NCBI GenBank assembly: GCA_039683095.1
Contig: JBDKSB010000001.1
Coordinates: forward strand, 248,001 to 312,000
Direction of reading: 5' to 3'
DNA from: Acidobacteriota bacterium
Lineage (GTDB): Bacteria; Acidobacteriota; Aminicenantia; Aminicenantales; Saccharicenantaceae
DNA: 64,000 bases
Shown here in pieces: positions 1 to 64,000 of this stretch. Each line of letters begins with the position of its first letter. Position 1 is the first letter of the stretch. The translations under genes were made by a program, and so were the position numbers. The notes under the pieces are model-generated. The model saw only the letters and a list, made by a program, of their open reading frames with translations, did no database searches and was not told the DNA's origin.

Positions 1-123
1 GGTGTGGGCCTGCAGAAAGGCCAGGTCGTCGCGGAACAGGACGCCCTCGGGCGCCCTGGCTGACTTCGCGCAGGCCGCCGCGACGGCGATGAGGACGAGC
101 GCCGCGCCTATGTCGAATCTCAT
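1..123 (-). CDS. Lipoprotein N-terminus, cut by window edge
   Basis: Only the first 41 codons lie in the window. The ATG follows an AGGAGG ribosome site at 4-nt spacing. Residues 1-18 form a signal peptide that ends in a lipobox-like Val-Ala-Ala-Ala-Cys, so a lipid-anchored envelope protein is expected. The visible mature part (acidic, then Phe-Arg-Asp-Asp-Leu) is too short to assign a family. It has its own promoter at 153-181 and is divergent from nothing nearby. Confidence 0.7.
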   Translation of the reverse strand, partial: MRFDIGAALVLIAVAAACAKSARAPEGVLFRDDLAFLQAHT

Positions 124-152
124 GGAGCCTCCTTCCGTACCTGTCGCCTTCT

Positions 153-181
153 ATTCTATGGCATCGGGGGCGCAAGACCAA
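153..181 (-). promoter_or_regulatory. Sigma-70-like promoter of the edge lipoprotein
   Basis: On the minus strand TTGGTC (176-181) and TAGAAT (153-158) are 17 bp apart and lie about 30 nt upstream of the ATG at 123. Confidence 0.55.
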
Positions 182-256
182 TCCCCGATCTTCCTTTCTC
201 GGCAGGCGGAAACCGGCGCCTGTCTCAGGGCCGCGATCCGGTTCCAGGGCGGCCGG

Positions 257-778
257 TCATGGGCCCCACGGGTAGCCGGTCCGCGTGACGCAGCAGGAGC
301 CCGAAGAGGCGTTGCCGAGGTCGAAGACGCACTCGAGCGGCGGGCCCTCCTCGGGCTGGTAGGGCCCGGCGATCGAGATCCGAACGGATCCCGGCGCGAG
401 ACCGGTGATCTCGTAGCTGATGTCGTAAAGGCAGTTGCAGTCGCAGAGCGAGGACGATTCCCTCTCCCTGATCCTGATGATCGTGCCCGAGGCCTCGATG
501 TCCGCGGAGATGGCGCCCGGGCAGCAGTTGAAGGCGGCGTTGACGTGCCTGAGCCGCAGGACGCTCCGCCCGTCGTACTCGTACTCGACGCATTCCTGGC
601 TCGCCGCCGCAGCGCCGGCCCCGCGGACGGGCGTTCCGCCGGCGCTCTTGCAGTCCGTTCGGGCGACGATCCTGCCCAGGGGCGCGGGACCGGACGGGGA
701 GCCGCAGCTCGCGGCCAGGACGATGAGGGCCGCCGCGCCCAGCGCCGGCGGGACGGGAACGCCGCGAAACCATCTCAT
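257..778 (-). CDS. Cysteine-rich lipoprotein, function unknown
   Basis: A 173-residue protein with a signal peptide ending in a lipobox (Leu-Ala-Ala-Ser-Cys, Cys25). Beyond Cys25 the mature part holds ten cysteines, several in clusters (Asn-Cys-Cys-Pro, Cys-Asp-Cys-Asn-Cys, Ser-Cys-Cys-Val). This suggests a disulfide-stabilised periplasmic or surface domain. I do not recognise the family. Position 778 is chosen as the start because a complete signal sequence follows and a promoter (802-830) lies just upstream; the ribosome site is weak. Known: a lipobox predicts lipid anchoring. Inferred: extracytoplasmic location. Confidence 0.7.
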   Translation of the reverse strand: MRWFRGVPVPPALGAAALIVLAASCGSPSGPAPLGRIVARTDCKSAGGTPVRGAGAAAASQECVEYEYDGRSVLRLRHVNAAFNCCPGAISADIEASGTIIRIRERESSSLCDCNCLYDISYEITGLAPGSVRISIAGPYQPEEGPPLECVFDLGNASSGSCCVTRTGYPWGP

Positions 779-801
779 GATCGACCCAGCTCCCTGCCCA
801 G

Positions 802-830
802 AGCATAGACGGCCGTCCGGGACGTGTCAA
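802..830 (-). promoter_or_regulatory. Sigma-70-like promoter of the cysteine-rich lipoprotein
   Basis: TTGACA (825-830, minus strand) and TATGCT (802-807) are 17 bp apart. The expected RNA start is about 20 nt before the ATG at 778. Confidence 0.65.
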
Positions 831-1192
831 GCCGGCGCCGGGCGGCCTGGGACTATCGGTTCATATGGGCAAATGGGCCCATTGGCCCATTTACACGGCG
901 GCCGGGGGACCTATGGTGGAGGCATGTCCGGGAAGACGGGTACGACCATGGACGCGATCATCATGCGCAAAGGAGGTGCTCAGGAACCGAAGGCCCGCAA
1001 CAAGATCCGTATCCCAGGGGGAGCGATCCCGCCGCGTCCGGCGCCAGGCCCGGAGCCTGAGCCCGCCGCGACTCCGGACGGCCCGCTCCAGGCAAGGAAT
1101 TCTCGGCGCGACGGGCGGACGGCCCGGCGCGCGGAACGAGAGAACGGCCCGGCCGCCCCCGAGGGGGGTTCGGTCCGGGACAAGGAGAAACC
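831..1192. other. Intergenic region upstream of the TonB receptor
   Basis: There is no convincing gene in these 360 bases. They hold a perfect palindrome (871-892) and a good ribosome site (AAGGAG) just before the receptor ATG at 1193. A frame opening at 924 overlaps the receptor start by 4 nt, but its Arg/Pro-rich composition looks like noise. Confidence 0.6.
871..892. promoter_or_regulatory. Palindromic operator candidate before the TonB receptor
   Basis: The arms AAATGGGCC and GGCCCATTT are perfectly complementary (9 bp) around a 4-nt spacer CATT. An extra half-site ATGGGC lies just to the left (865-870). Neither strand has a T tract, so a protein-binding site is more likely than a terminator. 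No matching regulator was identified. Confidence 0.4.
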
Positions 1193-4100
1193 ATGAAATT
1201 GCTCAGATCGATCGGCTTGCTCGCCTTCGCCGCGCTTCTCCTGGCCGGGGTCCTCTCCGCTCAGGTTCCCACGGCCGGCAGGATCATAGGCACGGTCATC
1301 GACGACCAGGGGGCGCCCCTCCCCGGCGTGTCCGTCGAGGCGAAGAGCCCGCGGCTCGTCGGGACGGCGGCCACGGTCACGGACGCGAACGGCGTCTACC
1401 GCCTCCTGGCCCTTCCGCCCGGCACGTTCAAGATCACCTATAGCCTCCAGGGCTTTGCCGCGGTCGTCCGCGACGACATCGTCCTCGGCGTCGAACAGGC
1501 CCTGGTCGTCGACATCTCGATGAAGCCCAGCACCGTTGAGGAGGAGGTCGTGGTCGTCGGCCAGGCCCCGCTCATCGATGTCAAGAACAGCGCCCGGGGC
1601 CAGGTCCTCACCGCCGACACCTTCAACGCCCTGCCCAAGGGCCGGAGCTTCGATTCGCTGGTGACCATCCTGCCCGGCGTCCAGAGCGAGAACGATCTTC
1701 TCGCCGGCATCTCGGTCGACGGCGCCTCGGGGGCGGAGAACGTTTTTTTCGTCGATGGGACGGACACCTCCGACCTGCTGGGCGGGACGCGCAAGCAGAA
1801 CGTGGTCTTCGATTTCGCCGACGAGGTCCAGTTCAAGGCCTCCGGCTATAACGCCGAGTACGGCGGATCCGTCGGCGGCGTCGTCAACGTCATCACCCGC
1901 TCGGGCGGCAACGCCTATCACGGCGAGCTCATCGGCTACTATACCGGCACGGGGCTCGAGGGCGCGCGGCGAGCCCGGCTGTCCCTGGACCTGAGCGACG
2001 GCACGCAGGCCCGCTACTACCCCTATGCGGAATATGTCGGCAAGGACAAGGAGAGCTCCTTCGAGGGCGGGTTCCTGCTGGGAGGCTATATCGTCAAGGA
2101 CCGGCTCTGGTTCTTCGGGGCCCTGACGCCGAGCCTGTTCCGCCGGGACCGCGACATGGACATGTCCATCCAGAGCGTCCCGACCGTCAATTCCTACAGG
2201 CGGACCGAAACGACCTGGAACGCTTCGTTCAAGCTCTCGGCCCAGCCGCTCAAGAACCTCCGGGCCGGGGCCAGCGTCGTCCTGAACCTCTTCAAGTACA
2301 AGGGCGGCAGCGACCCCATGACCTATCCGGCTGACCAGACCTACGCCGCCACGTCCAACGCCTCCGGCGACTACAATAACCTCGGCTTCTCCTACCCGAA
2401 CTATTCGATGACCGCCTATGCGGACCTGACCCTCAGCAACAACGCCCTGTTGAGCGTCCGCGGCGGCTATTTCTACAACAACCAGAATCACCGGATCGCG
2501 TCGCTGCCGACGACCCCGTATTACGCGTTCCGCCTGGAACAGCCCGGCAGCTATGCCTACGTCTCGAACGACATGTTCCCCGAGATCCCGGCCGACCTCG
2601 TTCACCCTGCCGGATGGCAGAATTTCCCCAGGGCCAACGTCATGGGGCTGGAGCAGCGGATGGACAGCCGGCTGAGCGCCAACGCCGACTTCACCTACTA
2701 CCTCAACGCCGCCGGCGAGCACGCCCTCAAGGCGGGCCTCCAGTTCATGCGCCGGACCCAGAACGTCAACGATGGGGCCCAGCAGCCCATCGTTTTCCTG
2801 GGCTGGGACCTGGACCTTGTCGCCTACAGCGTCAACTACGGCCGCGGCGATTACGGCTACTACGCCATTCGCGGCGCCGGCGAGGCCGGCCCCTACGGCG
2901 AGGGCTACAAGGTCAACATGAACAGCTGGTCCCTCTATCTCCAGGACAGCTGGACGATCGCCGGGCGGCTGACGCTCAACCTCGGCCTCCGCGCCGAGGC
3001 GGAGTACCTGCCCAGCTACACGACCGACCCGGCCTTCGCCGGCATCAAGAAGCCGGTCAATTTTTCCTTCGCCGACAAGCTCGCGCCGCGGTTCGGCTTT
3101 TCCTACGACGTCTTCGGCGACTCGAGCTTCAAGATCTACGGCAGCTTCGGCATCTTCCAGGACGTCATGAAGCTCAACATGGGCGCCAACGGCCTGGGCG
3201 GCCTGAAGTGGAAGAGCGCCTATTACACCCTCGACGACTGGGACTACACCAAGATCGGCGTCGACGGGTACTTCCCCGGCACGCTCCTGACCGTCATCGA
3301 CTTCCGCCCGCCTCTCTTCGACGTCATCGACCCCGACATGAAGCCGTTCACCCAGCGCGAGATCTCCCTCGGCTTCGAGAAGAAGCTGGCCGAGGACGCG
3401 TCCCTGTCGCTGCGCCTCGTCAACAAGAAGGTCCTTTGGGCCATCGAGGACATCGGCGTGCCCATCGAAGCGTACTACTACACCAACCCCGGCAGCCAGT
3501 ATATCAAGAACGTCTTCGCTGAGTGCAGGGAGAGCGGCCTGCTCCTGCCCGGGACGCCCGACTGTCCCAAGGCCAAGCGCGACTACTACGCCATGAACCT
3601 GTCCCTGGAGAAGCGCTTCAGCGACAACTGGCAGGGCGGCATCTCCTACACCCTCAGCCGGCTGGAAGGCAACTACAGCGGCCTGGCCTCGTCCGACGAG
3701 GACGGCCGCAACTCCCCGAACGGCGAGCGGTTCTTCGACATGTGGCACCTGTCGTTCGACAAGGAGCTCAATCCCATCGACGGGCCTTTGCCGACGGACC
3801 GGACCCATTCCATCAAGGCCTACGGCAGCTACGCCCTGCCCTTCGGCCTGACCGTGGGCCTAGTCGCCAACGCCTACAGCGGCACCCCGGTCACCGAGGA
3901 GTGGAACGTCGATTCGGCCGGCTACTACCCCTACAACAGGGGCAGCATGGGCCGCACCCCGTTCATCTTCCTGGCCAACGCCTATGTCGAGTACCGGGTC
4001 AAGCTCGGCGGCCGTAAGGCCCTCAGCTTCAATCTCAACGTCGACAACCTGTTCAACTCCCGGACGGCGACGCGGATCTACTCGATAAAGTACCGCTACA

Positions 4101-4240
4101 ACATCTCCCCCGGCGACGCGGCGCTCATTTCGACCAACTGGGAGCCGTCCCCGGACGAGGTCGTCGATCCGCGGTTCGGCATGCCCTACAGCTTCCTGGC
4201 TCCTATTTCCGGGCGCGTCGGAATGCGCTTCTCGTTCTAG
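1193..4240 (+). CDS. TonB-dependent receptor with carboxypeptidase regulatory-like domain
   Basis: A 1015-residue outer-membrane transporter that takes up a large substrate with energy passed from TonB. Residues 1-24 are a signal peptide ending Ser-Ala-Gln. Residues about 27-110 form a carboxypeptidase regulatory-like beta-sandwich (GRIIGTVIDDQGAPLPGVSV). Residues about 120-235 are the plug, including GVVNVITRSGGNAYHGEL. The rest is an aromatic-rich 22-strand barrel ending in Phe-Ser-Phe, as expected for BAM-assembled barrels. The start has AAGGAG at 7-nt spacing. The gene stands alone and is closed by a strong terminator at 4273-4312. Receptors of this OmpA-like (CarboxypepD_reg) class are common in Acidobacteriota, but the ligand cannot be read from the sequence. 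Confidence 0.93.
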   Translation: MKLLRSIGLLAFAALLLAGVLSAQVPTAGRIIGTVIDDQGAPLPGVSVEAKSPRLVGTAATVTDANGVYRLLALPPGTFKITYSLQGFAAVVRDDIVLGVEQALVVDISMKPSTVEEEVVVVGQAPLIDVKNSARGQVLTADTFNALPKGRSFDSLVTILPGVQSENDLLAGISVDGASGAENVFFVDGTDTSDLLGGTRKQNVVFDFADEVQFKASGYNAEYGGSVGGVVNVITRSGGNAYHGELIGYYTGTGLEGARRARLSLDLSDGTQARYYPYAEYVGKDKESSFEGGFLLGGYIVKDRLWFFGALTPSLFRRDRDMDMSIQSVPTVNSYRRTETTWNASFKLSAQPLKNLRAGASVVLNLFKYKGGSDPMTYPADQTYAATSNASGDYNNLGFSYPNYSMTAYADLTLSNNALLSVRGGYFYNNQNHRIASLPTTPYYAFRLEQPGSYAYVSNDMFPEIPADLVHPAGWQNFPRANVMGLEQRMDSRLSANADFTYYLNAAGEHALKAGLQFMRRTQNVNDGAQQPIVFLGWDLDLVAYSVNYGRGDYGYYAIRGAGEAGPYGEGYKVNMNSWSLYLQDSWTIAGRLTLNLGLRAEAEYLPSYTTDPAFAGIKKPVNFSFADKLAPRFGFSYDVFGDSSFKIYGSFGIFQDVMKLNMGANGLGGLKWKSAYYTLDDWDYTKIGVDGYFPGTLLTVIDFRPPLFDVIDPDMKPFTQREISLGFEKKLAEDASLSLRLVNKKVLWAIEDIGVPIEAYYYTNPGSQYIKNVFAECRESGLLLPGTPDCPKAKRDYYAMNLSLEKRFSDNWQGGISYTLSRLEGNYSGLASSDEDGRNSPNGERFFDMWHLSFDKELNPIDGPLPTDRTHSIKAYGSYALPFGLTVGLVANAYSGTPVTEEWNVDSAGYYPYNRGSMGRTPFIFLANAYVEYRVKLGGRKALSFNLNVDNLFNSRTATRIYSIKYRYNISPGDAALISTNWEPSPDEVVDPRFGMPYSFLAPISGRVGMRFSF

Positions 4241-4272
4241 TCTCCAGCGAGGGGAACGACGCGGAGCCCGTC

Positions 4273-4312
4273 GGGCCCGCCCCTATCCCGGAGGGGCGGG
4301 CCCCCCTCTTTT
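4273..4312 (+). terminator. Rho-independent terminator of the TonB receptor gene
   Basis: A perfect 12-bp GC-rich stem (4273-4284 with 4292-4303) around a 7-nt loop, followed by a pyrimidine run ending CTCTTTT. It starts about 30 nt after the receptor stop. It may also serve the convergent gene on the other strand. Confidence 0.85.
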
Positions 4313-4349
4313 CCGATGTGATAAAACCCTTCTTCTGATCACTCTTCGA

Positions 4350-6776
4350 TCAGCGGGGGGAGTCCGACGAACCGGCCAGCGCGGCCAGGCGGGCCCGGGC
4401 CTCCGCTACCTCCGGCCGCCCCGGATCGGCGTTCCGCCAGAGCTCGAGGAAGTCCCGATAACCCGCGATGGCGTCCGCCCGGCGGCCCAGGGCCTCCGAG
4501 GCCCGGGCTTTTCCGAGGACGGCGAGGGGGTAGGAGTCGGCGAAGAGGAAGCGGAACGACGTTTCCCGCAGGATCTCCTCGTAGGCCGCCGCCGCCCCGG
4601 CGGCGTCGCCGGCCTTTTCCCTGGCCTGCCCGAGGCAGGAGAAGATGACCGGCTCGTAGGCCGAGGGGGGGAAGGCGGACGGCAGGGTGGCCGCGGCTTT
4701 TTCAAGGGCGGCCACAGCCTCCCGGTAGCGGCCGCGCTCGTAGGCCACGACGCCGGTGAATAGATCGTAGTCCCTGAGGACGCGGCGGGGGGCGCCGGGC
4801 CCGACGGACTCCCGGAACCGCCGCGTCAGGTCCTCGATCCCGGCGTCGTCCCCGGTCCTGGCGCAGGCTGCTCCCAGGACGATCAGGCGCGCTCTCGTCC
4901 GCGAGACGTCGCTGTCGGAGCCCGTGACCGCCGTCCGGAGCTCGGCCAGGGCGGCCTCCGGCTTGCCCTGTTCGAGCAGGACCTGCCCGAGCATCGCCCG
5001 GATGTCCTTGGACCACATGAACTCGCGGATGGACTCCGCCAGGTCGATGCCGTTGCGGCATTCCTTTTCGGCCTCGGTGTAACGGCCCTCGGCCAGGGCG
5101 AGCAGCATCAGGCGGAGCCTGGCCTGGAGGTGCCAGGCCGGCTCGTCCATGAGGAACAGCCGGCCGAACTCTGCGCGCGCCGGACCGGGTCCCCGGGTGA
5201 AGAAGAGCAGCATGCCCTTCCAGGTCGACCAGGAGGGATCGGGAAAGACGGCGGCGGCCTTTTCGAGCGCCGCGGCCGCGCCGGCGAGGTCCCCCGTGTC
5301 GATCAGGATGGCGACGAGCGTCTGGTAGACCAGGCGGTTGGCCGGATAGTTCTCGAGATAGGCGTTCAGGACCCGCACGGCTTCCTTCGTCCGGCCGAGG
5401 GCCCGGAGCGAGACGGCCCGGGTGTGATGCGGAAAGGGATCGGACGCGCCCTGACGGATCGGGATGTCCGCGCGGGCAGCCGCGGACTCGAAGTCCTCGG
5501 TCTCGTAGCACAGGACCGCGAGGCTGGTGTTAGCGACGAGATCGTAGGGGTGGTCCTCGATCACCTTCATGAACTCGGCGGCCGCCAGCTCCCAGGTGGC
5601 CTCTGATTTGGCGTAGTAATCCCCCCGGATGAGGTGGCGCTCCCGGCAGTCCTCCGGCAGCCGGTCCGTGAGCTCGAAGGCCCGGCGCAGGTATTCGGCC
5701 TCGCGGTCGATGTAGCGGAGGTTCCGGGCGTTCACGGCCATCATCCGGTAGGCCATGGCGAATTCCGGGTCGATCTCCACCGCTTTCCTGAGCATGATGA
5801 GGCTCTGCTCGTAATCTCCCGTGCGGTGATAGCGCCAGCCCTCGGCGTAATATTTGTAGGCCAGGGCGGAGGTGGTCGTCAGGACCTCGACGTCGAGGTC
5901 GATGTCGTCGAGGGCATGCTCGGCGGTCCGGGCCAGGCCCGACCGGATGGCCCTGGCCAGCCCGTCCGCCTTCTGCATCAGGTCCTTCTCGTCCTGGCAG
6001 TCCAGCATCTCGGTCCGGATAGCGGTCCCCGTCCGGGCGTCCTGGAGGACGGCCGTGACGACGATCCGTCCCGCCGCGGCCAGCACGGTCCCGCTGATGA
6101 GGTAGTCGGCCTTCATCTCCCTGGCCAGGCGGCGCAGCTCCTCCCGGGAATACCGCCGCCGGCCAGTCAGGTCGAACTTCGTGAGCGCGCTGTAGACGGC
6201 GTCGTCGCTGACGGTCCGCAGGCGCCTGGACTGGCCGAGATCGGTGGCCAGGAGGAGAGGGAGCCCGGTCACCCACTTGTCGAGGTCGGGGTCGGCCGAG
6301 AGGTTCTCGAAGTCCAGCACGGCCAACGCCGGCGTCGGCGGAAAAGCGGCGGGGCGGGGCCGCCGGCCCCAGGTCCTCCAGGCGGCCAGGGTCGCGGCCG
6401 CGGCGAGGACCAGGATGAGGACCGGCAGGGCGGCCCTGCGGAGAAGGGGGTGCCCTCCGGCGGGCGCGGGATCGGCCGCGGCCGGGCGGCCCGGATCCTC
6501 GAGCACGGACTGGAAGCAGCGGACGAGCTGGATGCGGTTCCGGATGCCGAGCTTCCGGTAGATATGATGGATATGGTTCTTGACCGTGTGCTCGGAGATG
6601 AAGAGCTCTTCGGAGATCCGCTTGCTGTCCTTGCCCCCGAGGAGCAGCCTGGCGATCTCGCTTTCGCGGGCGGTGAGGCCGAGCTTGTCCGCGCAGGCGG
6701 CGAAGGCGTCACCGTTCTTGACGCGCAGGGCGGCTTCGGGCCGGGTTCGCCGGAACAACGACGCGAACGCTGCCAT
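4350..6776 (-). CDS. Transmembrane LuxR-type HTH regulator with FlgO-like and TPR domains
   Basis: An 808-residue one-component regulator. Residues about 30-95 form a LuxR/FixJ-type HTH (LTARESEIARLLLGG, then SEHTVKNHIHHIYRKLGI). A single membrane helix follows at about 120-138. Next comes a FlgO/TolB-N-like domain that opens ALAVLDFENLSADPDLDKW and covers about residues 155-290. The remainder is TPR repeats. The topology puts DNA binding inside the cell and the repeat sensor outside, as in CadC/ToxR-type regulators, but with a LuxR domain. The ATG has GGAG about 10 nt upstream and a promoter at 6828-6857. The target genes are unknown; the neighbouring TonB receptor is a candidate by position only. 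Confidence 0.85.
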   Translation of the reverse strand: MAAFASLFRRTRPEAALRVKNGDAFAACADKLGLTARESEIARLLLGGKDSKRISEELFISEHTVKNHIHHIYRKLGIRNRIQLVRCFQSVLEDPGRPAAADPAPAGGHPLLRRAALPVLILVLAAAATLAAWRTWGRRPRPAAFPPTPALAVLDFENLSADPDLDKWVTGLPLLLATDLGQSRRLRTVSDDAVYSALTKFDLTGRRRYSREELRRLAREMKADYLISGTVLAAAGRIVVTAVLQDARTGTAIRTEMLDCQDEKDLMQKADGLARAIRSGLARTAEHALDDIDLDVEVLTTTSALAYKYYAEGWRYHRTGDYEQSLIMLRKAVEIDPEFAMAYRMMAVNARNLRYIDREAEYLRRAFELTDRLPEDCRERHLIRGDYYAKSEATWELAAAEFMKVIEDHPYDLVANTSLAVLCYETEDFESAAARADIPIRQGASDPFPHHTRAVSLRALGRTKEAVRVLNAYLENYPANRLVYQTLVAILIDTGDLAGAAAALEKAAAVFPDPSWSTWKGMLLFFTRGPGPARAEFGRLFLMDEPAWHLQARLRLMLLALAEGRYTEAEKECRNGIDLAESIREFMWSKDIRAMLGQVLLEQGKPEAALAELRTAVTGSDSDVSRTRARLIVLGAACARTGDDAGIEDLTRRFRESVGPGAPRRVLRDYDLFTGVVAYERGRYREAVAALEKAAATLPSAFPPSAYEPVIFSCLGQAREKAGDAAGAAAAYEEILRETSFRFLFADSYPLAVLGKARASEALGRRADAIAGYRDFLELWRNADPGRPEVAEARARLAALAGSSDSPR

Positions 6777-6827
6777 CCCGCTGTCTCCTCGTTCCCGGGA
6801 GAAGAGCTAAAACCCCTGATCCCTGCT

Positions 6828-6857
6828 ATGATAACCGTTGGCGGGGGGGGCTGTCAA
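6828..6857 (-). promoter_or_regulatory. Sigma-70-like promoter of the LuxR/TPR regulator
   Basis: TTGACA (6852-6857, minus strand) and TATCAT (6828-6833) with an 18-bp spacer that contains a run of eight C residues. The leader to the ATG at 6776 is about 45 nt. Confidence 0.7.
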
Positions 6858-6936
6858 AGAGCCATGGAGCCGCGCTCTTCCCCGCTCTTATAGACGCGCG
6901 GCCCGGGGAAAATGTTGCGGCCGGGCGCCGGCCGCC

Positions 6937-8082
6937 CTAGCGGCCGTGGCTCTCGGCCAGCCGGCCCGCGAACCAGCGCCAGATCGCCTTGTTGAATTCG
7001 ACGCTCGGCGGCGTGCCCTCGAGGATGGCCAGGAAGCTCGTCGGCGCGTCGCCGGGCTTCTGCCTCTGCCGCGGCCCGGGGTCGAAGAGCAGGGGATGCT
7101 CGGGGTGGAACTGGACGCCGAGGACGTTGGGGTATTTCTCGTGCTGGACGGCCTCGACGATCCGGCCGTCGCGCGAGCTGGCCGTGGCCACCAGGCCCTT
7201 CCCCATCCGGCCGATGGCCTGGTGATGGGCGCTGAGGACGCGGGGATGATCGGACGGCTTGAAGCCCATGGCCTTGACGAAGACGCTCCCGTCGCCGAGC
7301 TGCAGGCTATGGAAGCTGTAGCCCATGAGCCGGTCGAGCGGGAACAGGCCCCGGTAGGGATTCGTGTGCCACTGCTCGGGCCCGAGGGCGATCGTCCCTT
7401 CGAAGGTCGTCTGCCCGTAGACGTCCCAGCGGATGTCCTGGGCCAGCGTCCCGCCCGTCCCGATGTTCATCGTCTGTAAGCCCAGGCAGATGCCGAGCAC
7501 GGGGAAGCCCGGGCGCCCCTCCAGGAGCGGCTTGAAACCCGGGTCCTGCGAGCCGCCGAGGAAGTGGAAGGCCGCCGAGACCTCGAGGTAGTGACGGAAG
7601 GGATCGCTGATCTCCGTGAACAGGCTCGTTTTCTCGCCGTAAATCGAGGCCGGCGCGTCGGGCCCGCCGAAAAAGATGACGCCGTCGGCCTTGGCCGCGA
7701 TCCTCTCGAACTCTGGCGTGCAGGCGTTCCGCTTGAAGAGGACCGGCTCGCTGATCTCGGCTCTGACGACATGGAACTTGAACCAGTCGAGCTTGTTCTC
7801 CGCGACGTACTTCCGGCTCTCGGCGAAATCGTCCGCCTGCCGCTCGTGCCAGACGCCGACGACCGTCAGGTTGGGGATGTCGATGACGCCGAGCCGGCGC
7901 AGCTCGGCCAGGGCCCGGACATTGAACACCTCGGGATTGAAGATGACCAGGCGGACGTCGTCGCCGCGCCCCGTCACGCCGTCGAGCCAGCGGTCGGGAT
8001 CGGGCGTCTGGCAGGCGAGGGGCGCCGGGACGGCGGCCGCCGCCACGAGGAATGCGAGGGCGAGAACGAGAGTCCTTCTCAC
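6937..8082 (-). CDS. Exported class I glutamine amidotransferase-like hydrolase (peptidase C26 type)
   Basis: A 381-residue secreted protein. The nucleophile elbow FPVLGICLGLQTMN places Cys199 as the catalytic cysteine. Further on, a Gln-Phe-His-Pro-Glu-His motif supplies the His and Glu of the triad, as in gamma-glutamyl hydrolases and PuuD. A signal peptide ends near Pro-Leu-Ala-Cys, so it acts outside the cytoplasm, which is unusual for this fold. The GTG at 8082 is chosen as the start because GGAGG lies 6 nt upstream. The ATG at 8109 lies where the promoter at 8119-8148 would start the RNA, and the frame-opening ATG at 8148 lies inside the promoter. The substrate is probably a gamma-glutamyl or related peptide (inferred). 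Confidence 0.82.
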   Translation of the reverse strand: MRRTLVLALAFLVAAAAVPAPLACQTPDPDRWLDGVTGRGDDVRLVIFNPEVFNVRALAELRRLGVIDIPNLTVVGVWHERQADDFAESRKYVAENKLDWFKFHVVRAEISEPVLFKRNACTPEFERIAAKADGVIFFGGPDAPASIYGEKTSLFTEISDPFRHYLEVSAAFHFLGGSQDPGFKPLLEGRPGFPVLGICLGLQTMNIGTGGTLAQDIRWDVYGQTTFEGTIALGPEQWHTNPYRGLFPLDRLMGYSFHSLQLGDGSVFVKAMGFKPSDHPRVLSAHHQAIGRMGKGLVATASSRDGRIVEAVQHEKYPNVLGVQFHPEHPLLFDPGPRQRQKPGDAPTSFLAILEGTPPSVEFNKAIWRWFAGRLAESHGR

Positions 8083-8118
8083 GGGGAACCTCCGCCGGGC
8101 TCGGATCATGTCCCGGCC

Positions 8119-8148
8119 ATTATATTCGCAATCCCGGCTGTCCCGCAA
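8119..8148 (-). promoter_or_regulatory. Sigma-70-like promoter of the C26-type hydrolase
   Basis: A consensus TATAAT (8119-8124, minus strand) and TTGCGG (8143-8148), 18 bp apart. The RNA start would fall near 8110, which decides in favour of the GTG start at 8082. Confidence 0.65.
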
Positions 8149-8273
8149 CCGGACGCGGCGCCGCGCCGGCCCTATTTTTCCGGTCTCGCGTGAACATTCG
8201 GGCCCGTCCCTTCGTCAACCTTGCTGAAGGGACAAGGTGGCGCGGGGGCGGACCACGAAAAAGGAGCGCGCTC

Positions 8274-10457
8274 ATGAGGAAACGGATCTTCGGGGCTGTG
8301 CTGCGGTTGGCGCTGGCCTGGGCCGCCGTCCGGGCGGCCTCCCCCGCCGCGCCGGCCCGGACGGCCGGCGATCTCAAGTCGCCCCTCGAGATCCCCCGCC
8401 TGACCCGCGCTCCGAAGATCGACGGCGTCCTCGACAATCCCATCTGGGAGGCCGAGGGCCTGAAGATCGACGCTTTCGTCCAGCTCAGCCCCAAGGAGAA
8501 CGGGACGCCGACCGAGAGGACCGCGGCCTATCTCGGCCACGACGAGAAGAACCTCTATATCGCCATACGGGCTTTCGATTCCCAGTCTTCCAGGATCCGC
8601 TGCTCGATCACCAAGCGCGACGGCTGCCTGGAGGACGACTGGGTCATGGTCATGCTCGACACCTTCAACGAGAAGCGGCGGGCCTTCACCTTCGCCGTCA
8701 ACCCGGCCGGCGTCCAGATGGACTTCATCCGGGTCGAGGAGGGCGGCAACGACAACATGGACGACAGCTGGGACACCGTTTTCGCCTCCGGCGGCTCGAT
8801 CGACGGGGAGGGCTACACGGTCGAGATGGCCATCCCCTTCAAGAGCCTGCGCTTCCCGAACGAGGACCTCAAAGCCTGGAACCTGGTCTTTGCCCGCAAC
8901 CTGCCGCGAACGGGCGAGGTCATCGTGCATCCGACGGTTTCGCGCGACATCCCCGGCCTGCTGTCCAACGGCCGGCCGTTCCTGATGCGCGGGGCCGTCG
9001 AGCGCAGCCGCAACGTCGAGGTCATGCCCTTCGTGACCTCGCTCGGGCGGGGCGGGCCGGCGGCCGAGGGGAAGGCGTTCGACTTTCAGCCGGGCGCCAA
9101 TTTCAAGCTCGGCCTGGCCTCGAACACGACCCTCGACCTGACGGCCAACCCCGATTTCAGCCAGATCGAGGCCGACGAGCCGCAGATCGACTACAACCTC
9201 CGCTACGCCCTGCGCTACAACGAGAAGCGGCCCTTCTTCCTCGAGGGCATGGAGATCTTCAACTCGCCGGCGATCGAGACGGTCTACACCCGCCAGATCA
9301 ACGACCCCAGCTTCGGGGCAAAGATCTCCGGCAAGAGCGGCCGGTTCGCCTACGGCCTGCTCTCGGCCTACGACATGCACCCGGCCGAGAGCCTCTGGGA
9401 GATACCGAACGGCGGGGGGGAGACTTCCGGGGCCAAGGCCTTTTCCAATGTCCTCCGGACCAAGGCGGACGTCGGCTCGGGCTCCTACATCGGCTTCACC
9501 CTGACCGACAAGGAGCTCGGCGGGGGCAGCTGGAGCCGCCTGGGTGGGATCGACGGCCAGCTCCGGTTCAAGGACCGGGTCTTTTTCAACTTCCAGGCCG
9601 TGGCCTCGAGCTCGAGCGCCGCCGGCGAGCGGACCTCGCTCGCGCCCGGCCTTTACGGCGACCTCTGCTACACGACCAGGCATTGGGACGTCGGCGGCTT
9701 CTACAAGGCGGTCCACCCCGACTTCCAGGCCTCGCTCGGCTTCGTCAACAGGACCGACTACCGGAGCGCCGGCGGCTACGCCTCCTACACCCTCTATCCC
9801 GACAAGAAATACCTCAACCAGGTCCGCTTCCGCGTCCAGGCGGGCGTGCGCGACGGCTACGCCGACAGCGTCACCCAGGACACCTGGATCCGGCCCCAGA
9901 TCCAATTCCGGCTGACCGAATTCAACCAGGTCTTTGTCCAATACGAGGCGGCGATGGAGCGGTTCGCTGGCGTCGAGTTCCGGAAGCAGAATCTCTCGAT
10001 CGAATCGCAGTTCACCTTCATCAGCTGGCTGCCCTTGTACTTCTCCTTCCAGACAGGCGACAGCATCAACTACGACCCCGACGACGCTTACCTCGGCGCC
10101 AGCAACACGTACGGCGTGTCGCTGACCATCAAGCCCAGCAAGCGGCTCCAGCTGGGGACCGACTTCAGCAAGCAGACGTTCTGGGACCGGGCCGACGGCT
10201 CCGGGAACTGGGACTACAACGTCGTCCGCGAGAAGGCGGCCTACCAGTTCAGCCGGACGCTGTCGTTCCGGGCCATCGTCGACTACAACTTCTTCTACGA
10301 GAAGGCCTTCGGCAGCCTCCTGGCCAGCTGGGTCCTGCGGCCGGGCACGGTCTTCTTCCTCGGCTTCGACAACAATTACCTCCGCACCTCGTCCGGCCGC
10401 TTCCTCCGCGAGAACTGGAACGTCTTCGTCAAGTTCTCCTACTGGTGGCGGCTGTAG
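8274..10457 (+). CDS. DUF5916 protein: CBM9-like domain plus outer-membrane barrel
   Basis: A 727-residue exported protein. After a signal peptide (cleavage near residue 25-30), residues about 40-215 match the family 9 carbohydrate-binding-like fold (APKIDGVLDNPIWEAE, then DDWVMVMLDTFNEKRRAFTF). From about residue 230 the DUF5916 signature appears (LTANPDFSQIEADE, then NEKRPFFLEGMEIF). The rest is barrel-like with alternating aromatic strands. AAGGAG lies 8 nt before the ATG. The family is widespread in Bacteroidota and Acidobacteriota and is thought to be an outer-membrane protein, but its role is not established. The single transcription unit is convergent with the next gene. Confidence 0.88.
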   Translation: MRKRIFGAVLRLALAWAAVRAASPAAPARTAGDLKSPLEIPRLTRAPKIDGVLDNPIWEAEGLKIDAFVQLSPKENGTPTERTAAYLGHDEKNLYIAIRAFDSQSSRIRCSITKRDGCLEDDWVMVMLDTFNEKRRAFTFAVNPAGVQMDFIRVEEGGNDNMDDSWDTVFASGGSIDGEGYTVEMAIPFKSLRFPNEDLKAWNLVFARNLPRTGEVIVHPTVSRDIPGLLSNGRPFLMRGAVERSRNVEVMPFVTSLGRGGPAAEGKAFDFQPGANFKLGLASNTTLDLTANPDFSQIEADEPQIDYNLRYALRYNEKRPFFLEGMEIFNSPAIETVYTRQINDPSFGAKISGKSGRFAYGLLSAYDMHPAESLWEIPNGGGETSGAKAFSNVLRTKADVGSGSYIGFTLTDKELGGGSWSRLGGIDGQLRFKDRVFFNFQAVASSSSAAGERTSLAPGLYGDLCYTTRHWDVGGFYKAVHPDFQASLGFVNRTDYRSAGGYASYTLYPDKKYLNQVRFRVQAGVRDGYADSVTQDTWIRPQIQFRLTEFNQVFVQYEAAMERFAGVEFRKQNLSIESQFTFISWLPLYFSFQTGDSINYDPDDAYLGASNTYGVSLTIKPSKRLQLGTDFSKQTFWDRADGSGNWDYNVVREKAAYQFSRTLSFRAIVDYNFFYEKAFGSLLASWVLRPGTVFFLGFDNNYLRTSSGRFLRENWNVFVKFSYWWRL

Positions 10458-10474
10458 GACGGCATCGGCGGCCT

Positions 10475-11851
10475 TCAGCGCTTCGCGATCCAGCCGGCGA
10501 TGTCGTCCACGACGTAGGGCGCGACGCTGCCGTGCTTCTCGATGTACTCCGCCGGCGTCAGGGCTCCCTCCCCCTCGTAGAAGAGATGATTGAGCTTGGG
10601 ATAGAGGCGGAACTCGACGTCCCGCCGCGAGCCCAGGGCGGCCTTCCAGTTGTCGAGGTCGGCCGTCTGGACCTGGTAATCGCGCTCGCCCTGGAGGATG
10701 AGCATGGGCGCCTTGACCGACCTGGCAAGCTCGGGCGGGTTGTAGCCGCGGAGGTCGAGCCAGTAGGCCGGCATGGCCCCCAGGAGCCTCGTGGTCGAGC
10801 CGCTGTCGGCCGCGGTGAGGGCCTTGATCCTGGCCGCCTGGGCCTTGAGGCCCTCGAGCCTTTTCCTGTCGTCGTCGGACAGGGAGCTCCCGGCCAGGCC
10901 GTAAAGGTAAGTCATCTGGCGGATCATCGTGTCCTCGATCGGCCGCGTCAGGCCGGCCAGGATGATGAACCCGGCCGGCTTCAGCGGCCGGCCGGCCAGG
11001 GCGATCCTCGGCATCAGGTATCCGCCCAGGCTGTGCCCCAGGATGAACACCCGCCGGCCGTCGAGCCCCGGCGTCTTGCGGAGCAGGGCCGCGGCGGCCA
11101 GCGCGTCGTCGACGGTCTCTTCCTTCACGGTCATTGCCGCCTCGATCCTGGGATCGGCCACGATCCTCTTCCCGTGGACCTTGCTGCGCTTGTCGTAGCG
11201 GAGGACGGCGATGCCGCGCGAGGCCAGCCCCCAGGCCAGGTCCTTGAAGAGCTTGTTGGGGCCGAGCGTCTCGTCCCGGTCGTTGGGCCCGGAGCCGTGG
11301 ACGAGCACGATGGCGGGGAAGGGGCCGGCGCCTTTCGGCCTGGTCAGCGTCCCCGGCAGGGCCCACTCGCCCGAGCCGACCGTGACCTCGGTCTCTTCGA
11401 ATCTGGCCGGATCGGCGTAGGCCGGCGGCTCGTATTTCACCGGCGGCGCCGGCGGCGCGAACTGCAGGCCGGCGATCCGGCCGTCCTTATTGAAAACGAC
11501 CCGCGCGTCGATCCGGGCCTTTTCGAACTCGCAGGCGACGAAGACGATCTCGTAGCCCTGTTGCTCTTCGCGGCGCGCCGGGCCCTGCTGCTTGAACGCC
11601 CCGAGCTGGGCCGGCAGCTGCCTGGCCCACATCGTCTCGAGCTTGTCCGGTCCCAGGGCCTTGAGCATGGTCGCGTCGAAGTCGCGGGCGGCCAGGGCGA
11701 AGTCGCCCTTCTCCATGGCCGCCAGGAACTCCCGGGCCTTGACCGTGAGCGCGTCCTCGGCCGGGGCGGGCGCCTGAGCCGGGCGAACGGGGGAGGCCAT
11801 CGCGGCGGCGACGGATCCCAGGATAATGAACAGGAAGCAGGCTTTTTTCAT
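10475..11851 (-). CDS. Exported alpha/beta hydrolase with DUF3887 domain
   Basis: A 458-residue protein. A signal peptide (MKKACFLFIILGSVAAAMAS) leads into a DUF3887-like domain (about 33-130) and a Ser hydrolase (about 150-458). The oxyanion region is His-Gly-Ser-Gly, the nucleophile elbow is Gly-His-Ser-Leu-Gly-Gly, the acid is in LILQGERDYQVQ and the His in LNHLFYEGEGAL. Homologues are dienelactone-hydrolase or prolyl-oligopeptidase-like esterases of uncertain substrate. The start at 11851 has GGAGG 9-10 nt upstream. An AT-rich TATACT lies farther up as a probable -10 box. It is convergent with the DUF5916 gene and divergent from mfd. Confidence 0.87.
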   Translation of the reverse strand: MKKACFLFIILGSVAAAMASPVRPAQAPAPAEDALTVKAREFLAAMEKGDFALAARDFDATMLKALGPDKLETMWARQLPAQLGAFKQQGPARREEQQGYEIVFVACEFEKARIDARVVFNKDGRIAGLQFAPPAPPVKYEPPAYADPARFEETEVTVGSGEWALPGTLTRPKGAGPFPAIVLVHGSGPNDRDETLGPNKLFKDLAWGLASRGIAVLRYDKRSKVHGKRIVADPRIEAAMTVKEETVDDALAAAALLRKTPGLDGRRVFILGHSLGGYLMPRIALAGRPLKPAGFIILAGLTRPIEDTMIRQMTYLYGLAGSSLSDDDRKRLEGLKAQAARIKALTAADSGSTTRLLGAMPAYWLDLRGYNPPELARSVKAPMLILQGERDYQVQTADLDNWKAALGSRRDVEFRLYPKLNHLFYEGEGALTPAEYIEKHGSVAPYVVDDIAGWIAKR

Positions 11852-12054
11852 CCAGACGATCCTCCTTTTGTGCGCAGACGACGTTGGTGTTCGAACGGGG
11901 GATGTCCCGCCAAAGCAGTATACTCCCTCCGGACTGCTCGTGAAAATGGAGGTCGGCAAAAGGCAGGTTTGACCCTTTCTGGCTTGGCCTTTCCGGGTCG
12001 CCCGCTCTTCGCAGCGGGGGCAGGCCCCGCCGGCGTTCATGGTAGAATAACCGG

Positions 12055-15477
<3,423 letters not shown>

Positions 15478-15503
15478 GATACAATGAATTGATACTAAAA
15501 AAG

Positions 15504-16520
15504 ATGTGCGCATACGGCAGGAGCGGTCGGAGCTGGTGGTCCCAGGGGGGGCGTCCGGTCTTCCAGGTCCTGGCCGCGCTGGGCGTCCTGGCCATCCTGG
15601 CCCTGTTCGCCTGCGGCCGCGACAAGGGCCGCTCGGCCGTCTCCAAGGTCGCCGGGCTCGTCCAGAGCAAGCTCAGGAGCAGCCAGGTCCTGCGGGTCGA
15701 AAAGAACGAGTACGGCAACGCCGATCTCCGGGCCTACCTCGAGGCCGCCGGGGCGGCCGCGCCGGGGCTCCCGGCCGAGTCCCTGAGCCGGCTCTTCGAC
15801 CGGTTCGTCGACGAGGCGATCCTGCTCGAAGCCGCCCGGCAGCGCGGCGTCTCCCTGAGCGAAGACGAAAAGAAGGAATACCTGGCCAAGCTGGCCATGG
15901 GCGTCCTGCCCGAGGCGGGGGCCGGGACGCGGGAGCCGGCGCCGGCCGGGCGCGCCTTCGACCGGCTCCTGATCGAGAAATACACCTACCTCGTCGTGCG
16001 CGACGTCCGGGTCGACCCGGCCGAGGTCCACGACTACTACGAGCAGCACAAGAAGGACTTCCTCCACCAGGGACGGGTCCAGGTCTCGCAGATCCTCGTC
16101 GACACCGAGCAGAAGGCGGTCTCGATCGTCCGGCGGCTCGAGGGGACGGGGGAGGACGAGTTCCGCAGGATCGCCCGGGCGGAATCGCTCGGCCCCGAGG
16201 CGGCCCGCGGCGGCGTCATGGGCGTCTTCGCCCAGGGCGACCTGCCCGCGGACATGGAGAAGGTCATCTTCGCGCTCGACGAGGGCCGGACCAGCCAGGT
16301 CGTCGAATCCTCCTACGGCTTCCACGTCTTCAGGCTGGACAAGAAGTATCCGCCCGCCCTCCAGGCCGAGGCCGAGGCGGCGACGGAGATCCAGCAGCGG
16401 ATCATGGCCCAGAAGATGAAGGACGCCCTGGCCGCCCACCTGGCCGGGCTCAAGGAAACGCTGAGCTGGGAGACGCATCCCGAGAATCTATTCTTCAAGT
16501 ACCAGAGGTCGGACGAATGA
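15504..16520 (+). CDS. PpiC/parvulin-type peptidyl-prolyl isomerase lipoprotein
   Basis: A 338-residue periplasmic folding factor. The N-terminal helix ends in a lipobox-like Leu-Phe-Ala-Cys, giving membrane anchoring as in PrsA. A SurA-N-like helical part follows, with FVDEAILLEAARQRGVSLSE at about 93-112. The parvulin rotamase domain spans about residues 185-285 (VQVSQILVDTEQ, GGVMGVFAQGDLP, SSYGFHVFRLDKK). The ATG at 15504 is preferred over a TTG at 15474 that lies inside the promoter. Its last codon overlaps the next start in an ATGA junction, so the two chaperones are translationally coupled. Confidence 0.87.
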   Translation: MCAYGRSGRSWWSQGGRPVFQVLAALGVLAILALFACGRDKGRSAVSKVAGLVQSKLRSSQVLRVEKNEYGNADLRAYLEAAGAAAPGLPAESLSRLFDRFVDEAILLEAARQRGVSLSEDEKKEYLAKLAMGVLPEAGAGTREPAPAGRAFDRLLIEKYTYLVVRDVRVDPAEVHDYYEQHKKDFLHQGRVQVSQILVDTEQKAVSIVRRLEGTGEDEFRRIARAESLGPEAARGGVMGVFAQGDLPADMEKVIFALDEGRTSQVVESSYGFHVFRLDKKYPPALQAEAEAATEIQQRIMAQKMKDALAAHLAGLKETLSWETHPENLFFKYQRSDE

Positions 16521-17494
16521 AAAAGATCATCGCAGGTCTGACGTTGGCGGTCGTCCTCGTCGCGGCGCCCGCGCTCTCCGCCCAGGAGGTCGTCGAGGAG
16601 ATCGTGGCCGTTGTCAACGACGACGTCATCACGCTGTCCGAATTCCGGGCCCAGTTCGAGATGGCCCAATCCGCCCTGCGGGCCCAGGTCCCCGAGGCGC
16701 AGCAGGCCCAGGCGGAGGAGGGCCTGCGCAAGGAGTTCCTCAACTCCCTGATCACCCAGATCCTGCTGCTGCAGAAGGCCAAGGAGCTCGGCCTGAACGT
16801 CCAGGAGCAGCTCAAGGCGGCCGTCGAGAGGATCAAGCAGGACAACAACATCACCTCGGACGCCGACCTGCGCCGGGCCCTCGAGCAGCAGGGCGTTTCC
16901 TACGAGGCCTGGCTCCGCCAATACGAGGAGAACATCCTGCGGGACGCCGTCGTTTACACGGAGGTCCGGCGATCCATCGCGCTCGGGGATTCTGAGGTCG
17001 TCCAGTACTACAAGAAGAACCCGGACGAGTTCACGGTGCCGACGGAGTACAAGCTCAACGCCATCTACCTCGCGGGCGAGGGCCGGACGGCCGAGGCGGC
17101 CGAGTCACAGAAAGCCGCGGTCGACGCCAAGCTCAGGTCGGGCGCGGCCTTCGCCGACGCCGCCACGGAGCTGTCCGACCCGCCGATGAAGGAGGCCAAG
17201 GGCGAGCTGGGGACGTTCAAGGCCGGCGAGCTCGAGCCGGCCCTCGAATCGGCCGTGGACAAGCTCAAGGCCGGCGAGACCAGCGGCTGGATCAACAGCA
17301 AGAACGGCTGGTACCTGCTCCAGCTCGTGGAGAAAAAGGACAGCCGCCTGAAGTCGTTCGAGGAATCCCGCAGCGAGGTCGAGCAGAAGCTCTTCGCCCA
17401 GAAGTCGTCCGTCAAGGAAGCGGCCTATCTCAAGGATCTCCGCGAGAAGAGCTACGTCAAGATTCTCAACGACCCGTTCGCTCCCGGCAAATAG
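16517..17494 (+). CDS. SurA-like periplasmic chaperone / peptidyl-prolyl isomerase
   Basis: A 325-residue protein with a cleavable signal peptide (Ala-Leu-Ser-Ala-Gln). Residues about 25-165 form a SurA N-terminal domain (EEIVAVVNDDVITLSEFRAQ). A single rotamase domain follows (about 175-275, ending NSKNGWYLLQLVEKKD). SurA of E. coli has two parvulin domains, so this is the shorter one-domain form. It overlaps the PpiC lipoprotein gene by 4 nt. The probable role is escort of outer-membrane barrels such as the TonB receptor and DUF5916 protein nearby (inferred). Confidence 0.88.
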   Translation: MKKIIAGLTLAVVLVAAPALSAQEVVEEIVAVVNDDVITLSEFRAQFEMAQSALRAQVPEAQQAQAEEGLRKEFLNSLITQILLLQKAKELGLNVQEQLKAAVERIKQDNNITSDADLRRALEQQGVSYEAWLRQYEENILRDAVVYTEVRRSIALGDSEVVQYYKKNPDEFTVPTEYKLNAIYLAGEGRTAEAAESQKAAVDAKLRSGAAFADAATELSDPPMKEAKGELGTFKAGELEPALESAVDKLKAGETSGWINSKNGWYLLQLVEKKDSRLKSFEESRSEVEQKLFAQKSSVKEAAYLKDLREKSYVKILNDPFAPGK

Positions 17495-17501
17495 CGGAGC
17501 C

Positions 17502-18059
17502 TTATCTTTCCTCGCAGACCAGCACGGCGGCGGCGACGGCCGTCGTCCACAGCCCCTTCTGGCCCCTCGCGCCCTGCGTGACGCTCCGCGTCTTGAGCGA
17601 CAGGCCGTTGGAGATCCGGAAGGTCCCGGCGGTCTTGGCCCGTCCTGGCGCCCGGAGCTTCTGCCCGAGCTTGGTGGCCAGCATCTCGGCGGCCAGGTAC
17701 TCGCAGTGGAGCGAGGTCTCCCGGGCTGACCTCCCGCTGTCGGAGTGTTCGGCGAGATAGCCGTAGCGCGACGGGTCGTCGGGCACGGCCATGCCGATCG
17801 AGGCCGTGACGAGCTCGCCCGGATCCTCGGTCGCGTTCTCGCTGAGGACGACGAACAGGATCTGGCCTTCCCTGAGCAGCTTCAGGCCCGCCGCCTTGCC
17901 GACGTAGCGGCAGTGGGGCGGGTAGATGCTCGAGACGCGGACGAGGTTGTACGGGGCGATGCCCGCTTCGCGCAGGGCCTTCTCGAAGCTGACGAGCTTC
18001 TCCCCGTGGCGGCCCAGGCCGCGGACGAGGAAAACCCTGGTCGGAACGAGCGCTCCCAT
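17502..18059 (-). CDS. pdaD: Pyruvoyl-dependent arginine decarboxylase
   Basis: A 185-residue proenzyme that decarboxylates arginine to agmatine for polyamine synthesis. The self-cleavage site is Val-Ser43-Ser44-Ile in RVSSIYPPHC. Serinolysis there makes the beta chain and a pyruvoyl group on the alpha chain. Family features visible include FVVLSENATEDPGELVTASI and the acidic patch that follows. Length matches the archaeal and chlamydial enzymes (about 165-195). It begins 1 nt after the upstream lipoprotein gene stops, so the two share a transcript. The only visible neighbour link is this lipoprotein; no agmatinase or spermidine synthase is in the window. Confidence 0.92.
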   Translation of the reverse strand: MGALVPTRVFLVRGLGRHGEKLVSFEKALREAGIAPYNLVRVSSIYPPHCRYVGKAAGLKLLREGQILFVVLSENATEDPGELVTASIGMAVPDDPSRYGYLAEHSDSGRSARETSLHCEYLAAEMLATKLGQKLRAPGRAKTAGTFRISNGLSLKTRSVTQGARGQKGLWTTAVAAAVLVCEER

Positions 18060-18060
18060 G

Positions 18061-18588
18061 TCACTTCTTCGGCTCGACGGGTTCCGGTTCCTTGAAGTCG
18101 ATGTCCCGGGAGACGTCGTAGACGCCGAGAAGGACAGGGGTCGACCCCTTGGAGATGGCGAACAGGCGGACGAAGGCCGGCTTCCATTCGGGGTTGTCGC
18201 GGATGCCGGCCAGGTTCTTGCCGTCGACGCCGAGGTTGCTCCTGAGGACGATCAGGTCGCTCGTGCCGCCGGGCGGGACGGCCTTGCCCCGGATGGCGGC
18301 CTTGAAGGAATCGCCGAAGTTCTCCGGATCGCCCTTGAACTGATAGACGGCGTTGAAGTTGACGTAGGTCATGGGCTTCTGGCCGATGTTCTTGACGCGG
18401 AACGTGATCTGGGGGACGAGGATGAGCCTCGGCGGCCAGGGCTGGTAATATTTCGAGACCCAGGCGGACGAATAGTCGACGATCTCGATCGAGCTCTTCA
18501 GCTCCTCGCTCGACGTCGTCTTGCAGGCCGGCAGGGCCGTCAGGGCCAGGGCCGCGAGGACGAGGATGGACGGGGCTATTCTCTTCAT
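18061..18588 (-). CDS. Small lipoprotein, function unknown, cotranscribed with pdaD
   Basis: A 175-residue protein. The signal peptide ends in Leu-Pro-Ala-Cys (lipid anchor). The mature part resembles a small Ig-like beta domain: FRVKNIGQKPMTYVNFNAVY and VPPGGTSDLIVLRSN are the kind of strand pattern seen in FxLYD/DUF4352-type envelope domains. I do not assign a function. The ATG at 18588 has AGGAGG at 6-nt spacing and a promoter at 18614-18642, so an in-frame upstream start inside the promoter is rejected. Confidence 0.75.
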   Translation of the reverse strand: MKRIAPSILVLAALALTALPACKTTSSEELKSSIEIVDYSSAWVSKYYQPWPPRLILVPQITFRVKNIGQKPMTYVNFNAVYQFKGDPENFGDSFKAAIRGKAVPPGGTSDLIVLRSNLGVDGKNLAGIRDNPEWKPAFVRLFAISKGSTPVLLGVYDVSRDIDFKEPEPVEPKK

Positions 18589-18613
18589 GAGGCTCCTCCT
18601 CTCTAACGACTGT

Positions 18614-18642
18614 ATATTAGCGGACCCGGGGCGATCACGCAA
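18614..18642 (-). promoter_or_regulatory. Promoter of the lipoprotein-pdaD pair
   Basis: TTGCGT (18637-18642, minus strand) and TAATAT (18614-18619) are 17 bp apart. Confidence 0.6.
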
Positions 18643-18665
18643 CAACGGGCCGGCCGGGGCCGGCC

Positions 18666-19925
18666 CTAGCGGACGAGCTTCGAGACGGGAACGAATTCGA
18701 GGCCGTAGGCGTCGACGAGGTACAGGCTCGACTTGAGGACGGCCAGGGTTTCGGGAAAGGGATGGCAGATGCCGACCGCCCGGCCCTTCTTGCGGGCCTT
18801 CTGGAGCAGCTCGACGAGCCGGCCGCGGATGCGGCCGCGGTCCTCGTCGGCGTCAAGGAAGACATCCCGCTGGGCCGCCGGGATGCCCATCCGGCGCGCT
18901 TCTTCCAGGGCCACGGTCTTGGCCGTCGTCCGGCTGTCGACGAAGAACAGCCCGCGCTCCCTGATCGGCTTCAGGACCGCCCGCATCAGGTCCCGCTCGG
19001 CCGTGAAGCGCGAGCCCATGTGATTGTTCGTGCCCGCGGCGAAAGGGACGCGGTCGCAGCAGGCCTCGAAGGCGGCGACGATCGCGGGCTCGGTCATCAT
19101 GGCCATGATCAGGCCCTCGGTATTGGCCATGGCCTCGTGGTTGTTGACCGACTCGAGCGGGAGGTGGAGCAGGACCTCGAGGCCCTTCTCGTGGGCCATC
19201 CGGGCCGTCTCGCCGGCCTGGGCCCCGTAGGGGAGGACCGAGATCGTGATCGGCCGCCCCAGGGCCGCGAGCTCGTCCAGCGTCTCAAGGCTGTTGCCCA
19301 TGTCGTCCATGATCAGGGCGACTTGGCCGCGCGGCGCGCGCTTCGCGGCCGGCTCTTTCGCGGCGGCCGGGACGGGCGGCGGTTGGGCCGGCGGTCCGGC
19401 CGGCAGGACGAAGGAGATGGCCGCCTCCTCCCTGGCCGGCCGGCGCAGGGTCCAGAGGATCTCCGTCCGGCCCTCGCCGGGGCTGCGCTTCTTGTCGAGG
19501 ACGCGGAGGCCCTGGGCCCCGAGGGCCTTTTCGACAGCGGGGCCGAGCGACTCGTAGAGCTCGGCCGGGATCTCGACCTCGAAGAGCGGCCGGCCCTTGG
19601 GCCCCTTGAGCTGCAGGACCGAATCATCGGACACGCCCGCCGCGGCCAGCGTCGCGGCGATGACCTCGTCGAGGGCCCGGACCGCGACCGGGCCGGGCGC
19701 GGGGGCCTTAACGGCCTTGCCGGCCGCCTCCCGGGCGGGCCCCGCGCCGCTGCGCGCGGCGGCCGCCCCGGCCGGGCCGCCGAAGAGGTAGGAACGATCG
19801 CCCCGGCGGGAGTTCAGGTAATCGAGCGAGATCGTCGCGGCGAGCGCCGCCCCCGCCAGGACGGCCGTGAGCAGGGTGAAGGCCGGCCAGGCTTGGCGAC
19901 CTTTGGGCAGTAGCCTCTTCGTCAT
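18666..19925 (-). CDS. Divergent polysaccharide deacetylase (YibQ type)
   Basis: A 419-residue membrane-anchored protein. One helix (about 14-33) is followed by a low-complexity linker and then the divergent deacetylase domain (about 200-419). It starts GQVALIMDDMGNSLETLDEL, with the paired Asp. Later come EVLLHLPLES, FAAGTNNHMGSRFT with the expected His, and GRAVGICHPFPETLAVL. The family (PF04748) usually sits beside envC, as here, and is thought to act on peptidoglycan or another glycan in the periplasm. It is the last gene of an envC / S41-like / yibQ-like operon, 6 nt after the preceding stop. Confidence 0.88.
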   Translation of the reverse strand: MTKRLLPKGRQAWPAFTLLTAVLAGAALAATISLDYLNSRRGDRSYLFGGPAGAAAARSGAGPAREAAGKAVKAPAPGPVAVRALDEVIAATLAAAGVSDDSVLQLKGPKGRPLFEVEIPAELYESLGPAVEKALGAQGLRVLDKKRSPGEGRTEILWTLRRPAREEAAISFVLPAGPPAQPPPVPAAAKEPAAKRAPRGQVALIMDDMGNSLETLDELAALGRPITISVLPYGAQAGETARMAHEKGLEVLLHLPLESVNNHEAMANTEGLIMAMMTEPAIVAAFEACCDRVPFAAGTNNHMGSRFTAERDLMRAVLKPIRERGLFFVDSRTTAKTVALEEARRMGIPAAQRDVFLDADEDRGRIRGRLVELLQKARKKGRAVGICHPFPETLAVLKSSLYLVDAYGLEFVPVSKLVR

Positions 19926-19931
19926 CCGTCG

Positions 19932-21086
19932 TCAGAGCTTGGGCAGAAGAGGCAGGGTCTTCTCGAGGTACGTTTTGTCGTTGAGCGTGTCGGCCGGGAT
20001 GGCCGCGTCCGGCACCAGGCCGTCGTTCCAGATCTTGCGGCCGGACGGCAGCTGGAAGACGCCCGCGGTCAGCAGCACGGCGCTGTCGTCCTTGAGCGGG
20101 AAGAGGGTCGTCCGGCCGACCAGTCCCGGGGTCTCAAAGCCGACGATCCGGGCCTTGCGCACCTCCTGGAGGAGCCCGGCGGCGAGCTCGGCCGGACCGG
20201 CCGTGCCGGCATCGGTCCAGACGACCAGGGGGATCGTTCCGAGCTCGGCCTCGCCCGGGCACGAAACGGGCTCACTGGCCCCGTCGCGCCCCTCGAAGCG
20301 GCCCGCGTCGGCGGCCTTGACGAACAGGTTGACGAGCTTGGCGGCCTCGGCGGTCTCGCCGTCCTGGCAGCCCCGCAGATCGAGGACGAGCGGCGCCCTG
20401 CGGGCCTTGAACGCCGGGACCACGTCGCGCCCGACCGCGGCGGCCAGGCCGTCATCGAAGCGGTGGACGCGCAGCCGCGCCGGCTGGCCGGCCGCCCGGA
20501 TGAAGGTGAACGGCGCCGGGAAGAGCCGGGCCCGGGCCACGGACAGGTTGTGGGTGTCGTTGCCCCGGAGCACGCGGATGTCGACCGGCCGTTCGTCCGT
20601 TCCCCGCAGCATGATCTTGACCTCGACCAGGCTCATGTCCAGCGTGCTCCGGCCGCCGATGGCGGTGATGAGGTCGCCCAGCTGGGCCCCGGCGGCCTGG
20701 GCCGGGGAATTGTCGGCGACGGCCACGACCTGGGGGAAGGCGGCGTAACGCTTGAGGACGACGAGGCCCGTCTCGGCCTGCCGGCCCGGCAGCGCCCTGT
20801 AGCCCTCGACGAGGTCCTTGGAGAGATAGGCCGAGAGCGGGTCCAGCGAGTTGACCAGGCCGCGGAAGGTCCCTTCGGCCGTCTGGAGGGGATCCCGCTC
20901 CTCGAGGTAATCGTTGCGGATGTGGCTCATCAGGGTGTCGAGAAGCTCGAATCCCCGGGGCGATGTCGTGGCGTGGCCGCGCGACAGGTACCCCATCTCG
21001 AGGACAAAGAACAAGGCCGCGGCCAGGGCGGCCGCCCAAAGGAACCAGCGGTATCTCGGAACCTTCATGGCAGGTTGAACATCCAT
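19932..21086 (-). CDS. S41 (CtpA-like) protease homologue lacking catalytic Ser and Lys
   Basis: A 384-residue protein with an N-terminal membrane helix (about 13-30), a PDZ domain (about 100-175) and an S41 tail-protease fold (about 180-384). The nucleophile strand reads TDAGTAGPAELAAGLLQE where active enzymes have Gly-Ser-Ala-Ser-Ala-Ser-Glu. The catalytic Ser position is Gly297. The general-base Lys, 25 residues later, is Leu322. Surrounding family landmarks are intact (VLLTAGVFQLPSGRKI), so this is a clean loss rather than decay. It starts 4 nt after envC and uses a GGAG inside the envC end. The likely role is as a PDZ scaffold for envelope work (inferred). Confidence 0.85.
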   Translation of the reverse strand: MDVQPAMKVPRYRWFLWAAALAAALFFVLEMGYLSRGHATTSPRGFELLDTLMSHIRNDYLEERDPLQTAEGTFRGLVNSLDPLSAYLSKDLVEGYRALPGRQAETGLVVLKRYAAFPQVVAVADNSPAQAAGAQLGDLITAIGGRSTLDMSLVEVKIMLRGTDERPVDIRVLRGNDTHNLSVARARLFPAPFTFIRAAGQPARLRVHRFDDGLAAAVGRDVVPAFKARRAPLVLDLRGCQDGETAEAAKLVNLFVKAADAGRFEGRDGASEPVSCPGEAELGTIPLVVWTDAGTAGPAELAAGLLQEVRKARIVGFETPGLVGRTTLFPLKDDSAVLLTAGVFQLPSGRKIWNDGLVPDAAIPADTLNDKTYLEKTLPLLPKL

Positions 21087-21090
21087 TTTA

Positions 21091-22314
21091 TCATCTCCGC
21101 TTCAGCCATTGCAAGGGATCGAGGGCCTTGGTCTTGTAGCGGATCTCGAAATAGAGGCACTCGCCCTTGAGGGACCCGGTGTCCCCGACCACGGCCACGG
21201 GCTGGCCGGCCCGGACCATGTCGCCGGCCGCCGCCAGGAACTCCGAACAGTGCCCGTAAAGCGAGTAATAGCTCATGCCGTGGTCGACGATGAGGAGGTT
21301 GCCGTAGCCCTGGAAATAGTCGGCATAGACGACCTTGCCCGGGTGGACGGCCAGGATAAGGGACTTGTCCCGGCCGGGCGCGATCTCGACGCCCTTGTTC
21401 ATGACGACCGTGTTGAAATTCGGGTTCTTCTCGAAGCCGAACGCGGTGACGACCCGGCCCTCCAGGGGCCAGGGCAGCCGGCCCCGCCGCTCGTAGAGCG
21501 GGACCCAGGCGGGCGGCAGGACCCACTCCTGGCTGGCGATCTTGGCCATGAGCTTCTGGAGCTCCTCGGCGCTGTCCGCGAGCTCCCTGAGGGTCTGCTG
21601 GTACGTCGTCCGGTTCTTGCGGATCTCCTCGACCAGGGTCGCGCTCTTGCGGGCCTCGGTGTCGAGCTCCTGGCGCTTGAGCTTGGCGGCCCGGGCCGTG
21701 GCTGCCAGGTCCGTCTGCTTGCTCTCGAGGGCCGACTCGGCCGACCGCAGCTCGTCGAGGGAAGCCTGGTACTCCGCGACGACCTTGTCCTGGCCGCGGG
21801 CCAGGAACGACAGGTGCTTGCTCTCGGACGCGTAGGTCTCGATGTTCCGGGCCTGCAGGAGGACCTGGAAGAAGTCGACGCGGCCGAACTTGTAGAGCGT
21901 CACCAGCGTCCGGTCGAGGGACTCCCGCTGCAGGCCGACCTTGGCCCGGATGGCGCGGATGTTCTCCTGGATGACGGCCAAGTCGGCCCGGCCGCGCTCC
22001 AGCTCGACGTTCAGCGCGGCCAGCTCCCGCTCGACGATGCCCTTGTTGAGGTTGATCCGGGCCAGGGACGTCAGGACGGTCGTTTCCTGCCTGGTCTCGG
22101 CCTCGAGGCGGGCCCGGAGGTCCCGGATCTGCCCGTTGATGCGGGCCAGGCGCTGCTCGAAATCCTGCGTCTCCCCGGGCGGGGCCGCCGCCGTCCCGGC
22201 CTGTGCGGCGCCGCCGCGGGACGATTGGGCCGGGGCCAGGGGAGCGCAGGGGAGGAGGAGCGCCGAGGCCAGGGCCAGGAAGAGGACCGGGACCGGCGCG
22301 CGGACGCTTCGCAT
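21091..22314 (-). CDS. EnvC-like murein hydrolase activator (degenerate LytM)
   Basis: A 407-residue periplasmic protein. A signal peptide is followed by a long coiled coil (about 50-270, heptad-rich, with RQETTVLTSLARINLNKGIV) and a LytM/M23 domain (about 285-407). The zinc ligands are mostly lost. The first motif reads Asn-Lys-Gly-Val-Glu where enzymes have His-x-Gly-x-Asp, and the last reads Gly-Glu-Cys-Leu-Tyr-Phe where they have Gly-x-His-x-His-Phe. As in E. coli EnvC, it should activate an amidase during septal cell-wall splitting rather than cut murein itself. It is the first gene of the three-gene operon. An AT-rich -10-like box lies just before the ATG. Confidence 0.88.
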   Translation of the reverse strand: MRSVRAPVPVLFLALASALLLPCAPLAPAQSSRGGAAQAGTAAAPPGETQDFEQRLARINGQIRDLRARLEAETRQETTVLTSLARINLNKGIVERELAALNVELERGRADLAVIQENIRAIRAKVGLQRESLDRTLVTLYKFGRVDFFQVLLQARNIETYASESKHLSFLARGQDKVVAEYQASLDELRSAESALESKQTDLAATARAAKLKRQELDTEARKSATLVEEIRKNRTTYQQTLRELADSAEELQKLMAKIASQEWVLPPAWVPLYERRGRLPWPLEGRVVTAFGFEKNPNFNTVVMNKGVEIAPGRDKSLILAVHPGKVVYADYFQGYGNLLIVDHGMSYYSLYGHCSEFLAAAGDMVRAGQPVAVVGDTGSLKGECLYFEIRYKTKALDPLQWLKRR

Positions 22315-22401
22315 CCTTTATTTTATAGCATAAAAACGGCCCGGGCGGCGCGCTCTTGAAGCGCTCTTGGAGGCCCGGCCGGTTTGGGCTATAGTACGGG
22401 C

Positions 22402-23763
22402 ATGATCGATCCCATACGGGGGCGGGGCGGTTTCCCGGAGGACGCCGAGGCCATCTGGCGGGCCGCGTTGGAGTCGGTCGATCCGTGGCGGCTCGTCCGC
22501 GAGAGCGTCGCGCGGCAAGGGGAGATCCTGCGGATCAGGGACAAGGAATTCGACCTGGGGGCGGCCGAGAACGTCTACATCATCTCGTTCGGCAAGGCCG
22601 CAGCGGCCATGGGCGAGGCCCTGGCCGGCATCCTCGACGAAAAGTTGACCGCGGGCCTCGTCGTCGTGCCCTGGCCGGCCGGCCAGGAGGCGTCCCGTCT
22701 CGAGTACCTGGAAGCCGCCCACCCCATCCCGGACGCGCGGAGCGTCGAGGCGGCCCGGCGGGCCCTCGAGTTCGCGGCCCGGGCCGGCGAGAGGGACATC
22801 GTCTTCGTCTGCATCTCCGGCGGCGGCTCGTCCCTCCTGGCCCTGCCGCCCGAGGGCATCGCGCTCGAGAAGAAGCGCAAGCTGACCGAGGACCTGCTCC
22901 GGGCCGGCGCGACCATCCAGGAGATAAACGTCGTCCGCAAGCATCTTTCGGAGATCAAGGGCGGGCAGCTGGCCCGGGCGGCCTTCCCGGCGGCGGTCGT
23001 CACCCTGGCCATCTCCGACGTGGTCGGGGACGACCTCGGCACGATCGCCTCGGGGCCGACGCACTGGGACAACTCGACCTTCGCCGACGCCCGGGCCGTC
23101 CTCGAGCGCTGCGGGCTCTGGGACGGGGCCTCGGCCATGGTCCGGGCCCGCATCGAGGACGGCGAGCGCGGCCGGGTCCCGGAGACGCTCAAGGAGCGCG
23201 ACCCGGCCTTCGACCGGGTCTCGAGCTTCGTCATCGGCGACAACATGACCGCCCTGCGCGCCGCCAAGCACGAAGCGGAGAAGCTGGGCTTCGAGGCCGT
23301 CTTCCTGTCGGCCGGCGACGGCGGGGAGGCCCGGAAGACGGCCGCCGGCTACGCCGCGTTCCTGGCCGAGCTGGCCTGTTCGGCGTCCAGCCTGCCGCGC
23401 CCGCTCTGCCTTCTGGCCGGCGGCGAGCTGACCGTCACGGTCAAGGGGCGCGGCCGGGGCGGCCGCAACATGGAGTTCGTCCTGGCCTCGCTGGCCGACC
23501 TGGAGAAGGCCGGGGTCGAGGGGCTCGACTGGCTCATCCTGAGCATCGGCACGGACGGCATCGACGGTCCGACCGACGCGGCCGGGGCCTGGGCCGACCC
23601 GCGGACCGTCCGGACGGCCCGCGCCCTGGGCCTCAATCCGGCCGAATACCTCGACGACAACGATTCCTACGGCTTCTTCAAGCAGACGGGGAGCCTGATC
23701 GTCACCGGCCCGACCGGGACGAACGTCATGGACCTCCGCGTCTTCCTGCTCCGGGCCGCCTGA
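22402..23763 (+). CDS. Glycerate 2-kinase, MOFRL/GckA family
   Basis: A 453-residue cytosolic enzyme that phosphorylates D-glycerate to 2-phosphoglycerate with ATP. The DUF4147 half opens with ENVYIISFGKAAAAMGEAL. Glycine-rich binding segments follow (FVCISGGGSSLLALP, then DVVGDDLGTIASGP). The C-terminal MOFRL half has GGELTVTVKGRGRGGRNMEF and SIGTDGIDGPTDAAGAW. Length is normal. The ATG at 22402 has no ribosome site. A TATAGT box (22390-22395) ends 6 nt upstream, so a leaderless mRNA is likely, and the in-frame TTG at 22384 lies upstream of the predicted RNA start. Confidence 0.92.
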   Translation: MIDPIRGRGGFPEDAEAIWRAALESVDPWRLVRESVARQGEILRIRDKEFDLGAAENVYIISFGKAAAAMGEALAGILDEKLTAGLVVVPWPAGQEASRLEYLEAAHPIPDARSVEAARRALEFAARAGERDIVFVCISGGGSSLLALPPEGIALEKKRKLTEDLLRAGATIQEINVVRKHLSEIKGGQLARAAFPAAVVTLAISDVVGDDLGTIASGPTHWDNSTFADARAVLERCGLWDGASAMVRARIEDGERGRVPETLKERDPAFDRVSSFVIGDNMTALRAAKHEAEKLGFEAVFLSAGDGGEARKTAAGYAAFLAELACSASSLPRPLCLLAGGELTVTVKGRGRGGRNMEFVLASLADLEKAGVEGLDWLILSIGTDGIDGPTDAAGAWADPRTVRTARALGLNPAEYLDDNDSYGFFKQTGSLIVTGPTGTNVMDLRVFLLRAA

Positions 23764-23786
23764 CGGCGGCCCGAACGCGCCGGCCG

Positions 23787-23912
23787 CTTGCTTTTTTCCG
23801 TTAAACGGCTATAATATAGTCAAGTTTTCTTGCGCCGGCTGGAGAAAACTTCAACCCCATGAAATACTCCATTTTCCCCCTTTTCTGCTGTTAAAAAAAA
23901 CAGCCGGCACTT
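23787..23912 (+). ncRNA. Structured RNA unit, copy 1 (promoter plus folded body)
   Basis: TTGCTT (23788-23793) and TATAAT (23810-23815) form a promoter with a 16-bp spacer. The body then runs 23834-23908, closed by a perfect 8-bp helix GCCGGCTG / CAGCCGGC. Inside are a hairpin GGAG-AAAA-CTTC (23841-23852), a C/T-rich stretch, and a second hairpin GCTGTT / AACAGC (23887-23904) that competes with the closing helix. Copy 2 repeats the same plan. No protein is convincing on this strand. Calling it an RNA is an inference. Confidence 0.55.
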
Positions 23913-23949
23913 GTCCGTTGCGCCCCCGTTTCCGCCGCGAAATATTTTC

Positions 23950-24065
23950 CTTGCTTTTTGCCCGCGCCTTTTAATAGAATGGCATCGGCTCTCTTTCGCC
24001 GGCTGGAGAGGGCTCCCTCAATTTTCCAATCATCACCCCCCTTTTGCTGACCTCAGCCGGCACTT
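23950..24065 (+). ncRNA. Structured RNA unit, copy 2
   Basis: TTGCTT (23951-23956) and TAGAAT (23975-23980) form a promoter with an 18-bp spacer. The body is 23998-24061, with the same closing helix GCCGGCTG / CAGCCGGC, a hairpin GGAG-AGGG-CTCC that keeps pairing although two stem/loop positions differ from copy 1, the same C/T-rich segment ending TTTTGCTG, and GCTG / CAGC as an alternative 3' hairpin. Both copies end GGCACTT. No U-rich terminator follows. The gap 23913-23949 holds nothing recognisable. Confidence 0.55.
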
Positions 24066-24076
24066 CCTCCGCCGCT

Positions 24077-24104
24077 TTGCCGGCCCCGACGATTGTGCTA
24101 TCAT
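24077..24104 (+). promoter_or_regulatory. Promoter of the conserved unknown gene
   Basis: TTGCCG (24077-24082) and TATCAT (24099-24104) with 16 bp between. The leader would be about 23 nt. It starts 12 nt after the second structured unit. Confidence 0.5.
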
Positions 24105-24133
24105 ACTGAAAATCCCCGCGCGCGGAGACCACG

Positions 24134-24598
24134 ATGGGCAAAGTCGATTGGAAGAAGGAACTCGCCAACCACTTCGAGAACGTCCGGGTCATTGAGCTCT
24201 GCCAGGCCGAGACGGTCGCCCAGTTCGACCAGTTCTGCGAGTTCATCGCCGAGCCGGCCTTCGAGGCCCTGACCGACGAGCTCGGCCAGTACAAGATCAA
24301 ATCCGCGCACGTCAAGACCAAGGGCCGCAGCATCCGCTTCGCCATCTGCTTCCCCGGCCTGAAGGACGAGCAGTTCCACTACCGCATCGCCCTGCCCAAG
24401 AATTCCGTCGAGCTGCGGCTCAAGCTCCAGATCCGGACCCGCCAGACCCCCAAGGCTGAATATCAGACGACGGACGAGGATTTCATGCCCGGGTTGTTCC
24501 CCTTCAAGGTGCTGCGGATGGACAAGGACGAGGTCATCGCCGACGTCGTCAAGCACTACACGACGTTCTGCTACAAGGCGCTGACGTCGCCGGACTGA
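24134..24598 (+). CDS. Conserved-looking cytosolic protein, function unknown
   Basis: A 154-residue soluble protein, with no signal peptide or membrane segment. It is rich in charged residues and looks like an alpha/beta fold (VRVIELCQAETVAQFDQFCE, then KTKGRSIRFAICFPGLKD). I do not recognise the family. GGAG lies 7 nt before the ATG. It is preceded by two structured-RNA units with separate promoters and by its own promoter. Its last 28 nt overlap the convergent MFS gene. Base use matches its neighbours, so it appears to be a resident gene. Confidence 0.75.
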   Translation: MGKVDWKKELANHFENVRVIELCQAETVAQFDQFCEFIAEPAFEALTDELGQYKIKSAHVKTKGRSIRFAICFPGLKDEQFHYRIALPKNSVELRLKLQIRTRQTPKAEYQTTDEDFMPGLFPFKVLRMDKDEVIADVVKHYTTFCYKALTSPD

Positions 24599-25833
24599 GC
24601 GACCGCCCCGCGCCCCTTCTTCACCTTCTTTTCCGCGACCGGCGACTCGCCCAGGACGGCGGCCAGACCGGCGGCGGCGACCATGAGCCCGGCCAGGAGA
24701 AGGAGCGGCCTGGTCATGGATCCGGTCGCCCGGTCCTTGAGCGCGTCCAGGCCGACGATGAAGAGGACGCCCGAGACCTGGCCCATCAGGATGAGCAGGC
24801 TGTTCGACGTGCCCTCCGGGGCCGGATAGGTGATCTCGGCCGCGTACTGGAAGGCGATGGGGCCGGCGCTCAGCAGGAAGAACCCGAAGGCGAACCCCGA
24901 CAGGAACAGCAGCCAGGCCGCGGTGGCATAGGTCATTCCCAGGAGGCCGGGAAGGAGGCCGACGAGCGCCAGGACGATGAACGGCTTACGCCGCCGGACG
25001 CCGTCCGAAACGAGGGGTATGACGATCGCGCCGGCGATGCCTCCGGCCAGCATCAGGGCGCCGAGAACGCCGGCCTGGGAGATCGTGAAGCCCCGCGGCC
25101 GGACGATGTTCTCGACCCAGGTCGAGACGCCGTTGAAGAGGCCCAGGCCGACGAAGAAGACGGCCAGGAGCAGCAGGAAGTCGCGCTGCCGCAGCATCGA
25201 TCGGAGGCCGTCGAGCATCAAGGCGCGCTCGTCGGGGCCGGGCGGCGTCGGCGGATGCTCGCGGGCCACGGCGAGGAACAGGATCGCGGCGGCGGCCATG
25301 GCCGCTCCGTAAACGAGGAGCAGGCCCTTCATCCCCGAACGCAGGAAGAGATAGGGGGATAGGAGCATGGCCGCCAGGGGGCCGGCGTAAAGCGCCAGCG
25401 TCCCCAGCCCGGCCGCCGTCGCCCGCTCGCGGGCCGGGAACCAGCGCGCGGCGACCTTGGTGATGGCCCCGATCACGAGCGGCTGGCCGAGGGCGATCCC
25501 GACCTGGGCGGCCAGGACGACCGTGTAGTTGGAGGCGAAGAAGCCGCGCAGGAGGGCGAAGACGGCCGAGATGACGGCCCCGAGCCCGGCCGCGGCCTTG
25601 AATCCCCACGTGTCGATGGCCCAGGCCGCGGGGATCGCGGCCAGGATATACACGATCATGAAGACCATGGACAGGAGCCCGATCATCAGGTCGGACCGCC
25701 CGTAGAACGCGGCGGCCGGGCCGGTGATGGGCGCGAACGTGAGCCAGAGGACCTGGGTCATCGCGGCCATGACCACGAAAACGGCGAGCACGGACCAGCG
25801 GGACCGGTAAACCTTGATCGTCTCAGCTTCCAT
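24571..25833 (-). CDS. MFS transporter, FLVCR-like
   Basis: A 420-residue inner-membrane protein with about 12 hydrophobic helices. The loop after helix 4-5 reads GQPLVIGAITKVAARWFPAR and then ERATAAGLG. This resembles the FLVCR-type MFS signature (small-molecule or haem-related exporters in animals), but the substrate in bacteria is unknown. The central loop (about 195-215) is Pro-rich. GGAGG lies before the ATG and a promoter at 25926-25955. The 3' end overlaps the convergent unknown gene by 28 nt. Confidence 0.85.
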   Translation of the reverse strand: MEAETIKVYRSRWSVLAVFVVMAAMTQVLWLTFAPITGPAAAFYGRSDLMIGLLSMVFMIVYILAAIPAAWAIDTWGFKAAAGLGAVISAVFALLRGFFASNYTVVLAAQVGIALGQPLVIGAITKVAARWFPARERATAAGLGTLALYAGPLAAMLLSPYLFLRSGMKGLLLVYGAAMAAAAILFLAVAREHPPTPPGPDERALMLDGLRSMLRQRDFLLLLAVFFVGLGLFNGVSTWVENIVRPRGFTISQAGVLGALMLAGGIAGAIVIPLVSDGVRRRKPFIVLALVGLLPGLLGMTYATAAWLLFLSGFAFGFFLLSAGPIAFQYAAEITYPAPEGTSNSLLILMGQVSGVLFIVGLDALKDRATGSMTRPLLLLAGLMVAAAGLAAVLGESPVAEKKVKKGRGAVAQSGDVSAL

Positions 25834-25925
25834 GGGGCGGGCCTCCTTGGCCTGACGGCCCTTTTGCGTGGACGGGCCGCCGGCGAGGATCGTGCGTTCC
25901 GGGAAACGGTTGCTTTTCGCGGACG

Positions 25926-25955
25926 ACTATAGGTCCGGCGGCGGGCTCGTGTCAA
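25926..25955 (-). promoter_or_regulatory. Promoter of the MFS transporter gene
   Basis: TTGACA (25950-25955, minus strand) and TATAGT (25926-25931) with an 18-bp spacer. The -35 box overlaps the stop codon of the YXWGXW gene. Confidence 0.65.
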
Positions 25956-26296
25956 CAGGAAGCAGAAGGCCCCTGCGGCGGCTTGGGAGGCTTGGGCGGC
26001 TTGGGCGGCTTGGCCCACTTGCCGGGCTTCCAGACCCAGCGCGCGCCGACCCGGCTCCAGGTCCCCGGGACCCAGATCCTGTTCGGCTTGCCCTTGACCC
26101 AGCGGCCCTCGACCCATTCATAGTTGATGCCGGTCCATTTCCAGAAGCCGGAGATCCAGACATAGTCGGCGGCCGGCCGGAGCGTCGGGGCTTCGGTCCG
26201 GGGCGGGGGAGGCCCGACCCGCGGCTGGTTGTCGGCCAGGCCCGCGGCCGCGGCGACAAAAAGGACGGCCAGAACGGCGCAGACGGTCTTTCCCAT
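25952..26296 (-). CDS. Small exported YXWGXW-repeat protein
   Basis: A 114-residue protein with a signal peptide (cleavage near Ala-Gly-Leu-Ala-Asp). The mature part has Trp/Gly repeats of the PF12779 type (YVWISGFWKW, YEWVEGRWVKG, IWVPGTW, WVWKPGKW) and ends in a Lys-Pro-Pro run. Members are small periplasmic or surface proteins of unknown role. The ATG at 26296 has GGAGG at 5-nt spacing. It lies 56 nt downstream of the peroxiredoxin gene on the same strand and may share its transcript. Confidence 0.8.
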   Translation of the reverse strand: MGKTVCAVLAVLFVAAAAGLADNQPRVGPPPPRTEAPTLRPAADYVWISGFWKWTGINYEWVEGRWVKGKPNRIWVPGTWSRVGARWVWKPGKWAKPPKPPKPPKPPQGPSASC

Positions 26297-26352
26297 CGCG
26301 TCCTCCACCTGTTCGATCACCTGTTTAGTCGCCGGAGGGGAGCGAAAATCGG

Positions 26353-27165
26353 CTACTTCACCGAGTTGATGACCTCGAGAACCTTCAGGAGGTAGCCGTA
26401 GCTCGGACGGTCGACCGTGTTCTGGCCGATGTACTTGAACTGGAGGACGCCGTTGGCGTCGATGATGTAGACGCTGGGGATGTTCTGGGCGGCCTTGCCG
26501 CCGCCCCACTCGGTCCGGAAGAGGTCCAGCCGCTTGGAAAGCGTCTCCTCGCCGTCGACCAGGATCGGGAACGGCGTCAGGATCGCGCCCTTCTCGAGCG
26601 AATAGTCGCCGGGGAAGAGCTGGCGGAAGCGGTCCATGCGGGCCCGGCCCTTCTCGTCGAGCAGGGACGGATCGGCGGGGTTTTTCGTGGCCCGGATCAT
26701 CTCGAGCTGGCCCGGCAGGGCCTCGAGCCAGGCCTTGATGACGTCCCGGGGATAGGGGAAGACGACCAGGATCTCGACGTTGTACTTCTCCCGGATCCTT
26801 TGCGCCTTCTCGAGTTCGGCCAGCTCGACATAGCGGTAGTTGCAGATCGTGCACCAATAGTTCTCGGCCGCCCAGCCCCGGGGAAAGAGGAGGAGGACGT
26901 TCTTGCCGCGCAGCGACGACAGCGTCAGCGCGCCGCCCTGATAGACGGGGAGCGTGAAATCCGACATGGGTTGTCCGACGACGGCCGGCTGGGGCCGGGG
27001 CTCGACGCCCGGAGCGGGCTGGGCTTGGCCGGCCGTCGCTTTCGGCCGGGGCTTGAAGACCGTCTCCTGCGCCGCGGCTCGGCCTTTGAATAGGATGATC
27101 ATCGCGGCGACGGCCAGGACGATCAGGGCGACGACGAGGACGGCGGCTCTTTTTCTGCTGACCAT
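26353..27165 (-). CDS. Membrane-anchored peroxiredoxin / thioredoxin-like protein
   Basis: A 270-residue protein. An N-terminal membrane helix (about 7-26) and a Pro-rich linker lead into an AhpC/TSA-type domain (about 62-270). This has VGQPMSDFTLPVYQGGALTL, then the Cys-Thr-Ile-Cys redox pair in a Trp-rich context (RGWAAENYWCTICNYRY) and IPSVYIIDANGVLQFKYIG. The two close cysteines resemble a thioredoxin motif more than a classical Prx Cys-Pro-x-x-x-Thr-x-x-Cys site. Its periplasmic reductant role is therefore inferred. GGAGG lies before the ATG and a promoter at 27195-27223. Confidence 0.82.
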   Translation of the reverse strand: MVSRKRAAVLVVALIVLAVAAMIILFKGRAAAQETVFKPRPKATAGQAQPAPGVEPRPQPAVVGQPMSDFTLPVYQGGALTLSSLRGKNVLLLFPRGWAAENYWCTICNYRYVELAELEKAQRIREKYNVEILVVFPYPRDVIKAWLEALPGQLEMIRATKNPADPSLLDEKGRARMDRFRQLFPGDYSLEKGAILTPFPILVDGEETLSKRLDLFRTEWGGGKAAQNIPSVYIIDANGVLQFKYIGQNTVDRPSYGYLLKVLEVINSVK

Positions 27166-27194
27166 GGGTGGGCCTCCTTTCGGGGAACGCCCCT

Positions 27195-27223
27195 ATTAAA
27201 GAGGACCCGCCCGGCGGAGTCAA
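27195..27223 (-). promoter_or_regulatory. Promoter of the peroxiredoxin gene
   Basis: TTGACT (27218-27223, minus strand) and TTTAAT (27195-27200) are 17 bp apart. Confidence 0.55.
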
Positions 27224-27300
27224 GCGCGGCGGAGCCGGGCTTCTTCGCCGGGGGCAGGATCAAGGGGCCGCACGACCCCCGAGGCCGAACGGACGATGAT

Positions 27301-27339
27301 CCCCGCGGCCCGGTCTTTCAGTTCGGCCGGGCCGCGGGG
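27301..27339 (-). terminator. Hairpin after the broken outer-membrane gene
   Basis: A perfect 13-bp GC stem (27301-27313 with 27327-27339) with a 13-nt loop, placed about 20 nt after the stop at 27361. No T tract follows on either strand, so termination is plausible but not certain. Confidence 0.5.
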
Positions 27340-27360
27340 AAACGGGAATGCGCCGGGAAA

Positions 27361-27902
27361 TCAGAAGCGGAAATGGATGCCGGCCTGGATGCTGAAGCCG
27401 CTGAGGTCGATCTTGGGCTCTTGGACGGGGTCCGTCGCGGCGGGAGGGGTATTCGAAACCACGAACAGGCTGGCCATGCCCCCGGATTCGGGGATCGTTA
27501 AGTGTGCGCCTTGGCTAACGCAACCATTACAAAATAAATAAAATACGTTCGTTCCCGAAGCAGGCCTTCAGCTTTGGATACTGGTTTTTGCCCGCAAAAA
27601 CCGGTTTTTGTACCGGCGAGCCGGACGGGCACGGCCGAGACGACCGGCTTGCCGGTGACGATCAGCGACTCCGTTCCGACCATGGTCGTCATGGTCGAGG
27701 ACCGCGGGGACCTCAGGCAGCCGGCGCCCGCGCCGATGCCGATCCAGGGGGCGATCTGATAGATGACGTCGCCGCCGAAATCATAGCCGCCGTGCATCGG
27801 CTTGTAGCCGCCCGTGGTGGCAAACCCGCCGTCGGCCGCGTAGAGCTTAAGCATCTCGAACAGGCCGTCCGCTCCCGCATTGATGTCTTTCGCGGCAAGA
27901 TA
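27361..27902 (-). pseudogene. Fragmented outer-membrane beta-barrel protein gene
   Basis: Two pieces of one barrel gene survive. The downstream piece (27361-27506) encodes a barrel end, DLSGFSIQAGIHFRF, with the terminal Phe of outer-membrane proteins. The upstream piece (about 27626-27902) encodes DINAGADGLFEMLKLYAADG and later YDFGGDVIYQIAPWIGIGAG, typical of small Acidobacteriota porin-like barrels. A repeat unit (27507-about 27602) replaces the middle, and the two pieces are in different frames. The N-terminus and signal peptide are missing where the second repeat begins. No working product is expected. Confidence 0.7.
27507..27602 (+). repeat. Repeat unit R1 of the mosaic
   Basis: It begins with the inverted-repeat core GCCTTGGCTAACG, has CCTTCAGCTTT exactly 57 bp later (27565), and ends in an 8-bp hairpin GGTTTTTG-CCCG-CAAAAACC (27583-27602). 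Confidence 0.65.
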
Positions 27903-27938
27903 GCTGATAAATCGAGCCTTGCTGATAAATCGAGCCTT
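27903..27938 (+). repeat. Perfect tandem duplication of 18 bp
   Basis: GCTGATAAATCGAGCCTT occurs at 27903-27920 and again at 27921-27938, directly at the junction of the gene fragment and repeat unit R2. It could be replication slippage or a scar of insertion. Confidence 0.85.
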
Positions 27939-28035
27939 GGCTAACGTATCAGGCAATAATTAATAAGGATACAGCTGTTCCGGCAGGAGCCCTTCAGCTT
28001 TAGATCCGGTTTTTCGCCCGTAAAAAGAACGGATC
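27934..28035 (+). repeat. Repeat unit R2 of the mosaic
   Basis: It has the same order and spacing as R1: GCCTTGGCTAACG (27934), CCTTCAGCTTT 57 bp later (27991), then a hairpin with stem GATCCG/CGGATC and inner TTTTT/AAAAA (28003-28035). The loop keeps GCCCG as in R1. The stems differ in sequence but still pair. The following 100 bp to the right inverted repeat are AT-rich and hold no gene. Confidence 0.65.
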
Positions 28036-28155
28036 TTCTTACCGACATAAGAAACGGAAAAATGGCCAAAAAAGAGCCGATTCAAACTGATTACCGGCCT
28101 GCCCAGATGTGCTAACTCATTTGGTGACAGCAAAATGCGTTAGCCAAGGCGAACA

Positions 28156-28187
28156 TTGACAGACTGACGACCGAGGGCCATTATGAT
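28156..28187 (+). promoter_or_regulatory. Promoter directly next to the mosaic's right end
   Basis: TTGACA (28156-28161) lies 4 bp outside the right inverted repeat. CATTAT (28179-28184) is at 17 bp; TATGAT (28182-28187) is the better hexamer but at 20 bp. It drives the lipoprotein gene at 28216. Confidence 0.5.
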
Positions 28188-28215
28188 AACGGAGTAGGAG
28201 TAACGGAGGCCCGGC

Positions 28216-29937
28216 ATGAGCGCGAGCGTCGGAAGGGCGCGAACAATGGAGAACCTCCGGATGCTGGCCGCCGTCCTGTCCGCGGTCAGCCTGGCGGCGG
28301 CCTGCTCGGTCTACAAGTTCAAGGACATGGACGGCCGGGCCCTGGCCGCCAAGGGCCGGCGCGGGAAGATCATCAGCGTGCAGACGGCCGACGAGAGCAT
28401 CACCTTCGCGGCCAGCGATCCGCCCGCAGTCAAGAACGGGGCGTTGGTCGGCAACCTGCATCTGACCTACACCATCGACCCGCTCGATATCGCCGATATC
28501 ACCGGCGGCGGGACCGGTCCGAAGGTCGTGCTGAAAGACGGCAGCCGCTTCCGGGTCGTCTCCAGCCGGGCCGAAGGCGACAAGATCAAGTGTCAGGCGG
28601 TCAAGGTCAGGTGGATCCCCCTCGACCGGATCATGCGGGCCAGGGTCCGGAAGATCAACGGACCGGCCTCGGTCCTCAAGGCGCTTGCCGGCGTCGTCGT
28701 CTTCGTGGGCGTTTTTGCCATCGACGCCGTGTTCCCCGGCGAGGATGAGGACGCCCTCGCCACGGAAGTCGAAGCCACGGTCGATGTGCTCAACTGGATG
28801 TTCAAGTCCGAAGGGGGCGGCGCGAACGGGAAGATAGGCCGCCGGGGGTCCAACGCCGCGCTCTTGGAAATGGACAAATCGTACGACACGGCCGCGGAAA
28901 CGGAGTTCTGGGCCATGGAATGGACGCCCGTCGATGCCGCGCCGGACGCGGACGGCAAGCTCCGGATCCGGCTCGGCAATCCGTCCGGCGTGACGCGGGG
29001 GGTCGATGAAGCCAAGCTCGTCGTCGTCGACCATGCCCCCGGGGTGGGCGTCTTCCCCGACGTTCGTGGGGCCATGCGCGGCTGTGCCGCCCCCGTCGCC
29101 CCCGAAACGGCCACGGCCAGGAACGGCCGGGACATCAAGAATCTCGTCTCGGCCCGGGACGGCGTCTTCTGGCGGACTGCCGACGGGGAGGCGGCGCCGG
29201 CCGCGGCGCCGCCGTCACGGGACGAGATCACGCTCTCGTTCCCCCGGCCGAAGGACGCCCGCCGAGCGAAGCTCATTGTCGCCGCCGCGAATTCTTCATG
29301 GCGCGCCGAATTCGCCCGAGAGGTCAAGGCCCGGCTGGCCGCTTCGCCCGCCCCGTCTCCGCCGGCCCCGTCTCCGGGCCAGGCCGATCATAACGATCAT
29401 AAGAAGAGGAAGAATGACAAGGATAAGGGTCAGGCGCCGCTACCATCGCGGCCACAGCGGCTCCCGCAGTCCCTGCGGCCCGGCTACGAGGAATGGGAGT
29501 ACGGCCGCGTCCGGGTCCAGCTGCTGACAGCCTTCGGCTGGCAGACCGGGCAGGCGCTCTTGGCCGGCGGGCCGCTTCCCGCCGGCGACATGATCTATAA
29601 CCTCGACCTGGACGACATCGGCACCGACAAGGTTTGGCTCAAGCTCTCCCCGCCGGCCAGATACTGGCTCGTCGACCGCCTGGCCCTCGATTTCGGCGCG
29701 GACGGCCCCGTCGAGCGGACGGACATTGACGCCGGGGACGTGGACGGCCCGGACGCGGCCGAGGTTCTGCTGGCGCTTGCGGCCGAGGACGGCACCACAT
29801 TCCTCATCGGGCCCGAGGACCAGCCCGCCCTCCTGACCTTCACCCTGCCCCCGCCCAAAGGGGGCCTGGAACGGACCCTCTTCCTCCGCACCGTCAGCTG
29901 CTATGCGACGCCCCCGGCCGCCCGGACAGATAAATAG
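28216..29937 (+). CDS. Large lipoprotein, function unknown
   Basis: A 573-residue protein. An N-terminal hydrophobic segment ends in Ala-Ala-Ala-Cys (lipobox near residue 30). A second hydrophobic stretch lies near 156-171 (LAGVVVFVGVFAIDAVF). A charged low-complexity linker at about 378-405 (His/Lys/Asp-rich) splits the protein into two halves. The second half has WEYGRVRVQLLTAFGWQTGQ and YNLDLDDIGTDKVWLKLS. No known domain is recognised. GGAGG lies 6 nt before the ATG; an in-frame ATG at 28246 would give a tidier signal peptide and is an alternative start. The M16 protease follows after 15 nt, so the two may be cotranscribed. Confidence 0.72.
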   Translation: MSASVGRARTMENLRMLAAVLSAVSLAAACSVYKFKDMDGRALAAKGRRGKIISVQTADESITFAASDPPAVKNGALVGNLHLTYTIDPLDIADITGGGTGPKVVLKDGSRFRVVSSRAEGDKIKCQAVKVRWIPLDRIMRARVRKINGPASVLKALAGVVVFVGVFAIDAVFPGEDEDALATEVEATVDVLNWMFKSEGGGANGKIGRRGSNAALLEMDKSYDTAAETEFWAMEWTPVDAAPDADGKLRIRLGNPSGVTRGVDEAKLVVVDHAPGVGVFPDVRGAMRGCAAPVAPETATARNGRDIKNLVSARDGVFWRTADGEAAPAAAPPSRDEITLSFPRPKDARRAKLIVAAANSSWRAEFAREVKARLAASPAPSPPAPSPGQADHNDHKKRKNDKDKGQAPLPSRPQRLPQSLRPGYEEWEYGRVRVQLLTAFGWQTGQALLAGGPLPAGDMIYNLDLDDIGTDKVWLKLSPPARYWLVDRLALDFGADGPVERTDIDAGDVDGPDAAEVLLALAAEDGTTFLIGPEDQPALLTFTLPPPKGGLERTLFLRTVSCYATPPAARTDK

Positions 29938-29952
29938 TGTATGATGGAGGGG

Positions 29953-32829
29953 ATGAACAAGCTGCGCAGAACCCTCCTGGCCATCCTTTCGGTCCTGCTG
30001 GTCCTTTCGGTCCTGGCGCCCTTCTCGGCCGCCCAGACCTCCGCGCCCGCCGCCTCGCCCGCCATCGCCCCGGCGGCCGCCCAGACCGACCTCTACGCCC
30101 TCGACCAGAAGATCCCGGTCGATCCCCGCATCACGGTCGGCCGTCTCCCCAACGGCCTCCGCTACTGGATCCGCGAGAACCGGGAGCCGAAGAACCGGGC
30201 CGAGCTGCGCCTGGTCGTCCAGGCCGGCTCCGTCCTCGAGGACGAGGACCAGCGCGGCCTGGCCCACGTCGTCGAGCACCTGGCCTTCAACGGCACGACC
30301 CATTTCCCCAAGCAGAAACTGGTCGATTTCATGGAATCGATCGGCATGCGCTTCGGCTCCGACCTCAACGCCTTCACCGGCTTCGACCAGACGATCTACA
30401 TGCTCCAGATCCCGATGGATTCGCCGGCCGTCCTCGACAACGCCTTCCTCATCCTCGAGGACTGGGCCCACAACGTGACCTTCGACCCCAAGGCCGTTGA
30501 CAAGGAGCGCGGCATCATCCTGGAGGAGTGGCGGCTCGGCCAGGGCGCCGACGCCCGCATCCGTGACAAGCAGATCCCCATCCTGCTGGCCGGCTCGCGC
30601 TACGCCGAGCGCCTTCCCGACGGGAAGCCCGAGATCATCGCCAACTTCTCCTACGACACCCTCAAGCGCTTTTATCGGACCTGGTACCGGCCGGACCTGA
30701 TGGCCGTCATCGCCGTGGGCGATTTCGACCGGGCCCGGATCGAGGACCAGATCAAGAAGCACTTCGGGCCGCTCGCGACGCCGCCCGGCGCCCCGCCGCG
30801 CCCCGAGTACCCCGTGCCGGACCACGACGGCACGCTCTTCGCCCTGGCCCCCGACAAGGAGGCTTCCCGGAGCGTCGTGGCCGTATACCACAAGCTTCCG
30901 GCCGCCGACCAGAGCACCGTCGGGGCCTACCGCCGCATGCTGGTCGAGCGGCTGTTCAACGACATGATCAACGAGCGGCTGGCCGAGATCGCCCAGAAGC
31001 CCGATCCGCCGTTCCTCGGCGCCGCCTCCAGCCGCGGCCGCTTCGTCGGCTCCAAGGACGCCTACGCCCTCTCGGCGCTCGTCGTCGACGGCGGCATCCC
31101 GCGCGGCCTCCGGGCACTCTACGCGGAAGGCGAGCGGGTGGCCCGCTTCGGGTTCACCGCGACCGAGCTCGAGCGCCGGAAGGCCGCGGCCTTCCGCTAC
31201 TTCGAGCGGGCCCTGGCCGAGAAGGAGACCGAAGACTCGAGCTCCTACGCCGAGGAGTTCACCCGGGCCTTCCTCGAGGGCGAGCCGACGCCCGGCATCC
31301 AGTACGAATACAACCTGCACAAGCAGTTCCTGCCCGGCATCACCCTCGACGAGGTAAACGCCCTGGCCCGCGAGTGGATGACCGACCGCAACCGCGTGGT
31401 CATGGCCAGCTTCCCGGACAAGCCCTCCGTCCCGGTCCCGACCGAGGCCGGCCTGCGGGCCGTTCTCGAGGAGGTCAAGGCCCAGCCGCTCACGGCCTAC
31501 GAAGACACGGCGACCGACGCGCCGCTCATCGCCCAGGAGCCGGCTCCCGGGACGATCACGGCCCGCCGCGAGATCCCCGCGGCCGGCGTCATCGAGTGGA
31601 CGCTCTCCAACGGCGCCCGCGTCGTCCTGAAGCCCACGACCTTCAAGGAGGACGAGATCCTCTTCCGGGCCACGAGCGCGGGCGGCGTTTCGCTCGCCGA
31701 CGACCGGAACCTCATCGCCGCCAACACGGCCGACCAGGTCGTGCCCGCCGGCGGCCTCGGCGCGTTCAGCGCCGTCGACCTGGAGAAGAAGCTGGCCGGC
31801 AAGGCCGTCGGCATCGATCCGTCGATCGGCGAGCTCGAGGAGGGCGTGTCGGGCAGCGCCTCGCCCCGCGACGCGGAGACGCTCTTCCAGCTCGTTTACC
31901 TGACCTTCACCGCGCCGCGGCCGGACCCCGTCGTCTTCGAGGTCTTCAAGTCCCACCTGAAGAGCGTCCTCGAGAACCGGACCAAGAGCCCGGAGACCGT
32001 GTTCTCGGACACCCTGCGGACGACACTGCAGCGGGACCAGCCCCGGTTCCGGCCGATGACCGTGGACGAGATCCCGCAGATGGACCTCCAGAAGTCCCTG
32101 GCTTTCTACCGCGACCGCTTCGCCGACGCGAGCGATTTCACGTTCGTCATCGTCGGCAACCTGGACCTGGCGAAGATCGAGCCGCTCGTCTGCCGCTACC
32201 TGGCCTCGCTGCCGTCGCTCCACCGGACGGAGACCTGGAAGGACTGGCGCGTGGCGCCGCCCGAGGGCGTGGTCAAGCGGACGGTCGAGAAGGGCGTCGA
32301 GCCCAAGAGCCTGACGGCCATCGTCTTCTCGGGGGATTTCCGCGACGACGCCGCGGGCCGGCTCAATATCCGGGCCGCCGCCCACGTGCTCGAGACGCGC
32401 CTGCGGAAGCTCCTGCGCGAGACCCTGAGCGGCACCTACGACGTCAGCGTCCGGCCCTCGTACGGCCGGATCCCGCGGCCGGAGTTCCGGATGTCGATCG
32501 ACCTGGGCACCGACCCGGCCCGGATGGACGAGATGACCCGGGCCATCTTCGCCGAGATCCGGAAGCTGCAGAAGAAGGGGCCCGCCGCGGCCGAGGTCGC
32601 CGAGGACCGCCTGGCCGAGTCGCGCGATTACGAGACGGCCAGCCGCCAGAACGGCTGGTGGCTCGACGAGCTCGTCGAGTGCAGCCGGCTGGGCACGGAC
32701 CCGGCCGGGATCCTGCGCTTCCCCGAGTCGTTGAAGCTCCTGACGACGGGCTCGGTCAAGGCCGCGGCGAAGACGTATTTCGACACCAAGCGCTACGTCC
32801 AGGTCACGTTGTATCCGGAGAAGAAGTAG
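29953..32829 (+). CDS. M16 family zinc protease (PqqL-like, two tandem units)
   Basis: A 958-residue exported peptidase. After a signal peptide (about 1-26) comes the first M16 unit with the inverted zinc motif His105-Val-Val-Glu-His109 (HVVEHLAFNGT). Companion C-terminal M16 domains and a second, inactive M16 pair follow, as in PqqL and insulysin-like enzymes. Function: degradation of imported peptides in the periplasm (family knowledge). The start at 29953 has GGAGGGG immediately before it; an ATG at 29941 is in frame but lacks a ribosome site and overlaps a TATGAT box. It follows the unknown lipoprotein by 15 nt. Confidence 0.9.
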   Translation: MNKLRRTLLAILSVLLVLSVLAPFSAAQTSAPAASPAIAPAAAQTDLYALDQKIPVDPRITVGRLPNGLRYWIRENREPKNRAELRLVVQAGSVLEDEDQRGLAHVVEHLAFNGTTHFPKQKLVDFMESIGMRFGSDLNAFTGFDQTIYMLQIPMDSPAVLDNAFLILEDWAHNVTFDPKAVDKERGIILEEWRLGQGADARIRDKQIPILLAGSRYAERLPDGKPEIIANFSYDTLKRFYRTWYRPDLMAVIAVGDFDRARIEDQIKKHFGPLATPPGAPPRPEYPVPDHDGTLFALAPDKEASRSVVAVYHKLPAADQSTVGAYRRMLVERLFNDMINERLAEIAQKPDPPFLGAASSRGRFVGSKDAYALSALVVDGGIPRGLRALYAEGERVARFGFTATELERRKAAAFRYFERALAEKETEDSSSYAEEFTRAFLEGEPTPGIQYEYNLHKQFLPGITLDEVNALAREWMTDRNRVVMASFPDKPSVPVPTEAGLRAVLEEVKAQPLTAYEDTATDAPLIAQEPAPGTITARREIPAAGVIEWTLSNGARVVLKPTTFKEDEILFRATSAGGVSLADDRNLIAANTADQVVPAGGLGAFSAVDLEKKLAGKAVGIDPSIGELEEGVSGSASPRDAETLFQLVYLTFTAPRPDPVVFEVFKSHLKSVLENRTKSPETVFSDTLRTTLQRDQPRFRPMTVDEIPQMDLQKSLAFYRDRFADASDFTFVIVGNLDLAKIEPLVCRYLASLPSLHRTETWKDWRVAPPEGVVKRTVEKGVEPKSLTAIVFSGDFRDDAAGRLNIRAAAHVLETRLRKLLRETLSGTYDVSVRPSYGRIPRPEFRMSIDLGTDPARMDEMTRAIFAEIRKLQKKGPAAAEVAEDRLAESRDYETASRQNGWWLDELVECSRLGTDPAGILRFPESLKLLTTGSVKAAAKTYFDTKRYVQVTLYPEKK

Positions 32830-32876
32830 CCCGGGGCGCCGTCCGCTCCGGCTCTCGGCCGCGGCGGCGCGCATTA

Positions 32877-32906
32877 TTGACCGCCGTCAAGGCTTTCCGA
32901 TATGAT
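32877..32906 (+). promoter_or_regulatory. Near-consensus promoter of the 812-residue protein
   Basis: TTGACC (32877-32882) and TATGAT (32901-32906) with an 18-bp spacer. The -10 box ends 7 nt before the ATG at 32914, which predicts a leaderless mRNA. Confidence 0.7.
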
Positions 32907-32913
32907 GCCGGCC

Positions 32914-35352
32914 ATGTCACCCTTCGCCCCTGCCGGCCAATCCCGCCGCCCCCGCACCGCGCCGCGCACGGCGCTTCTCGGCGCCCTCCTGGCCCTCCTT
33001 TCGGCCGCTGCCGTTCCCCTGCCGGCCGCCGCGCCCCCGCCCCCGCAGGAGTTCAAGCGGCTGGCCCAGCACGATCCCGCCCGGCCGATCGCCTTCCGCA
33101 TCGTGCTCGAGGAGAACGCGCAGGTCGGCGAAGTGAACTGGTCCGCCAAGGGAGAGGTGCGGTATGCCCTCCTTCCGGCCTGGGACGGCACGCCTTTCTC
33201 GTGGAGCGCCTTCGCCCGCCTCAAGGCGGGCGAGCGGCTGCCGTTCTACGCTAAGGAGATCAAGGGCTCAGGCAAGGCCAAGGACCCCGATTTCGACTAT
33301 ACCTGGACCGAGACGCTCCGAGACGGGGCCTATGAGTTCAACGCCAAGAACGGATCTAGCTACAGCAAGCAAGCCCCCTACGCCGACGACACGGACGCGG
33401 TGCTCGAACGCACTGCGTCCGGGGCCACCCTGAAGTTCAGCTGGATGCTCCAGACGGTCACCGAGATCGGCGCGGGCGTCCATTGCCTCGGCTTCACCGA
33501 CGACGAGGCGGCCCGGCTCCTGACGTTCCGTTTCAGCGAAGACGAGATCCGGCGGGCGGCCTCGATCGTCAAGACGAACCAGGGGACCATCCAAGGCGAT
33601 CCCGAGGCAGATATCAGGTACCCGGTCGACGTCCGGGCCACGTTGAGCTTCGGGCCCCCGCCCGCCGCCGCCCAGGTCACGCTGGCCGGCTGCTTCACGC
33701 TGGGAGAGGGCGGCCGGGGCCAGGTGACGGCCTCGGGCACCCCGGCGGGCGGCACCTACAGCTTCCGCGTCATTCCGCCGGAGGCGGTGAAGATCCAGTC
33801 CCAGGGCGCCGCGGCCACGCTGACCGCGGGATCGCCGGACCGGGGGACCCTCTTCGTGGAATACACCACCCCCGACGGCCAGGTCGTCGAGGCCTCCCAC
33901 GCCGTGGCCTCGGTCCGCATCGAATCGGTCAACGGCGGCGCGGCCGTCCCCGAGATCCCGCTCTACGATATTGACGGCAAGAAGACGCCGGGCGTCCTCG
34001 AGGTTCCGATCAAGGTCCTCCCCGCGGATGCGGCGGACATGCTCGATTTCGTCGCCGACGACCCGGCGGTCCTGTCCCTCGCCAACCTGGGCAACGCGGT
34101 CGCCCTCCAGGGCCTGCGCCCGGGGAAGACGGCCATCCAGGCCCGGACATCGTGCGGCGAGCGGTTCGGCCCCGCCGTCCAGGTCGACGTCGTCAATTGC
34201 GACAAGGCGACCATCGCCAAGCTCGAGGAGATGATGAAGATCGCCTCCGACTCCTGGAAGGCCTCGGCCAAGGACTTCTCGGCGGCCATGGATTCCAAGG
34301 AGTTCCAGGAGTCCTCGGAGAAGATCGCGACGGCCACCGCCCAGCTGGCCCGCAAGACGGCTGTCGCCGTCGTCGGCTCGGCGGCGGGGTACGGGGAGAC
34401 GGTGACGGCGGGGGCCAAAGGCGTCGCCGACGTCATCGGCAAGCTCGACGCCATCGCCGACGTCCTCACCGACGCTGTCACGGGCGCCGGGGCCCTGGAC
34501 TCCGGCGTCGACGTGGCCGGCCTGGCCGCGGAGTTCTCTGGCAAGCAGTTCGCCCAGACGGTCTTCGACGCGCAGGACGTCGTCAAGGCGGCCCAGGAGT
34601 TCGGCCAGCACCTCGGCAACCTCAAGGGCCAGACCGACAGGATGGCCGAGGCGGCCAAGTGGATGGACCACTGGAACAAGATCATGCAGGACATCACCCG
34701 GCGCCAGAAGATCTGCCGGAAAACGGAGACGCCGCCGCAGGAGAAGAAGCCGCCGACCGAGCCGGAAAAGCCGAAGCCCGCGCCGAAGTCCGATCCGAAG
34801 AAGACGACGCCTCCGGCGACGACCCCGGCCACGACGCCCACGACGCCGGGCACGACGACCACGCCCGGGGCCACGACGCCCGGGACGGAGCTGCCGCCGA
34901 CGCCCCCGTCCAACCCGCCGAGCCTGGTGGGGCTGCCCTTCGAAAAGAGCGACTGCGGCTGCGGCAAAACCCAGGCCATCGGCCAGACCGCGGCCGGTCT
35001 CGCCTCGGTCTCGACGGGCTTCGGCAACCTGCTGGACTGCGTCGATCGGTTCCGCACCACCGGGCTCGAGCCCTATGCCGCGACCCTGCAGGAGATGCCG
35101 TCGGTGTTCGAGAAGCTGGGAGCCGCCGCGAAAACGGGGGGCAAGGCCCTCAAGGAGGCCGCCAAGACCGCCCTGCCGTCGGTGCAGTCGTTCTCGGAGC
35201 GGGCCAAGGCCTTCCAGACCGCTGGCCTGACGTTCAACGATGGCTTCCAGGCCTGCCCGGAGTCGACGAAGACGGCGGTCAGCTACCTCCAGTCGACCAA
35301 GGACTACGCCAAGACGACCGGGAGCGCGACCACGGTCGAATTGAAAAAATAG
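32914..35352 (+). CDS. Large secreted multidomain protein, function unknown
   Basis: An 812-residue protein. A long signal sequence (basic residues, then ALLGALLALLSAAAVPLPAA) precedes a beta-rich first half (about 45-420), whose end looks like a bacterial Ig-like fold (DPAVLSLANLGNAVALQGLR). A helical segment (about 425-610) includes an Ala/Gly/Val-rich membrane-seeking stretch (AVAVVGSAAGYGETVTAGAK). A Pro/Thr-rich linker (about 612-670) is followed by a C-terminal helical part with a Cys-Gly-Cys-Gly motif. No family is recognised. The start is chosen from the promoter geometry; ATGs at 32902 and 32905 lie inside the -10 box. Confidence 0.72.
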   Translation: MSPFAPAGQSRRPRTAPRTALLGALLALLSAAAVPLPAAAPPPPQEFKRLAQHDPARPIAFRIVLEENAQVGEVNWSAKGEVRYALLPAWDGTPFSWSAFARLKAGERLPFYAKEIKGSGKAKDPDFDYTWTETLRDGAYEFNAKNGSSYSKQAPYADDTDAVLERTASGATLKFSWMLQTVTEIGAGVHCLGFTDDEAARLLTFRFSEDEIRRAASIVKTNQGTIQGDPEADIRYPVDVRATLSFGPPPAAAQVTLAGCFTLGEGGRGQVTASGTPAGGTYSFRVIPPEAVKIQSQGAAATLTAGSPDRGTLFVEYTTPDGQVVEASHAVASVRIESVNGGAAVPEIPLYDIDGKKTPGVLEVPIKVLPADAADMLDFVADDPAVLSLANLGNAVALQGLRPGKTAIQARTSCGERFGPAVQVDVVNCDKATIAKLEEMMKIASDSWKASAKDFSAAMDSKEFQESSEKIATATAQLARKTAVAVVGSAAGYGETVTAGAKGVADVIGKLDAIADVLTDAVTGAGALDSGVDVAGLAAEFSGKQFAQTVFDAQDVVKAAQEFGQHLGNLKGQTDRMAEAAKWMDHWNKIMQDITRRQKICRKTETPPQEKKPPTEPEKPKPAPKSDPKKTTPPATTPATTPTTPGTTTTPGATTPGTELPPTPPSNPPSLVGLPFEKSDCGCGKTQAIGQTAAGLASVSTGFGNLLDCVDRFRTTGLEPYAATLQEMPSVFEKLGAAAKTGGKALKEAAKTALPSVQSFSERAKAFQTAGLTFNDGFQACPESTKTAVSYLQSTKDYAKTTGSATTVELKK

Positions 35353-35533
35353 CTTCAGCGGCGCCTCCGGCCCCGGCTGGAGCGGGCAGGCTCCTTGTGC
35401 ACCTGGCGCCTGTCATGCCCATTCCAGCGATCTCCGTGTCCGGAGCGAAGCTCTTTTCGCGAAGCCCGCGATCACACCGCTTTTTCCCATCTCGAGCCCC
35501 GGCCTCGAAGATCGCGGGTTCAACGTCCGGCGC

Positions 35534-35562
35534 TTGACAACGGCCGGGCTGCCTTCTATCTA
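35534..35562 (+). promoter_or_regulatory. Promoter of the beta-helix protein gene
   Basis: Consensus TTGACA (35534-35539) and TATCTA (35557-35562) at 17 bp. The leader to the ATG at 35719 is long, about 150 nt. Confidence 0.65.
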
Positions 35563-35647
35563 TTGATATATCTTCTCTTGACGGGCGGGCAGCAGATTCC
35601 GCAGCAGGGCTCCCTTCGGCGTCGGGGCGCGCCGAAAAGGAGGTGCC

Positions 35648-35716
35648 GTGGGGGGAGGACTTCATCGTTGCGTGATCCCGAGGGGGGATTCCGTCTGTCT
35701 TATAAAAGGAGGGTGA
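35648..35716 (+). CDS. Possible 22-residue leader peptide
   Basis: A GTG preceded by the strong ribosome site AAAGGAGGTG opens a 22-codon frame. Its TGA lies within the ribosome site region of the next gene (stop 35716, next ATG 35719). The peptide (two Cys, Gly-rich start) matches nothing known. The strong site and the tight junction suggest translation, possibly coupling; coding status is unproven. Confidence 0.25.
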   Translation: MGGGLHRCVIPRGDSVCLIKGG

Positions 35717-35718
35717 TC

Positions 35719-37095
35719 ATGGCCAAGGAGCAGAGTGGATTCCGGCATTTTCTCTTGCCGATCGCGGCGGCGGCCGCCTTACTGGCGGCGTCTTCCGGCC
35801 TGGCCCAGGCGGCGACCTGGACGGTCGATCCGTCCATGGGGCGCCCGGCCATCCAGGCGGTCATCGACGGGGCCGCGAACGGGGACACGGTCCTTTTCCT
35901 GGCGGGCACGTACGATTGGAGCGATACGCCCCTTTCTTATAAGTGGGAAAACACCGGGGCGATCGTCATCCTGGACAAGACGCTGACGATCAAAGGCGCG
36001 CCCGGCGCGGTCCTCGTCGGCCGGCCGAGCATCGACGGCACGACCAGCCTGGCCCAAGGTATCAACGCCTTCGCCGTCATCGACCAAGACCTGAACGATG
36101 ACGTGACCTTCGACGGCCTGCTCTTCCAGACCTTCCTCCGGGGGGTCCGGTGCGGCTGGCTGAGCTCCCGCGATCCCGCGAGCGGGGACGAGGTCTTTGA
36201 GCCCAATCTCCGGAACCTGACCGTCGCTAATTGCGTCTTCCGGGACATGCACCGGGAGTCCGTCAGCGTGTCCAACCTCGGGGGGAACGCCCTTGTCAGG
36301 AACAACGACATGACCGGGCCCTACATCGCCCTGTTCGTCGACTGGTACTGGAGCCCGGGCCGAGACTGGCAGTGGCAGCCCGAGGGCACGATTATCCAAT
36401 GCCTGGGCAACAGGGTCCATTCCCCGGGGCTGGGCTTCTATTTCTGCCAGACCAGGAACGTCGCCGTCAGGGACAACACTGTCGCCGAGGCGGGCGCCTG
36501 GGCGATCGAGATGAACAGGGCCTACCTCGGCGCGGTCATTTCCGGCAATGTCCTCTCGCGCTGCTGGGGCGGCATCCTCCTCGTCGGCCCGGCGATCGGC
36601 GCGACCGTCGAACGCAACGAGCTCACGGACATCCTCGACCGGGGGATCAGCCTCCGGACCGACGACGCCTCGGGAAATGTCATCAGCCGGAACAGGATCG
36701 CCATGGCGGCTGGCAGCCGCTGGGCGGTGCTCAGCAACGCCAAGAAGAATTTCTACGGGCAGAACAAGGTCACGGGGGCGGGAGAGCTGGCCTTCTGCCT
36801 GTACGGGGAGGAGACCGCGGAGGGCGCCCTCGAAATCGCCCACCACGAAACCATGCAGGGCAACAATGTCAACGATTTCACGCCGGTCTATTGCCATTTC
36901 TACTTTGATCCCACGACCCATGACAACCTCGTCGTCGGCTCGGGGATGGACACGAATACCGTTTACGACGAAGGCGTCAGCAACAGGATCACGGGCGCAA
37001 CCTCCGTCGCCGGGGGTATCGGGCAGGATCTGAAAAGAGCGATCCTGCTCCGTAATGACACGCTCAAGGAGGCCCGGGAGATCCTTCGCCACTGA
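35719..37095 (+). CDS. Exported right-handed parallel beta-helix protein
   Basis: A 458-residue protein. A signal peptide (about 1-31, ending Leu-Ala-Gln-Ala-Ala) is followed by a pectate-lyase-like beta-helix with repeating coils (NCVFRDMHRESVSVSNLGGN, then VISGNVLSRCWGGILLVGPA, and VISRNRIAMAAGSRWAVLSN). The opening PAIQAVIDGAANGDTVLFL matches the start of periplasmic copper-binding/NosD-like and pectin-lyase-fold proteins. The fold suggests binding or cutting of a polysaccharide, but no catalytic site can be named. GGAGGG lies before the ATG at 35719. Single transcription unit. Confidence 0.82.
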   Translation: MAKEQSGFRHFLLPIAAAAALLAASSGLAQAATWTVDPSMGRPAIQAVIDGAANGDTVLFLAGTYDWSDTPLSYKWENTGAIVILDKTLTIKGAPGAVLVGRPSIDGTTSLAQGINAFAVIDQDLNDDVTFDGLLFQTFLRGVRCGWLSSRDPASGDEVFEPNLRNLTVANCVFRDMHRESVSVSNLGGNALVRNNDMTGPYIALFVDWYWSPGRDWQWQPEGTIIQCLGNRVHSPGLGFYFCQTRNVAVRDNTVAEAGAWAIEMNRAYLGAVISGNVLSRCWGGILLVGPAIGATVERNELTDILDRGISLRTDDASGNVISRNRIAMAAGSRWAVLSNAKKNFYGQNKVTGAGELAFCLYGEETAEGALEIAHHETMQGNNVNDFTPVYCHFYFDPTTHDNLVVGSGMDTNTVYDEGVSNRITGATSVAGGIGQDLKRAILLRNDTLKEAREILRH

Positions 37096-37143
37096 GCCCG
37101 TCCGGTCTTTTTCCCGCGGCCGCTGCCCGCGGCCGCTTCGACC

Positions 37144-38859
37144 TCACCGGGGAAGGCCGAGGCGGTCGGCGAAGGCCGCGAAGCGGGGGTCGCGGGCCGC
37201 TTCGGGCGCGAGGTACTCAGCGTAGACATGGATGAAGGGGATCTGCGAGTCGCGATATCGCTCGGCCGTCGCGAGCCATTCGAAACCTTCGTCCAGGCGT
37301 CCGACCGCGGCGCACGCCCAGGCCAGGTAAACGGGGGAAATAGGACCTTTCTTGTAGTCCTCGAGGAGCCGCTCGAGCAGCTTCTCGGCCCCCTGCCGGT
37401 CGCCCTTCCTGGCATAGCAGGCGACGAGCGCCGCTTCCGCCGAGCCGGGGGAGCGGGGGAGAGGCAGGCTCTTCTCCAGCATCTTCCGGGCCTCGTCCAG
37501 GCGCCCCATCCGCATGTAGGCATTCCCGGCCCAGACGTAGCCGTACCCGAAGTTCGGCTCGATCCGGAGGGCCCTGGCGAATTCCGCCAGGGCTTCCTCG
37601 CACCGGCCGGAGATCACGCGGACGGACATGGAATGGGCATAAAAGAGCGGCATCAAGGGATCGAGCGCGATGGCGCGATCGGCCTCCGTCCGGGCCTCGG
37701 CGAACCGCCTCCTCGACACGAGAAACCAGGAGTACCAGCCCCGGGTCAACGAATCGCCGGGCTTGATCTCAAGCGCCCGGCGGAAGCTCCGCTCGGCGCC
37801 CTTCCAGTCCCAGTCGAACCAGAACTTCACGGCGGCGTCCAAAGCGCAAGCTTCGGGCAGGCCGGGATCCAGGGCCATGGCCCTCTCGAGCGCGGCCTTG
37901 GCCTTCGGGAACACCTCCAGCGGCGGCGCCGCGAGCTGGTTGGCCATGTTCACGTAGGCCCAGGCCGCGCCGCTGTGAGCCAGGGCGAAGCCGGGGTCCC
38001 GCTCGAGCGCCGCTCCGAAGAATTCCAGCGCCCTTTGCGGCGCGTCGGGCGCCGGGCGCCCCAGGACATAGCGGCCCTTCAGGTACAGGCCGTAGGCTTC
38101 CGTGTCCTCGGTGGGACGCTTGCGCAGGAGCTTCTCCTGCCCGGCCAGGAGCCTGACCTTGAGCTGCTCCAGGACGGACATCGCGATCTCGTCCTCGACG
38201 TCCAGGATGTCGCGGGTCTTGCGGTCGTACCTCTTCGCCCAGATCTTGAAGCCGTCCTCCGCGCTGACCAGCTGGACGGCCACGCGGAGGTCCTCCCCGA
38301 CGACCTGGATGCTTCCCTCGAGGATGGTCCTGACGCTGAGCTTCCGTCCGATCTCCCGGATATCGACGTTCCGGCCCTTGAACCAGAAGCTGGAGGTCCG
38401 GCCGGGCACCCGGAGCTCGGGGACCCGGCCGAGGGTGTTGATGATGCTGTCGGCCAGGCCGTCGGCCACGGGCTCAGAGGCGGGACCGGGGCTCAGATCG
38501 ACAAAGGGCAGGACCGCGACGGACCTGGCGTCGGCCGTTGATCCCGGCTCCCGAGCCGGGCCCCTTCGGCCGGCGACCTTGACCAGGACGAGGCCGGCGG
38601 CGATGACGATCAGCGCGGCCGCGGCATAATAGAGGATCCGGCGCCCTCCGCCCCGTTCCCGCGTCCTCTCGCGGGCCTTGTCGGCGAGCCAGGCGTCGAT
38701 CTCGTCGGGGTAGGCGAAGACCCGGGCTTTCGGCGAGCCGTCGAGCCGATGGACGGGCAGCCCCATCTCGATCTCGAGCCTCTGGCAGGTCCGGGTGGTC
38801 CGTTTGAGATAGGCCGAGATCTCCTTCCAGGAAGAAAGAAACTCCCGCGGTTCCGGCAT
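37144..38859 (-). CDS. Transmembrane winged-HTH regulator with FlgO-like and TPR domains
   Basis: A 571-residue one-component regulator. Residues about 8-62 form an excisionase/MerR-like winged HTH (SSWKEISAYLKRTTRTCQRL and ARVFAYPDEIDAWLADKA). A membrane helix follows at about 77-96. A FlgO/TolB-N-like domain comes next (VAVLPFVDLSPGPASEPVAD), then TPR repeats from about residue 250. It has the same plan as the LuxR-type regulator at 4350-6776 but a different DNA-binding head, and shares the head type with the propeller regulator at 48936. The ATG at 38859 lies after the promoter's predicted RNA start; the ATG at 38886 lies inside the -10 box and is rejected. Confidence 0.86.
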   Translation of the reverse strand: MPEPREFLSSWKEISAYLKRTTRTCQRLEIEMGLPVHRLDGSPKARVFAYPDEIDAWLADKARERTRERGGGRRILYYAAAALIVIAAGLVLVKVAGRRGPAREPGSTADARSVAVLPFVDLSPGPASEPVADGLADSIINTLGRVPELRVPGRTSSFWFKGRNVDIREIGRKLSVRTILEGSIQVVGEDLRVAVQLVSAEDGFKIWAKRYDRKTRDILDVEDEIAMSVLEQLKVRLLAGQEKLLRKRPTEDTEAYGLYLKGRYVLGRPAPDAPQRALEFFGAALERDPGFALAHSGAAWAYVNMANQLAAPPLEVFPKAKAALERAMALDPGLPEACALDAAVKFWFDWDWKGAERSFRRALEIKPGDSLTRGWYSWFLVSRRRFAEARTEADRAIALDPLMPLFYAHSMSVRVISGRCEEALAEFARALRIEPNFGYGYVWAGNAYMRMGRLDEARKMLEKSLPLPRSPGSAEAALVACYARKGDRQGAEKLLERLLEDYKKGPISPVYLAWACAAVGRLDEGFEWLATAERYRDSQIPFIHVYAEYLAPEAARDPRFAAFADRLGLPR

Positions 38860-38881
38860 CCCAGGTTCCCTCGTCCACCAA

Positions 38882-38911
38882 ATCATAGACGCGCTGCGGC
38901 GCAGATGTCAA
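38882..38911 (-). promoter_or_regulatory. Promoter of the winged-HTH/TPR regulator
   Basis: Consensus TTGACA (38906-38911, minus strand) and TATGAT (38882-38887) with an 18-bp spacer. Confidence 0.7.
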
Positions 38912-39083
38912 ACATGCGGGGATGCGACACAGTGACACAGGATGCGCCATAGAGAGACTTCTCCCTCCGGTCCGTTGACAATCGCCGCGGCCGGGCCGAC
39001 CTGAGGGATCGGAGACCGGGGATCGCGCGGACGGCGGGCGCGAGCCCGGCGCGGCCGAGCCGGTCCCCCAAGGAGGAACGCTC

Positions 39084-41954
39084 ATGAGCATCGTCAAGGC
39101 ATCGATCGTCGCGGCGCTTCTCATCGTCTTGTGTGCCGGATGGTCCGGCCAGTCCCCGAGCTCCGGCCCGCCGGCCCGCATGCCGGGGCTGCGGGCGGCC
39201 GCCGAGATCGTCCGGGACCCGGGCGGCATCGCCCACATCCGGGCGGCCAACGAGCACGACCTGTTTTTCTTGAACGGCTATGTCCACGCCGAGGACCGGC
39301 TGTTCCAGATGGACGTGCTCCGGCGCACGGCCGGCGGCACGCTCGCCGAGCTCGTCGGCCCGGCCGCGCTGCCCCAGGACGTCCAGTTCCGGACGCTCGG
39401 GCTGCGCCGGGCCGCGGCCCGGTCGTGGGCGGCCGCCTCGCCGCGCGTCCGGGCGATCCTCGAGGCCTACGCCGACGGCGTCAACGCCTTCGTCGCGGGC
39501 CATCCGCTCCCGCCCGAATACGGCGCCCTCCAGGCCGGCGCGTTCGATCCCTGGGAGCCCCTCGACACGATGGCGGTCGTCAAGATCCTGTGCCTCCAGC
39601 AGGGGGTGTTCAACGATCTCGACATTCCGTACACGACCGCTCTCCTGACCTACCAGGCGGCGGGCGGCGCGCTGGGCTTCGACGGCACGAAGCTCTTCTA
39701 TGACGACCTCTTCCGCTCGGCACCGTTCGAGACGGCCGCGACCGTTCCCGACGCCATGGCCGAGCCGGCCCGGGCCGCGGCCGGGGGACGTCGCGGCCCC
39801 GCCCCGTCCCCGGACCCGTCCGTGCTTGAACTCGTGAAGAAACACCTCAGGGAGACTGACGGCATAGAATTCTTCCGGGCGGCCAGGGAGGGCCGCGGCG
39901 GCGGCTCGAACGCCTGGGCCGTCGCCGGGTGCCGGACGGGCTCGGGCTTTCCGCTGATGGCGAACGATCCTCACCTCGAGCTGCCCGTCCCCGCGTATTT
40001 CTATCCGATCCATCTCTCGGCGGGGCGCTATGACGTCACCGGCCAGAGCTTCGCCGGCGCGCCCACCGTCATGATCGGCCACAGCCCCTGGTTCTCCTGG
40101 GGCTTCACGAACCCGTACGTCGACACGATCGACTATTACGCCGAACAGGTCGTGCCCGACGCGGATTCGCCGAGCGGCCTGAGCACGATCTACCTGGGCC
40201 GGGCCGAGCACATCATCCCCGTGCCCGAGACCTTCCGGGCCAGGGTCAACGGCCAGCTGGCCGTCGTCCCTCCGGGGTCGGGGATCCCCGCGGCCACCCT
40301 GATCGTGCCGCGCCGCAACGACGGCCCGATCGTCCAATTGACCCCGGCGACCGGGGCCGCCCTGAGCTGGCAGTGGACGGGGTCCGGCGCCAGCCAGGAG
40401 CTCGAGGGGGCCCTGGCCTGGGCCGAGGCCCGCACGGTCGGGGACTTCGCCCGCGGCACGCGCCTGTTCACCTTTCCGCAGAACATCGTCTTCATCGGCC
40501 GCCGGGGCGATTTCGGCTACTTCCTCGCCGGCGAGATCCCCATCCGCGAGGACCTGCAGGCCGGCGCGGTCAACGGGGCGCCGCCATGGCTCGTGCGCAA
40601 CGGCCGTGGCGGCAACGAATGGCTGCCGGTCGTGAACCCGCAGCCGGACCAGGCCCTGCCCTTCGAGATCATCCCGGCGGAGGAGATGCCCCACGCCGTC
40701 AACCCGCCAGCCGGGTTCGTCGTGAACGCGAACAACGACCCGGCCGGGATCACGCTGGGGAACGACCCGCTCGCGGCGGAGCGGCCGGGCGGCGGCATCT
40801 ATTACATCGGATACTCCTTCAACATCGGATCGCGGGCCGGGCGCATAACCGAGCTGCTCAAGAATAAGATCGCCGGCGGCGCCGTGAGCTTCGAGGACAT
40901 GAAACGGATCCAGGCCGACACGGTCCTCATGGACGCCCGGTTCTTCGTGCCGCACATACTCGCGGCCAACGCGAACGCGGCCCGGGCGGGGGCGGCCGAG
41001 CCCCTGGCCCTGTTCCGCTTCGACCCGGCCCTCCAGGAGGCGGTGGCGCGGCTCGCGGCCTGGGACTTCACCACCCCGACCGGCATCCCCGAGGGCTATG
41101 ACGCTGGCGATACGTTCGGAGGGCTTGGCTCGCCGTCATCCGCCGAGATCGCCGCGAGCGCGGCGGCGACCATCTACGCCCTGTGGCGCAGCCAGGCGGT
41201 CACGAGCGTTTTCGACGCCAAGCTCAGCCCCTACGGGCTGCCGCTCCCGTATCCCGGGACCTCCCTGGCGGACTTGCGCCATCTCCTCGAGGCGTTCCCG
41301 GCGAACCGCGGCGTCGGAGGATCCGGGATCGACTTCTTCGCCTATCCCGGCGTGCCGAGCCCCGAGGATCGCCGGGACATCTACCTGCTGCGGGCTCTGA
41401 GGAGCGCCCTGGACATGCTCGCCGGCGACGGCTTCGCCAACGCCTTCGGGCACTCGACCGATCAGAGCGACTACCGCTGGGGGAAGCTGAACCGCCTGAT
41501 CTTCAAGCACCCCCTGGGCTCGATCTTCAATATCCCTCCCGCCGGCGGGGAGTTCCCGCCGCCGCTCCAGACCCTCTCCGGCATCCCCGTTGACGGCGGC
41601 TTCAATACGGTGGACCCGGCCAGCAACACCGTGCGGGCGGTCGACGAGAACTCGTTCCTGCTGGTCTACGGGCCGGTCAGCCGTTCCGTGGCCGAGGGCC
41701 GGCCGAGCGGCATCCGCGGGGTGAGCTCGCTCGCCGGCGGCGTCAGCGGCGTCCTCGGCAGCCCCCATTACTGGAGCTTCCTGCCCGGGTGGCTGACGAA
41801 CACGGACTATTACGACCAGTACTTCGGGCCGGACGAGCTCGAGGGGCATGTCTCGTCCATCCTGAAGCTCGTGCCGGCGAAGAAAGATACGGCGGATCAG
41901 GATGAGCGGCCGGGCCCCGGCGGCCGGCGCCCGGCGGCGCGTCATGCGTCATGA
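39084..41954 (+). CDS. Penicillin acylase family N-terminal nucleophile hydrolase (S45)
   Basis: A 956-residue periplasmic proenzyme. A signal peptide (about 1-22) is followed by the alpha chain, opening EIVRDPGGIAHIRAANEHDL. The autocleavage point is Gly-Gly-Gly/Ser275-Asn-Ala-Trp, making Ser275 the N-terminal nucleophile of the beta chain. The beta chain carries MANDPHLELPVPAYFYPIHL and NPYVDTIDYYAEQ, as in S45 enzymes that cleave amide bonds of acylated amines such as beta-lactams or acyl-homoserine lactones. The C-terminus ends in a basic tail. Length is typical for the proenzyme plus a short extension. GGAGG lies 7 nt before the ATG. Natural substrate unknown. Confidence 0.9.
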   Translation: MSIVKASIVAALLIVLCAGWSGQSPSSGPPARMPGLRAAAEIVRDPGGIAHIRAANEHDLFFLNGYVHAEDRLFQMDVLRRTAGGTLAELVGPAALPQDVQFRTLGLRRAAARSWAAASPRVRAILEAYADGVNAFVAGHPLPPEYGALQAGAFDPWEPLDTMAVVKILCLQQGVFNDLDIPYTTALLTYQAAGGALGFDGTKLFYDDLFRSAPFETAATVPDAMAEPARAAAGGRRGPAPSPDPSVLELVKKHLRETDGIEFFRAAREGRGGGSNAWAVAGCRTGSGFPLMANDPHLELPVPAYFYPIHLSAGRYDVTGQSFAGAPTVMIGHSPWFSWGFTNPYVDTIDYYAEQVVPDADSPSGLSTIYLGRAEHIIPVPETFRARVNGQLAVVPPGSGIPAATLIVPRRNDGPIVQLTPATGAALSWQWTGSGASQELEGALAWAEARTVGDFARGTRLFTFPQNIVFIGRRGDFGYFLAGEIPIREDLQAGAVNGAPPWLVRNGRGGNEWLPVVNPQPDQALPFEIIPAEEMPHAVNPPAGFVVNANNDPAGITLGNDPLAAERPGGGIYYIGYSFNIGSRAGRITELLKNKIAGGAVSFEDMKRIQADTVLMDARFFVPHILAANANAARAGAAEPLALFRFDPALQEAVARLAAWDFTTPTGIPEGYDAGDTFGGLGSPSSAEIAASAAATIYALWRSQAVTSVFDAKLSPYGLPLPYPGTSLADLRHLLEAFPANRGVGGSGIDFFAYPGVPSPEDRRDIYLLRALRSALDMLAGDGFANAFGHSTDQSDYRWGKLNRLIFKHPLGSIFNIPPAGGEFPPPLQTLSGIPVDGGFNTVDPASNTVRAVDENSFLLVYGPVSRSVAEGRPSGIRGVSSLAGGVSGVLGSPHYWSFLPGWLTNTDYYDQYFGPDELEGHVSSILKLVPAKKDTADQDERPGPGGRRPAARHAS

Positions 41955-42039
41955 CGAGGCCGCACGCCGCCGCGGATCGACCGGGGCCGCGGCGCCGCCG
42001 GTTTCAGGCCCGCCTGTCCATTCGGGCCGGCAAGCCGAT

Positions 42040-42525
42040 TCAGCGGGCCTTTCCGGGCGGGTCGGGCTGGGGCGAGAGCTTCAATAGGGCCTGGCGGTCG
42101 AAGATGCGGAGCGACGGGAACTGGATCGTCGCCGGGAGCCAAGTCACCTCGTCGTCGATCTTGATGTAATCGCCGGGAGGGACGTCCTTCAGGGCCTTGC
42201 CCGAATCGCCGATGATGGCCGCGGCGCTCTTCAGGACGCCGTTGAAGCCGGTGGCGATGAACTTGCCCTTCGGGTCGCGGATGCCGCAATCGCCCAGGAT
42301 GCCGACCTCGTCCGGCTTGGCCTCGGCCTTGCCCGCTTTCTTGAAGGACGTGATCGTGAAGACGTAGCCGGCGGGGGTCGTGAGCTTGAAGCTTCCCGGC
42401 CCGAGCGTCTCGGCCTTGGTCCCCTTGGGGATGGTGATGGACCGGCCCTGAGCCGCCGCGGTCCCGGCGATCGCAAGGGAGAAGGCGAAGGCCAGGACCA
42501 GAAGCAGGACGGACCTCTTTTTCAT
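42040..42525 (-). CDS. Small exported protein, function unknown
   Basis: A 161-residue protein with a clear signal peptide (MKKRSVLLLVLAFAFSLAIA, then Ala-Ala-Ala-Gln). The mature part is Gly/Lys-rich with short strands (SITIPKGTKAETLGPGSFKL) and one Cys pair candidate; it ends in a Pro-rich tail. No family is recognised. GGAGG lies before the ATG and a promoter at 42568-42596. It is convergent with the penicillin acylase gene, 85 nt away. Confidence 0.7.
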   Translation of the reverse strand: MKKRSVLLLVLAFAFSLAIAGTAAAQGRSITIPKGTKAETLGPGSFKLTTPAGYVFTITSFKKAGKAEAKPDEVGILGDCGIRDPKGKFIATGFNGVLKSAAAIIGDSGKALKDVPPGDYIKIDDEVTWLPATIQFPSLRIFDRQALLKLSPQPDPPGKAR

Positions 42526-42567
42526 GGTTCCTCCTTCTTTCTGCTGCTGAAGGCTATGCTTGACTTC

Positions 42568-42596
42568 AATATAGGTCCGCGCCCCCGGCCAGTCAA
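42568..42596 (-). promoter_or_regulatory. Promoter of the small exported protein gene
   Basis: TTGACT (42591-42596, minus strand) and TATATT (42568-42573) are 17 bp apart. Confidence 0.6.
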
Positions 42597-42638
42597 GCCG
42601 GGCGGAATCAGCGAGGATATCATCATCAGGAGGATTCG

Positions 42639-43430
42639 ATGCGAAAGATAAAGATCCGGCTTATCTCGGCGGCTGTTGCCGGGCTCCTGCTGGGCGCCGG
42701 GGCCTGCCATAGTCCGACGGCGCCCGGAGCCGACGGGATGTCCGGGTTGTGGTTGCTGCCTTTCGGCGGCGGCACGGTGGCGTCCTTGACCCAGAGCGGC
42801 GGCGCCGTTTCCGGCTTCGCCCACGTGATCGACAGCCCCGTCACGTGCTGGGACCAATATGACCGCCTCGACGTGCGGGGGTCGATCGGCAAAGACAACT
42901 CGGTCAGGCTGACCTTCGGCGGGACCTTCCCCGTCGAGATGACCGGCGTCCTCTCTCCCGACGGGACGGTCCTCAACAACGTCCATTCCATCTCGAGGTC
43001 CTGCGCTCCAGGCGGCTATCCCTGGGAAGAGACGGCCGCCACGCCTGGGACCAGGATCGGATCGATCAGCGGAACGTACGAGTTCCGGTTCGAGGTCGAC
43101 GGCGCGGTCCGGAGCTTCACGGCGACCCTCTCCCATCCCATGACCATCGGCCCGGCCGGCGAGATTCCCGTGACCGTCAGCGGCTCACTGGGATCCGGCT
43201 GGCCCTGCGCCCCCCGCGCCGTATCCTCGAGAGACTTCTACATCATGGGCTATCGGCTCCAGGGCATGCTCCTGATCGACGCCGGCTCCGAACTCATGTT
43301 CGTCGAGGTCAAGCCCGCCTCTTCCCAATGGAACGAATTCCAGGGGACGTTCAGCGGATCGTGGAATCCCCAGGCACGGGAGTGCGTCGAGGGATTCGAC
43401 AACGGCTCGGTCACGCTCACGAAACGCTAG
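42639..43430 (+). CDS. Lipoprotein, beta-rich, function unknown
   Basis: A 263-residue protein. The signal peptide ends in Gly-Ala-Gly-Ala-Cys (lipobox). The mature part opens SGLWLLPFGGGTVASLTQSG and continues with repeated Gly-Thr strands (IGSISGTYEFRFEVDGAVRS), resembling small lipocalin-like or beta-sandwich domains. Four cysteines may pair. No family is assigned. GGAGG lies 6 nt before the ATG. The next gene starts 110 nt downstream on the same strand. Confidence 0.72.
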   Translation: MRKIKIRLISAAVAGLLLGAGACHSPTAPGADGMSGLWLLPFGGGTVASLTQSGGAVSGFAHVIDSPVTCWDQYDRLDVRGSIGKDNSVRLTFGGTFPVEMTGVLSPDGTVLNNVHSISRSCAPGGYPWEETAATPGTRIGSISGTYEFRFEVDGAVRSFTATLSHPMTIGPAGEIPVTVSGSLGSGWPCAPRAVSSRDFYIMGYRLQGMLLIDAGSELMFVEVKPASSQWNEFQGTFSGSWNPQARECVEGFDNGSVTLTKR

Positions 43431-43540
43431 CCGGCCGCTCGGCGGCCGGGGAACAGGCGAGCCGGGGCTCGGGCGGCAAATCCGCCGGCAGCCGCGACTA
43501 AAATCAGGTAAGCACGATCGACCGGCCTGGAAGCTCGCCC

Positions 43541-44485
43541 ATGATCCGAAAGACACCGAGCCCGCTGATCCTGGGCTTTTGCCTGGCCCTGGCGGCCTGC
43601 GGCTCCGGGCCCTCCTCCTCCGGCCCTTCCTCGTCCGCCCGGGACGAGGCCGCGACCCTCGAACGGAGGGTTGAGCACATCGAGGACCTGCTGGCCCGGC
43701 GTCCCTTGGCCGCCCGGGTCTTCGACGATCTCATCTCGGCCCTGCCGGACCGCGTTTGGCTGACGGATGTCGTCTGCGACGCCGGGAAGGTCCGGATCAA
43801 GGGGGCTGCCTGGTCCAACGACCTTCTGGCGGATTACATCTCCCGGCTCGGCGAAAGCCCGTCGCTCGAAAACCTGGCGCTTGGCGCCTCCGTCTTGAAG
43901 ACCGTGAATGGCCGGGAGCGGGCGGAATTCTCCCTGGCCGCCGCCGTCCGGGAGGAACCCCCCGGCGCTCCGGCCCCGGCCGGCGCGCCCCTGACCTCGC
44001 GCCTGGAAGAGCTGGAGAAGGATCTGCCGGCCCGGCAGGACAGTTCAGCCATGCTGCGGGAGATCCAGCTGCTCACCCTGGATTCGGGGCTCCGGATGAC
44101 AAAGTTCGCGCCTGGCGCCGGGGTCCCGGGGGAATTCACGACGGCGCTGCCCGTCGTTATCGACGTCACCGGCAGTCCGAGCGAGCTCAGGCGCTTCCTC
44201 CGCGGTCTGGCCGGGCTTCCCGGCCTTTGGGTCGTTGAGCGCTTTTCGGTCAAGACCGTTTCCCCGGACGACCCGCGCTCACCCGTGCGCGCCTCCGTCT
44301 CGGCGCGCGCCTACGCCAAAAGCCGACCCGGGGCCGCTTCTCTGATCACGATCTCCTCTTCGCTATGGGCCATCTGCGGCCGATCGGCCGCAGAGCCGGG
44401 ACCGTCCTTCGGGCCCGGGCCGCCGCGCCGAAACGACCCGCGCGTGAGAATTTATCCGACGGACAAGCGTCTTTCTCTCACGTAA
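43541..44485 (+). CDS. PilN-PilO-like fusion as a lipoprotein
   Basis: A 314-residue protein. Instead of membrane helices it has a lipobox (Leu-Ala-Ala-Cys-Gly, residue 20). A short coiled coil (about 37-55) leads to a PilN-like ferredoxin fold (about 57-135; ISALPDRVWLTDVVCDAGKV, then SPSLENLALGASVL). A PilO-like half follows (about 150-250; EIQLLTLDSGLRMTKFAPGA, then LPVVIDVTGSPSELRRFLRG). In type IV pilus and type II secretion systems PilN and PilO are separate inner-membrane proteins of the alignment complex. The last 50 residues (Pro/Arg-rich) lie outside the domains. No pilM or pilQ is nearby. The -10-like TAAAAT at 43499-43504 may be its promoter. Confidence 0.68.
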   Translation: MIRKTPSPLILGFCLALAACGSGPSSSGPSSSARDEAATLERRVEHIEDLLARRPLAARVFDDLISALPDRVWLTDVVCDAGKVRIKGAAWSNDLLADYISRLGESPSLENLALGASVLKTVNGRERAEFSLAAAVREEPPGAPAPAGAPLTSRLEELEKDLPARQDSSAMLREIQLLTLDSGLRMTKFAPGAGVPGEFTTALPVVIDVTGSPSELRRFLRGLAGLPGLWVVERFSVKTVSPDDPRSPVRASVSARAYAKSRPGAASLITISSSLWAICGRSAAEPGPSFGPGPPRRNDPRVRIYPTDKRLSLT

Positions 44486-44523
44486 GGGCCATGATCTCGT
44501 TTTTTCGCATCGGGCCTTCTCAG

Positions 44524-44552
44524 TTGATTCGCCATGGCCTGGTTCGTATAAT
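44524..44552 (+). promoter_or_regulatory. Near-consensus promoter of the TPR-CHAT gene
   Basis: TTGATT (44524-44529) and a perfect TATAAT (44547-44552) at 17 bp. The leader is about 38 nt to the ATG at 44597. This is a housekeeping-type promoter. Confidence 0.75.
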
Positions 44553-44596
44553 GATCGCGAGATTTGTTGGCTTATAAGGGGCAGGAGGGCTCCAGG

Positions 44597-47566
44597 ATGC
44601 GCCTGGCGGTCTTCGTTTCCTTAGGCCTCCTGTTTTTTACAGGCAGCCTCCCGATACCTCCGGCAGAGCCGGAAAAGCCGTCATTCGAAAGATCGCTTGC
44701 CCATGCAGGGGAATTGCGTTCTCAAGGCGATTTCGTCCGGTCTTTCAAGGCCATGCAACAGGCGCTTTCCATCGCCTTGCGGGACCGGAAGCCCTCCCAG
44801 CAAGGCAAGTGCCTGATACGGATGGGCCTCCTCAAGTGGGACCTTGGCGAGATGGCCGAATCCGCCTCCAGTTTTAGCGACGCAAGGGCGGCCTTCAAGG
44901 CGGCCGGAGATCTGAGGGCCCAGGAATTCTGCGCCACTTGTCTCGAGGTGATCCGTCTCTACAAACAGGGCAAGGAAGACCGCAAGGCCGGACTATTATA
45001 TCGTTCAGTCGCCCGATTCGAAGAGGCGTTCTCCCGTGGCCGTGAGACCGGCATGCCGGATTTCGAGCTTAAGTGCCTGCGCCAGCAATCCCTGGCATAT
45101 CTGGACCTGCGCCAGTTCGACCTTTTCTTGAAGAACAACAAGAAAGGGTTGGAGATCGCGACGTACATCTCCCATTCTGCCGAACAAGGCCGCTGCCTGA
45201 ACAACATCGGGGTCTATCATCAATGGCATAATGATTATTCGCGGGCCGTTTCGCATTTCGAAAAGGCCCTGGCCGTATCGAACGCGGCCGAGGATCCGGC
45301 AACGGAAGCCGAGTGCCTGAACAACCTCGGACTCATCTATCGGGAACTCGACAACTTCGAGCGGGCTCAATTCTATCTCGAGCGCGCGCTGGCGCGGGAT
45401 CGGTCAGGAGGGGACCCGAACGCCGTCGTTATGGATCTCGTCAATATCGGAGCGGTGCTCTTGAGTCGAGGGATCGAGGAGCACACGAAGGACGACCTGC
45501 TCAAGGCGCTCGAAATTTTCAGGGACTGCCTGCGACTTCAGGATCTGAAGACGGCGGATCGCCTCGTCATCTTTGTGATCCTCAATAATATGGGTATCAT
45601 CCGTAACGAACTTGGCGATCCCGAAGGGGCCCGACGCCACTTCGAACGGGCGGCGGAGATCCTCGACCCCGCCAAGGATATCCTGGAACGGTGCCAGGCG
45701 CAGATCAACATTGCGGCCTCCTATCTGCGCGAGCAAAACGTCGAACAAGCGTTGTTCCATTTCCGGAGCGCGTTCGACATCGGCGCCAAAGGATCATCTG
45801 AAAACGTCCTGATCGAAGCGTCCGTCGGGCTCGGTCAATGCTACGAGAGGATGCACGACGGCCTGTCGGCCCTCTCGTTCTATCGGCGGGCCATCGAGAC
45901 CATCGAGACGATGAGGGGCCGGATCTTGAGCGAAAGCGCGTCGATCGGCTTCGCTCGGAACAAGCTCGAACCCTATGAAAGGTCGATCCATATTCTAGCC
46001 GACCGTTACGTCGCGCGGCCTTCTCTGGGAGGACTCGACGAGATCTTCAGCGTTATCGAAAGAGCCCGAGCCCGAGCCTTCCTGGAAAGCGTCAACCAGG
46101 CCCGTTTCGATCTCCCGTCGTCCGGTTCCCCGACATTGGCCGAGCGACAACGGGCCATCTCCGGGAATATTGCCAGATTAAGGACGGCGGCAGCCGATCC
46201 TTCGAACGCCCCGGAACTGCGGCAGGCCATGAAGCAGGAACTCGAACTGGAGGAAGAGAAGTACGTCCGCTTGATCCAGGAAGCGAAGGCTGCCGGACGA
46301 CCCCGGGACCTTCGATGGCAGACCCCCCTTGACCGGATCGACGTTGTGCAGGGATTGCTTGCGAGCAGAGAAGCCCTGGTTCTGGAATATTTCCTGGGCG
46401 AGGAGCGCTCCTATCTGATCTCGATCTCTCAAACGACGGCGGCCCTTCATCTTCTCCCGGGGCGGCGGATGATCGAAGGATCGTTGAGAGCCTATCTGAA
46501 ATCGATCGCTGACCGTTCGTTGGATCCGGAGACCGGATCCAACGCCGCCGAGAGGATCGGGAGCGATCTTATCCCGGTCGAACAGGAGATCCGATCGGTC
46601 CGGACCGTAATTGTGATCCCCGACGGCATCCTCCACTATCTCCCTTTTGAGACCCTCAAGATACGGGACGGTAACGGCTCGAGATACCTCGTCGAGGAGA
46701 CCTCCGTCGCCTATTGTCCGTCGTCCTCGGCGCTTGTCGCTCTCGCGGGATCGGGCTTGCCGCTGCGGCCGAGATGGAAAAAGGAGCTTCTGGCCGTCGG
46801 GGGGGTGACCTATCAGGCCGGCGACAGGCATGATCGCCGGGCTTCAATAACCAGCCGTCTTTCCGACGAACCGATCGATTTCGAGGAGGGGATTGAATAC
46901 CCCTCGCTTCCGTTCAGCCGGAAGGAGATCCTGGATATCTCACGGGTTTTCCCGGCGGATACGGTAGACGTATTGACTGGTGACGCCGCGACCGAAGCGA
47001 ACGTCAAAATATGGCCCTTGACGGAATACCGGATCATCCATTTCGCCTGCCATGGATTCCTCAACGAGCGCTATCCCTTCAGGTCGGCCCTGGCCCTCTC
47101 TCCCGGAGGTAGCCCGGAAGAGGACGGGTTTCTTCAGATGCGGGAGATCTACGGGCTGGACGTAAACGCCGATCTCGTCGTTTTGTCAGCTTGCCAGACA
47201 GGGCAAGGCCTGATGGAGAGATCAGAGGGCCCCATGGGCCTATCTCGCCCGTTCTTTTTCGCCGGCGCCCGCTCGGTCCTCGCTTCCCTTTGGCCGACCG
47301 ACGACGCGGCCAGCCGGGCCTTCATGTCCGATCTCTATCGGGCGATCGCCGACGGCTCGTCCGCGTCTGAGGCTCTCAGCCGCACGAAAAGAAAGATGCT
47401 GAGGAGCTCTCAATGGGCTCATCCTTTCTATTGGGCTGCCTTCATGTTGCAGGGAGATCCTTCGACCGCGGCGTCGGCGACCCGGCATCCCCTTGATCCT
47501 ACCGGTGGACGACGAAACGGAGCAGCCCGGATTCCGCGCACTTGGAACCACGGAGATAAGACGTAA
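44597..47566 (+). CDS. Exported TPR-CHAT caspase-like protease
   Basis: A 989-residue protein. The N-terminus reads MRLAVFVSLGLLFFTGSLPI and looks like a signal peptide or anchor, placing the protein outside the cytoplasm. Residues about 30-430 are TPR repeats. A helical linker follows, then the CHAT domain (about 640-985). The catalytic dyad is visible: His819 in HFACHG and Cys866 in LSACQTG, with the downstream FFFAGARSVLASLWPTDD signature. CHAT proteases are caspase relatives that cut after recognition by the attached TPRs. The ATG at 44597 has GGAGG; a TTG at 44564 lacks a ribosome site. It converges with a sigma/anti-sigma operon and overlaps the anti-sigma end by 68 nt. Confidence 0.92.
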   Translation: MRLAVFVSLGLLFFTGSLPIPPAEPEKPSFERSLAHAGELRSQGDFVRSFKAMQQALSIALRDRKPSQQGKCLIRMGLLKWDLGEMAESASSFSDARAAFKAAGDLRAQEFCATCLEVIRLYKQGKEDRKAGLLYRSVARFEEAFSRGRETGMPDFELKCLRQQSLAYLDLRQFDLFLKNNKKGLEIATYISHSAEQGRCLNNIGVYHQWHNDYSRAVSHFEKALAVSNAAEDPATEAECLNNLGLIYRELDNFERAQFYLERALARDRSGGDPNAVVMDLVNIGAVLLSRGIEEHTKDDLLKALEIFRDCLRLQDLKTADRLVIFVILNNMGIIRNELGDPEGARRHFERAAEILDPAKDILERCQAQINIAASYLREQNVEQALFHFRSAFDIGAKGSSENVLIEASVGLGQCYERMHDGLSALSFYRRAIETIETMRGRILSESASIGFARNKLEPYERSIHILADRYVARPSLGGLDEIFSVIERARARAFLESVNQARFDLPSSGSPTLAERQRAISGNIARLRTAAADPSNAPELRQAMKQELELEEEKYVRLIQEAKAAGRPRDLRWQTPLDRIDVVQGLLASREALVLEYFLGEERSYLISISQTTAALHLLPGRRMIEGSLRAYLKSIADRSLDPETGSNAAERIGSDLIPVEQEIRSVRTVIVIPDGILHYLPFETLKIRDGNGSRYLVEETSVAYCPSSSALVALAGSGLPLRPRWKKELLAVGGVTYQAGDRHDRRASITSRLSDEPIDFEEGIEYPSLPFSRKEILDISRVFPADTVDVLTGDAATEANVKIWPLTEYRIIHFACHGFLNERYPFRSALALSPGGSPEEDGFLQMREIYGLDVNADLVVLSACQTGQGLMERSEGPMGLSRPFFFAGARSVLASLWPTDDAASRAFMSDLYRAIADGSSASEALSRTKRKMLRSSQWAHPFYWAAFMLQGDPSTAASATRHPLDPTGGRRNGAARIPRTWNHGDKT

Positions 47567-48179
47567 CCATCCAAAAATAAGCCTGCCCGGGGCGCAGCCT
47601 TAAAGCGATCTCGGACGGGAGTCGCGCCTGAAGATCCTGGATCTTATCGCTGGTCCAAACCGGCAGCAGGTTTTCGTCGAAAAGCTCGACAACGTAATAT
47701 TCTGAACCTGGCTTGGCCTGCCAACGAAATATCGCCGGGGACGAAAGTGCGAGTCCTTGTTTGGGTGAGAGGAGGGAGATCTCCGCGGAGGCCAGTTGGC
47801 GCGTCCCGGAAACCTCCGCCTGATGCCCGATAACGAGGAATGAATAGACGATAAGGCTCAGGCCGAGCAGGGCCAGGGCCCCCTGCCAGAGAGCGGGATA
47901 TCCCAGCTCCTTCCCGATGTCCTCCGGCTGCGATGCGGAGTCGGCTGTCGGGTCCGAGGAGGTCGTTCTCTGGTGCTCGAAGAACATCATGAATTCCTCG
48001 CGGCACATCTGACATGCGGAGATGTGATCGACGATCCTCTTCTTCTTGCGGACGGAAGCCGTAGGCTCGAAGGACCTGGCGATTTCCCGGGGGGACGGAC
48101 ACTTCTTGCGTCCTGAAGGCCTGCGGGAAGATGCGTAGGCCTTATAGGTTTCCCGGAGATCAGGATGATCGGTCTTCAT
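47499..48179 (-). CDS. Zinc-finger transmembrane anti-sigma factor
   Basis: A 226-residue protein. The N-terminal cytoplasmic part holds a ZAS-type zinc finger: Cys27, then His52-x3-Cys56-x2-Cys59 (HISACQMC). A single membrane helix lies at about 96-118. The extracytoplasmic part (about 135-226) is a small beta domain (SSPAIFRWQAKPGSEYYVVE, then RPGQAYFWMVTSYL), like FN3-type sensor domains. It should hold the neighbouring sigma factor inactive until released. The start overlaps the sigma gene by 20 nt, giving tight coupling. The 3' end overlaps the convergent CHAT gene by 68 nt. Confidence 0.85.
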   Translation of the reverse strand: MKTDHPDLRETYKAYASSRRPSGRKKCPSPREIARSFEPTASVRKKKRIVDHISACQMCREEFMMFFEHQRTTSSDPTADSASQPEDIGKELGYPALWQGALALLGLSLIVYSFLVIGHQAEVSGTRQLASAEISLLSPKQGLALSSPAIFRWQAKPGSEYYVVELFDENLLPVWTSDKIQDLQARLPSEIALRLRPGQAYFWMVTSYLRGSKCAESGLLRFVVHR

Positions 48180-48708
48180 TGCGCGTTTCCAGATCTTTAA
48201 GGGATTTCCGTATGTCGGCGAATCCTCTGTAGAGGAGGTTCCGGGTCTTGTCCAGGCTCCAGTTCATGTAGGAGGCGATCTCCTGAATGTTCAGATTGAG
48301 GAGGTAGAGCTTAACGACCTGCCGCCGAGAATCCATGAGCTGTTCGACGGCCCTTCCGACCGTCTCTTCAAAAGCCCTCTTTTGGATGCCTTCGCCGTTA
48401 TAGGGGATGCTCCGCTCTGAAATGTGCTTCTGCCTTTCGTGGAGATAGAGCGAATCGTCCCTGCGCCGTTTCCTAAGTTGGTCGATGACCGCCGAACTGA
48501 TTATCCTCCTGATATAGGACGCAGGGCTGAGAATCGCCCTTTCACTGCAGATGAGCTTCCAGATCCTGATCTTGACCTCCTGCAGGATGTCTTCCGGGTC
48601 AAGACCGTACTTCAGAAGGTTAAATCGTTGGACCTGGAAGTTCATATAGGGAGCATAGGCATCGAGGATCTTTTTGAATTTCTCTTCCCTTTGACGAGAA
48701 AGATCCAT
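48160..48708 (-). CDS. ECF-like RNA polymerase sigma-70 factor
   Basis: A 182-residue sigma factor. Region 2 (about 20-90) has DPEDILQEVKIRIWKLICSE and SPASYIRRIISSAVIDQLRK. Region 4 (about 120-175) has DSRRQVVKLYLLNLNIQEIA and WSLDKTRNLLYRGFADIRKS, with the recognition helix. The ATG at 48708 is chosen because the promoter at 48745-48773 makes an RNA starting near 48738; longer frames run through the promoter. It is the first gene of a two-gene operon with its anti-sigma partner. No obvious autoregulated ECF-type promoter was seen. Confidence 0.88.
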   Translation of the reverse strand: MDLSRQREEKFKKILDAYAPYMNFQVQRFNLLKYGLDPEDILQEVKIRIWKLICSERAILSPASYIRRIISSAVIDQLRKRRRDDSLYLHERQKHISERSIPYNGEGIQKRAFEETVGRAVEQLMDSRRQVVKLYLLNLNIQEIASYMNWSLDKTRNLLYRGFADIRKSLKDLETRNEDRSS

Positions 48709-48744
48709 CCGAGCGTCCCGCCTGTCGCTGGTTCTTTTAGATAT

Positions 48745-48773
48745 TCTATAAATAAAGAGCGAAAATGATACAA
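48745..48773 (-). promoter_or_regulatory. Promoter of the sigma/anti-sigma operon
   Basis: TTGTAT (48768-48773, minus strand) and TATAGA (48745-48750) at 17 bp; TAGAAT shifted by two bases is an equal alternative. The surrounding 60 bp are markedly AT-rich. Confidence 0.6.
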
Positions 48774-48867
48774 GAAAATTCTCACGGACGGAAAAAAGAC
48801 TCTCGATTCTTGAAAATACCCATATCCCGGGTTGCTTCAAACGGGACCGCGCCGGATCCGGCCCGCC

Positions 48868-48895
48868 TTGACTCCCCCGGCCGGATGGATAAAAT
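48868..48895 (+). promoter_or_regulatory. Promoter of the propeller regulator gene
   Basis: TTGACT (48868-48873) and TAAAAT (48890-48895) at 16 bp. The RNA start near 48902 excludes the in-frame ATG at 48885. Confidence 0.55.
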
Positions 48896-48935
48896 AGCAT
48901 TTTACCAAGGACTTAGGCATCCTGGGGGCCGCGGC

Positions 48936-50249
48936 GTGAACGAGTTCTCCAAGGAGAATCTTCTGCGCTCCTGGAAGGAGATAGCCGCCTACCTGGGCTG
49001 TGACGTCCGGACCTGCCACCGCTGGGAGGTCCAGAGGGGCATGCCCGTCCATAGGGCGGAGGGCTCAGAGACCAAGTCCCCCGTTTTTGCCTACAGGGAC
49101 GAGCTCGACCGCTGGTTCCAGGAAACCTTCACGGCTTCGAACAACCGCAAAGAGAAGGCGCGCGGGCTCCCCGCCTGGGCCAAGTGGGCGGCGGGGGCCG
49201 TCCTGATCCTGGGCCTGGCCGGGGGATCTTGGCTCCTGCTGGGGCGGCGGACCAGGCGGCAGCCGGCAGACTTCTCCATCGAGGGCTCGGTCTTCATCGC
49301 CCTGGACAAGCAGAAGCGCGAGCTTTGGCGCCAGGACCTCAAGGTGCCGGACCTCCAGAGCGAGGACTATTACCGGCAGAACTTCCAGACCGTCCACAAG
49401 GACGGCAATATCCTGCCCGTCCTCTGCATCGGGGACATCGACAAGGACGGCGACAGCGAAGTCCTTTTCGCCCTGCGGAGGAAGAGGGACCAGACGGGGG
49501 AGGGAATCCTGTACTGCTGGGACCGCCGGGGCCGGGAGCTTTGGAAGTTCGCCGCCGGCAGCGAGCTCAAGTGCGGCCCGACGGTCTTTTCCCCGGACTA
49601 CCGCATCGTCGGCATCTTCCCCCACGACGTCGACGGCGACGGCAGGCTGGAGATCGCCGTCGAATCGTTCCAGGCTCCCGAATGGCCGTGCCAGCTGGCC
49701 CTGCTCGACTCGTCGGGCCGGAAGACGGGCGAGTTCTGGAATGCCGGCTATCTCCGGGAGGTGGCGTTCAAGGACATCGACGGCGACGGCCGCGAGGAGC
49801 TGATCGTCGTCGGGGTCAACAACGAATTCCAGGGCGGCTGCTTGATCGTCTTCGACACGCGGCGCATCGGCGGCGGCTCCCCGCAGACCGGCAGGTTCGC
49901 GTGCGACGGTGTCAGCCCGGGCACGATGCTCTACTACGTGACCACGCCCTATCCCGACGTCGCGAAGGTTCTCAACTTCCGGGTCGAGGGGTTCGGGCTG
50001 GTCGAGATCACCAACAACAATTGGATCAGGGCCTCGACCGCCAGCGGCCTGATTTGGGAGTTTGACTTCGACCTCCGGTGCGTCCAGGTCACCTGGGGGC
50101 ACACCTTCGAGATCCATCACGACGAGGGCGTCAAGGCGGGGACCCTCACGAGCGTCCTCGGCGACGGCTACGCCCGGATGCTCCGCGAGGGCGTCCGCTG
50201 GTGGAACGGCGCGGAGTGGACGGCCGAGCCGTCCATGGTCCGGCGCTGA
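48936..50249 (+). CDS. Transmembrane winged-HTH regulator with FG-GAP/VCBS propeller sensor
   Basis: A 437-residue protein. Residues about 8-62 form the excisionase/MerR-like winged HTH (RSWKEIAAYLGCDVRTCHRW, PVFAYRDELDRWFQE). One membrane helix lies at about 82-102. The outer part (about 115-437) carries FG-GAP-like calcium loops (DIDKDGDSEVLFAL, DVDGDGRLEIAVES, DIDGDGREELIVVG), so it is a likely beta-propeller sensor. The DNA-binding head matches the TPR regulator at 37144. The GTG at 48936 is the first plausible start after the promoter; its ribosome site is poor. It is divergent from the sigma/anti-sigma operon. Confidence 0.84.
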   Translation: MNEFSKENLLRSWKEIAAYLGCDVRTCHRWEVQRGMPVHRAEGSETKSPVFAYRDELDRWFQETFTASNNRKEKARGLPAWAKWAAGAVLILGLAGGSWLLLGRRTRRQPADFSIEGSVFIALDKQKRELWRQDLKVPDLQSEDYYRQNFQTVHKDGNILPVLCIGDIDKDGDSEVLFALRRKRDQTGEGILYCWDRRGRELWKFAAGSELKCGPTVFSPDYRIVGIFPHDVDGDGRLEIAVESFQAPEWPCQLALLDSSGRKTGEFWNAGYLREVAFKDIDGDGREELIVVGVNNEFQGGCLIVFDTRRIGGGSPQTGRFACDGVSPGTMLYYVTTPYPDVAKVLNFRVEGFGLVEITNNNWIRASTASGLIWEFDFDLRCVQVTWGHTFEIHHDEGVKAGTLTSVLGDGYARMLREGVRWWNGAEWTAEPSMVRR

Positions 50250-50273
50250 CGCCGCCGCCCCGCGCCGGGCCGC

Positions 50274-50675
50274 CTATTTCTTGAAGAAGTAAGCGATCTC
50301 CCACTCCGCCGTCTCGCGGGCGTCCGAGCCGTGGACGGCGTTGCGCTCGATGGAGAAGCCGTAGGCGCGGCGGAGCGTGCCCGGCTTGGCCTGGGCCGGG
50401 TCGGTGGCGCCCATCGTCTCGCGCCAGCGCTTGATGGCCTCCTCGGCCTCGAGGACCATGATCACGGCCGGGCCCGACGACATGAATTCGCACAGGCTGC
50501 CGTAGAAGGGCTTGTCCTTGTGGACGATGTAGAACCCCCTGGCCTCGTCCGCGGTCAGGTGGACGAGCTTCATCCGGACGATGCCGAAGCCCTCCTCCTC
50601 GATGCGGCTGACGATCTTGCCGATGATCCTCTTCTTCACGGCGTCGGGCTTGATGATGGCCAGGGTCCGTTCCAT
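50274..50675 (-). CDS. ndk: Nucleoside diphosphate kinase
   Basis: A 133-residue cytosolic enzyme that exchanges gamma-phosphates between nucleoside di- and triphosphates. The active-site His115 lies in ERNAVHGSD, and the N-terminal MERTLAIIKPDAVKKR and GTLRRAYG segments are standard. Length is slightly below the usual 140 because of a shorter C-terminus ending Phe-Phe-Lys-Lys. Promoter at 50706-50734. Confidence 0.96.
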   Translation of the reverse strand: MERTLAIIKPDAVKKRIIGKIVSRIEEEGFGIVRMKLVHLTADEARGFYIVHKDKPFYGSLCEFMSSGPAVIMVLEAEEAIKRWRETMGATDPAQAKPGTLRRAYGFSIERNAVHGSDARETAEWEIAYFFKK

Positions 50676-50705
50676 GGGGCGCTCCTTCGGGTCAGAATCC
50701 CCCCG

Positions 50706-50734
50706 ATATTACGTGTCTTCAGGCGGGGAGTCAA
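50706..50734 (-). promoter_or_regulatory. ndk promoter
   Basis: TTGACT (50729-50734, minus strand) and TAATAT (50706-50711) at 17 bp. Confidence 0.65.
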
Positions 50735-50758
50735 CCGGACTGGGCGGCGCAGCCGGCC

Positions 50759-50787
50759 TTGACAAGCGCCGGCTCCGGACTTACCAT
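50759..50787 (+). promoter_or_regulatory. Promoter of the 110-residue protein gene
   Basis: TTGACA (50759-50764) and TACCAT (50782-50787) at 17 bp. The -10 box ends 6 nt before the ATG at 50794, again predicting a leaderless mRNA. Confidence 0.6.
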
Positions 50788-50793
50788 CGGGCC

Positions 50794-51126
50794 ATGGAGA
50801 ATGAAAAAATCGGGAAAGCGGTGAAAAGACGGGAGATCCTGATGCTGGCCGGGACCGCGGCGGCCTTCTGCACGTCCTTCGGCTTCCTCCAGGGGGGACA
50901 GACCCAGCACAAGAACGAGCTGACGGCCGTGCACAAGAGCGAGCTGCAGCGCTGGAGCCAGGCCCAGATCAAGTGGTACGCGGGCTCGACGCTCCTGCAC
51001 TCCGAGGCCATCCCGGCCCAGGTCGCCAAGCGCCTGGCCGCCGACGCGAACGAGGTCGTCGAGCTCAAGCTCTTCCAATCGGGCCGGATGGTCAAGAACC
51101 TGGGCACGATCCAGGGCAAGTTCTGA
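50794..51126 (+). CDS. Small membrane-anchored protein, function unknown
   Basis: A 110-residue protein. A basic N-terminus is followed by one hydrophobic helix (about 16-34, LMLAGTAAAFCTSFGFLQGG). The remainder is helical and polar (HKSELQRWSQAQIKWYAGST, then NEVVELKLFQSGRMVKNLGT). No family is recognised. There is no ribosome site; the promoter geometry supports the ATG at 50794. The cysteine-cluster gene follows 10 nt later and probably shares the transcript. Confidence 0.68.
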   Translation: MENEKIGKAVKRREILMLAGTAAAFCTSFGFLQGGQTQHKNELTAVHKSELQRWSQAQIKWYAGSTLLHSEAIPAQVAKRLAADANEVVELKLFQSGRMVKNLGTIQGKF

Positions 51127-51136
51127 AGACGGGCCG

Positions 51137-51904
51137 TTGGTTTTCCGCCTCGAACGCCGCGACAGCTTCTCGTTTTCCTGCCGGGCCTGCGGACGCTGCT
51201 GCTCCGGCAAGGTCATCCCGGTCGGCCCCCACGAGATTCTGGGCATGTCGCGCCACCTCGGGATCGGGACGACGGAGTTCCTCGCCCTCTACTCAGACAA
51301 CGGCGGCACGACGCTCCGCAACGACGCGGCCGGCCGCTGTCTTTTCGTGACCCCGACCGGCTGCAAGGTCCATCCGCGCCGGCCCCTGGTCTGCCGTCTC
51401 TATCCGCTGGGGCGGGCGACCGACGCGGAAGGCGGGGAGCGGTTCGCCATGTTCCCGAAGCAGGACGGCTGCCGGGCGGCCGCCGGGACGGACGGCACGA
51501 TCGCGGGCTTCCTCGAGTCGCAGGGCGTCCAGCCGTGCTTCGAATGGTCGCGCCGCTACGGCCTTCTGTTCCACCGCATGCTCGGCCTCCTCGACGCGCT
51601 GGGCGTCGAGGCCAAGGTCGAAGCCCGGGACGAGGCCGGGGCCGGCCCGGGGGATGCGGCCAAGGCGCCCGACGCCGGGACCGGACCCGGCGCCCCGCCC
51701 ATCTCGCCGTGGCTGGACATCGACGCGTCGCTCGCCGCGTATTGCGCCGCCAGGGCGATCCCCGTGCCGGCCGGGATCGAGGAATCGATCGACCTCCATC
51801 TCCGGGCCCTGGAAGAGTGGCTCGACGACCTGGAGGCCAGGGCCCCGGCCAAGTCCCTTGGCGATGCCGATGGCGATGACGGCAAAGGAGCGGGAAAGGC
51901 GTGA
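51137..51904 (+). CDS. YkgJ-family cysteine-cluster protein
   Basis: A 255-residue protein with the zinc/iron-chelating cluster CRACGRCCSGKV near the N-terminus and later Cys residues in CKVHPRRPLVCRLYPLG, matching PF03692. Members are thought to bind a metal or Fe-S cluster; the function is unknown. The C-terminal third is Ala/Pro-rich and variable. The start is a TTG without a clear ribosome site and could be shifted slightly. The stop overlaps the next start (GTGA junction), so the aldo/keto reductase-like gene is coupled. Confidence 0.8.
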   Translation: MVFRLERRDSFSFSCRACGRCCSGKVIPVGPHEILGMSRHLGIGTTEFLALYSDNGGTTLRNDAAGRCLFVTPTGCKVHPRRPLVCRLYPLGRATDAEGGERFAMFPKQDGCRAAAGTDGTIAGFLESQGVQPCFEWSRRYGLLFHRMLGLLDALGVEAKVEARDEAGAGPGDAAKAPDAGTGPGAPPISPWLDIDASLAAYCAARAIPVPAGIEESIDLHLRALEEWLDDLEARAPAKSLGDADGDDGKGAGKA

Positions 51905-52713
51905 CGTTCAACGAGCCGGTCGTGCTGGGCCGCACGGGATTGAGGGTCGGGCGCCTGGGCATCGCCTCCGGATACGGGGCGCCCGCGGCGGCCATCGAGG
52001 AGGCCTTCGAGCGGGGCTGCAACTACTGGACATGGGGGACGGTCATCAAGGGCTACGCGCCGGGCATGCGCCAGGCCCTGAAGGCCGTCGCCGCCAAGGG
52101 GCAGCGCGACCGGCTGGTCCTGGCGGCGTTCAGCTACGCCCACAACAACGGACTGACCGGGATGCTCCTGCGGCGCGGCCTCCGGAGCGCCGGGCTCGAC
52201 CACGCCGACATCCTCATACTCGGCTATTTCTCGCGGCGGCCGCCGCGGCGGCTCGTCGACGGGGCCCTGGCGATGAAGGAAAAGGGGCTTGTCCGTTTCG
52301 TCGGGATCTCGAGCCACAACCGCAAGCTGCTCGGGGAGCTGGCGGGCGAAGGCGAGTTCGACGTCCTCCATCTCCGCTACAACGCCGCCCACCGCGGGGC
52401 CGAGATCGACATCTTCCCCTACCTGAGCGATGAGCGGGAGAAGCGCCCCGGCACGGTCTCCTTCACCGCCACGCGCGGCGGCCGGCTGCTGAAGCCCGGG
52501 AACATGCCGCCGGGCGAGAAGCCGCCGACGGCCGCCGAATGCTACGTATTCGTGCTCTCCAACCCCGCCGTCGACGTCTGCATGTCGGCGGCCCGCACCG
52601 TGGAGCAGATGCGCGAGAACCTGGCCGTCCTCGACGGCGGGCCGATGGCCGACGCCGGGATCGAGCGCCTGCGCCGCGTCGGCGACTTCGTCCACGGGCG
52701 CCGGCGCGGCTGA
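51901..52713 (+). CDS. Aldo/keto reductase-like protein without the usual catalytic residues
   Basis: A 270-residue TIM-barrel protein. Its opening (LGRTGLRVGRLGIASGYGAP) and GLVRFVGISSHNRKLLGEL match the aldo/keto reductase fold. The catalytic tetrad (Asp, Tyr, Lys, His) is not where expected. The segment normally Asp-Thr-Ala-x-x-Tyr-Gly reads NYWTWGTVIKGY, the Lys strand reads VLAAFSYAH, and the His strand reads LILGYFSRR. It starts with GTG inside the stop of the YkgJ-type gene. It may be a binding protein or use other chemistry (inference). Confidence 0.78.
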   Translation: MTFNEPVVLGRTGLRVGRLGIASGYGAPAAAIEEAFERGCNYWTWGTVIKGYAPGMRQALKAVAAKGQRDRLVLAAFSYAHNNGLTGMLLRRGLRSAGLDHADILILGYFSRRPPRRLVDGALAMKEKGLVRFVGISSHNRKLLGELAGEGEFDVLHLRYNAAHRGAEIDIFPYLSDEREKRPGTVSFTATRGGRLLKPGNMPPGEKPPTAAECYVFVLSNPAVDVCMSAARTVEQMRENLAVLDGGPMADAGIERLRRVGDFVHGRRRG

Positions 52714-52739
52714 AGTCCCCTTCCGAACCCCGGCCCTTC

Positions 52740-52882
52740 CTATCCTTCGACGACGTAGCGGTGGTTGCAGAAGTCGTCGCCCCGCATGAGGGTTTTCGTC
52801 CGGATCATGCGCATCTTGGGATTGAATCCCCGGGCCGACGCATAATCCCCGTAGGTTTGGACATCGAACGTAAAGAAGCTAC
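52740..52882 (-). pseudogene. C-terminal remnant of an ATC-hydrolase-like gene
   Basis: About 47 codons ending in TAG at 52740 encode FDVQTYGDYASARGFNPKM and then MIRTKTLMRGDDFCNHRYV. This resembles the end of L-2-amino-thiazoline-4-carboxylic acid hydrolase family proteins (PF14196). No start, ribosome site or upstream part remains; the frame fades toward the methyltransferase gene. It explains the otherwise empty gap 52714-52954. Confidence 0.5.
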
Positions 52883-52954
52883 GCGGAGCCCGGTCCTTTC
52901 CAAGGGGGAAGGGGTGGCATAAAAGTTGCTTGGCCTAATGATAAAGGAGGAGCC

Positions 52955-53569
52955 ATGATCAAGATGGTCGGCAAAAACGTGCTTTGGCCGGTCATTCTGT
53001 CGAGTCTCATCGCGTCGTCGGGCCCGGCCCAGTCACCGAACGCCGCCCGCGACGGCCTGGAACAGCCTGAAAAGGTCATGGAAGTGACCGGGGTGAAGCC
53101 CGGCATGGTCATCGGAGAGATCGGCGCGGGCCAGGGTTATTTCACGTTCTGGCTTTCCCATGGCGTGGGGGAGTCGGGGAAGGTCTACGCCAACGACATC
53201 GACGGCTCCGCCCTGGCGGCGATCGAACGGAGACGCGAGAGCGAGAAGGTCTCGAACATCGAAACCGTCCTCGGCACCGTGGCGGATCCCCGCTTCCCGT
53301 CCGCCTCGCTGGACATGGTCTTCATGGTCAACGCCTTCCACGACCTGGAGCGGCCGGTCGAGCTCCTGGCCAACCTCCTGCCCGCGCTGAAGACGGGCGC
53401 GACGGTCGTCATCATGGACAGGGATCCGGCCAGATTCAAGGACACACATCGCCACTTCCTGACCCGGGACGAAGTGGAGGAGACGATCGGACGGTCGGTT
53501 TTCGAGCTGGTCCGGGTGGAGACGTTCCTCCGCGACCATAACCTCTACATCCTCAAAGCCAGGAAATGA
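52955..53569 (+). CDS. Class I SAM methyltransferase with a signal-like N-terminus
   Basis: A 204-residue protein. Motif I is MVIGEIGAGQGYFTFWL (about 51-67), the acidic end of strand 2 is YANDIDGSAL, and motif post-II is DMVFMVNAFHDLERPVELL. These are UbiE/methyltransferase-11 features. The N-terminus (VGKNVLWPVILSSLIASSGP) looks like a signal peptide, which is odd because SAM is a cytoplasmic cofactor. GGAGG lies 4-6 nt before the ATG. Single gene. Substrate unknown. Confidence 0.82.
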   Translation: MIKMVGKNVLWPVILSSLIASSGPAQSPNAARDGLEQPEKVMEVTGVKPGMVIGEIGAGQGYFTFWLSHGVGESGKVYANDIDGSALAAIERRRESEKVSNIETVLGTVADPRFPSASLDMVFMVNAFHDLERPVELLANLLPALKTGATVVIMDRDPARFKDTHRHFLTRDEVEETIGRSVFELVRVETFLRDHNLYILKARK

Positions 53570-53596
53570 TCCCGGCCCCGTTCCGCCGTGCCGCGG

Positions 53597-55141
53597 CTAT
53601 CGGCCCAGCAGCCGGGCCGTGAGGCCGGCGGCCCGGCGGAAGGCCGCGGCCGCGTAGTCGTCGAGCAGCTTCTGGGCCCCGGCCTTGTCCTTGGCGTAGA
53701 GGGCGGCGAATTTCTTCTCGAACTTCGGCCGGTTCTCCAGGAGAGACCTTTCCTCGGGGAAGAGCCGGCGCTCGATGGTCAGGCGGACGAAGCGGTAGTT
53801 CTCCTCGGCGGCCTTCTCGAGCTCGAGGACCGCCGTGTTGAGGAGACGGCCCTTGCCGGCCTGCAGGGGGGCGTCGGCGAAATGCTGCCGGGCCAGGAGG
53901 GCGTCGTCGGGCTCGCTCGTCCCCACGCCGGCCCCCGGGGGCAGGGCCCCGACGCCGTAATAGAAGGGCACGTAGAGGGTCGTGTCCGGCTTGCCGAAAG
54001 CCAGCCAGATCGCGATCGAGAGCGGTTCCGGCCGGTCCGGCCGGAGCGAGACGATGAACGAATCGATGGTCGAGGCGGTGCAGATCGTCCGGAACCTGGT
54101 CTTGTTCGGAGTGCCGGTCCGGTAGCCGTTCGTGGCGTCGTATTCGGTGCCCTCGTAATGATCGCGCAGGATGGCCATCAGGGCCGCGGCGGTCATCTTC
54201 TTCCCCGGCTTCACGGAGAAGGGATAGTCGCCGCCGAGCTTCCACGGCCTCCCGGTCACGAGGCACAGGCCCCGCCAGTGGCGGAGGGTGTTGCCGTCGT
54301 CGACCGGCTGCCGGCTCGTCGGCCGGTCGAAGGCCTTCTTGAAGTCGAACGGCCCGTCCTTGGCCTCTTCGTACCAGCCGCTGCGCGCCGCGTATTCGAC
54401 GATGTCCGGGCTGCCCAGGAAATGGTCGGCGTCGCCGGGGCGGATCTGCCGGATCGTGTAGTAATTCGGGATGACGGCCACCTCGTCGTCGGGGACGCGC
54501 TGGGCGTACCAGCGGCGGCCCCTCAGGATGGCCAGCATCCAGGCCTCGTCCTTGTCGGCGATGGAGTAGGTCCGGCCGGAGGAGCGGTAGCCGTACCGTT
54601 CGACCAGCTCGCCGGCCAGCCGGACGGCCTCGCGGGCCGAGGTCGCCTTCTCGGCCAGGAGCCGGCGGAGCATCCAGCCGATGCCGCCGTCGGTGTAGTC
54701 CTCCTCGGTCGCGCGCGACGGGCAGGCGTCGGAGGTGATGGCGACGCCGTGCTCGTTGACGAAGCTGTCGGCGAACTCCTGGGTCGTGGCTTCGATCCAG
54801 AGGAAGCCGTTCGTCCGGCTGTCGGTCTCGTAGAACGCGCCCTTGCCGAGATCGACCCGGCGGGACGAGCCGGCGTCGCGGCCGCGGATCTTGCGCACGT
54901 TGACGATGATGGCGCCGCGGTCGTCCTCGTTGTGGGCGACCATGACCGCGCCGTCGGCGCTGGCCTTCTTGCCGACCAGGACCGTGAAACACTCGCCGTC
55001 CTCGCCGCCGTCCCCAGGGGCAACCGGCGCGGCAAGGGTTGGCGCTGGGCCGGCCGGCGCCGCGTGGGACGGCAGGATCAGCAGGGCGGTCGCGAGGGCG
55101 AGGGATTGGACGGCGGCGAGCGGCTTCAGGGCGTTCTTCAT
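53597..55141 (-). CDS. C69 family dipeptidase
   Basis: A 514-residue exported peptidase. The signal peptide and propeptide end before Gly-Glu-Cys-Phe-Thr-Val. That Cys becomes the N-terminal nucleophile, followed by the family signature LVGKKASADGAVMVAHNEDD. Later segments (NEHGVAITSDACPSRATEED, WMLAILRGRRWYAQRVPDDE) match peptidase C69 / PepD-like enzymes that cleave dipeptides. The ATG at 55141 has no clear ribosome site; a TAAATT box ends 7 nt upstream, suggesting a leaderless mRNA. It is probably periplasmic. Confidence 0.9.
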   Translation of the reverse strand: MKNALKPLAAVQSLALATALLILPSHAAPAGPAPTLAAPVAPGDGGEDGECFTVLVGKKASADGAVMVAHNEDDRGAIIVNVRKIRGRDAGSSRRVDLGKGAFYETDSRTNGFLWIEATTQEFADSFVNEHGVAITSDACPSRATEEDYTDGGIGWMLRRLLAEKATSAREAVRLAGELVERYGYRSSGRTYSIADKDEAWMLAILRGRRWYAQRVPDDEVAVIPNYYTIRQIRPGDADHFLGSPDIVEYAARSGWYEEAKDGPFDFKKAFDRPTSRQPVDDGNTLRHWRGLCLVTGRPWKLGGDYPFSVKPGKKMTAAALMAILRDHYEGTEYDATNGYRTGTPNKTRFRTICTASTIDSFIVSLRPDRPEPLSIAIWLAFGKPDTTLYVPFYYGVGALPPGAGVGTSEPDDALLARQHFADAPLQAGKGRLLNTAVLELEKAAEENYRFVRLTIERRLFPEERSLLENRPKFEKKFAALYAKDKAGAQKLLDDYAAAAFRRAAGLTARLLGR

Positions 55142-55148
55142 GCCCCCC

Positions 55149-55177
55149 AATTTACCCCACGGGCGGGGTCCGTTCAA
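55149..55177 (-). promoter_or_regulatory. Promoter of the C69 dipeptidase gene
   Basis: TTGAAC (55172-55177, minus strand) and TAAATT (55149-55154) at 17 bp; the -10 ends 7 nt before the ATG. Confidence 0.55.
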
Positions 55178-55251
55178 GCGGGATCGGCCGGCCGGGCGCT
55201 TTTCCGGGGCGCGGCGGCCTCCGCTTCCCGGGCGGCGCTCGAAAAGGCCGG

Positions 55252-57108
55252 CTATTTCAGCCAGGCGTCGAGCAGGGCCTTTTGGGCGGCGGTCGGATCC
55301 GCGAGCGGCCTGATGCGCCAGCTCGGCTCGGCCTTCCGCCCCAGTTCGACCTCCGCCTCGGCTGCCCGGCCGCGCCGGGCATAGAGGACGCGGACCTTGG
55401 CGCCGGGCTTGAAGCCGCCGAGGACGTCCTGGAGCGAGCGTGGCGTCACCCGCGCGCCGCCGACCGCCAGGATCTCGTCCTGGGCGCTCAGCCCGGCGAG
55501 CGAGGCGGGGGAATCGGCCTCGACGGCCGAGACGACCGCGCCTCCGTTCTGGTCCTCGGTCGTGGCGCCGAACCAGGGGCGGGCGGACGGGCGCGGCTCG
55601 AGATCGATCGTCAGGCCGGTGCCGGCGAGATACTTGGCGTAGTCCCACTTTTCGCTGGTCGCGGCGTAGACGTCGAAGATCTCGCCGAGCGGCGCGCCGG
55701 CCGCGCGCTCGCAGGCCTGGCGCAGCTCCGCGTCCGTGAAGCCGCGCTTCTTGCCTTTGTAGTACGTCCGGTAGAGCGTGCGCATCACGTCGTCGAGGGA
55801 CGAGCGGCCCTTCGACGCCTCCCGGATCCCGAGGTCGAGCAGGAGCCCCAGTCCGCAGCCGATGTCGTAGTAGGAGATGGTCGTGTTGGCGGCGTGCTCG
55901 CTCCGGCCGAAATAGCCCGTCCAGGCGTCGAAGCTCGACAGGCGCGCCGACTCGTGGCGGCGGCCGGGGGCGTTCTCGTAGACGGCGATCGTCGAACCGA
56001 GCCGGTCGAGGACCTCGTCGCGGGCCATCAATCCCGCCCGGTTGAGCAGGATGTGCTCGTAATAGACCGTGACGCCCTCGGAGAACCAGAGCAGGTTGGT
56101 GTAGTTCTCGCGGTCGTAGTCGAAGGGGCCGAGGGCGATCGGCCGGATGGACTTGACGTTGAACAGGTGGAAATACTCGTGGGCGATGAAGGTCAGCCAG
56201 CGCGCGTAACCCCGGGCGTCGGCGAGCGAGGCGGGATTCAGCGTCACGGCCGCGGAGTTCAGGTGCTCGAGCCCGCCGCCGCCGGGGCCGATGACGAGGA
56301 ACGTGTAATGGCGGTAGGGCAGGTCGCCCATGAGCGCAGCGGCGGCCTCGACGATCCTGGCCAGGTCGCCCGTGAACTTGACCCGGTCGAAGGCGCCGAG
56401 GTCATAGGCGGCGACCGTGTGGGGGCGCCCCGCGGCCTCGAAGGTCAGGATCTCCTGGCGGCCGATCATGATGGGGCAATCGTAGAGCGTGTCGAAATCG
56501 GGCGCCGTGAACGTCCGGGGACGCCCGGGGACGGGCTCGAGGCCCGTCGAGACCTCCGGCCAGCCCGCGGCCGGGAGGATGTTGACCGTGACGGGATCGG
56601 CCAGGCGGCCGGCCACGTGCATGAAGACGCCCGCCGGGGTGATGAAGCCGCCGTCGTCGGCGAGGTAGCTCGCGGCCACGAAGCGGTTGAAGGCGTAGAC
56701 GTCGTAGCTCACGACGATCGCGGCCGCCCGGCCGGCGCGGACGCGCCAGGCGTTCTTGGCCGTCTTCTCCCAGGCGAGGGCGCGGCCGGCGCCGTCCTCG
56801 GCCCGGAAGTCCTTGACGTTCCTGGCGTAATCCATGATCTGGTAGTAGCCGGGCGTCCAGGCGGGCATCTTGAATTCCTGGGTCTCGCCCCGGAGGCCCT
56901 CGGCCCGGAAGACCACGTGGTAATAGTGCGTTGACGGCCGCTCCATGGACACCGTGATGGACAGGGAGGAGGCGGCCGGCCGCGCCTGCTCCGTCCCGGC
57001 GGCGGGGGCCGGGGCTCCGGCCAGAAGGGGTCCGGCGGCGCAGGCCAGGATGGCCAATAGGGCAAGGAGAGATCGGCCGCCGCGGCGCGGGCGCTTGATC
57101 GTTTTCAT
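55252..57108 (-). CDS. M61 family glycyl aminopeptidase with PDZ domain
   Basis: A 618-residue exported metallopeptidase. A signal peptide (about 1-31) is followed by an N-terminal beta domain (MPAWTPGYYQIMDYARNV) and a catalytic domain with the zinc motif His310-Glu311-Tyr-Phe-His314. The substrate-loop signature GGGGLEHLNSAAVTLN lies just before it and NLLWFSEGVTVYYEHI after it. The C-terminal PDZ domain (about 520-600) has ADSPASLAGLSAQDEILAVG. Length is normal for M61. GGAGG lies 7 nt before the ATG; promoter at 57135-57163. It likely trims peptides in the periplasm. Confidence 0.92.
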   Translation of the reverse strand: MKTIKRPRRGGRSLLALLAILACAAGPLLAGAPAPAAGTEQARPAASSLSITVSMERPSTHYYHVVFRAEGLRGETQEFKMPAWTPGYYQIMDYARNVKDFRAEDGAGRALAWEKTAKNAWRVRAGRAAAIVVSYDVYAFNRFVAASYLADDGGFITPAGVFMHVAGRLADPVTVNILPAAGWPEVSTGLEPVPGRPRTFTAPDFDTLYDCPIMIGRQEILTFEAAGRPHTVAAYDLGAFDRVKFTGDLARIVEAAAALMGDLPYRHYTFLVIGPGGGGLEHLNSAAVTLNPASLADARGYARWLTFIAHEYFHLFNVKSIRPIALGPFDYDRENYTNLLWFSEGVTVYYEHILLNRAGLMARDEVLDRLGSTIAVYENAPGRRHESARLSSFDAWTGYFGRSEHAANTTISYYDIGCGLGLLLDLGIREASKGRSSLDDVMRTLYRTYYKGKKRGFTDAELRQACERAAGAPLGEIFDVYAATSEKWDYAKYLAGTGLTIDLEPRPSARPWFGATTEDQNGGAVVSAVEADSPASLAGLSAQDEILAVGGARVTPRSLQDVLGGFKPGAKVRVLYARRGRAAEAEVELGRKAEPSWRIRPLADPTAAQKALLDAWLK

Positions 57109-57134
57109 GGGGGGGCCTCCGTTCAGGGAGCCGA

Positions 57135-57163
57135 ATGATAACGCCGCCCGGCCGGAGGGTCAA
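57135..57163 (-). promoter_or_regulatory. Promoter of the M61 peptidase gene
   Basis: TTGACC (57158-57163, minus strand) and TATCAT (57135-57140) at 17 bp. Confidence 0.65.
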
Positions 57164-57185
57164 GGAGCGGCGCGGGGCCGGATCC

Positions 57186-58451
57186 TCAGATCCTGAATCC
57201 GATCCTCAGGCCGCACGACAGGCCGCTGAGGGAGTAGGCCTGGGAGGGGATCGTCACCTGGACCGGGCGGACGACGGGTTCTCCCTCGTTCTGAATGTCG
57301 TCGACGTCCCAGAAGCTCGCTTCCGCCGTTCCGATGGCGTCGGAGAACGTGGCTTGGCAGCGGCGATAGCTGTAGAAGACCCCCAGGAAGAGATTCCGGG
57401 TGAAAAAGCGATCTGCCGCGGCGTGGATCCTATACGACAGGACGGTCTTTTTCTCGGCCGTGACGGTCATGTAGGAGGATTCGGCCGAGATCCGGGCCGG
57501 CCCGGCCGCGGCGCCGATCTCGACGGACCACCGTCCGCCGCGGACGGCCGCGATCGGACGATAGCTCAAGCCGGCGAGCGCGGCGCTGAACCGGGCCACC
57601 TGGTCGTACCCGAAAAAGGCCCGATAGGTCAGGCCGTCGGCCGTCGAGACGAAGCGCGCATCGGCCCAGCCCCAGCCCCGCCGCTCCTCGCCCAGGAAGA
57701 AAAACTCGATCTCCGAGGACCAATGTTCCGCCCAATCGCAAGCCAAACTGACGGGGCCCCAGGAAGCCCAATCGAGCCCGATCTGCCGGCTTTGGATCAG
57801 AGTGCAGACATGGGGGCCTTCCTCCCCGGGCGGAACGTCGCCCCGGAAGATCCAGGGAACGTCCGTCAGGCGCGATCCCCATCTCTCGGACCGGAAGGAC
57901 ATGGTCGAACCGAAGCCCAGCCGGAATCGGGGCCGCCGGCGCGGGCCGGCCGTCCTCGCCAGCCGGGCCTCGCGCGAGACGCTTCTCAAGATATCCAGGC
58001 GGGCGGCCACGTCGTCGTCCGCCTCCCCGGCCAGGACGAGCTTCCTGTCGCCGCTCATGATAACGCCGCCGGCCGTCGCGCCGAGCGCGCCCAGGACGCC
58101 GCCGAGGCATGCGCTCAGCCCCTGGAAATCGTTGCCCTCGCCGGCGCCCGAACCCAGCGCCCCGGCCCCGGCCAGAGCCCCGACAAGGATCAGGAATCCC
58201 GTCGGGCTTTTCCGGACGATCCTCACCTTCTGGATCTCGCCGCGGCCGACGCTGATGTCCCCGCCCGTCGGGCTCAGCAGGAGCAGGGAGTCGGGCTTGA
58301 CGGCGATGAGTTCGCCGCTCTGCCGGCTTCCATCGAGCTTGGTGACGACGACCGTCGCGCCCCGCGTCTCCTGGGCGGCGAGCCCGACGGGGGAAAGGAC
58401 GAAGGCGATGATGAGCGCCGCTGCGACGCCGGGGACCGAAACGTTCCTCAT
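57186..58451 (-). CDS. Exported protein, Sm-like start and outer-membrane barrel, function unknown
   Basis: A 421-residue protein. A signal peptide (about 1-26, ending Leu-Ala-Ala-Gln) is followed by a short beta domain (VTKLDGSRQSGELIAVKPDS, then GGDISVGRGEIQKVRIV) like those in secreted proteins annotated as Sm-like. A Gly-rich hydrophobic stretch follows (about 85-130). The remaining 270 residues show alternating strands with a final Ile-Gly-Phe-Arg-Ile, suggesting a small outer-membrane barrel. The family is not recognised. TTGACA at about 20 bp from TATACT lies upstream, and GGGAGG near the start. Confidence 0.72.
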   Translation of the reverse strand: MRNVSVPGVAAALIIAFVLSPVGLAAQETRGATVVVTKLDGSRQSGELIAVKPDSLLLLSPTGGDISVGRGEIQKVRIVRKSPTGFLILVGALAGAGALGSGAGEGNDFQGLSACLGGVLGALGATAGGVIMSGDRKLVLAGEADDDVAARLDILRSVSREARLARTAGPRRRPRFRLGFGSTMSFRSERWGSRLTDVPWIFRGDVPPGEEGPHVCTLIQSRQIGLDWASWGPVSLACDWAEHWSSEIEFFFLGEERRGWGWADARFVSTADGLTYRAFFGYDQVARFSAALAGLSYRPIAAVRGGRWSVEIGAAAGPARISAESSYMTVTAEKKTVLSYRIHAAADRFFTRNLFLGVFYSYRRCQATFSDAIGTAEASFWDVDDIQNEGEPVVRPVQVTIPSQAYSLSGLSCGLRIGFRI

Positions 58452-58573
58452 GTCGGGATCCTCCCTTCGGCGCCAGTATATTCCTACGTCGCGGGGAAGC
58501 TGTCAACGTTTTGTCGAGGATTCCGCCGGGCCCGATTTCCTTCTCGAGCCGAAGACGCGCGCCTATCGGCCCT

Positions 58574-58590
58574 GGAAGCCCGGGGCTTCC
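58574..58590. promoter_or_regulatory. Palindromic operator candidate touching the ankyrin promoter
   Basis: GGAAGCCC and GGGCTTCC are perfect 8-bp arms around one central G. The palindrome ends at 58590, and the -35 box begins at 58591, an ideal position for a regulator. Confidence 0.45.
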
Positions 58591-58618
58591 TTGACAACAT
58601 CGAACCGGGACCTATCTA
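58591..58618 (+). promoter_or_regulatory. Promoter of the ankyrin-repeat gene
   Basis: TTGACA (58591-58596) and TATCTA (58613-58618) at 16 bp. The leader is about 100 nt. The pair of boxes resembles the promoter of the beta-helix gene at 35534. Confidence 0.6.
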
Positions 58619-58726
58619 TATCTTTGGACGGATCGCCGGCGAGGGCCTGAGCAGCCTCGCCGCGGCATCCCGGCTTGGTCGGCGGAGCCCCGTCAACGGC
58701 CCCGGCCGGGATCGAAGGGGGAGGCC

Positions 58727-60388
58727 ATGAAAAAGGCATGGAGCCTGGGAGGCGTGGTCTGCGGCGCGATATTGATGAGCGTGGTTCCGGTCCGCTCGGC
58801 CGGACCCGCCGCGCAGGAGCAGCCCGCCGGCAAGCCGCAGGTCATTGACATGGGGAGCTTCCGGGTCAGCCCGCCGCCCGGCGGCAGATGGCATGTCGAG
58901 GTGAGCAAGGACGAGGAGCAGGTCACTTTTCTAAGGTCCAAAGGAGGAGGGCTGCTGAGCCAGCTGGCCCCGACCACTCAGCAGCGGGAAGTGTTCATCA
59001 TGGTCGAGGGCAAAACGCTCCAGCCTTGGAACTGGCCGATGACCGAAGCCGCGGCCGTGGACTACTTCATCCAAGAATATATCAGCCAGATGTCTTCGGG
59101 GTCGGGGGCCCCTCTTGAGCTCATCGACAAGGAAGATATTCAGGTGGGCGCCAAGAAGCTCCGGTCCGCCTGCTTCCAGGGGACCATTGCGGACAAAGAC
59201 GATCCCGACGTGCTTTTCACCCAAGACCAGTACGCCTATCTCTATCTCCCTCCCGATTTCAGGAAGACCCACCGGATCTTCGTGTTCCAATCGATCTATA
59301 CCAGGCCGGGTTACGGGTTGAAGTTCTTCAGGAACCCGGGTGAGAAGCCTGTGTTTGCGGTCATCGAGTCCCTCGAGATCCCGGATCCGCTCGAGGCCGC
59401 GACGGGACCCGACGGCGAGCTCCTCCGGGCGGCGGCCAAGGGAGATGTGGAAGCGGCCCGGCGGGCGCTTGACGGCGGGGCCGCGGCCGATGCCGCCGTG
59501 CCCGGAATGACCGCACTCGGCGCCGCGGCCTGGACCGGAAAGAGGGACGTCGTCGGTCTTCTGCTGGCCAAAGGCGCGGACGTCAACAAGGCCGACATGT
59601 CCGGAGGCCGTACGCCTCTGCACCGGGCCCTTGGCGGCGGAGACGGGGAGATCGCCGGGATGCTCATCCAGGCCGGGGCCCGGCCCGATCCGCGGACCTT
59701 GGCCGGCCATTCGCCCCTGATGTACGCCGCGATCTACGGGTTCGGCGACATCGTTTCGGGTCTCATCGAGCGAGGCGCGGATATCAACGCCCGGACCAAT
59801 GACGGCGAAACGGCCCTGACTTTCGCGGCCCGCCATGGATCGGCCGAGATGACCCGGTTGCTGATCGACAAGGGGGCCGCCCTGAACGTCCAGGCAAAAA
59901 CGGGATGGACGCCCCTGATCGGCGCCCTGTATGAAAAACATGAAGACGTGGCCCGGATGCTTCTCGACCGGGGCGCCGACGCCGGGCTCAAGGCCACGAC
60001 GGGGTGGAACGCCCTCATGATGGCTATCAGCATGGGCCACGATTCCGAGATCATCCGGACCTTGATCGAGAAGGGAGCGGACGTCAACGCGAGATTGCCG
60101 GACAATGGATGGTCGCCGCTCCTGCTGGCCTTGTCCTTCGAGGGGTTAGACGAGATCGCCGGGGCGCTCATCGATGCCGGCGCGGATCCCCAGGCCAGGA
60201 TGAACAACGGATGGACCACCCTCATGTTCGCCGCCAAGAACGCTTCGGCGGACACGGTCAAGCGCCTTCTCGCCAAGGGCGTCGACGTCAACGCCAAGGG
60301 CGCCCATAAGCGCACGGCCCTGAGGATCGCGAGGAAGGCGGGCCGGTCCGACATCGTGAAGCTGCTCCAGGCCGCCGGGGCGAAGTGA
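58727..60388 (+). CDS. Exported ankyrin-repeat protein
   Basis: A 553-residue protein. A signal peptide (about 1-27) is followed by a unique N-terminal domain (about 30-220; FRVSPPPGGRWHVEVSKDEE) and then about ten ankyrin repeats (about 225-550), for example GKRDVVGLLLAKGADVNKAD and GSAEMTRLLIDKGAALNVQA. Ankyrin repeats mediate protein binding; bacterial exported examples occur in host-associated and free-living cells. GGGGGAGG lies before the ATG. Promoter and operator candidate at 58574-58618. The repeat region has the same base composition as its neighbours, giving no sign of recent transfer. Confidence 0.88.
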   Translation: MKKAWSLGGVVCGAILMSVVPVRSAGPAAQEQPAGKPQVIDMGSFRVSPPPGGRWHVEVSKDEEQVTFLRSKGGGLLSQLAPTTQQREVFIMVEGKTLQPWNWPMTEAAAVDYFIQEYISQMSSGSGAPLELIDKEDIQVGAKKLRSACFQGTIADKDDPDVLFTQDQYAYLYLPPDFRKTHRIFVFQSIYTRPGYGLKFFRNPGEKPVFAVIESLEIPDPLEAATGPDGELLRAAAKGDVEAARRALDGGAAADAAVPGMTALGAAAWTGKRDVVGLLLAKGADVNKADMSGGRTPLHRALGGGDGEIAGMLIQAGARPDPRTLAGHSPLMYAAIYGFGDIVSGLIERGADINARTNDGETALTFAARHGSAEMTRLLIDKGAALNVQAKTGWTPLIGALYEKHEDVARMLLDRGADAGLKATTGWNALMMAISMGHDSEIIRTLIEKGADVNARLPDNGWSPLLLALSFEGLDEIAGALIDAGADPQARMNNGWTTLMFAAKNASADTVKRLLAKGVDVNAKGAHKRTALRIARKAGRSDIVKLLQAAGAK

Positions 60389-60460
60389 AGAGCTTGCCGT
60401 TGACAGGCCGGGCGATGCGCCGATAGAATGGCTCCGCCCCCGGACGAGGGGGAGAAAGCC

Positions 60461-61123
60461 ATGGATCATCAGGACCTGAAGGCCTTTGCCGCCGGTCTCG
60501 GCTTCGACCTCTTCGGCGCGGCGGACGTCACGGCGATCCGGGGCGATTTCCTGCTCGAGCCGAAGACGCGCGACCGGTTCGACCTGGCCGTCGCGCTGGG
60601 CAAGCGCCTGAGCGGCGCCGTTCTCGACGACATCCCCGACCGCCCGACCTCGCTCTACTTCCACCATTACCGGCAGGTCAACAATTTCCTCGACCGGGGC
60701 GCGCTCCTCGTCGCCGGAGAGATCCAGAAGAGGGGATACCGGGCCCTGCCCGTCGCCGCATCCCAGATCATCGATTGGGAGGGGCAGCGGGCCCACGTCT
60801 CCCACAAGCACGTCGGGCGGCTGGCCGGCCTGGGCTGGTTCGGCCGCAACAACCTCCTCGTCAACCCGGAGTTCGGCGCGCAGTTCCGGCTGGTCACGCT
60901 GCTGACCGACATGCCGCTCGAGCCCGGCGTCCCGCTCGACCGCGGCTGCGGCGCCTGCCGGGCCTGCGTCAAGGCCTGTCCCTGCGGGGCCATCAAGGAC
61001 GCGCCTGACGCCTTCGACCACCGGGCCTGCTACGAGACGCTCAAGGAATTCCGCAAGAAGGGCTACACGACCCAGTTCATCTGCGGCATCTGCGTCCGCG
61101 ACTGCCGCGGGCCGAAACCCTGA
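60461..61123 (+). CDS. Short QueG-like 4Fe-4S protein
   Basis: A 220-residue cytosolic protein. The C-terminal half has a double cluster motif, CGACRACVKACPCGA and CGICVRDCRGPK, as in the Fe-S domain of epoxyqueuosine reductase. The preceding HVGRLAGLGWFGRNNLLVNP also matches that family, which normally is about 300-380 residues and binds cobalamin. This form lacks the usual N-terminal extension and C-terminal HEAT region, so a different reductase role is likely. The ATG at 60461 has GGGGGAG at good spacing; an ATG at 60428 overlaps a TAGAAT box. Confidence 0.8.
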   Translation: MDHQDLKAFAAGLGFDLFGAADVTAIRGDFLLEPKTRDRFDLAVALGKRLSGAVLDDIPDRPTSLYFHHYRQVNNFLDRGALLVAGEIQKRGYRALPVAASQIIDWEGQRAHVSHKHVGRLAGLGWFGRNNLLVNPEFGAQFRLVTLLTDMPLEPGVPLDRGCGACRACVKACPCGAIKDAPDAFDHRACYETLKEFRKKGYTTQFICGICVRDCRGPKP

Positions 61124-61221
61124 GGCCGGCCCGGGAGCCGGCCGCCCGCTTCCGTCGCGCGCGGCGGGCCCGGAGATATGGTAAATTGAAAAGGCCGGAC
61201 GTTCGCCAAAGGAGGACGGCC

Positions 61222-62247
61222 ATGACGAGCACAAAGGGAATGACCCGCAGGGAATTCTTCGCCGCCGGGGCCGGGCTGGCCGGCGGGATCGCCTTCGCCT
61301 CGCGGGCCCGGGGGGCGGCGAGCGCCCAACAGGTCCAGCTCGTGGACGCGTCCGGCAAGTCCCGCGTCATCCTGGTCAAGACCGACTCGCGGGCCGACGG
61401 GGTCAAGAAGTGCCTCGACCTCCTGGACTTCGATCCCTTCGGCGGGAAGAGCGTCCTGGTCAAGCCGAACCTCAACACCTCCGACGAGACGCCGGGATCG
61501 ACCCACGCCGACACGCTCAAGGCCATCCTCCAGAGCGCCCGCGAGCGGGGGGCGGCGAAGCTCGCGATCGGCGACCGCAGCGGGCCGGAGGCGACGGAGC
61601 AGGTCTTCGCGAAGAAGGGCCTGCCGGCCCTGGCCGGCTCCTTCGACGCCAAGCTCCTGAACTTCGACGAGCTGGGCGAACGGGGCTACAGCCGGTACGA
61701 TCCCCCGGCCTCGCACTGGAAGAACGGCTTCCTCGTCGCCCGGCCGGTCGTCGAGACGCCCTGCGTCGTCTCCACCTGCTGCCTGAAGACCCACCAGTTC
61801 GGCGGGGTCTTCTCGATGTCCCTCAAGAACTCCGTCGGCATCGTGCCGCGCAAGGGCCACAGCTTCATGAAGCAGCTCCACGGCTCGCCCGACCAGCGGC
61901 GGATGATCGCCGAGATCAACACGGTCTACAAGCCGGCCCTGATCGTCGTGGACGGCCTCGTGGCTTTCGTCGACAAGGGGCCGATGACCGGGCCGCGCAA
62001 GGACGCCGGCGTCTTTCTGGCCGGCACCGACCGGATCGCCGTCGACGCCGTCGGTCTGGCCATCCTCAAGGAGCTGGGCTCGAACGATGCCATCATGAAG
62101 ACGCCCATCTTCGCCCAGGAGCAGATCGCCTGGGCGGCGACGCTCGAGCTGGGGGCCGCGTCGCCGGGGGGCATAGTCATCCAGACGCCGGACTCGGCCA
62201 GCGAGGCCTACGCCGAGAAGATCCGCAAGATCCTGGCGGCCGGCTGA
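61222..62247 (+). CDS. Tat-exported DUF362 protein
   Basis: A 341-residue protein with a twin-arginine signal (MTRREFFAAGAGLAGG). The DUF362 domain shows KSVLVKPNLNTSDETPGSTH, STCCLKTHQFGGVFSMSLKN and ALIVVDGLVAF. Proteins of this domain family are often fused to or placed near Fe-S proteins; here a 4Fe-4S gene lies 98 nt upstream. Enzymatic role not established. GGAGG lies 6 nt before the ATG at 61222. The Tat signal implies that it folds, perhaps with a cofactor, before export. Confidence 0.87.
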   Translation: MTSTKGMTRREFFAAGAGLAGGIAFASRARGAASAQQVQLVDASGKSRVILVKTDSRADGVKKCLDLLDFDPFGGKSVLVKPNLNTSDETPGSTHADTLKAILQSARERGAAKLAIGDRSGPEATEQVFAKKGLPALAGSFDAKLLNFDELGERGYSRYDPPASHWKNGFLVARPVVETPCVVSTCCLKTHQFGGVFSMSLKNSVGIVPRKGHSFMKQLHGSPDQRRMIAEINTVYKPALIVVDGLVAFVDKGPMTGPRKDAGVFLAGTDRIAVDAVGLAILKELGSNDAIMKTPIFAQEQIAWAATLELGAASPGGIVIQTPDSASEAYAEKIRKILAAG

Positions 62248-62254
62248 TCCGGCC

Positions 62255-63526
62255 TTAGCCGGCGCCGAACGGCTCCTCGATCGATACCGCTTCCATGCCG
62301 CCGAGATGGCGGGCCCCGTTCTCCGTGATCACCATGCAGTCCTCGGTCCGGATGCCGAACTCGCCGTATATGTAGATGCCGGGCTCGTTGCTGAAGGTCA
62401 TGCCCGGCTCCAGCCGGAGGCTGTTGCCCTTGACGAGATAGGGGTATTCGTGGCCCTCCATGCCGATGCCGTGGCCGAGCCGGTGGGCGAAATACCTATA
62501 GCCGGGCCCGTACCCGGCCTCCTCGATGACCTTGCGGGCCGCGGCGTCGACCGACTCGCAGGTCGCGCCGGGCCGGGCCGCCGCCAGCGCGGCCTGCTGG
62601 GCCCTGCGGACGATGCCCCAGACGCGGCGCTGCTTGTCCGAGGGCTTGCCGAAGACGACCGTGCGGGTGACGTCGGAGCTGAAGCCCTCGACCGAGCAGC
62701 CTCCGTCGACGAGGACGCAGTCGCCGGCCGTCAGGTTCCGGGGCGCCTGCGAGCCGTGCGGAAAGGCCGTGTTCGGGCCGAACTGCGGCCCGCCGCCGCC
62801 CTGCGAGCCCATCTTCTGCGTCGCCGCCGCGATGGCCCCGGCCAGATCGCGCGTCGTCATGCCGGCCCGTAGGGTCTTGAAGCCCTCGCGGAAGGCCAGC
62901 TTGGTGACGCGGTTGGCCAAATCCATGTAGGCGATCTCCTTGTCCGTCTTGACTCCCCGGCAGCCTTCGGTGACGGCCGAGCCGTCGACGACACGGGCCG
63001 CGGTCAGGGTCCGGGCCAGGCCGTGGACCTCGAAGGCGCGGAGATCGGGGGCCGTGCCGAGCGTGCCGGTCGCCGCGCCGATATCCTTGAGCACGCCGCC
63101 GACCGTCGCGTAGGGGTTCTCGTGCTCCGCCCAGGTCCGGATCTCCTGGCCGGCCGGGACGAGCTCCTGGGCCCGGGGCGCCTCGAAGGCGGGACAGACC
63201 CAGACCGGGTCGGCCTTGCGGCCGAGGACCAGGCCGAAGACGCGCTCGCTCAGCCACCAGCGGACCCTGGTGAAGTAGACGAGGTTGGTGCCGCCGCCGA
63301 TGAAGATGGCGTCGAGGCCGCGCTCGGCCAGCAGCCGCCTGGCTTTTTCGATCCGCGCGGCGTAGTCCTCGGGCCGGAGCGGCTCGATACCCCTGACGAG
63401 GTTCTCGATCTCCTGACCCGCGCCTTCCCGTGCCGCCGGTTTCGCGGACGCGGCGAGAGGGGCGAGGCCGGCGGCGGCCAGCGAGATCGTGCCGGTCTTG
63501 ATGAACGAGCGTCTGGTGGGTGACAT
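62255..63526 (-). CDS. Tat-exported Xaa-Pro aminopeptidase (M24)
   Basis: A 423-residue metallopeptidase. A twin-arginine signal (PTRRSFIKTGTISLAAAGLA) precedes a creatinase N-terminal domain and the pita-bread catalytic domain. The metal ligands are visible in order: Asp in LVDGGCSVEGFSSD (two Asp), His in HRLGHGIGMEGH, Glu in FSNEPGIY and Glu in IRTEDCMV. It should release N-terminal residues before proline, outside the cytoplasm. The ATG at 63526 has AGGAGG at 7-nt spacing. It is convergent with the DUF362 gene, 7 nt apart. Confidence 0.92.
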   Translation of the reverse strand: MSPTRRSFIKTGTISLAAAGLAPLAASAKPAAREGAGQEIENLVRGIEPLRPEDYAARIEKARRLLAERGLDAIFIGGGTNLVYFTRVRWWLSERVFGLVLGRKADPVWVCPAFEAPRAQELVPAGQEIRTWAEHENPYATVGGVLKDIGAATGTLGTAPDLRAFEVHGLARTLTAARVVDGSAVTEGCRGVKTDKEIAYMDLANRVTKLAFREGFKTLRAGMTTRDLAGAIAAATQKMGSQGGGGPQFGPNTAFPHGSQAPRNLTAGDCVLVDGGCSVEGFSSDVTRTVVFGKPSDKQRRVWGIVRRAQQAALAAARPGATCESVDAAARKVIEEAGYGPGYRYFAHRLGHGIGMEGHEYPYLVKGNSLRLEPGMTFSNEPGIYIYGEFGIRTEDCMVITENGARHLGGMEAVSIEEPFGAG

Positions 63527-63587
63527 CCGGAAGCCTCCTGGGACCAGAAGGAATACCACATTTCGGAAGAAGGGGAAAGGGCGGGCG

Positions 63588-64000
63588 TCAGCCGTCCAGG
63601 TCGCGGACGAACTCCTCGACCTTGAGGACGAGGTCCCTGTTGCCGATGAAGAGAGGCGTCCGCTGATGGAGCGAGGCTGGCGTGATGTCCAGGATGGGCC
63701 CGCGCCCGTCCGAGGCGTAGCCGCCGGCCTGCTCGGCGACGAAGGCGAGCGGCGCGGCCTCGTAGAGCAGCCGGAGCTTGCCGGAAGGGGCCTTGGGGTC
63801 CTTCGTGTCGGCCGGGTAGTAGAAGACGCCGCCGGCGAGAAGGTTGCGGTGGAAATCCGAAACGAGGGTGCCGATGTAGCGGAGCGACAGCCCCTGCACG
63901 CCGCCTTCGCGGCCCTGCAGATATTCCGTGAAGCGCTGGACGCCGCGGCTCCAGTACTTCTGGTAGCCGAGGTTGACGCTGAAGTATTTGGCCCTGGGGA
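63588..64000 (-). CDS. fbp: Fructose-1,6-bisphosphatase class 1, C-terminal part
   Basis: The visible 137 codons enter from the right edge. They encode [14 protein letters not shown] and [20 protein letters not shown], then [20 protein letters not shown] and [10 protein letters not shown]-like sequence, all typical of the FBPase-1 C-terminal half (substrate-binding Tyr and Arg/Lys region). The enzyme dephosphorylates fructose-1,6-bisphosphate in gluconeogenesis. The start lies outside the window; the stop is near 63588. Confidence 0.92.

Follow-up and report, generated by a model that had tools for sequence, protein, structure and literature searches.

The TPR-CHAT protease gene described here belongs to a conserved three-gene module, together with the genes of an ECF sigma factor and a membrane zinc-finger anti-sigma factor. 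With moderate confidence, the three proteins are taken to form one signaling module, a split counterpart of DdvA of Myxococcus xanthus, in which the exported CHAT protein would cut the anti-sigma factor and thereby release the sigma factor. The cut is probably made outside the membrane. The stretch of DNA analyzed (64,000 nucleotides, herein called the window) stems from Candidatus Aminicenantes (Acidobacteriota); the host group comprises little-studied bacteria of soil and sediment.

Architecture of the locus

According to the open reading frames of the window, the CHAT gene on the forward strand is oriented tail-to-tail with the anti-sigma/sigma gene pair on the reverse strand, and the reading frames of CHAT and the anti-sigma factor share 68 nt at their 3' ends. 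A second copy of the module is found elsewhere in the source genome. The features of the locus are as follows.

44444..44471, + strand, ECF-type promoter-like motif upstream of CHAT, GTGAGAA-N17-CGTC (same motif as in the sigma gene promoter)
44524..44552, + strand, sigma70-like promoter TTGATT-N17-TATAAT upstream of CHAT (read from the sequence itself)
44597..47566, + strand, TPR-CHAT caspase-like protease gene, 989 aa, convergent partner of "CHAT_B" type (ATG 44597, stop 47566; Pfam; homologue alignment)
44597..44665, + strand, signal-like hydrophobic N terminus, residues 1-23 (such a stretch is present in almost every complete homologue)
46550..47458, + strand, CHAT domain, residues 652-954 (Pfam E=1.3e-66; predicted fold similar to Craspase TPR-CHAT, separase, and DdvA)
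47051..47053, + strand, codon of His819, predicted catalytic (H in 54/54)
47192..47194, + strand, codon of Cys866, predicted catalytic (C in 54/54)
47499..48179, - strand, membrane zinc-finger anti-sigma factor, 226 aa (linkage, family alignment, structure model)
47502..47774, - strand, FnIII-like outer domain of the anti-sigma factor, residues 136-226 (structure model and fold comparison)
47811..47891, - strand, single membrane helix of the anti-sigma factor, residues 97-123 (model helix and hydrophobic sequence)
48003..48101, - strand, zinc-finger (ZAS) region C27...H52xxxC56xxC59 (C 36/36, H 35/36, C 36/36, C 36/36)
48160..48708, - strand, ECF sigma factor, 182 aa (Sigma70_r2, Sigma70_r4_2, TIGR02937; family alignment)
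48752..48785, - strand, ECF-type promoter of the sigma/anti-sigma operon, GTGAGAATTT...CGCTCTTTAT (motif scan of sigma upstream regions)

The CHAT protein matches PF12770 and, in addition, several TPR families in Pfam. Its CHAT fold with the His-Cys dyad, both residues of which had been claimed intact in the original prediction, assigns it to the CHAT proteases, the proteolytic activity being predicted from sequence. The predicted fold resembles the solved structures of Craspase (Z up to 28.9), separase (Z 26), and gingipain R (Z 19). The N terminus, MRLAVFVSLGLLFFTG, is hydrophobic, as had been described, and remains so in nearly every complete homologue. A cytoplasmic CHAT protein had been named beforehand as evidence against the proposal; judged by these N termini, the protein looks exported, to the same side of the membrane as the outer domain of the anti-sigma factor.

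The sigma factor, with its best start at ATG 48708, contains Sigma70_r2 (4e-8) and Sigma70_r4_2 (3e-6) in Pfam and scores 46.1 bits with TIGR02937, above the cut-off of 42.9. With regions sigma2 and sigma4, no sigma3, and a size of only 182 aa, it is an ECF sigma factor. The end of its gene overlaps the start of the anti-sigma gene (ATG 48179) by 20 nt; hence, coupled translation of the two is likely, and the coupled, convergent pair of the original prediction is borne out.

The anti-sigma factor of the window gives no Pfam match at all, zf-HC2 included. Its C-H-C-C site, its one membrane helix (seen in sequence and model), and its sigma-coupled gene nevertheless mark it as a putative ZAS membrane anti-sigma factor, the type that had been proposed, with zinc and sigma binding predicted. 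Separase and gingipain R are Arg-specific, and an Arg on the membrane side, kept in 32/36 CHAT-linked anti-sigma factors, therefore looked promising as a cleavage site. However, a sibling anti-sigma family without a CHAT neighbor has the linker Arg in 17/17 members, as Arg-Gly in 16; the residue thus does not single out CHAT substrates, provides no evidence, and was rejected as a CHAT-specific site.

Conservation of the module

Co-occurrence across genomes had been set beforehand as a check of the proposal, and the neighborhood turned out to be conserved. Within 61 genomes of the order, an anti-sigma factor of this type adjoins 78 of the 94 CHAT genes, and the pair is convergent in 50 cases versus 0.06 expected by chance. 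The remaining 16/94 CHAT genes have no nearby anti-sigma gene, and several of them lie at contig ends. Both genes are present in 42 genomes, neither in 14, and one only in 4 (Fisher 5.5e-10, kinship ignored). In other classes, the linkage recurs, both in convergent orientation and as operons in the order sigma, anti-sigma, CHAT.

Throughout the order, the ancestral location next to NDK is syntenic, which would also be seen if the neighborhood were kept merely by conserved gene order without any functional tie. This explanation is hardly credible: apart from the ancestral setting, the module has been retained in about eight unrelated contexts and in the second copy of the source genome, and other classes retain it with a different gene orientation. 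Two close relatives (G004 and G012) possess NDK without the module in the available stretch, where contig ends and short stretches limit any reading as loss. CHAT and the anti-sigma factor are two separate genes in every locus. Fused anti-sigma-CHAT proteins were not found among the retrieved loci, and an N-terminal HxxxCxxC zinc motif is absent from the 101 CHAT ORFs.

Promoters and regulon

An ECF-type motif is found in 22/31 sigma upstream regions at p<=0.05, each compared with its own locus, and in several genera, the CHAT gene shares this motif with the sigma gene. In the window, the sole match of TGAGAA-N14..19-CGTC lies upstream of CHAT, with 0.8 expected by chance. In another genus, the motif upstream of CHAT is kept in 14/14 scorable congeneric loci across unrelated upstream sequences. 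That a divergent signal-peptide gene gave rise to the motif by accident was considered and rejected, since a wider alignment keeps it in unrelated upstream sequences. The sigma70-like promoter upstream of CHAT has a counterpart in relatives, where a similar TTGACTT...TATTATTAA box stands at the same place; position 44524, at which the original prediction started, is the first base of this promoter.

The occurrence of the motif upstream of both CHAT and sigma places CHAT probably in the sigma regulon. CHAT would then be an output of the sigma factor, and this fits equally well with a pathway in which another site-1 protease, DegS-like or other, frees the sigma factor, which induces CHAT, which in turn cleaves other envelope proteins. 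The shared GTGAGAA-N16/17-CGTC motif speaks for such an arrangement. We nevertheless consider it unlikely. The adjacency kept across classes in both orientations and the union of anti-sigma factor and CHAT in the DdvA chain both argue for a direct link; CHAT also has the sigma70-like promoter; and co-directional upstream CHAT genes carry the motif in 1/8 cases only, as the need for a constitutive sensor would predict.

A wider sigma regulon in the source genome was not obtained from the motif: GTGAGAA-N15..18-CGTC gives seven matches, six with a spacer of 17, and none with the reversed pattern as control, whereas about five are predicted by base composition alone (our estimate), and no pattern emerges from what lies downstream of these matches (gyrB, an AbrB-like gene, and non-coding repeats). 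This candidate regulon was rejected.

Relation to known systems

The closest solved sequence relative of the CHAT domain is DdvA (E=3e-4; 24% identity over 282 residues, Z 22.7). DdvA reportedly combines a C-H-C-C zinc anti-sigma domain with a periplasmic TPR-CHAT part, for which self-cleavage in trans, prior to RseP, is said to have been proposed. Since this nearest solved CHAT domain lies within a transmembrane anti-sigma factor, we take the locus, by comparison, to be a relative of DdvA that is split into two proteins. Both systems comprise an ECF sigma factor and a transmembrane anti-sigma factor linked to a CHAT domain, and the CHAT domains are related in sequence and fold. In DdvA, anti-sigma domain, membrane helix, and TPR-CHAT are parts of one chain, whereas here they are split over two proteins: a small anti-sigma factor with an FnIII-like outer domain and a separate, exported-looking protease that, unlike DdvA, has both catalytic residues. 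Direct descent from DdvA was rejected, DdvA being merely a distant relative. The DdvA-DdvS structures are deposited as PDB 8rot and 8rw5, both titled "CHAT domain-containing protein" (Bernal-Bernal et al. 2024, Sci Adv 10:eadp1053, cited via PMC12288465). The sigma promoter of that system depends on its own sigma factor (PMC4374960), and the ECF-type motif at the sigma operon is the corresponding feature here.

Alternatively, the CHAT protein may leave the anti-sigma factor uncut and serve as a co-sensor or shield bound to its FnIII domain; the state of the anti-sigma factor would then change when the signal binds. The TPR superhelix and the FnIII domain are typical binding modules, and DdvA, which reportedly has an incomplete active site, is still said to be an anti-sigma factor. 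Pure binding would, however, not require His819 and Cys866, which are invariant, and we regard this alternative as rather improbable.

In the Craspase/CASP system of type III-E CRISPR (Csx29-Csx30-CASP-sigma, PMC10028731), a TPR-CHAT protease, a sigma factor inhibitor, and a sigma factor likewise come together. The original prediction had drawn this comparison, which holds for the logic and for the fold. It fails for kinship: the Csx29 family model gives the CHAT protein 26 bits at a cut-off of 300, and descent from Csx29 was thus rejected. DdvA, which that prediction had not mentioned, is the nearer precedent. Moreover, Csx29 is bound to Cas7-11, whereas the CHAT protein here looks exported, and the anti-sigma factor, a predicted membrane protein with a zinc finger and an FnIII domain, does not resemble Csx30 as far as the latter is known. 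The module does not derive from type III-E CRISPR. As had been stated, no CRISPR was seen: no CRISPR-like repeats occur in the window, and Cas1, the cas gene searched for, was not found in the genome (95% complete).

That the locus encodes a sigma-controlled, caspase-like system of conflict or suicide, akin to the CRISPR comparison or to a defense island, is very improbable. CHAT proteases do occur in Craspase and in the PADLOC defense models, which give weak BovA matches for the CHAT protein (3e-6), and DdvS controls a defense island (PMC12288465). Against this stand the missing Cas1 and repeats and the neighbors of the locus, namely NDK, PilN/PilO, and penicillin amidase (Pfam search of the window), among which Pfam search and gene context recognized no defense genes; the locus also stays beside NDK across the order.

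For ECF54 sigma factors of Actinobacteria, a CHAT-domain gene in the neighborhood was described and proteolysis proposed (PMC8999054). ECF54 has no anti-sigma factor, the sigma factor itself being the proposed target, whereas here the sigma gene is coupled to that of an anti-sigma factor; the locus is thus not of the ECF54 type.

Proposed mechanism

In RseA-DegS-RseP and in RsiW, a periplasmic first cut frees a membrane anti-sigma factor, and an intramembrane cut follows. The first-cut enzyme in these systems is a serine or other protease, as opposed to a caspase-fold CHAT cysteine protease. Regulated anti-sigma proteolysis of this type is also treated in PMC10028731.

By family knowledge, the C-H-C-C zinc finger of the anti-sigma factor would retain the ECF sigma factor on the cytoplasmic side of the membrane, and the FnIII-like domain would reach into the periplasm, the compartment into which the N termini suggest that the TPR-CHAT protein is exported. 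Its TPR superhelix would sense a signal or a partner, upon which the activated CHAT domain would cut the anti-sigma factor either within the outer portion or within the membrane-adjacent linker. The outer part of the adjacent anti-sigma factor is the candidate substrate because neighborhood, compartment, and solved relative all agree. A site-2 protease such as RseP would complete the cutting and release the sigma factor; M50 peptidases, with three matches in the source genome, lend weak support, since they are near universal. From GTGAGAA-N16/17-C(A/G)TC promoters, the freed sigma factor would transcribe the operon that encodes it, as well as CHAT in several genera. As sigma and CHAT share these promoter motifs, positive feedback may result.

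Tentatively, the modules may represent a widespread CRISPR-free family, in which a soluble, exported TPR-CHAT protein serves in trans as the first-cut protease for a membrane-bound ECF anti-sigma factor and is itself sigma-regulated, with self-reinforcing activation. If so, a caspase-fold enzyme would join the first-cut proteases of envelope signaling, the split form and the fused one (DdvA) would represent alternative states of a single ancient design, and sigma release by Craspase and DdvA would be a recurrent use of CHAT proteases rather than a CRISPR oddity. For most CHAT (caspase-like) proteases of bacteria, no substrate is known; the outer part of the adjacent anti-sigma factor offers a simple cleavage test for the whole family, in Acidobacteriota and perhaps beyond.

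In many genomes, two CHAT genes lie beside one sigma/anti-sigma pair, an arrangement that the simple one-protease model does not need.

Architecture of the locus

The locus is a genuine and conserved split version of an already known type of system, and is undescribed in the literature searched; its genes very probably constitute one functional module. It lies in a Candidatus Aminicenantes (Acidobacteriota) genome of 3.29 Mb in 13 contigs (95% complete), which contains a second module copy of identical layout. The features in the window are as follows:

44444-44471, copy of the promoter motif at the CHAT gene
44597-47566, + strand, CHAT gene (ATG to stop), 989 aa
47499-48179, - strand, anti-sigma gene: zinc-finger residues, one membrane helix, FnIII-like outer domain
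48160-48708, - strand, sigma gene: Pfam sigma regions 2 and 4
48785-48752, copy of the promoter motif at the sigma gene

The CHAT protein matches Pfam CHAT (1.3e-66) and several TPR families, and its frame overlaps at its end with the anti-sigma frame by 68 nt. The coupling of the sigma factor to a transmembrane zinc-finger anti-sigma factor, as originally predicted, is borne out by a 20-nt gene overlap, by the zinc-finger positions in the anti-sigma family alignment (C27, C56, and C59 in 36/36, H52 in 35/36), and by one membrane helix. A Pfam search with the anti-sigma protein of the window gave no match. Its model shows the helix and an FnIII-like outer domain, with block pLDDT mostly >90 there; structural matches of this domain are chiefly FnIII modules, and a profile match to an FnIII structure has E=0.014.

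Across 44400-49000, the three genes stand out by their low GC content (0.51-0.60 versus 0.67 for the window), although the locus is ancient and keeps its synteny with NDK throughout the order Aminicenantales. Just 5' of CHAT, a single protein fusing PilN and PilO domains is encoded (43541-44485, + strand). Compared with relatives L084 and L086, a divergent gene between PilN/PilO and CHAT seems to have been lost from the window (44440-44590), which retains only the gene start; in L084, it is still present, with a Tat-like signal SRRKFF in the opposite frame.

Conservation of the neighborhood

Within the order, 94 CHAT genes were scored in 61 genomes, including the source genome. Fifty converge on an anti-sigma homologue no more than 1.5 kb away, where 0.06 convergent pairs are expected by chance, and a further 28 lie upstream of one on the same strand; the remaining 16, several of them at contig ends, have none nearby. 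CHAT and anti-sigma co-occur in 42 genomes and are both absent from 14, with CHAT alone in three and anti-sigma alone in one, where the gene is at a contig end (kinship ignored). The module adjoins NDK in most genomes, which taken alone could be plain synteny; it is kept in approximately eight further contexts with different flanking genes.

The full layout in the loci read is a co-directional CHAT_A, sigma, anti-sigma, and a convergent CHAT_B; the window has CHAT_B only. Two CHAT genes surround one sigma/anti-sigma pair in many relatives (L067, L092, L093, L096, L099, and L100). Between CHAT_A and sigma, a glycosyltransferase-like gene in opposite orientation is often present, and in L091 and L100 an AAA regulator-like gene. 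Roughly at the CHAT_A position, the window has a gene divergent from sigma (48765-50249, + strand) with a helix-turn-helix, a membrane segment, and FG-GAP repeats.

Searching 297 genomes of the phylum with an anti-sigma profile turned up relatives of the anti-sigma in other classes. Among 12 such loci read further, a convergent CHAT occurs in four (L232-L235, three from one genome) and one-strand sigma-anti-sigma-CHAT operons in three (L238, L239, and L242). Hence, the linkage is independent of a single gene order. Genome G119, of the same class, holds at least three separate convergent loci (L232, L234, and L235) with divergent anti-sigma factors. Of 80 named CHAT loci spread over many phyla, most lack such a neighbor. 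In L169, L176, and L196, however, a zinc-finger membrane protein converges with CHAT, followed in L169 and L176 by a sigma-like gene; in L160, L163, L226, and L228, a candidate directly precedes CHAT, and L163 and L228 clearly show the zinc-finger-plus-membrane layout.

The CHAT protease and known systems

The predicted His819 and Cys866 are invariant across 54 proteins. Nearly all complete homologues begin with a signal-like hydrophobic stretch, in agreement with an exported rather than a cytoplasmic protein, so that the protease most likely encounters the FnIII domain outside the inner membrane. The predicted CHAT region (pTM 0.82) matches Craspase TPR-CHAT (Z 28.9), separase (Z 26), DdvA (Z 22.7), and gingipain R (Z 19), with the highest identity among the leading matches to DdvA (24%); the His and Cys positions align.

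The comparison with type III-E CRISPR holds for the logic, the locus probably working like Craspase (PMC10028731), but not for kinship, as the Csx29 cut-off was missed. Neither Cas1 in the genome nor CRISPR-like repeats in the window were found, leaving the locus CRISPR-free as proposed. Nearest in kinship and logic is DdvA-DdvS of Myxococcus, which controls an island carrying CBASS and type III-B CRISPR (PMC12288465). The union of an anti-sigma factor and a CHAT domain in the single DdvA polypeptide naturally suggests that the two separate proteins here cooperate. ECF54 sigma factors also have CHAT neighbors, but lack the anti-sigma present here (PMC8999054). Full-text searches on CHAT with anti-sigma factors, with most subscription papers outside their coverage, returned no description of the split form; the relevant hits were papers on Craspase and the remark on ECF54.

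Proposed mechanism

The anti-sigma would bind the sigma factor until the TPRs of the CHAT protein sense a signal, upon which CHAT would cut the outer part or linker of the anti-sigma. The second cut would come from an M50 protease, for which the source genome has three matches, and the freed sigma factor would transcribe its own operon and CHAT. We lean slightly toward this scheme as a whole. The core of the original proposal withstood both refutations that were put to it, a non-conserved neighborhood and a cytoplasmic CHAT protein. For DdvA, a 2024 abstract reportedly proposes that RseP acts after self-cleavage in trans by an incomplete CHAT site.

The membrane-proximal linker contains a conserved Arg (32/36) that would suit an Arg-cutting caspase fold. 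As a CHAT-specific cleavage site it was rejected, because the identical Arg-Gly occurs in a sibling anti-sigma without CHAT; the residue may have a structural role, or the sibling may be a substrate as well. An anti-sigma of the sibling kind in G119 does have a convergent CHAT (L235). Many genomes of the order carry this sibling sigma/anti-sigma pair between uvrA-holB-PSP1 and ftsK (L103-L121, e.g., L103:8821-10065); its anti-sigma has the same FnIII-like outer domain and again converges with the neighboring operon.

Promoters

Sigma genes carry GTGAGAA-N17-C(A/G/T)TCTAT approximately 60-90 nt 5' of the start. Compared with random stretches drawn from the same locus, it reaches p<=0.05 in 22 of the 31 upstream regions from which it was derived, a count therefore not independent; the same test gives 11/20 for CHAT_B and 1/8 for CHAT_A, related loci likewise not being independent. 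In the genus g4 set, GTGAGAA-N16-CGTC is kept in all 14 scorable CHAT_B upstream regions, in unrelated contexts and followed by a sigma70-like box. Given the shared motif and this box, CHAT_B is probably expressed basally as well as within the sigma regulon. A genome-wide motif search yielded no credible regulon. Two non-coding matches to the motif (L247, G000:C1:138921; L251, G000:C12:306079) share a longer repeat of approximately 100 bp with GGCGCCTC at its end.
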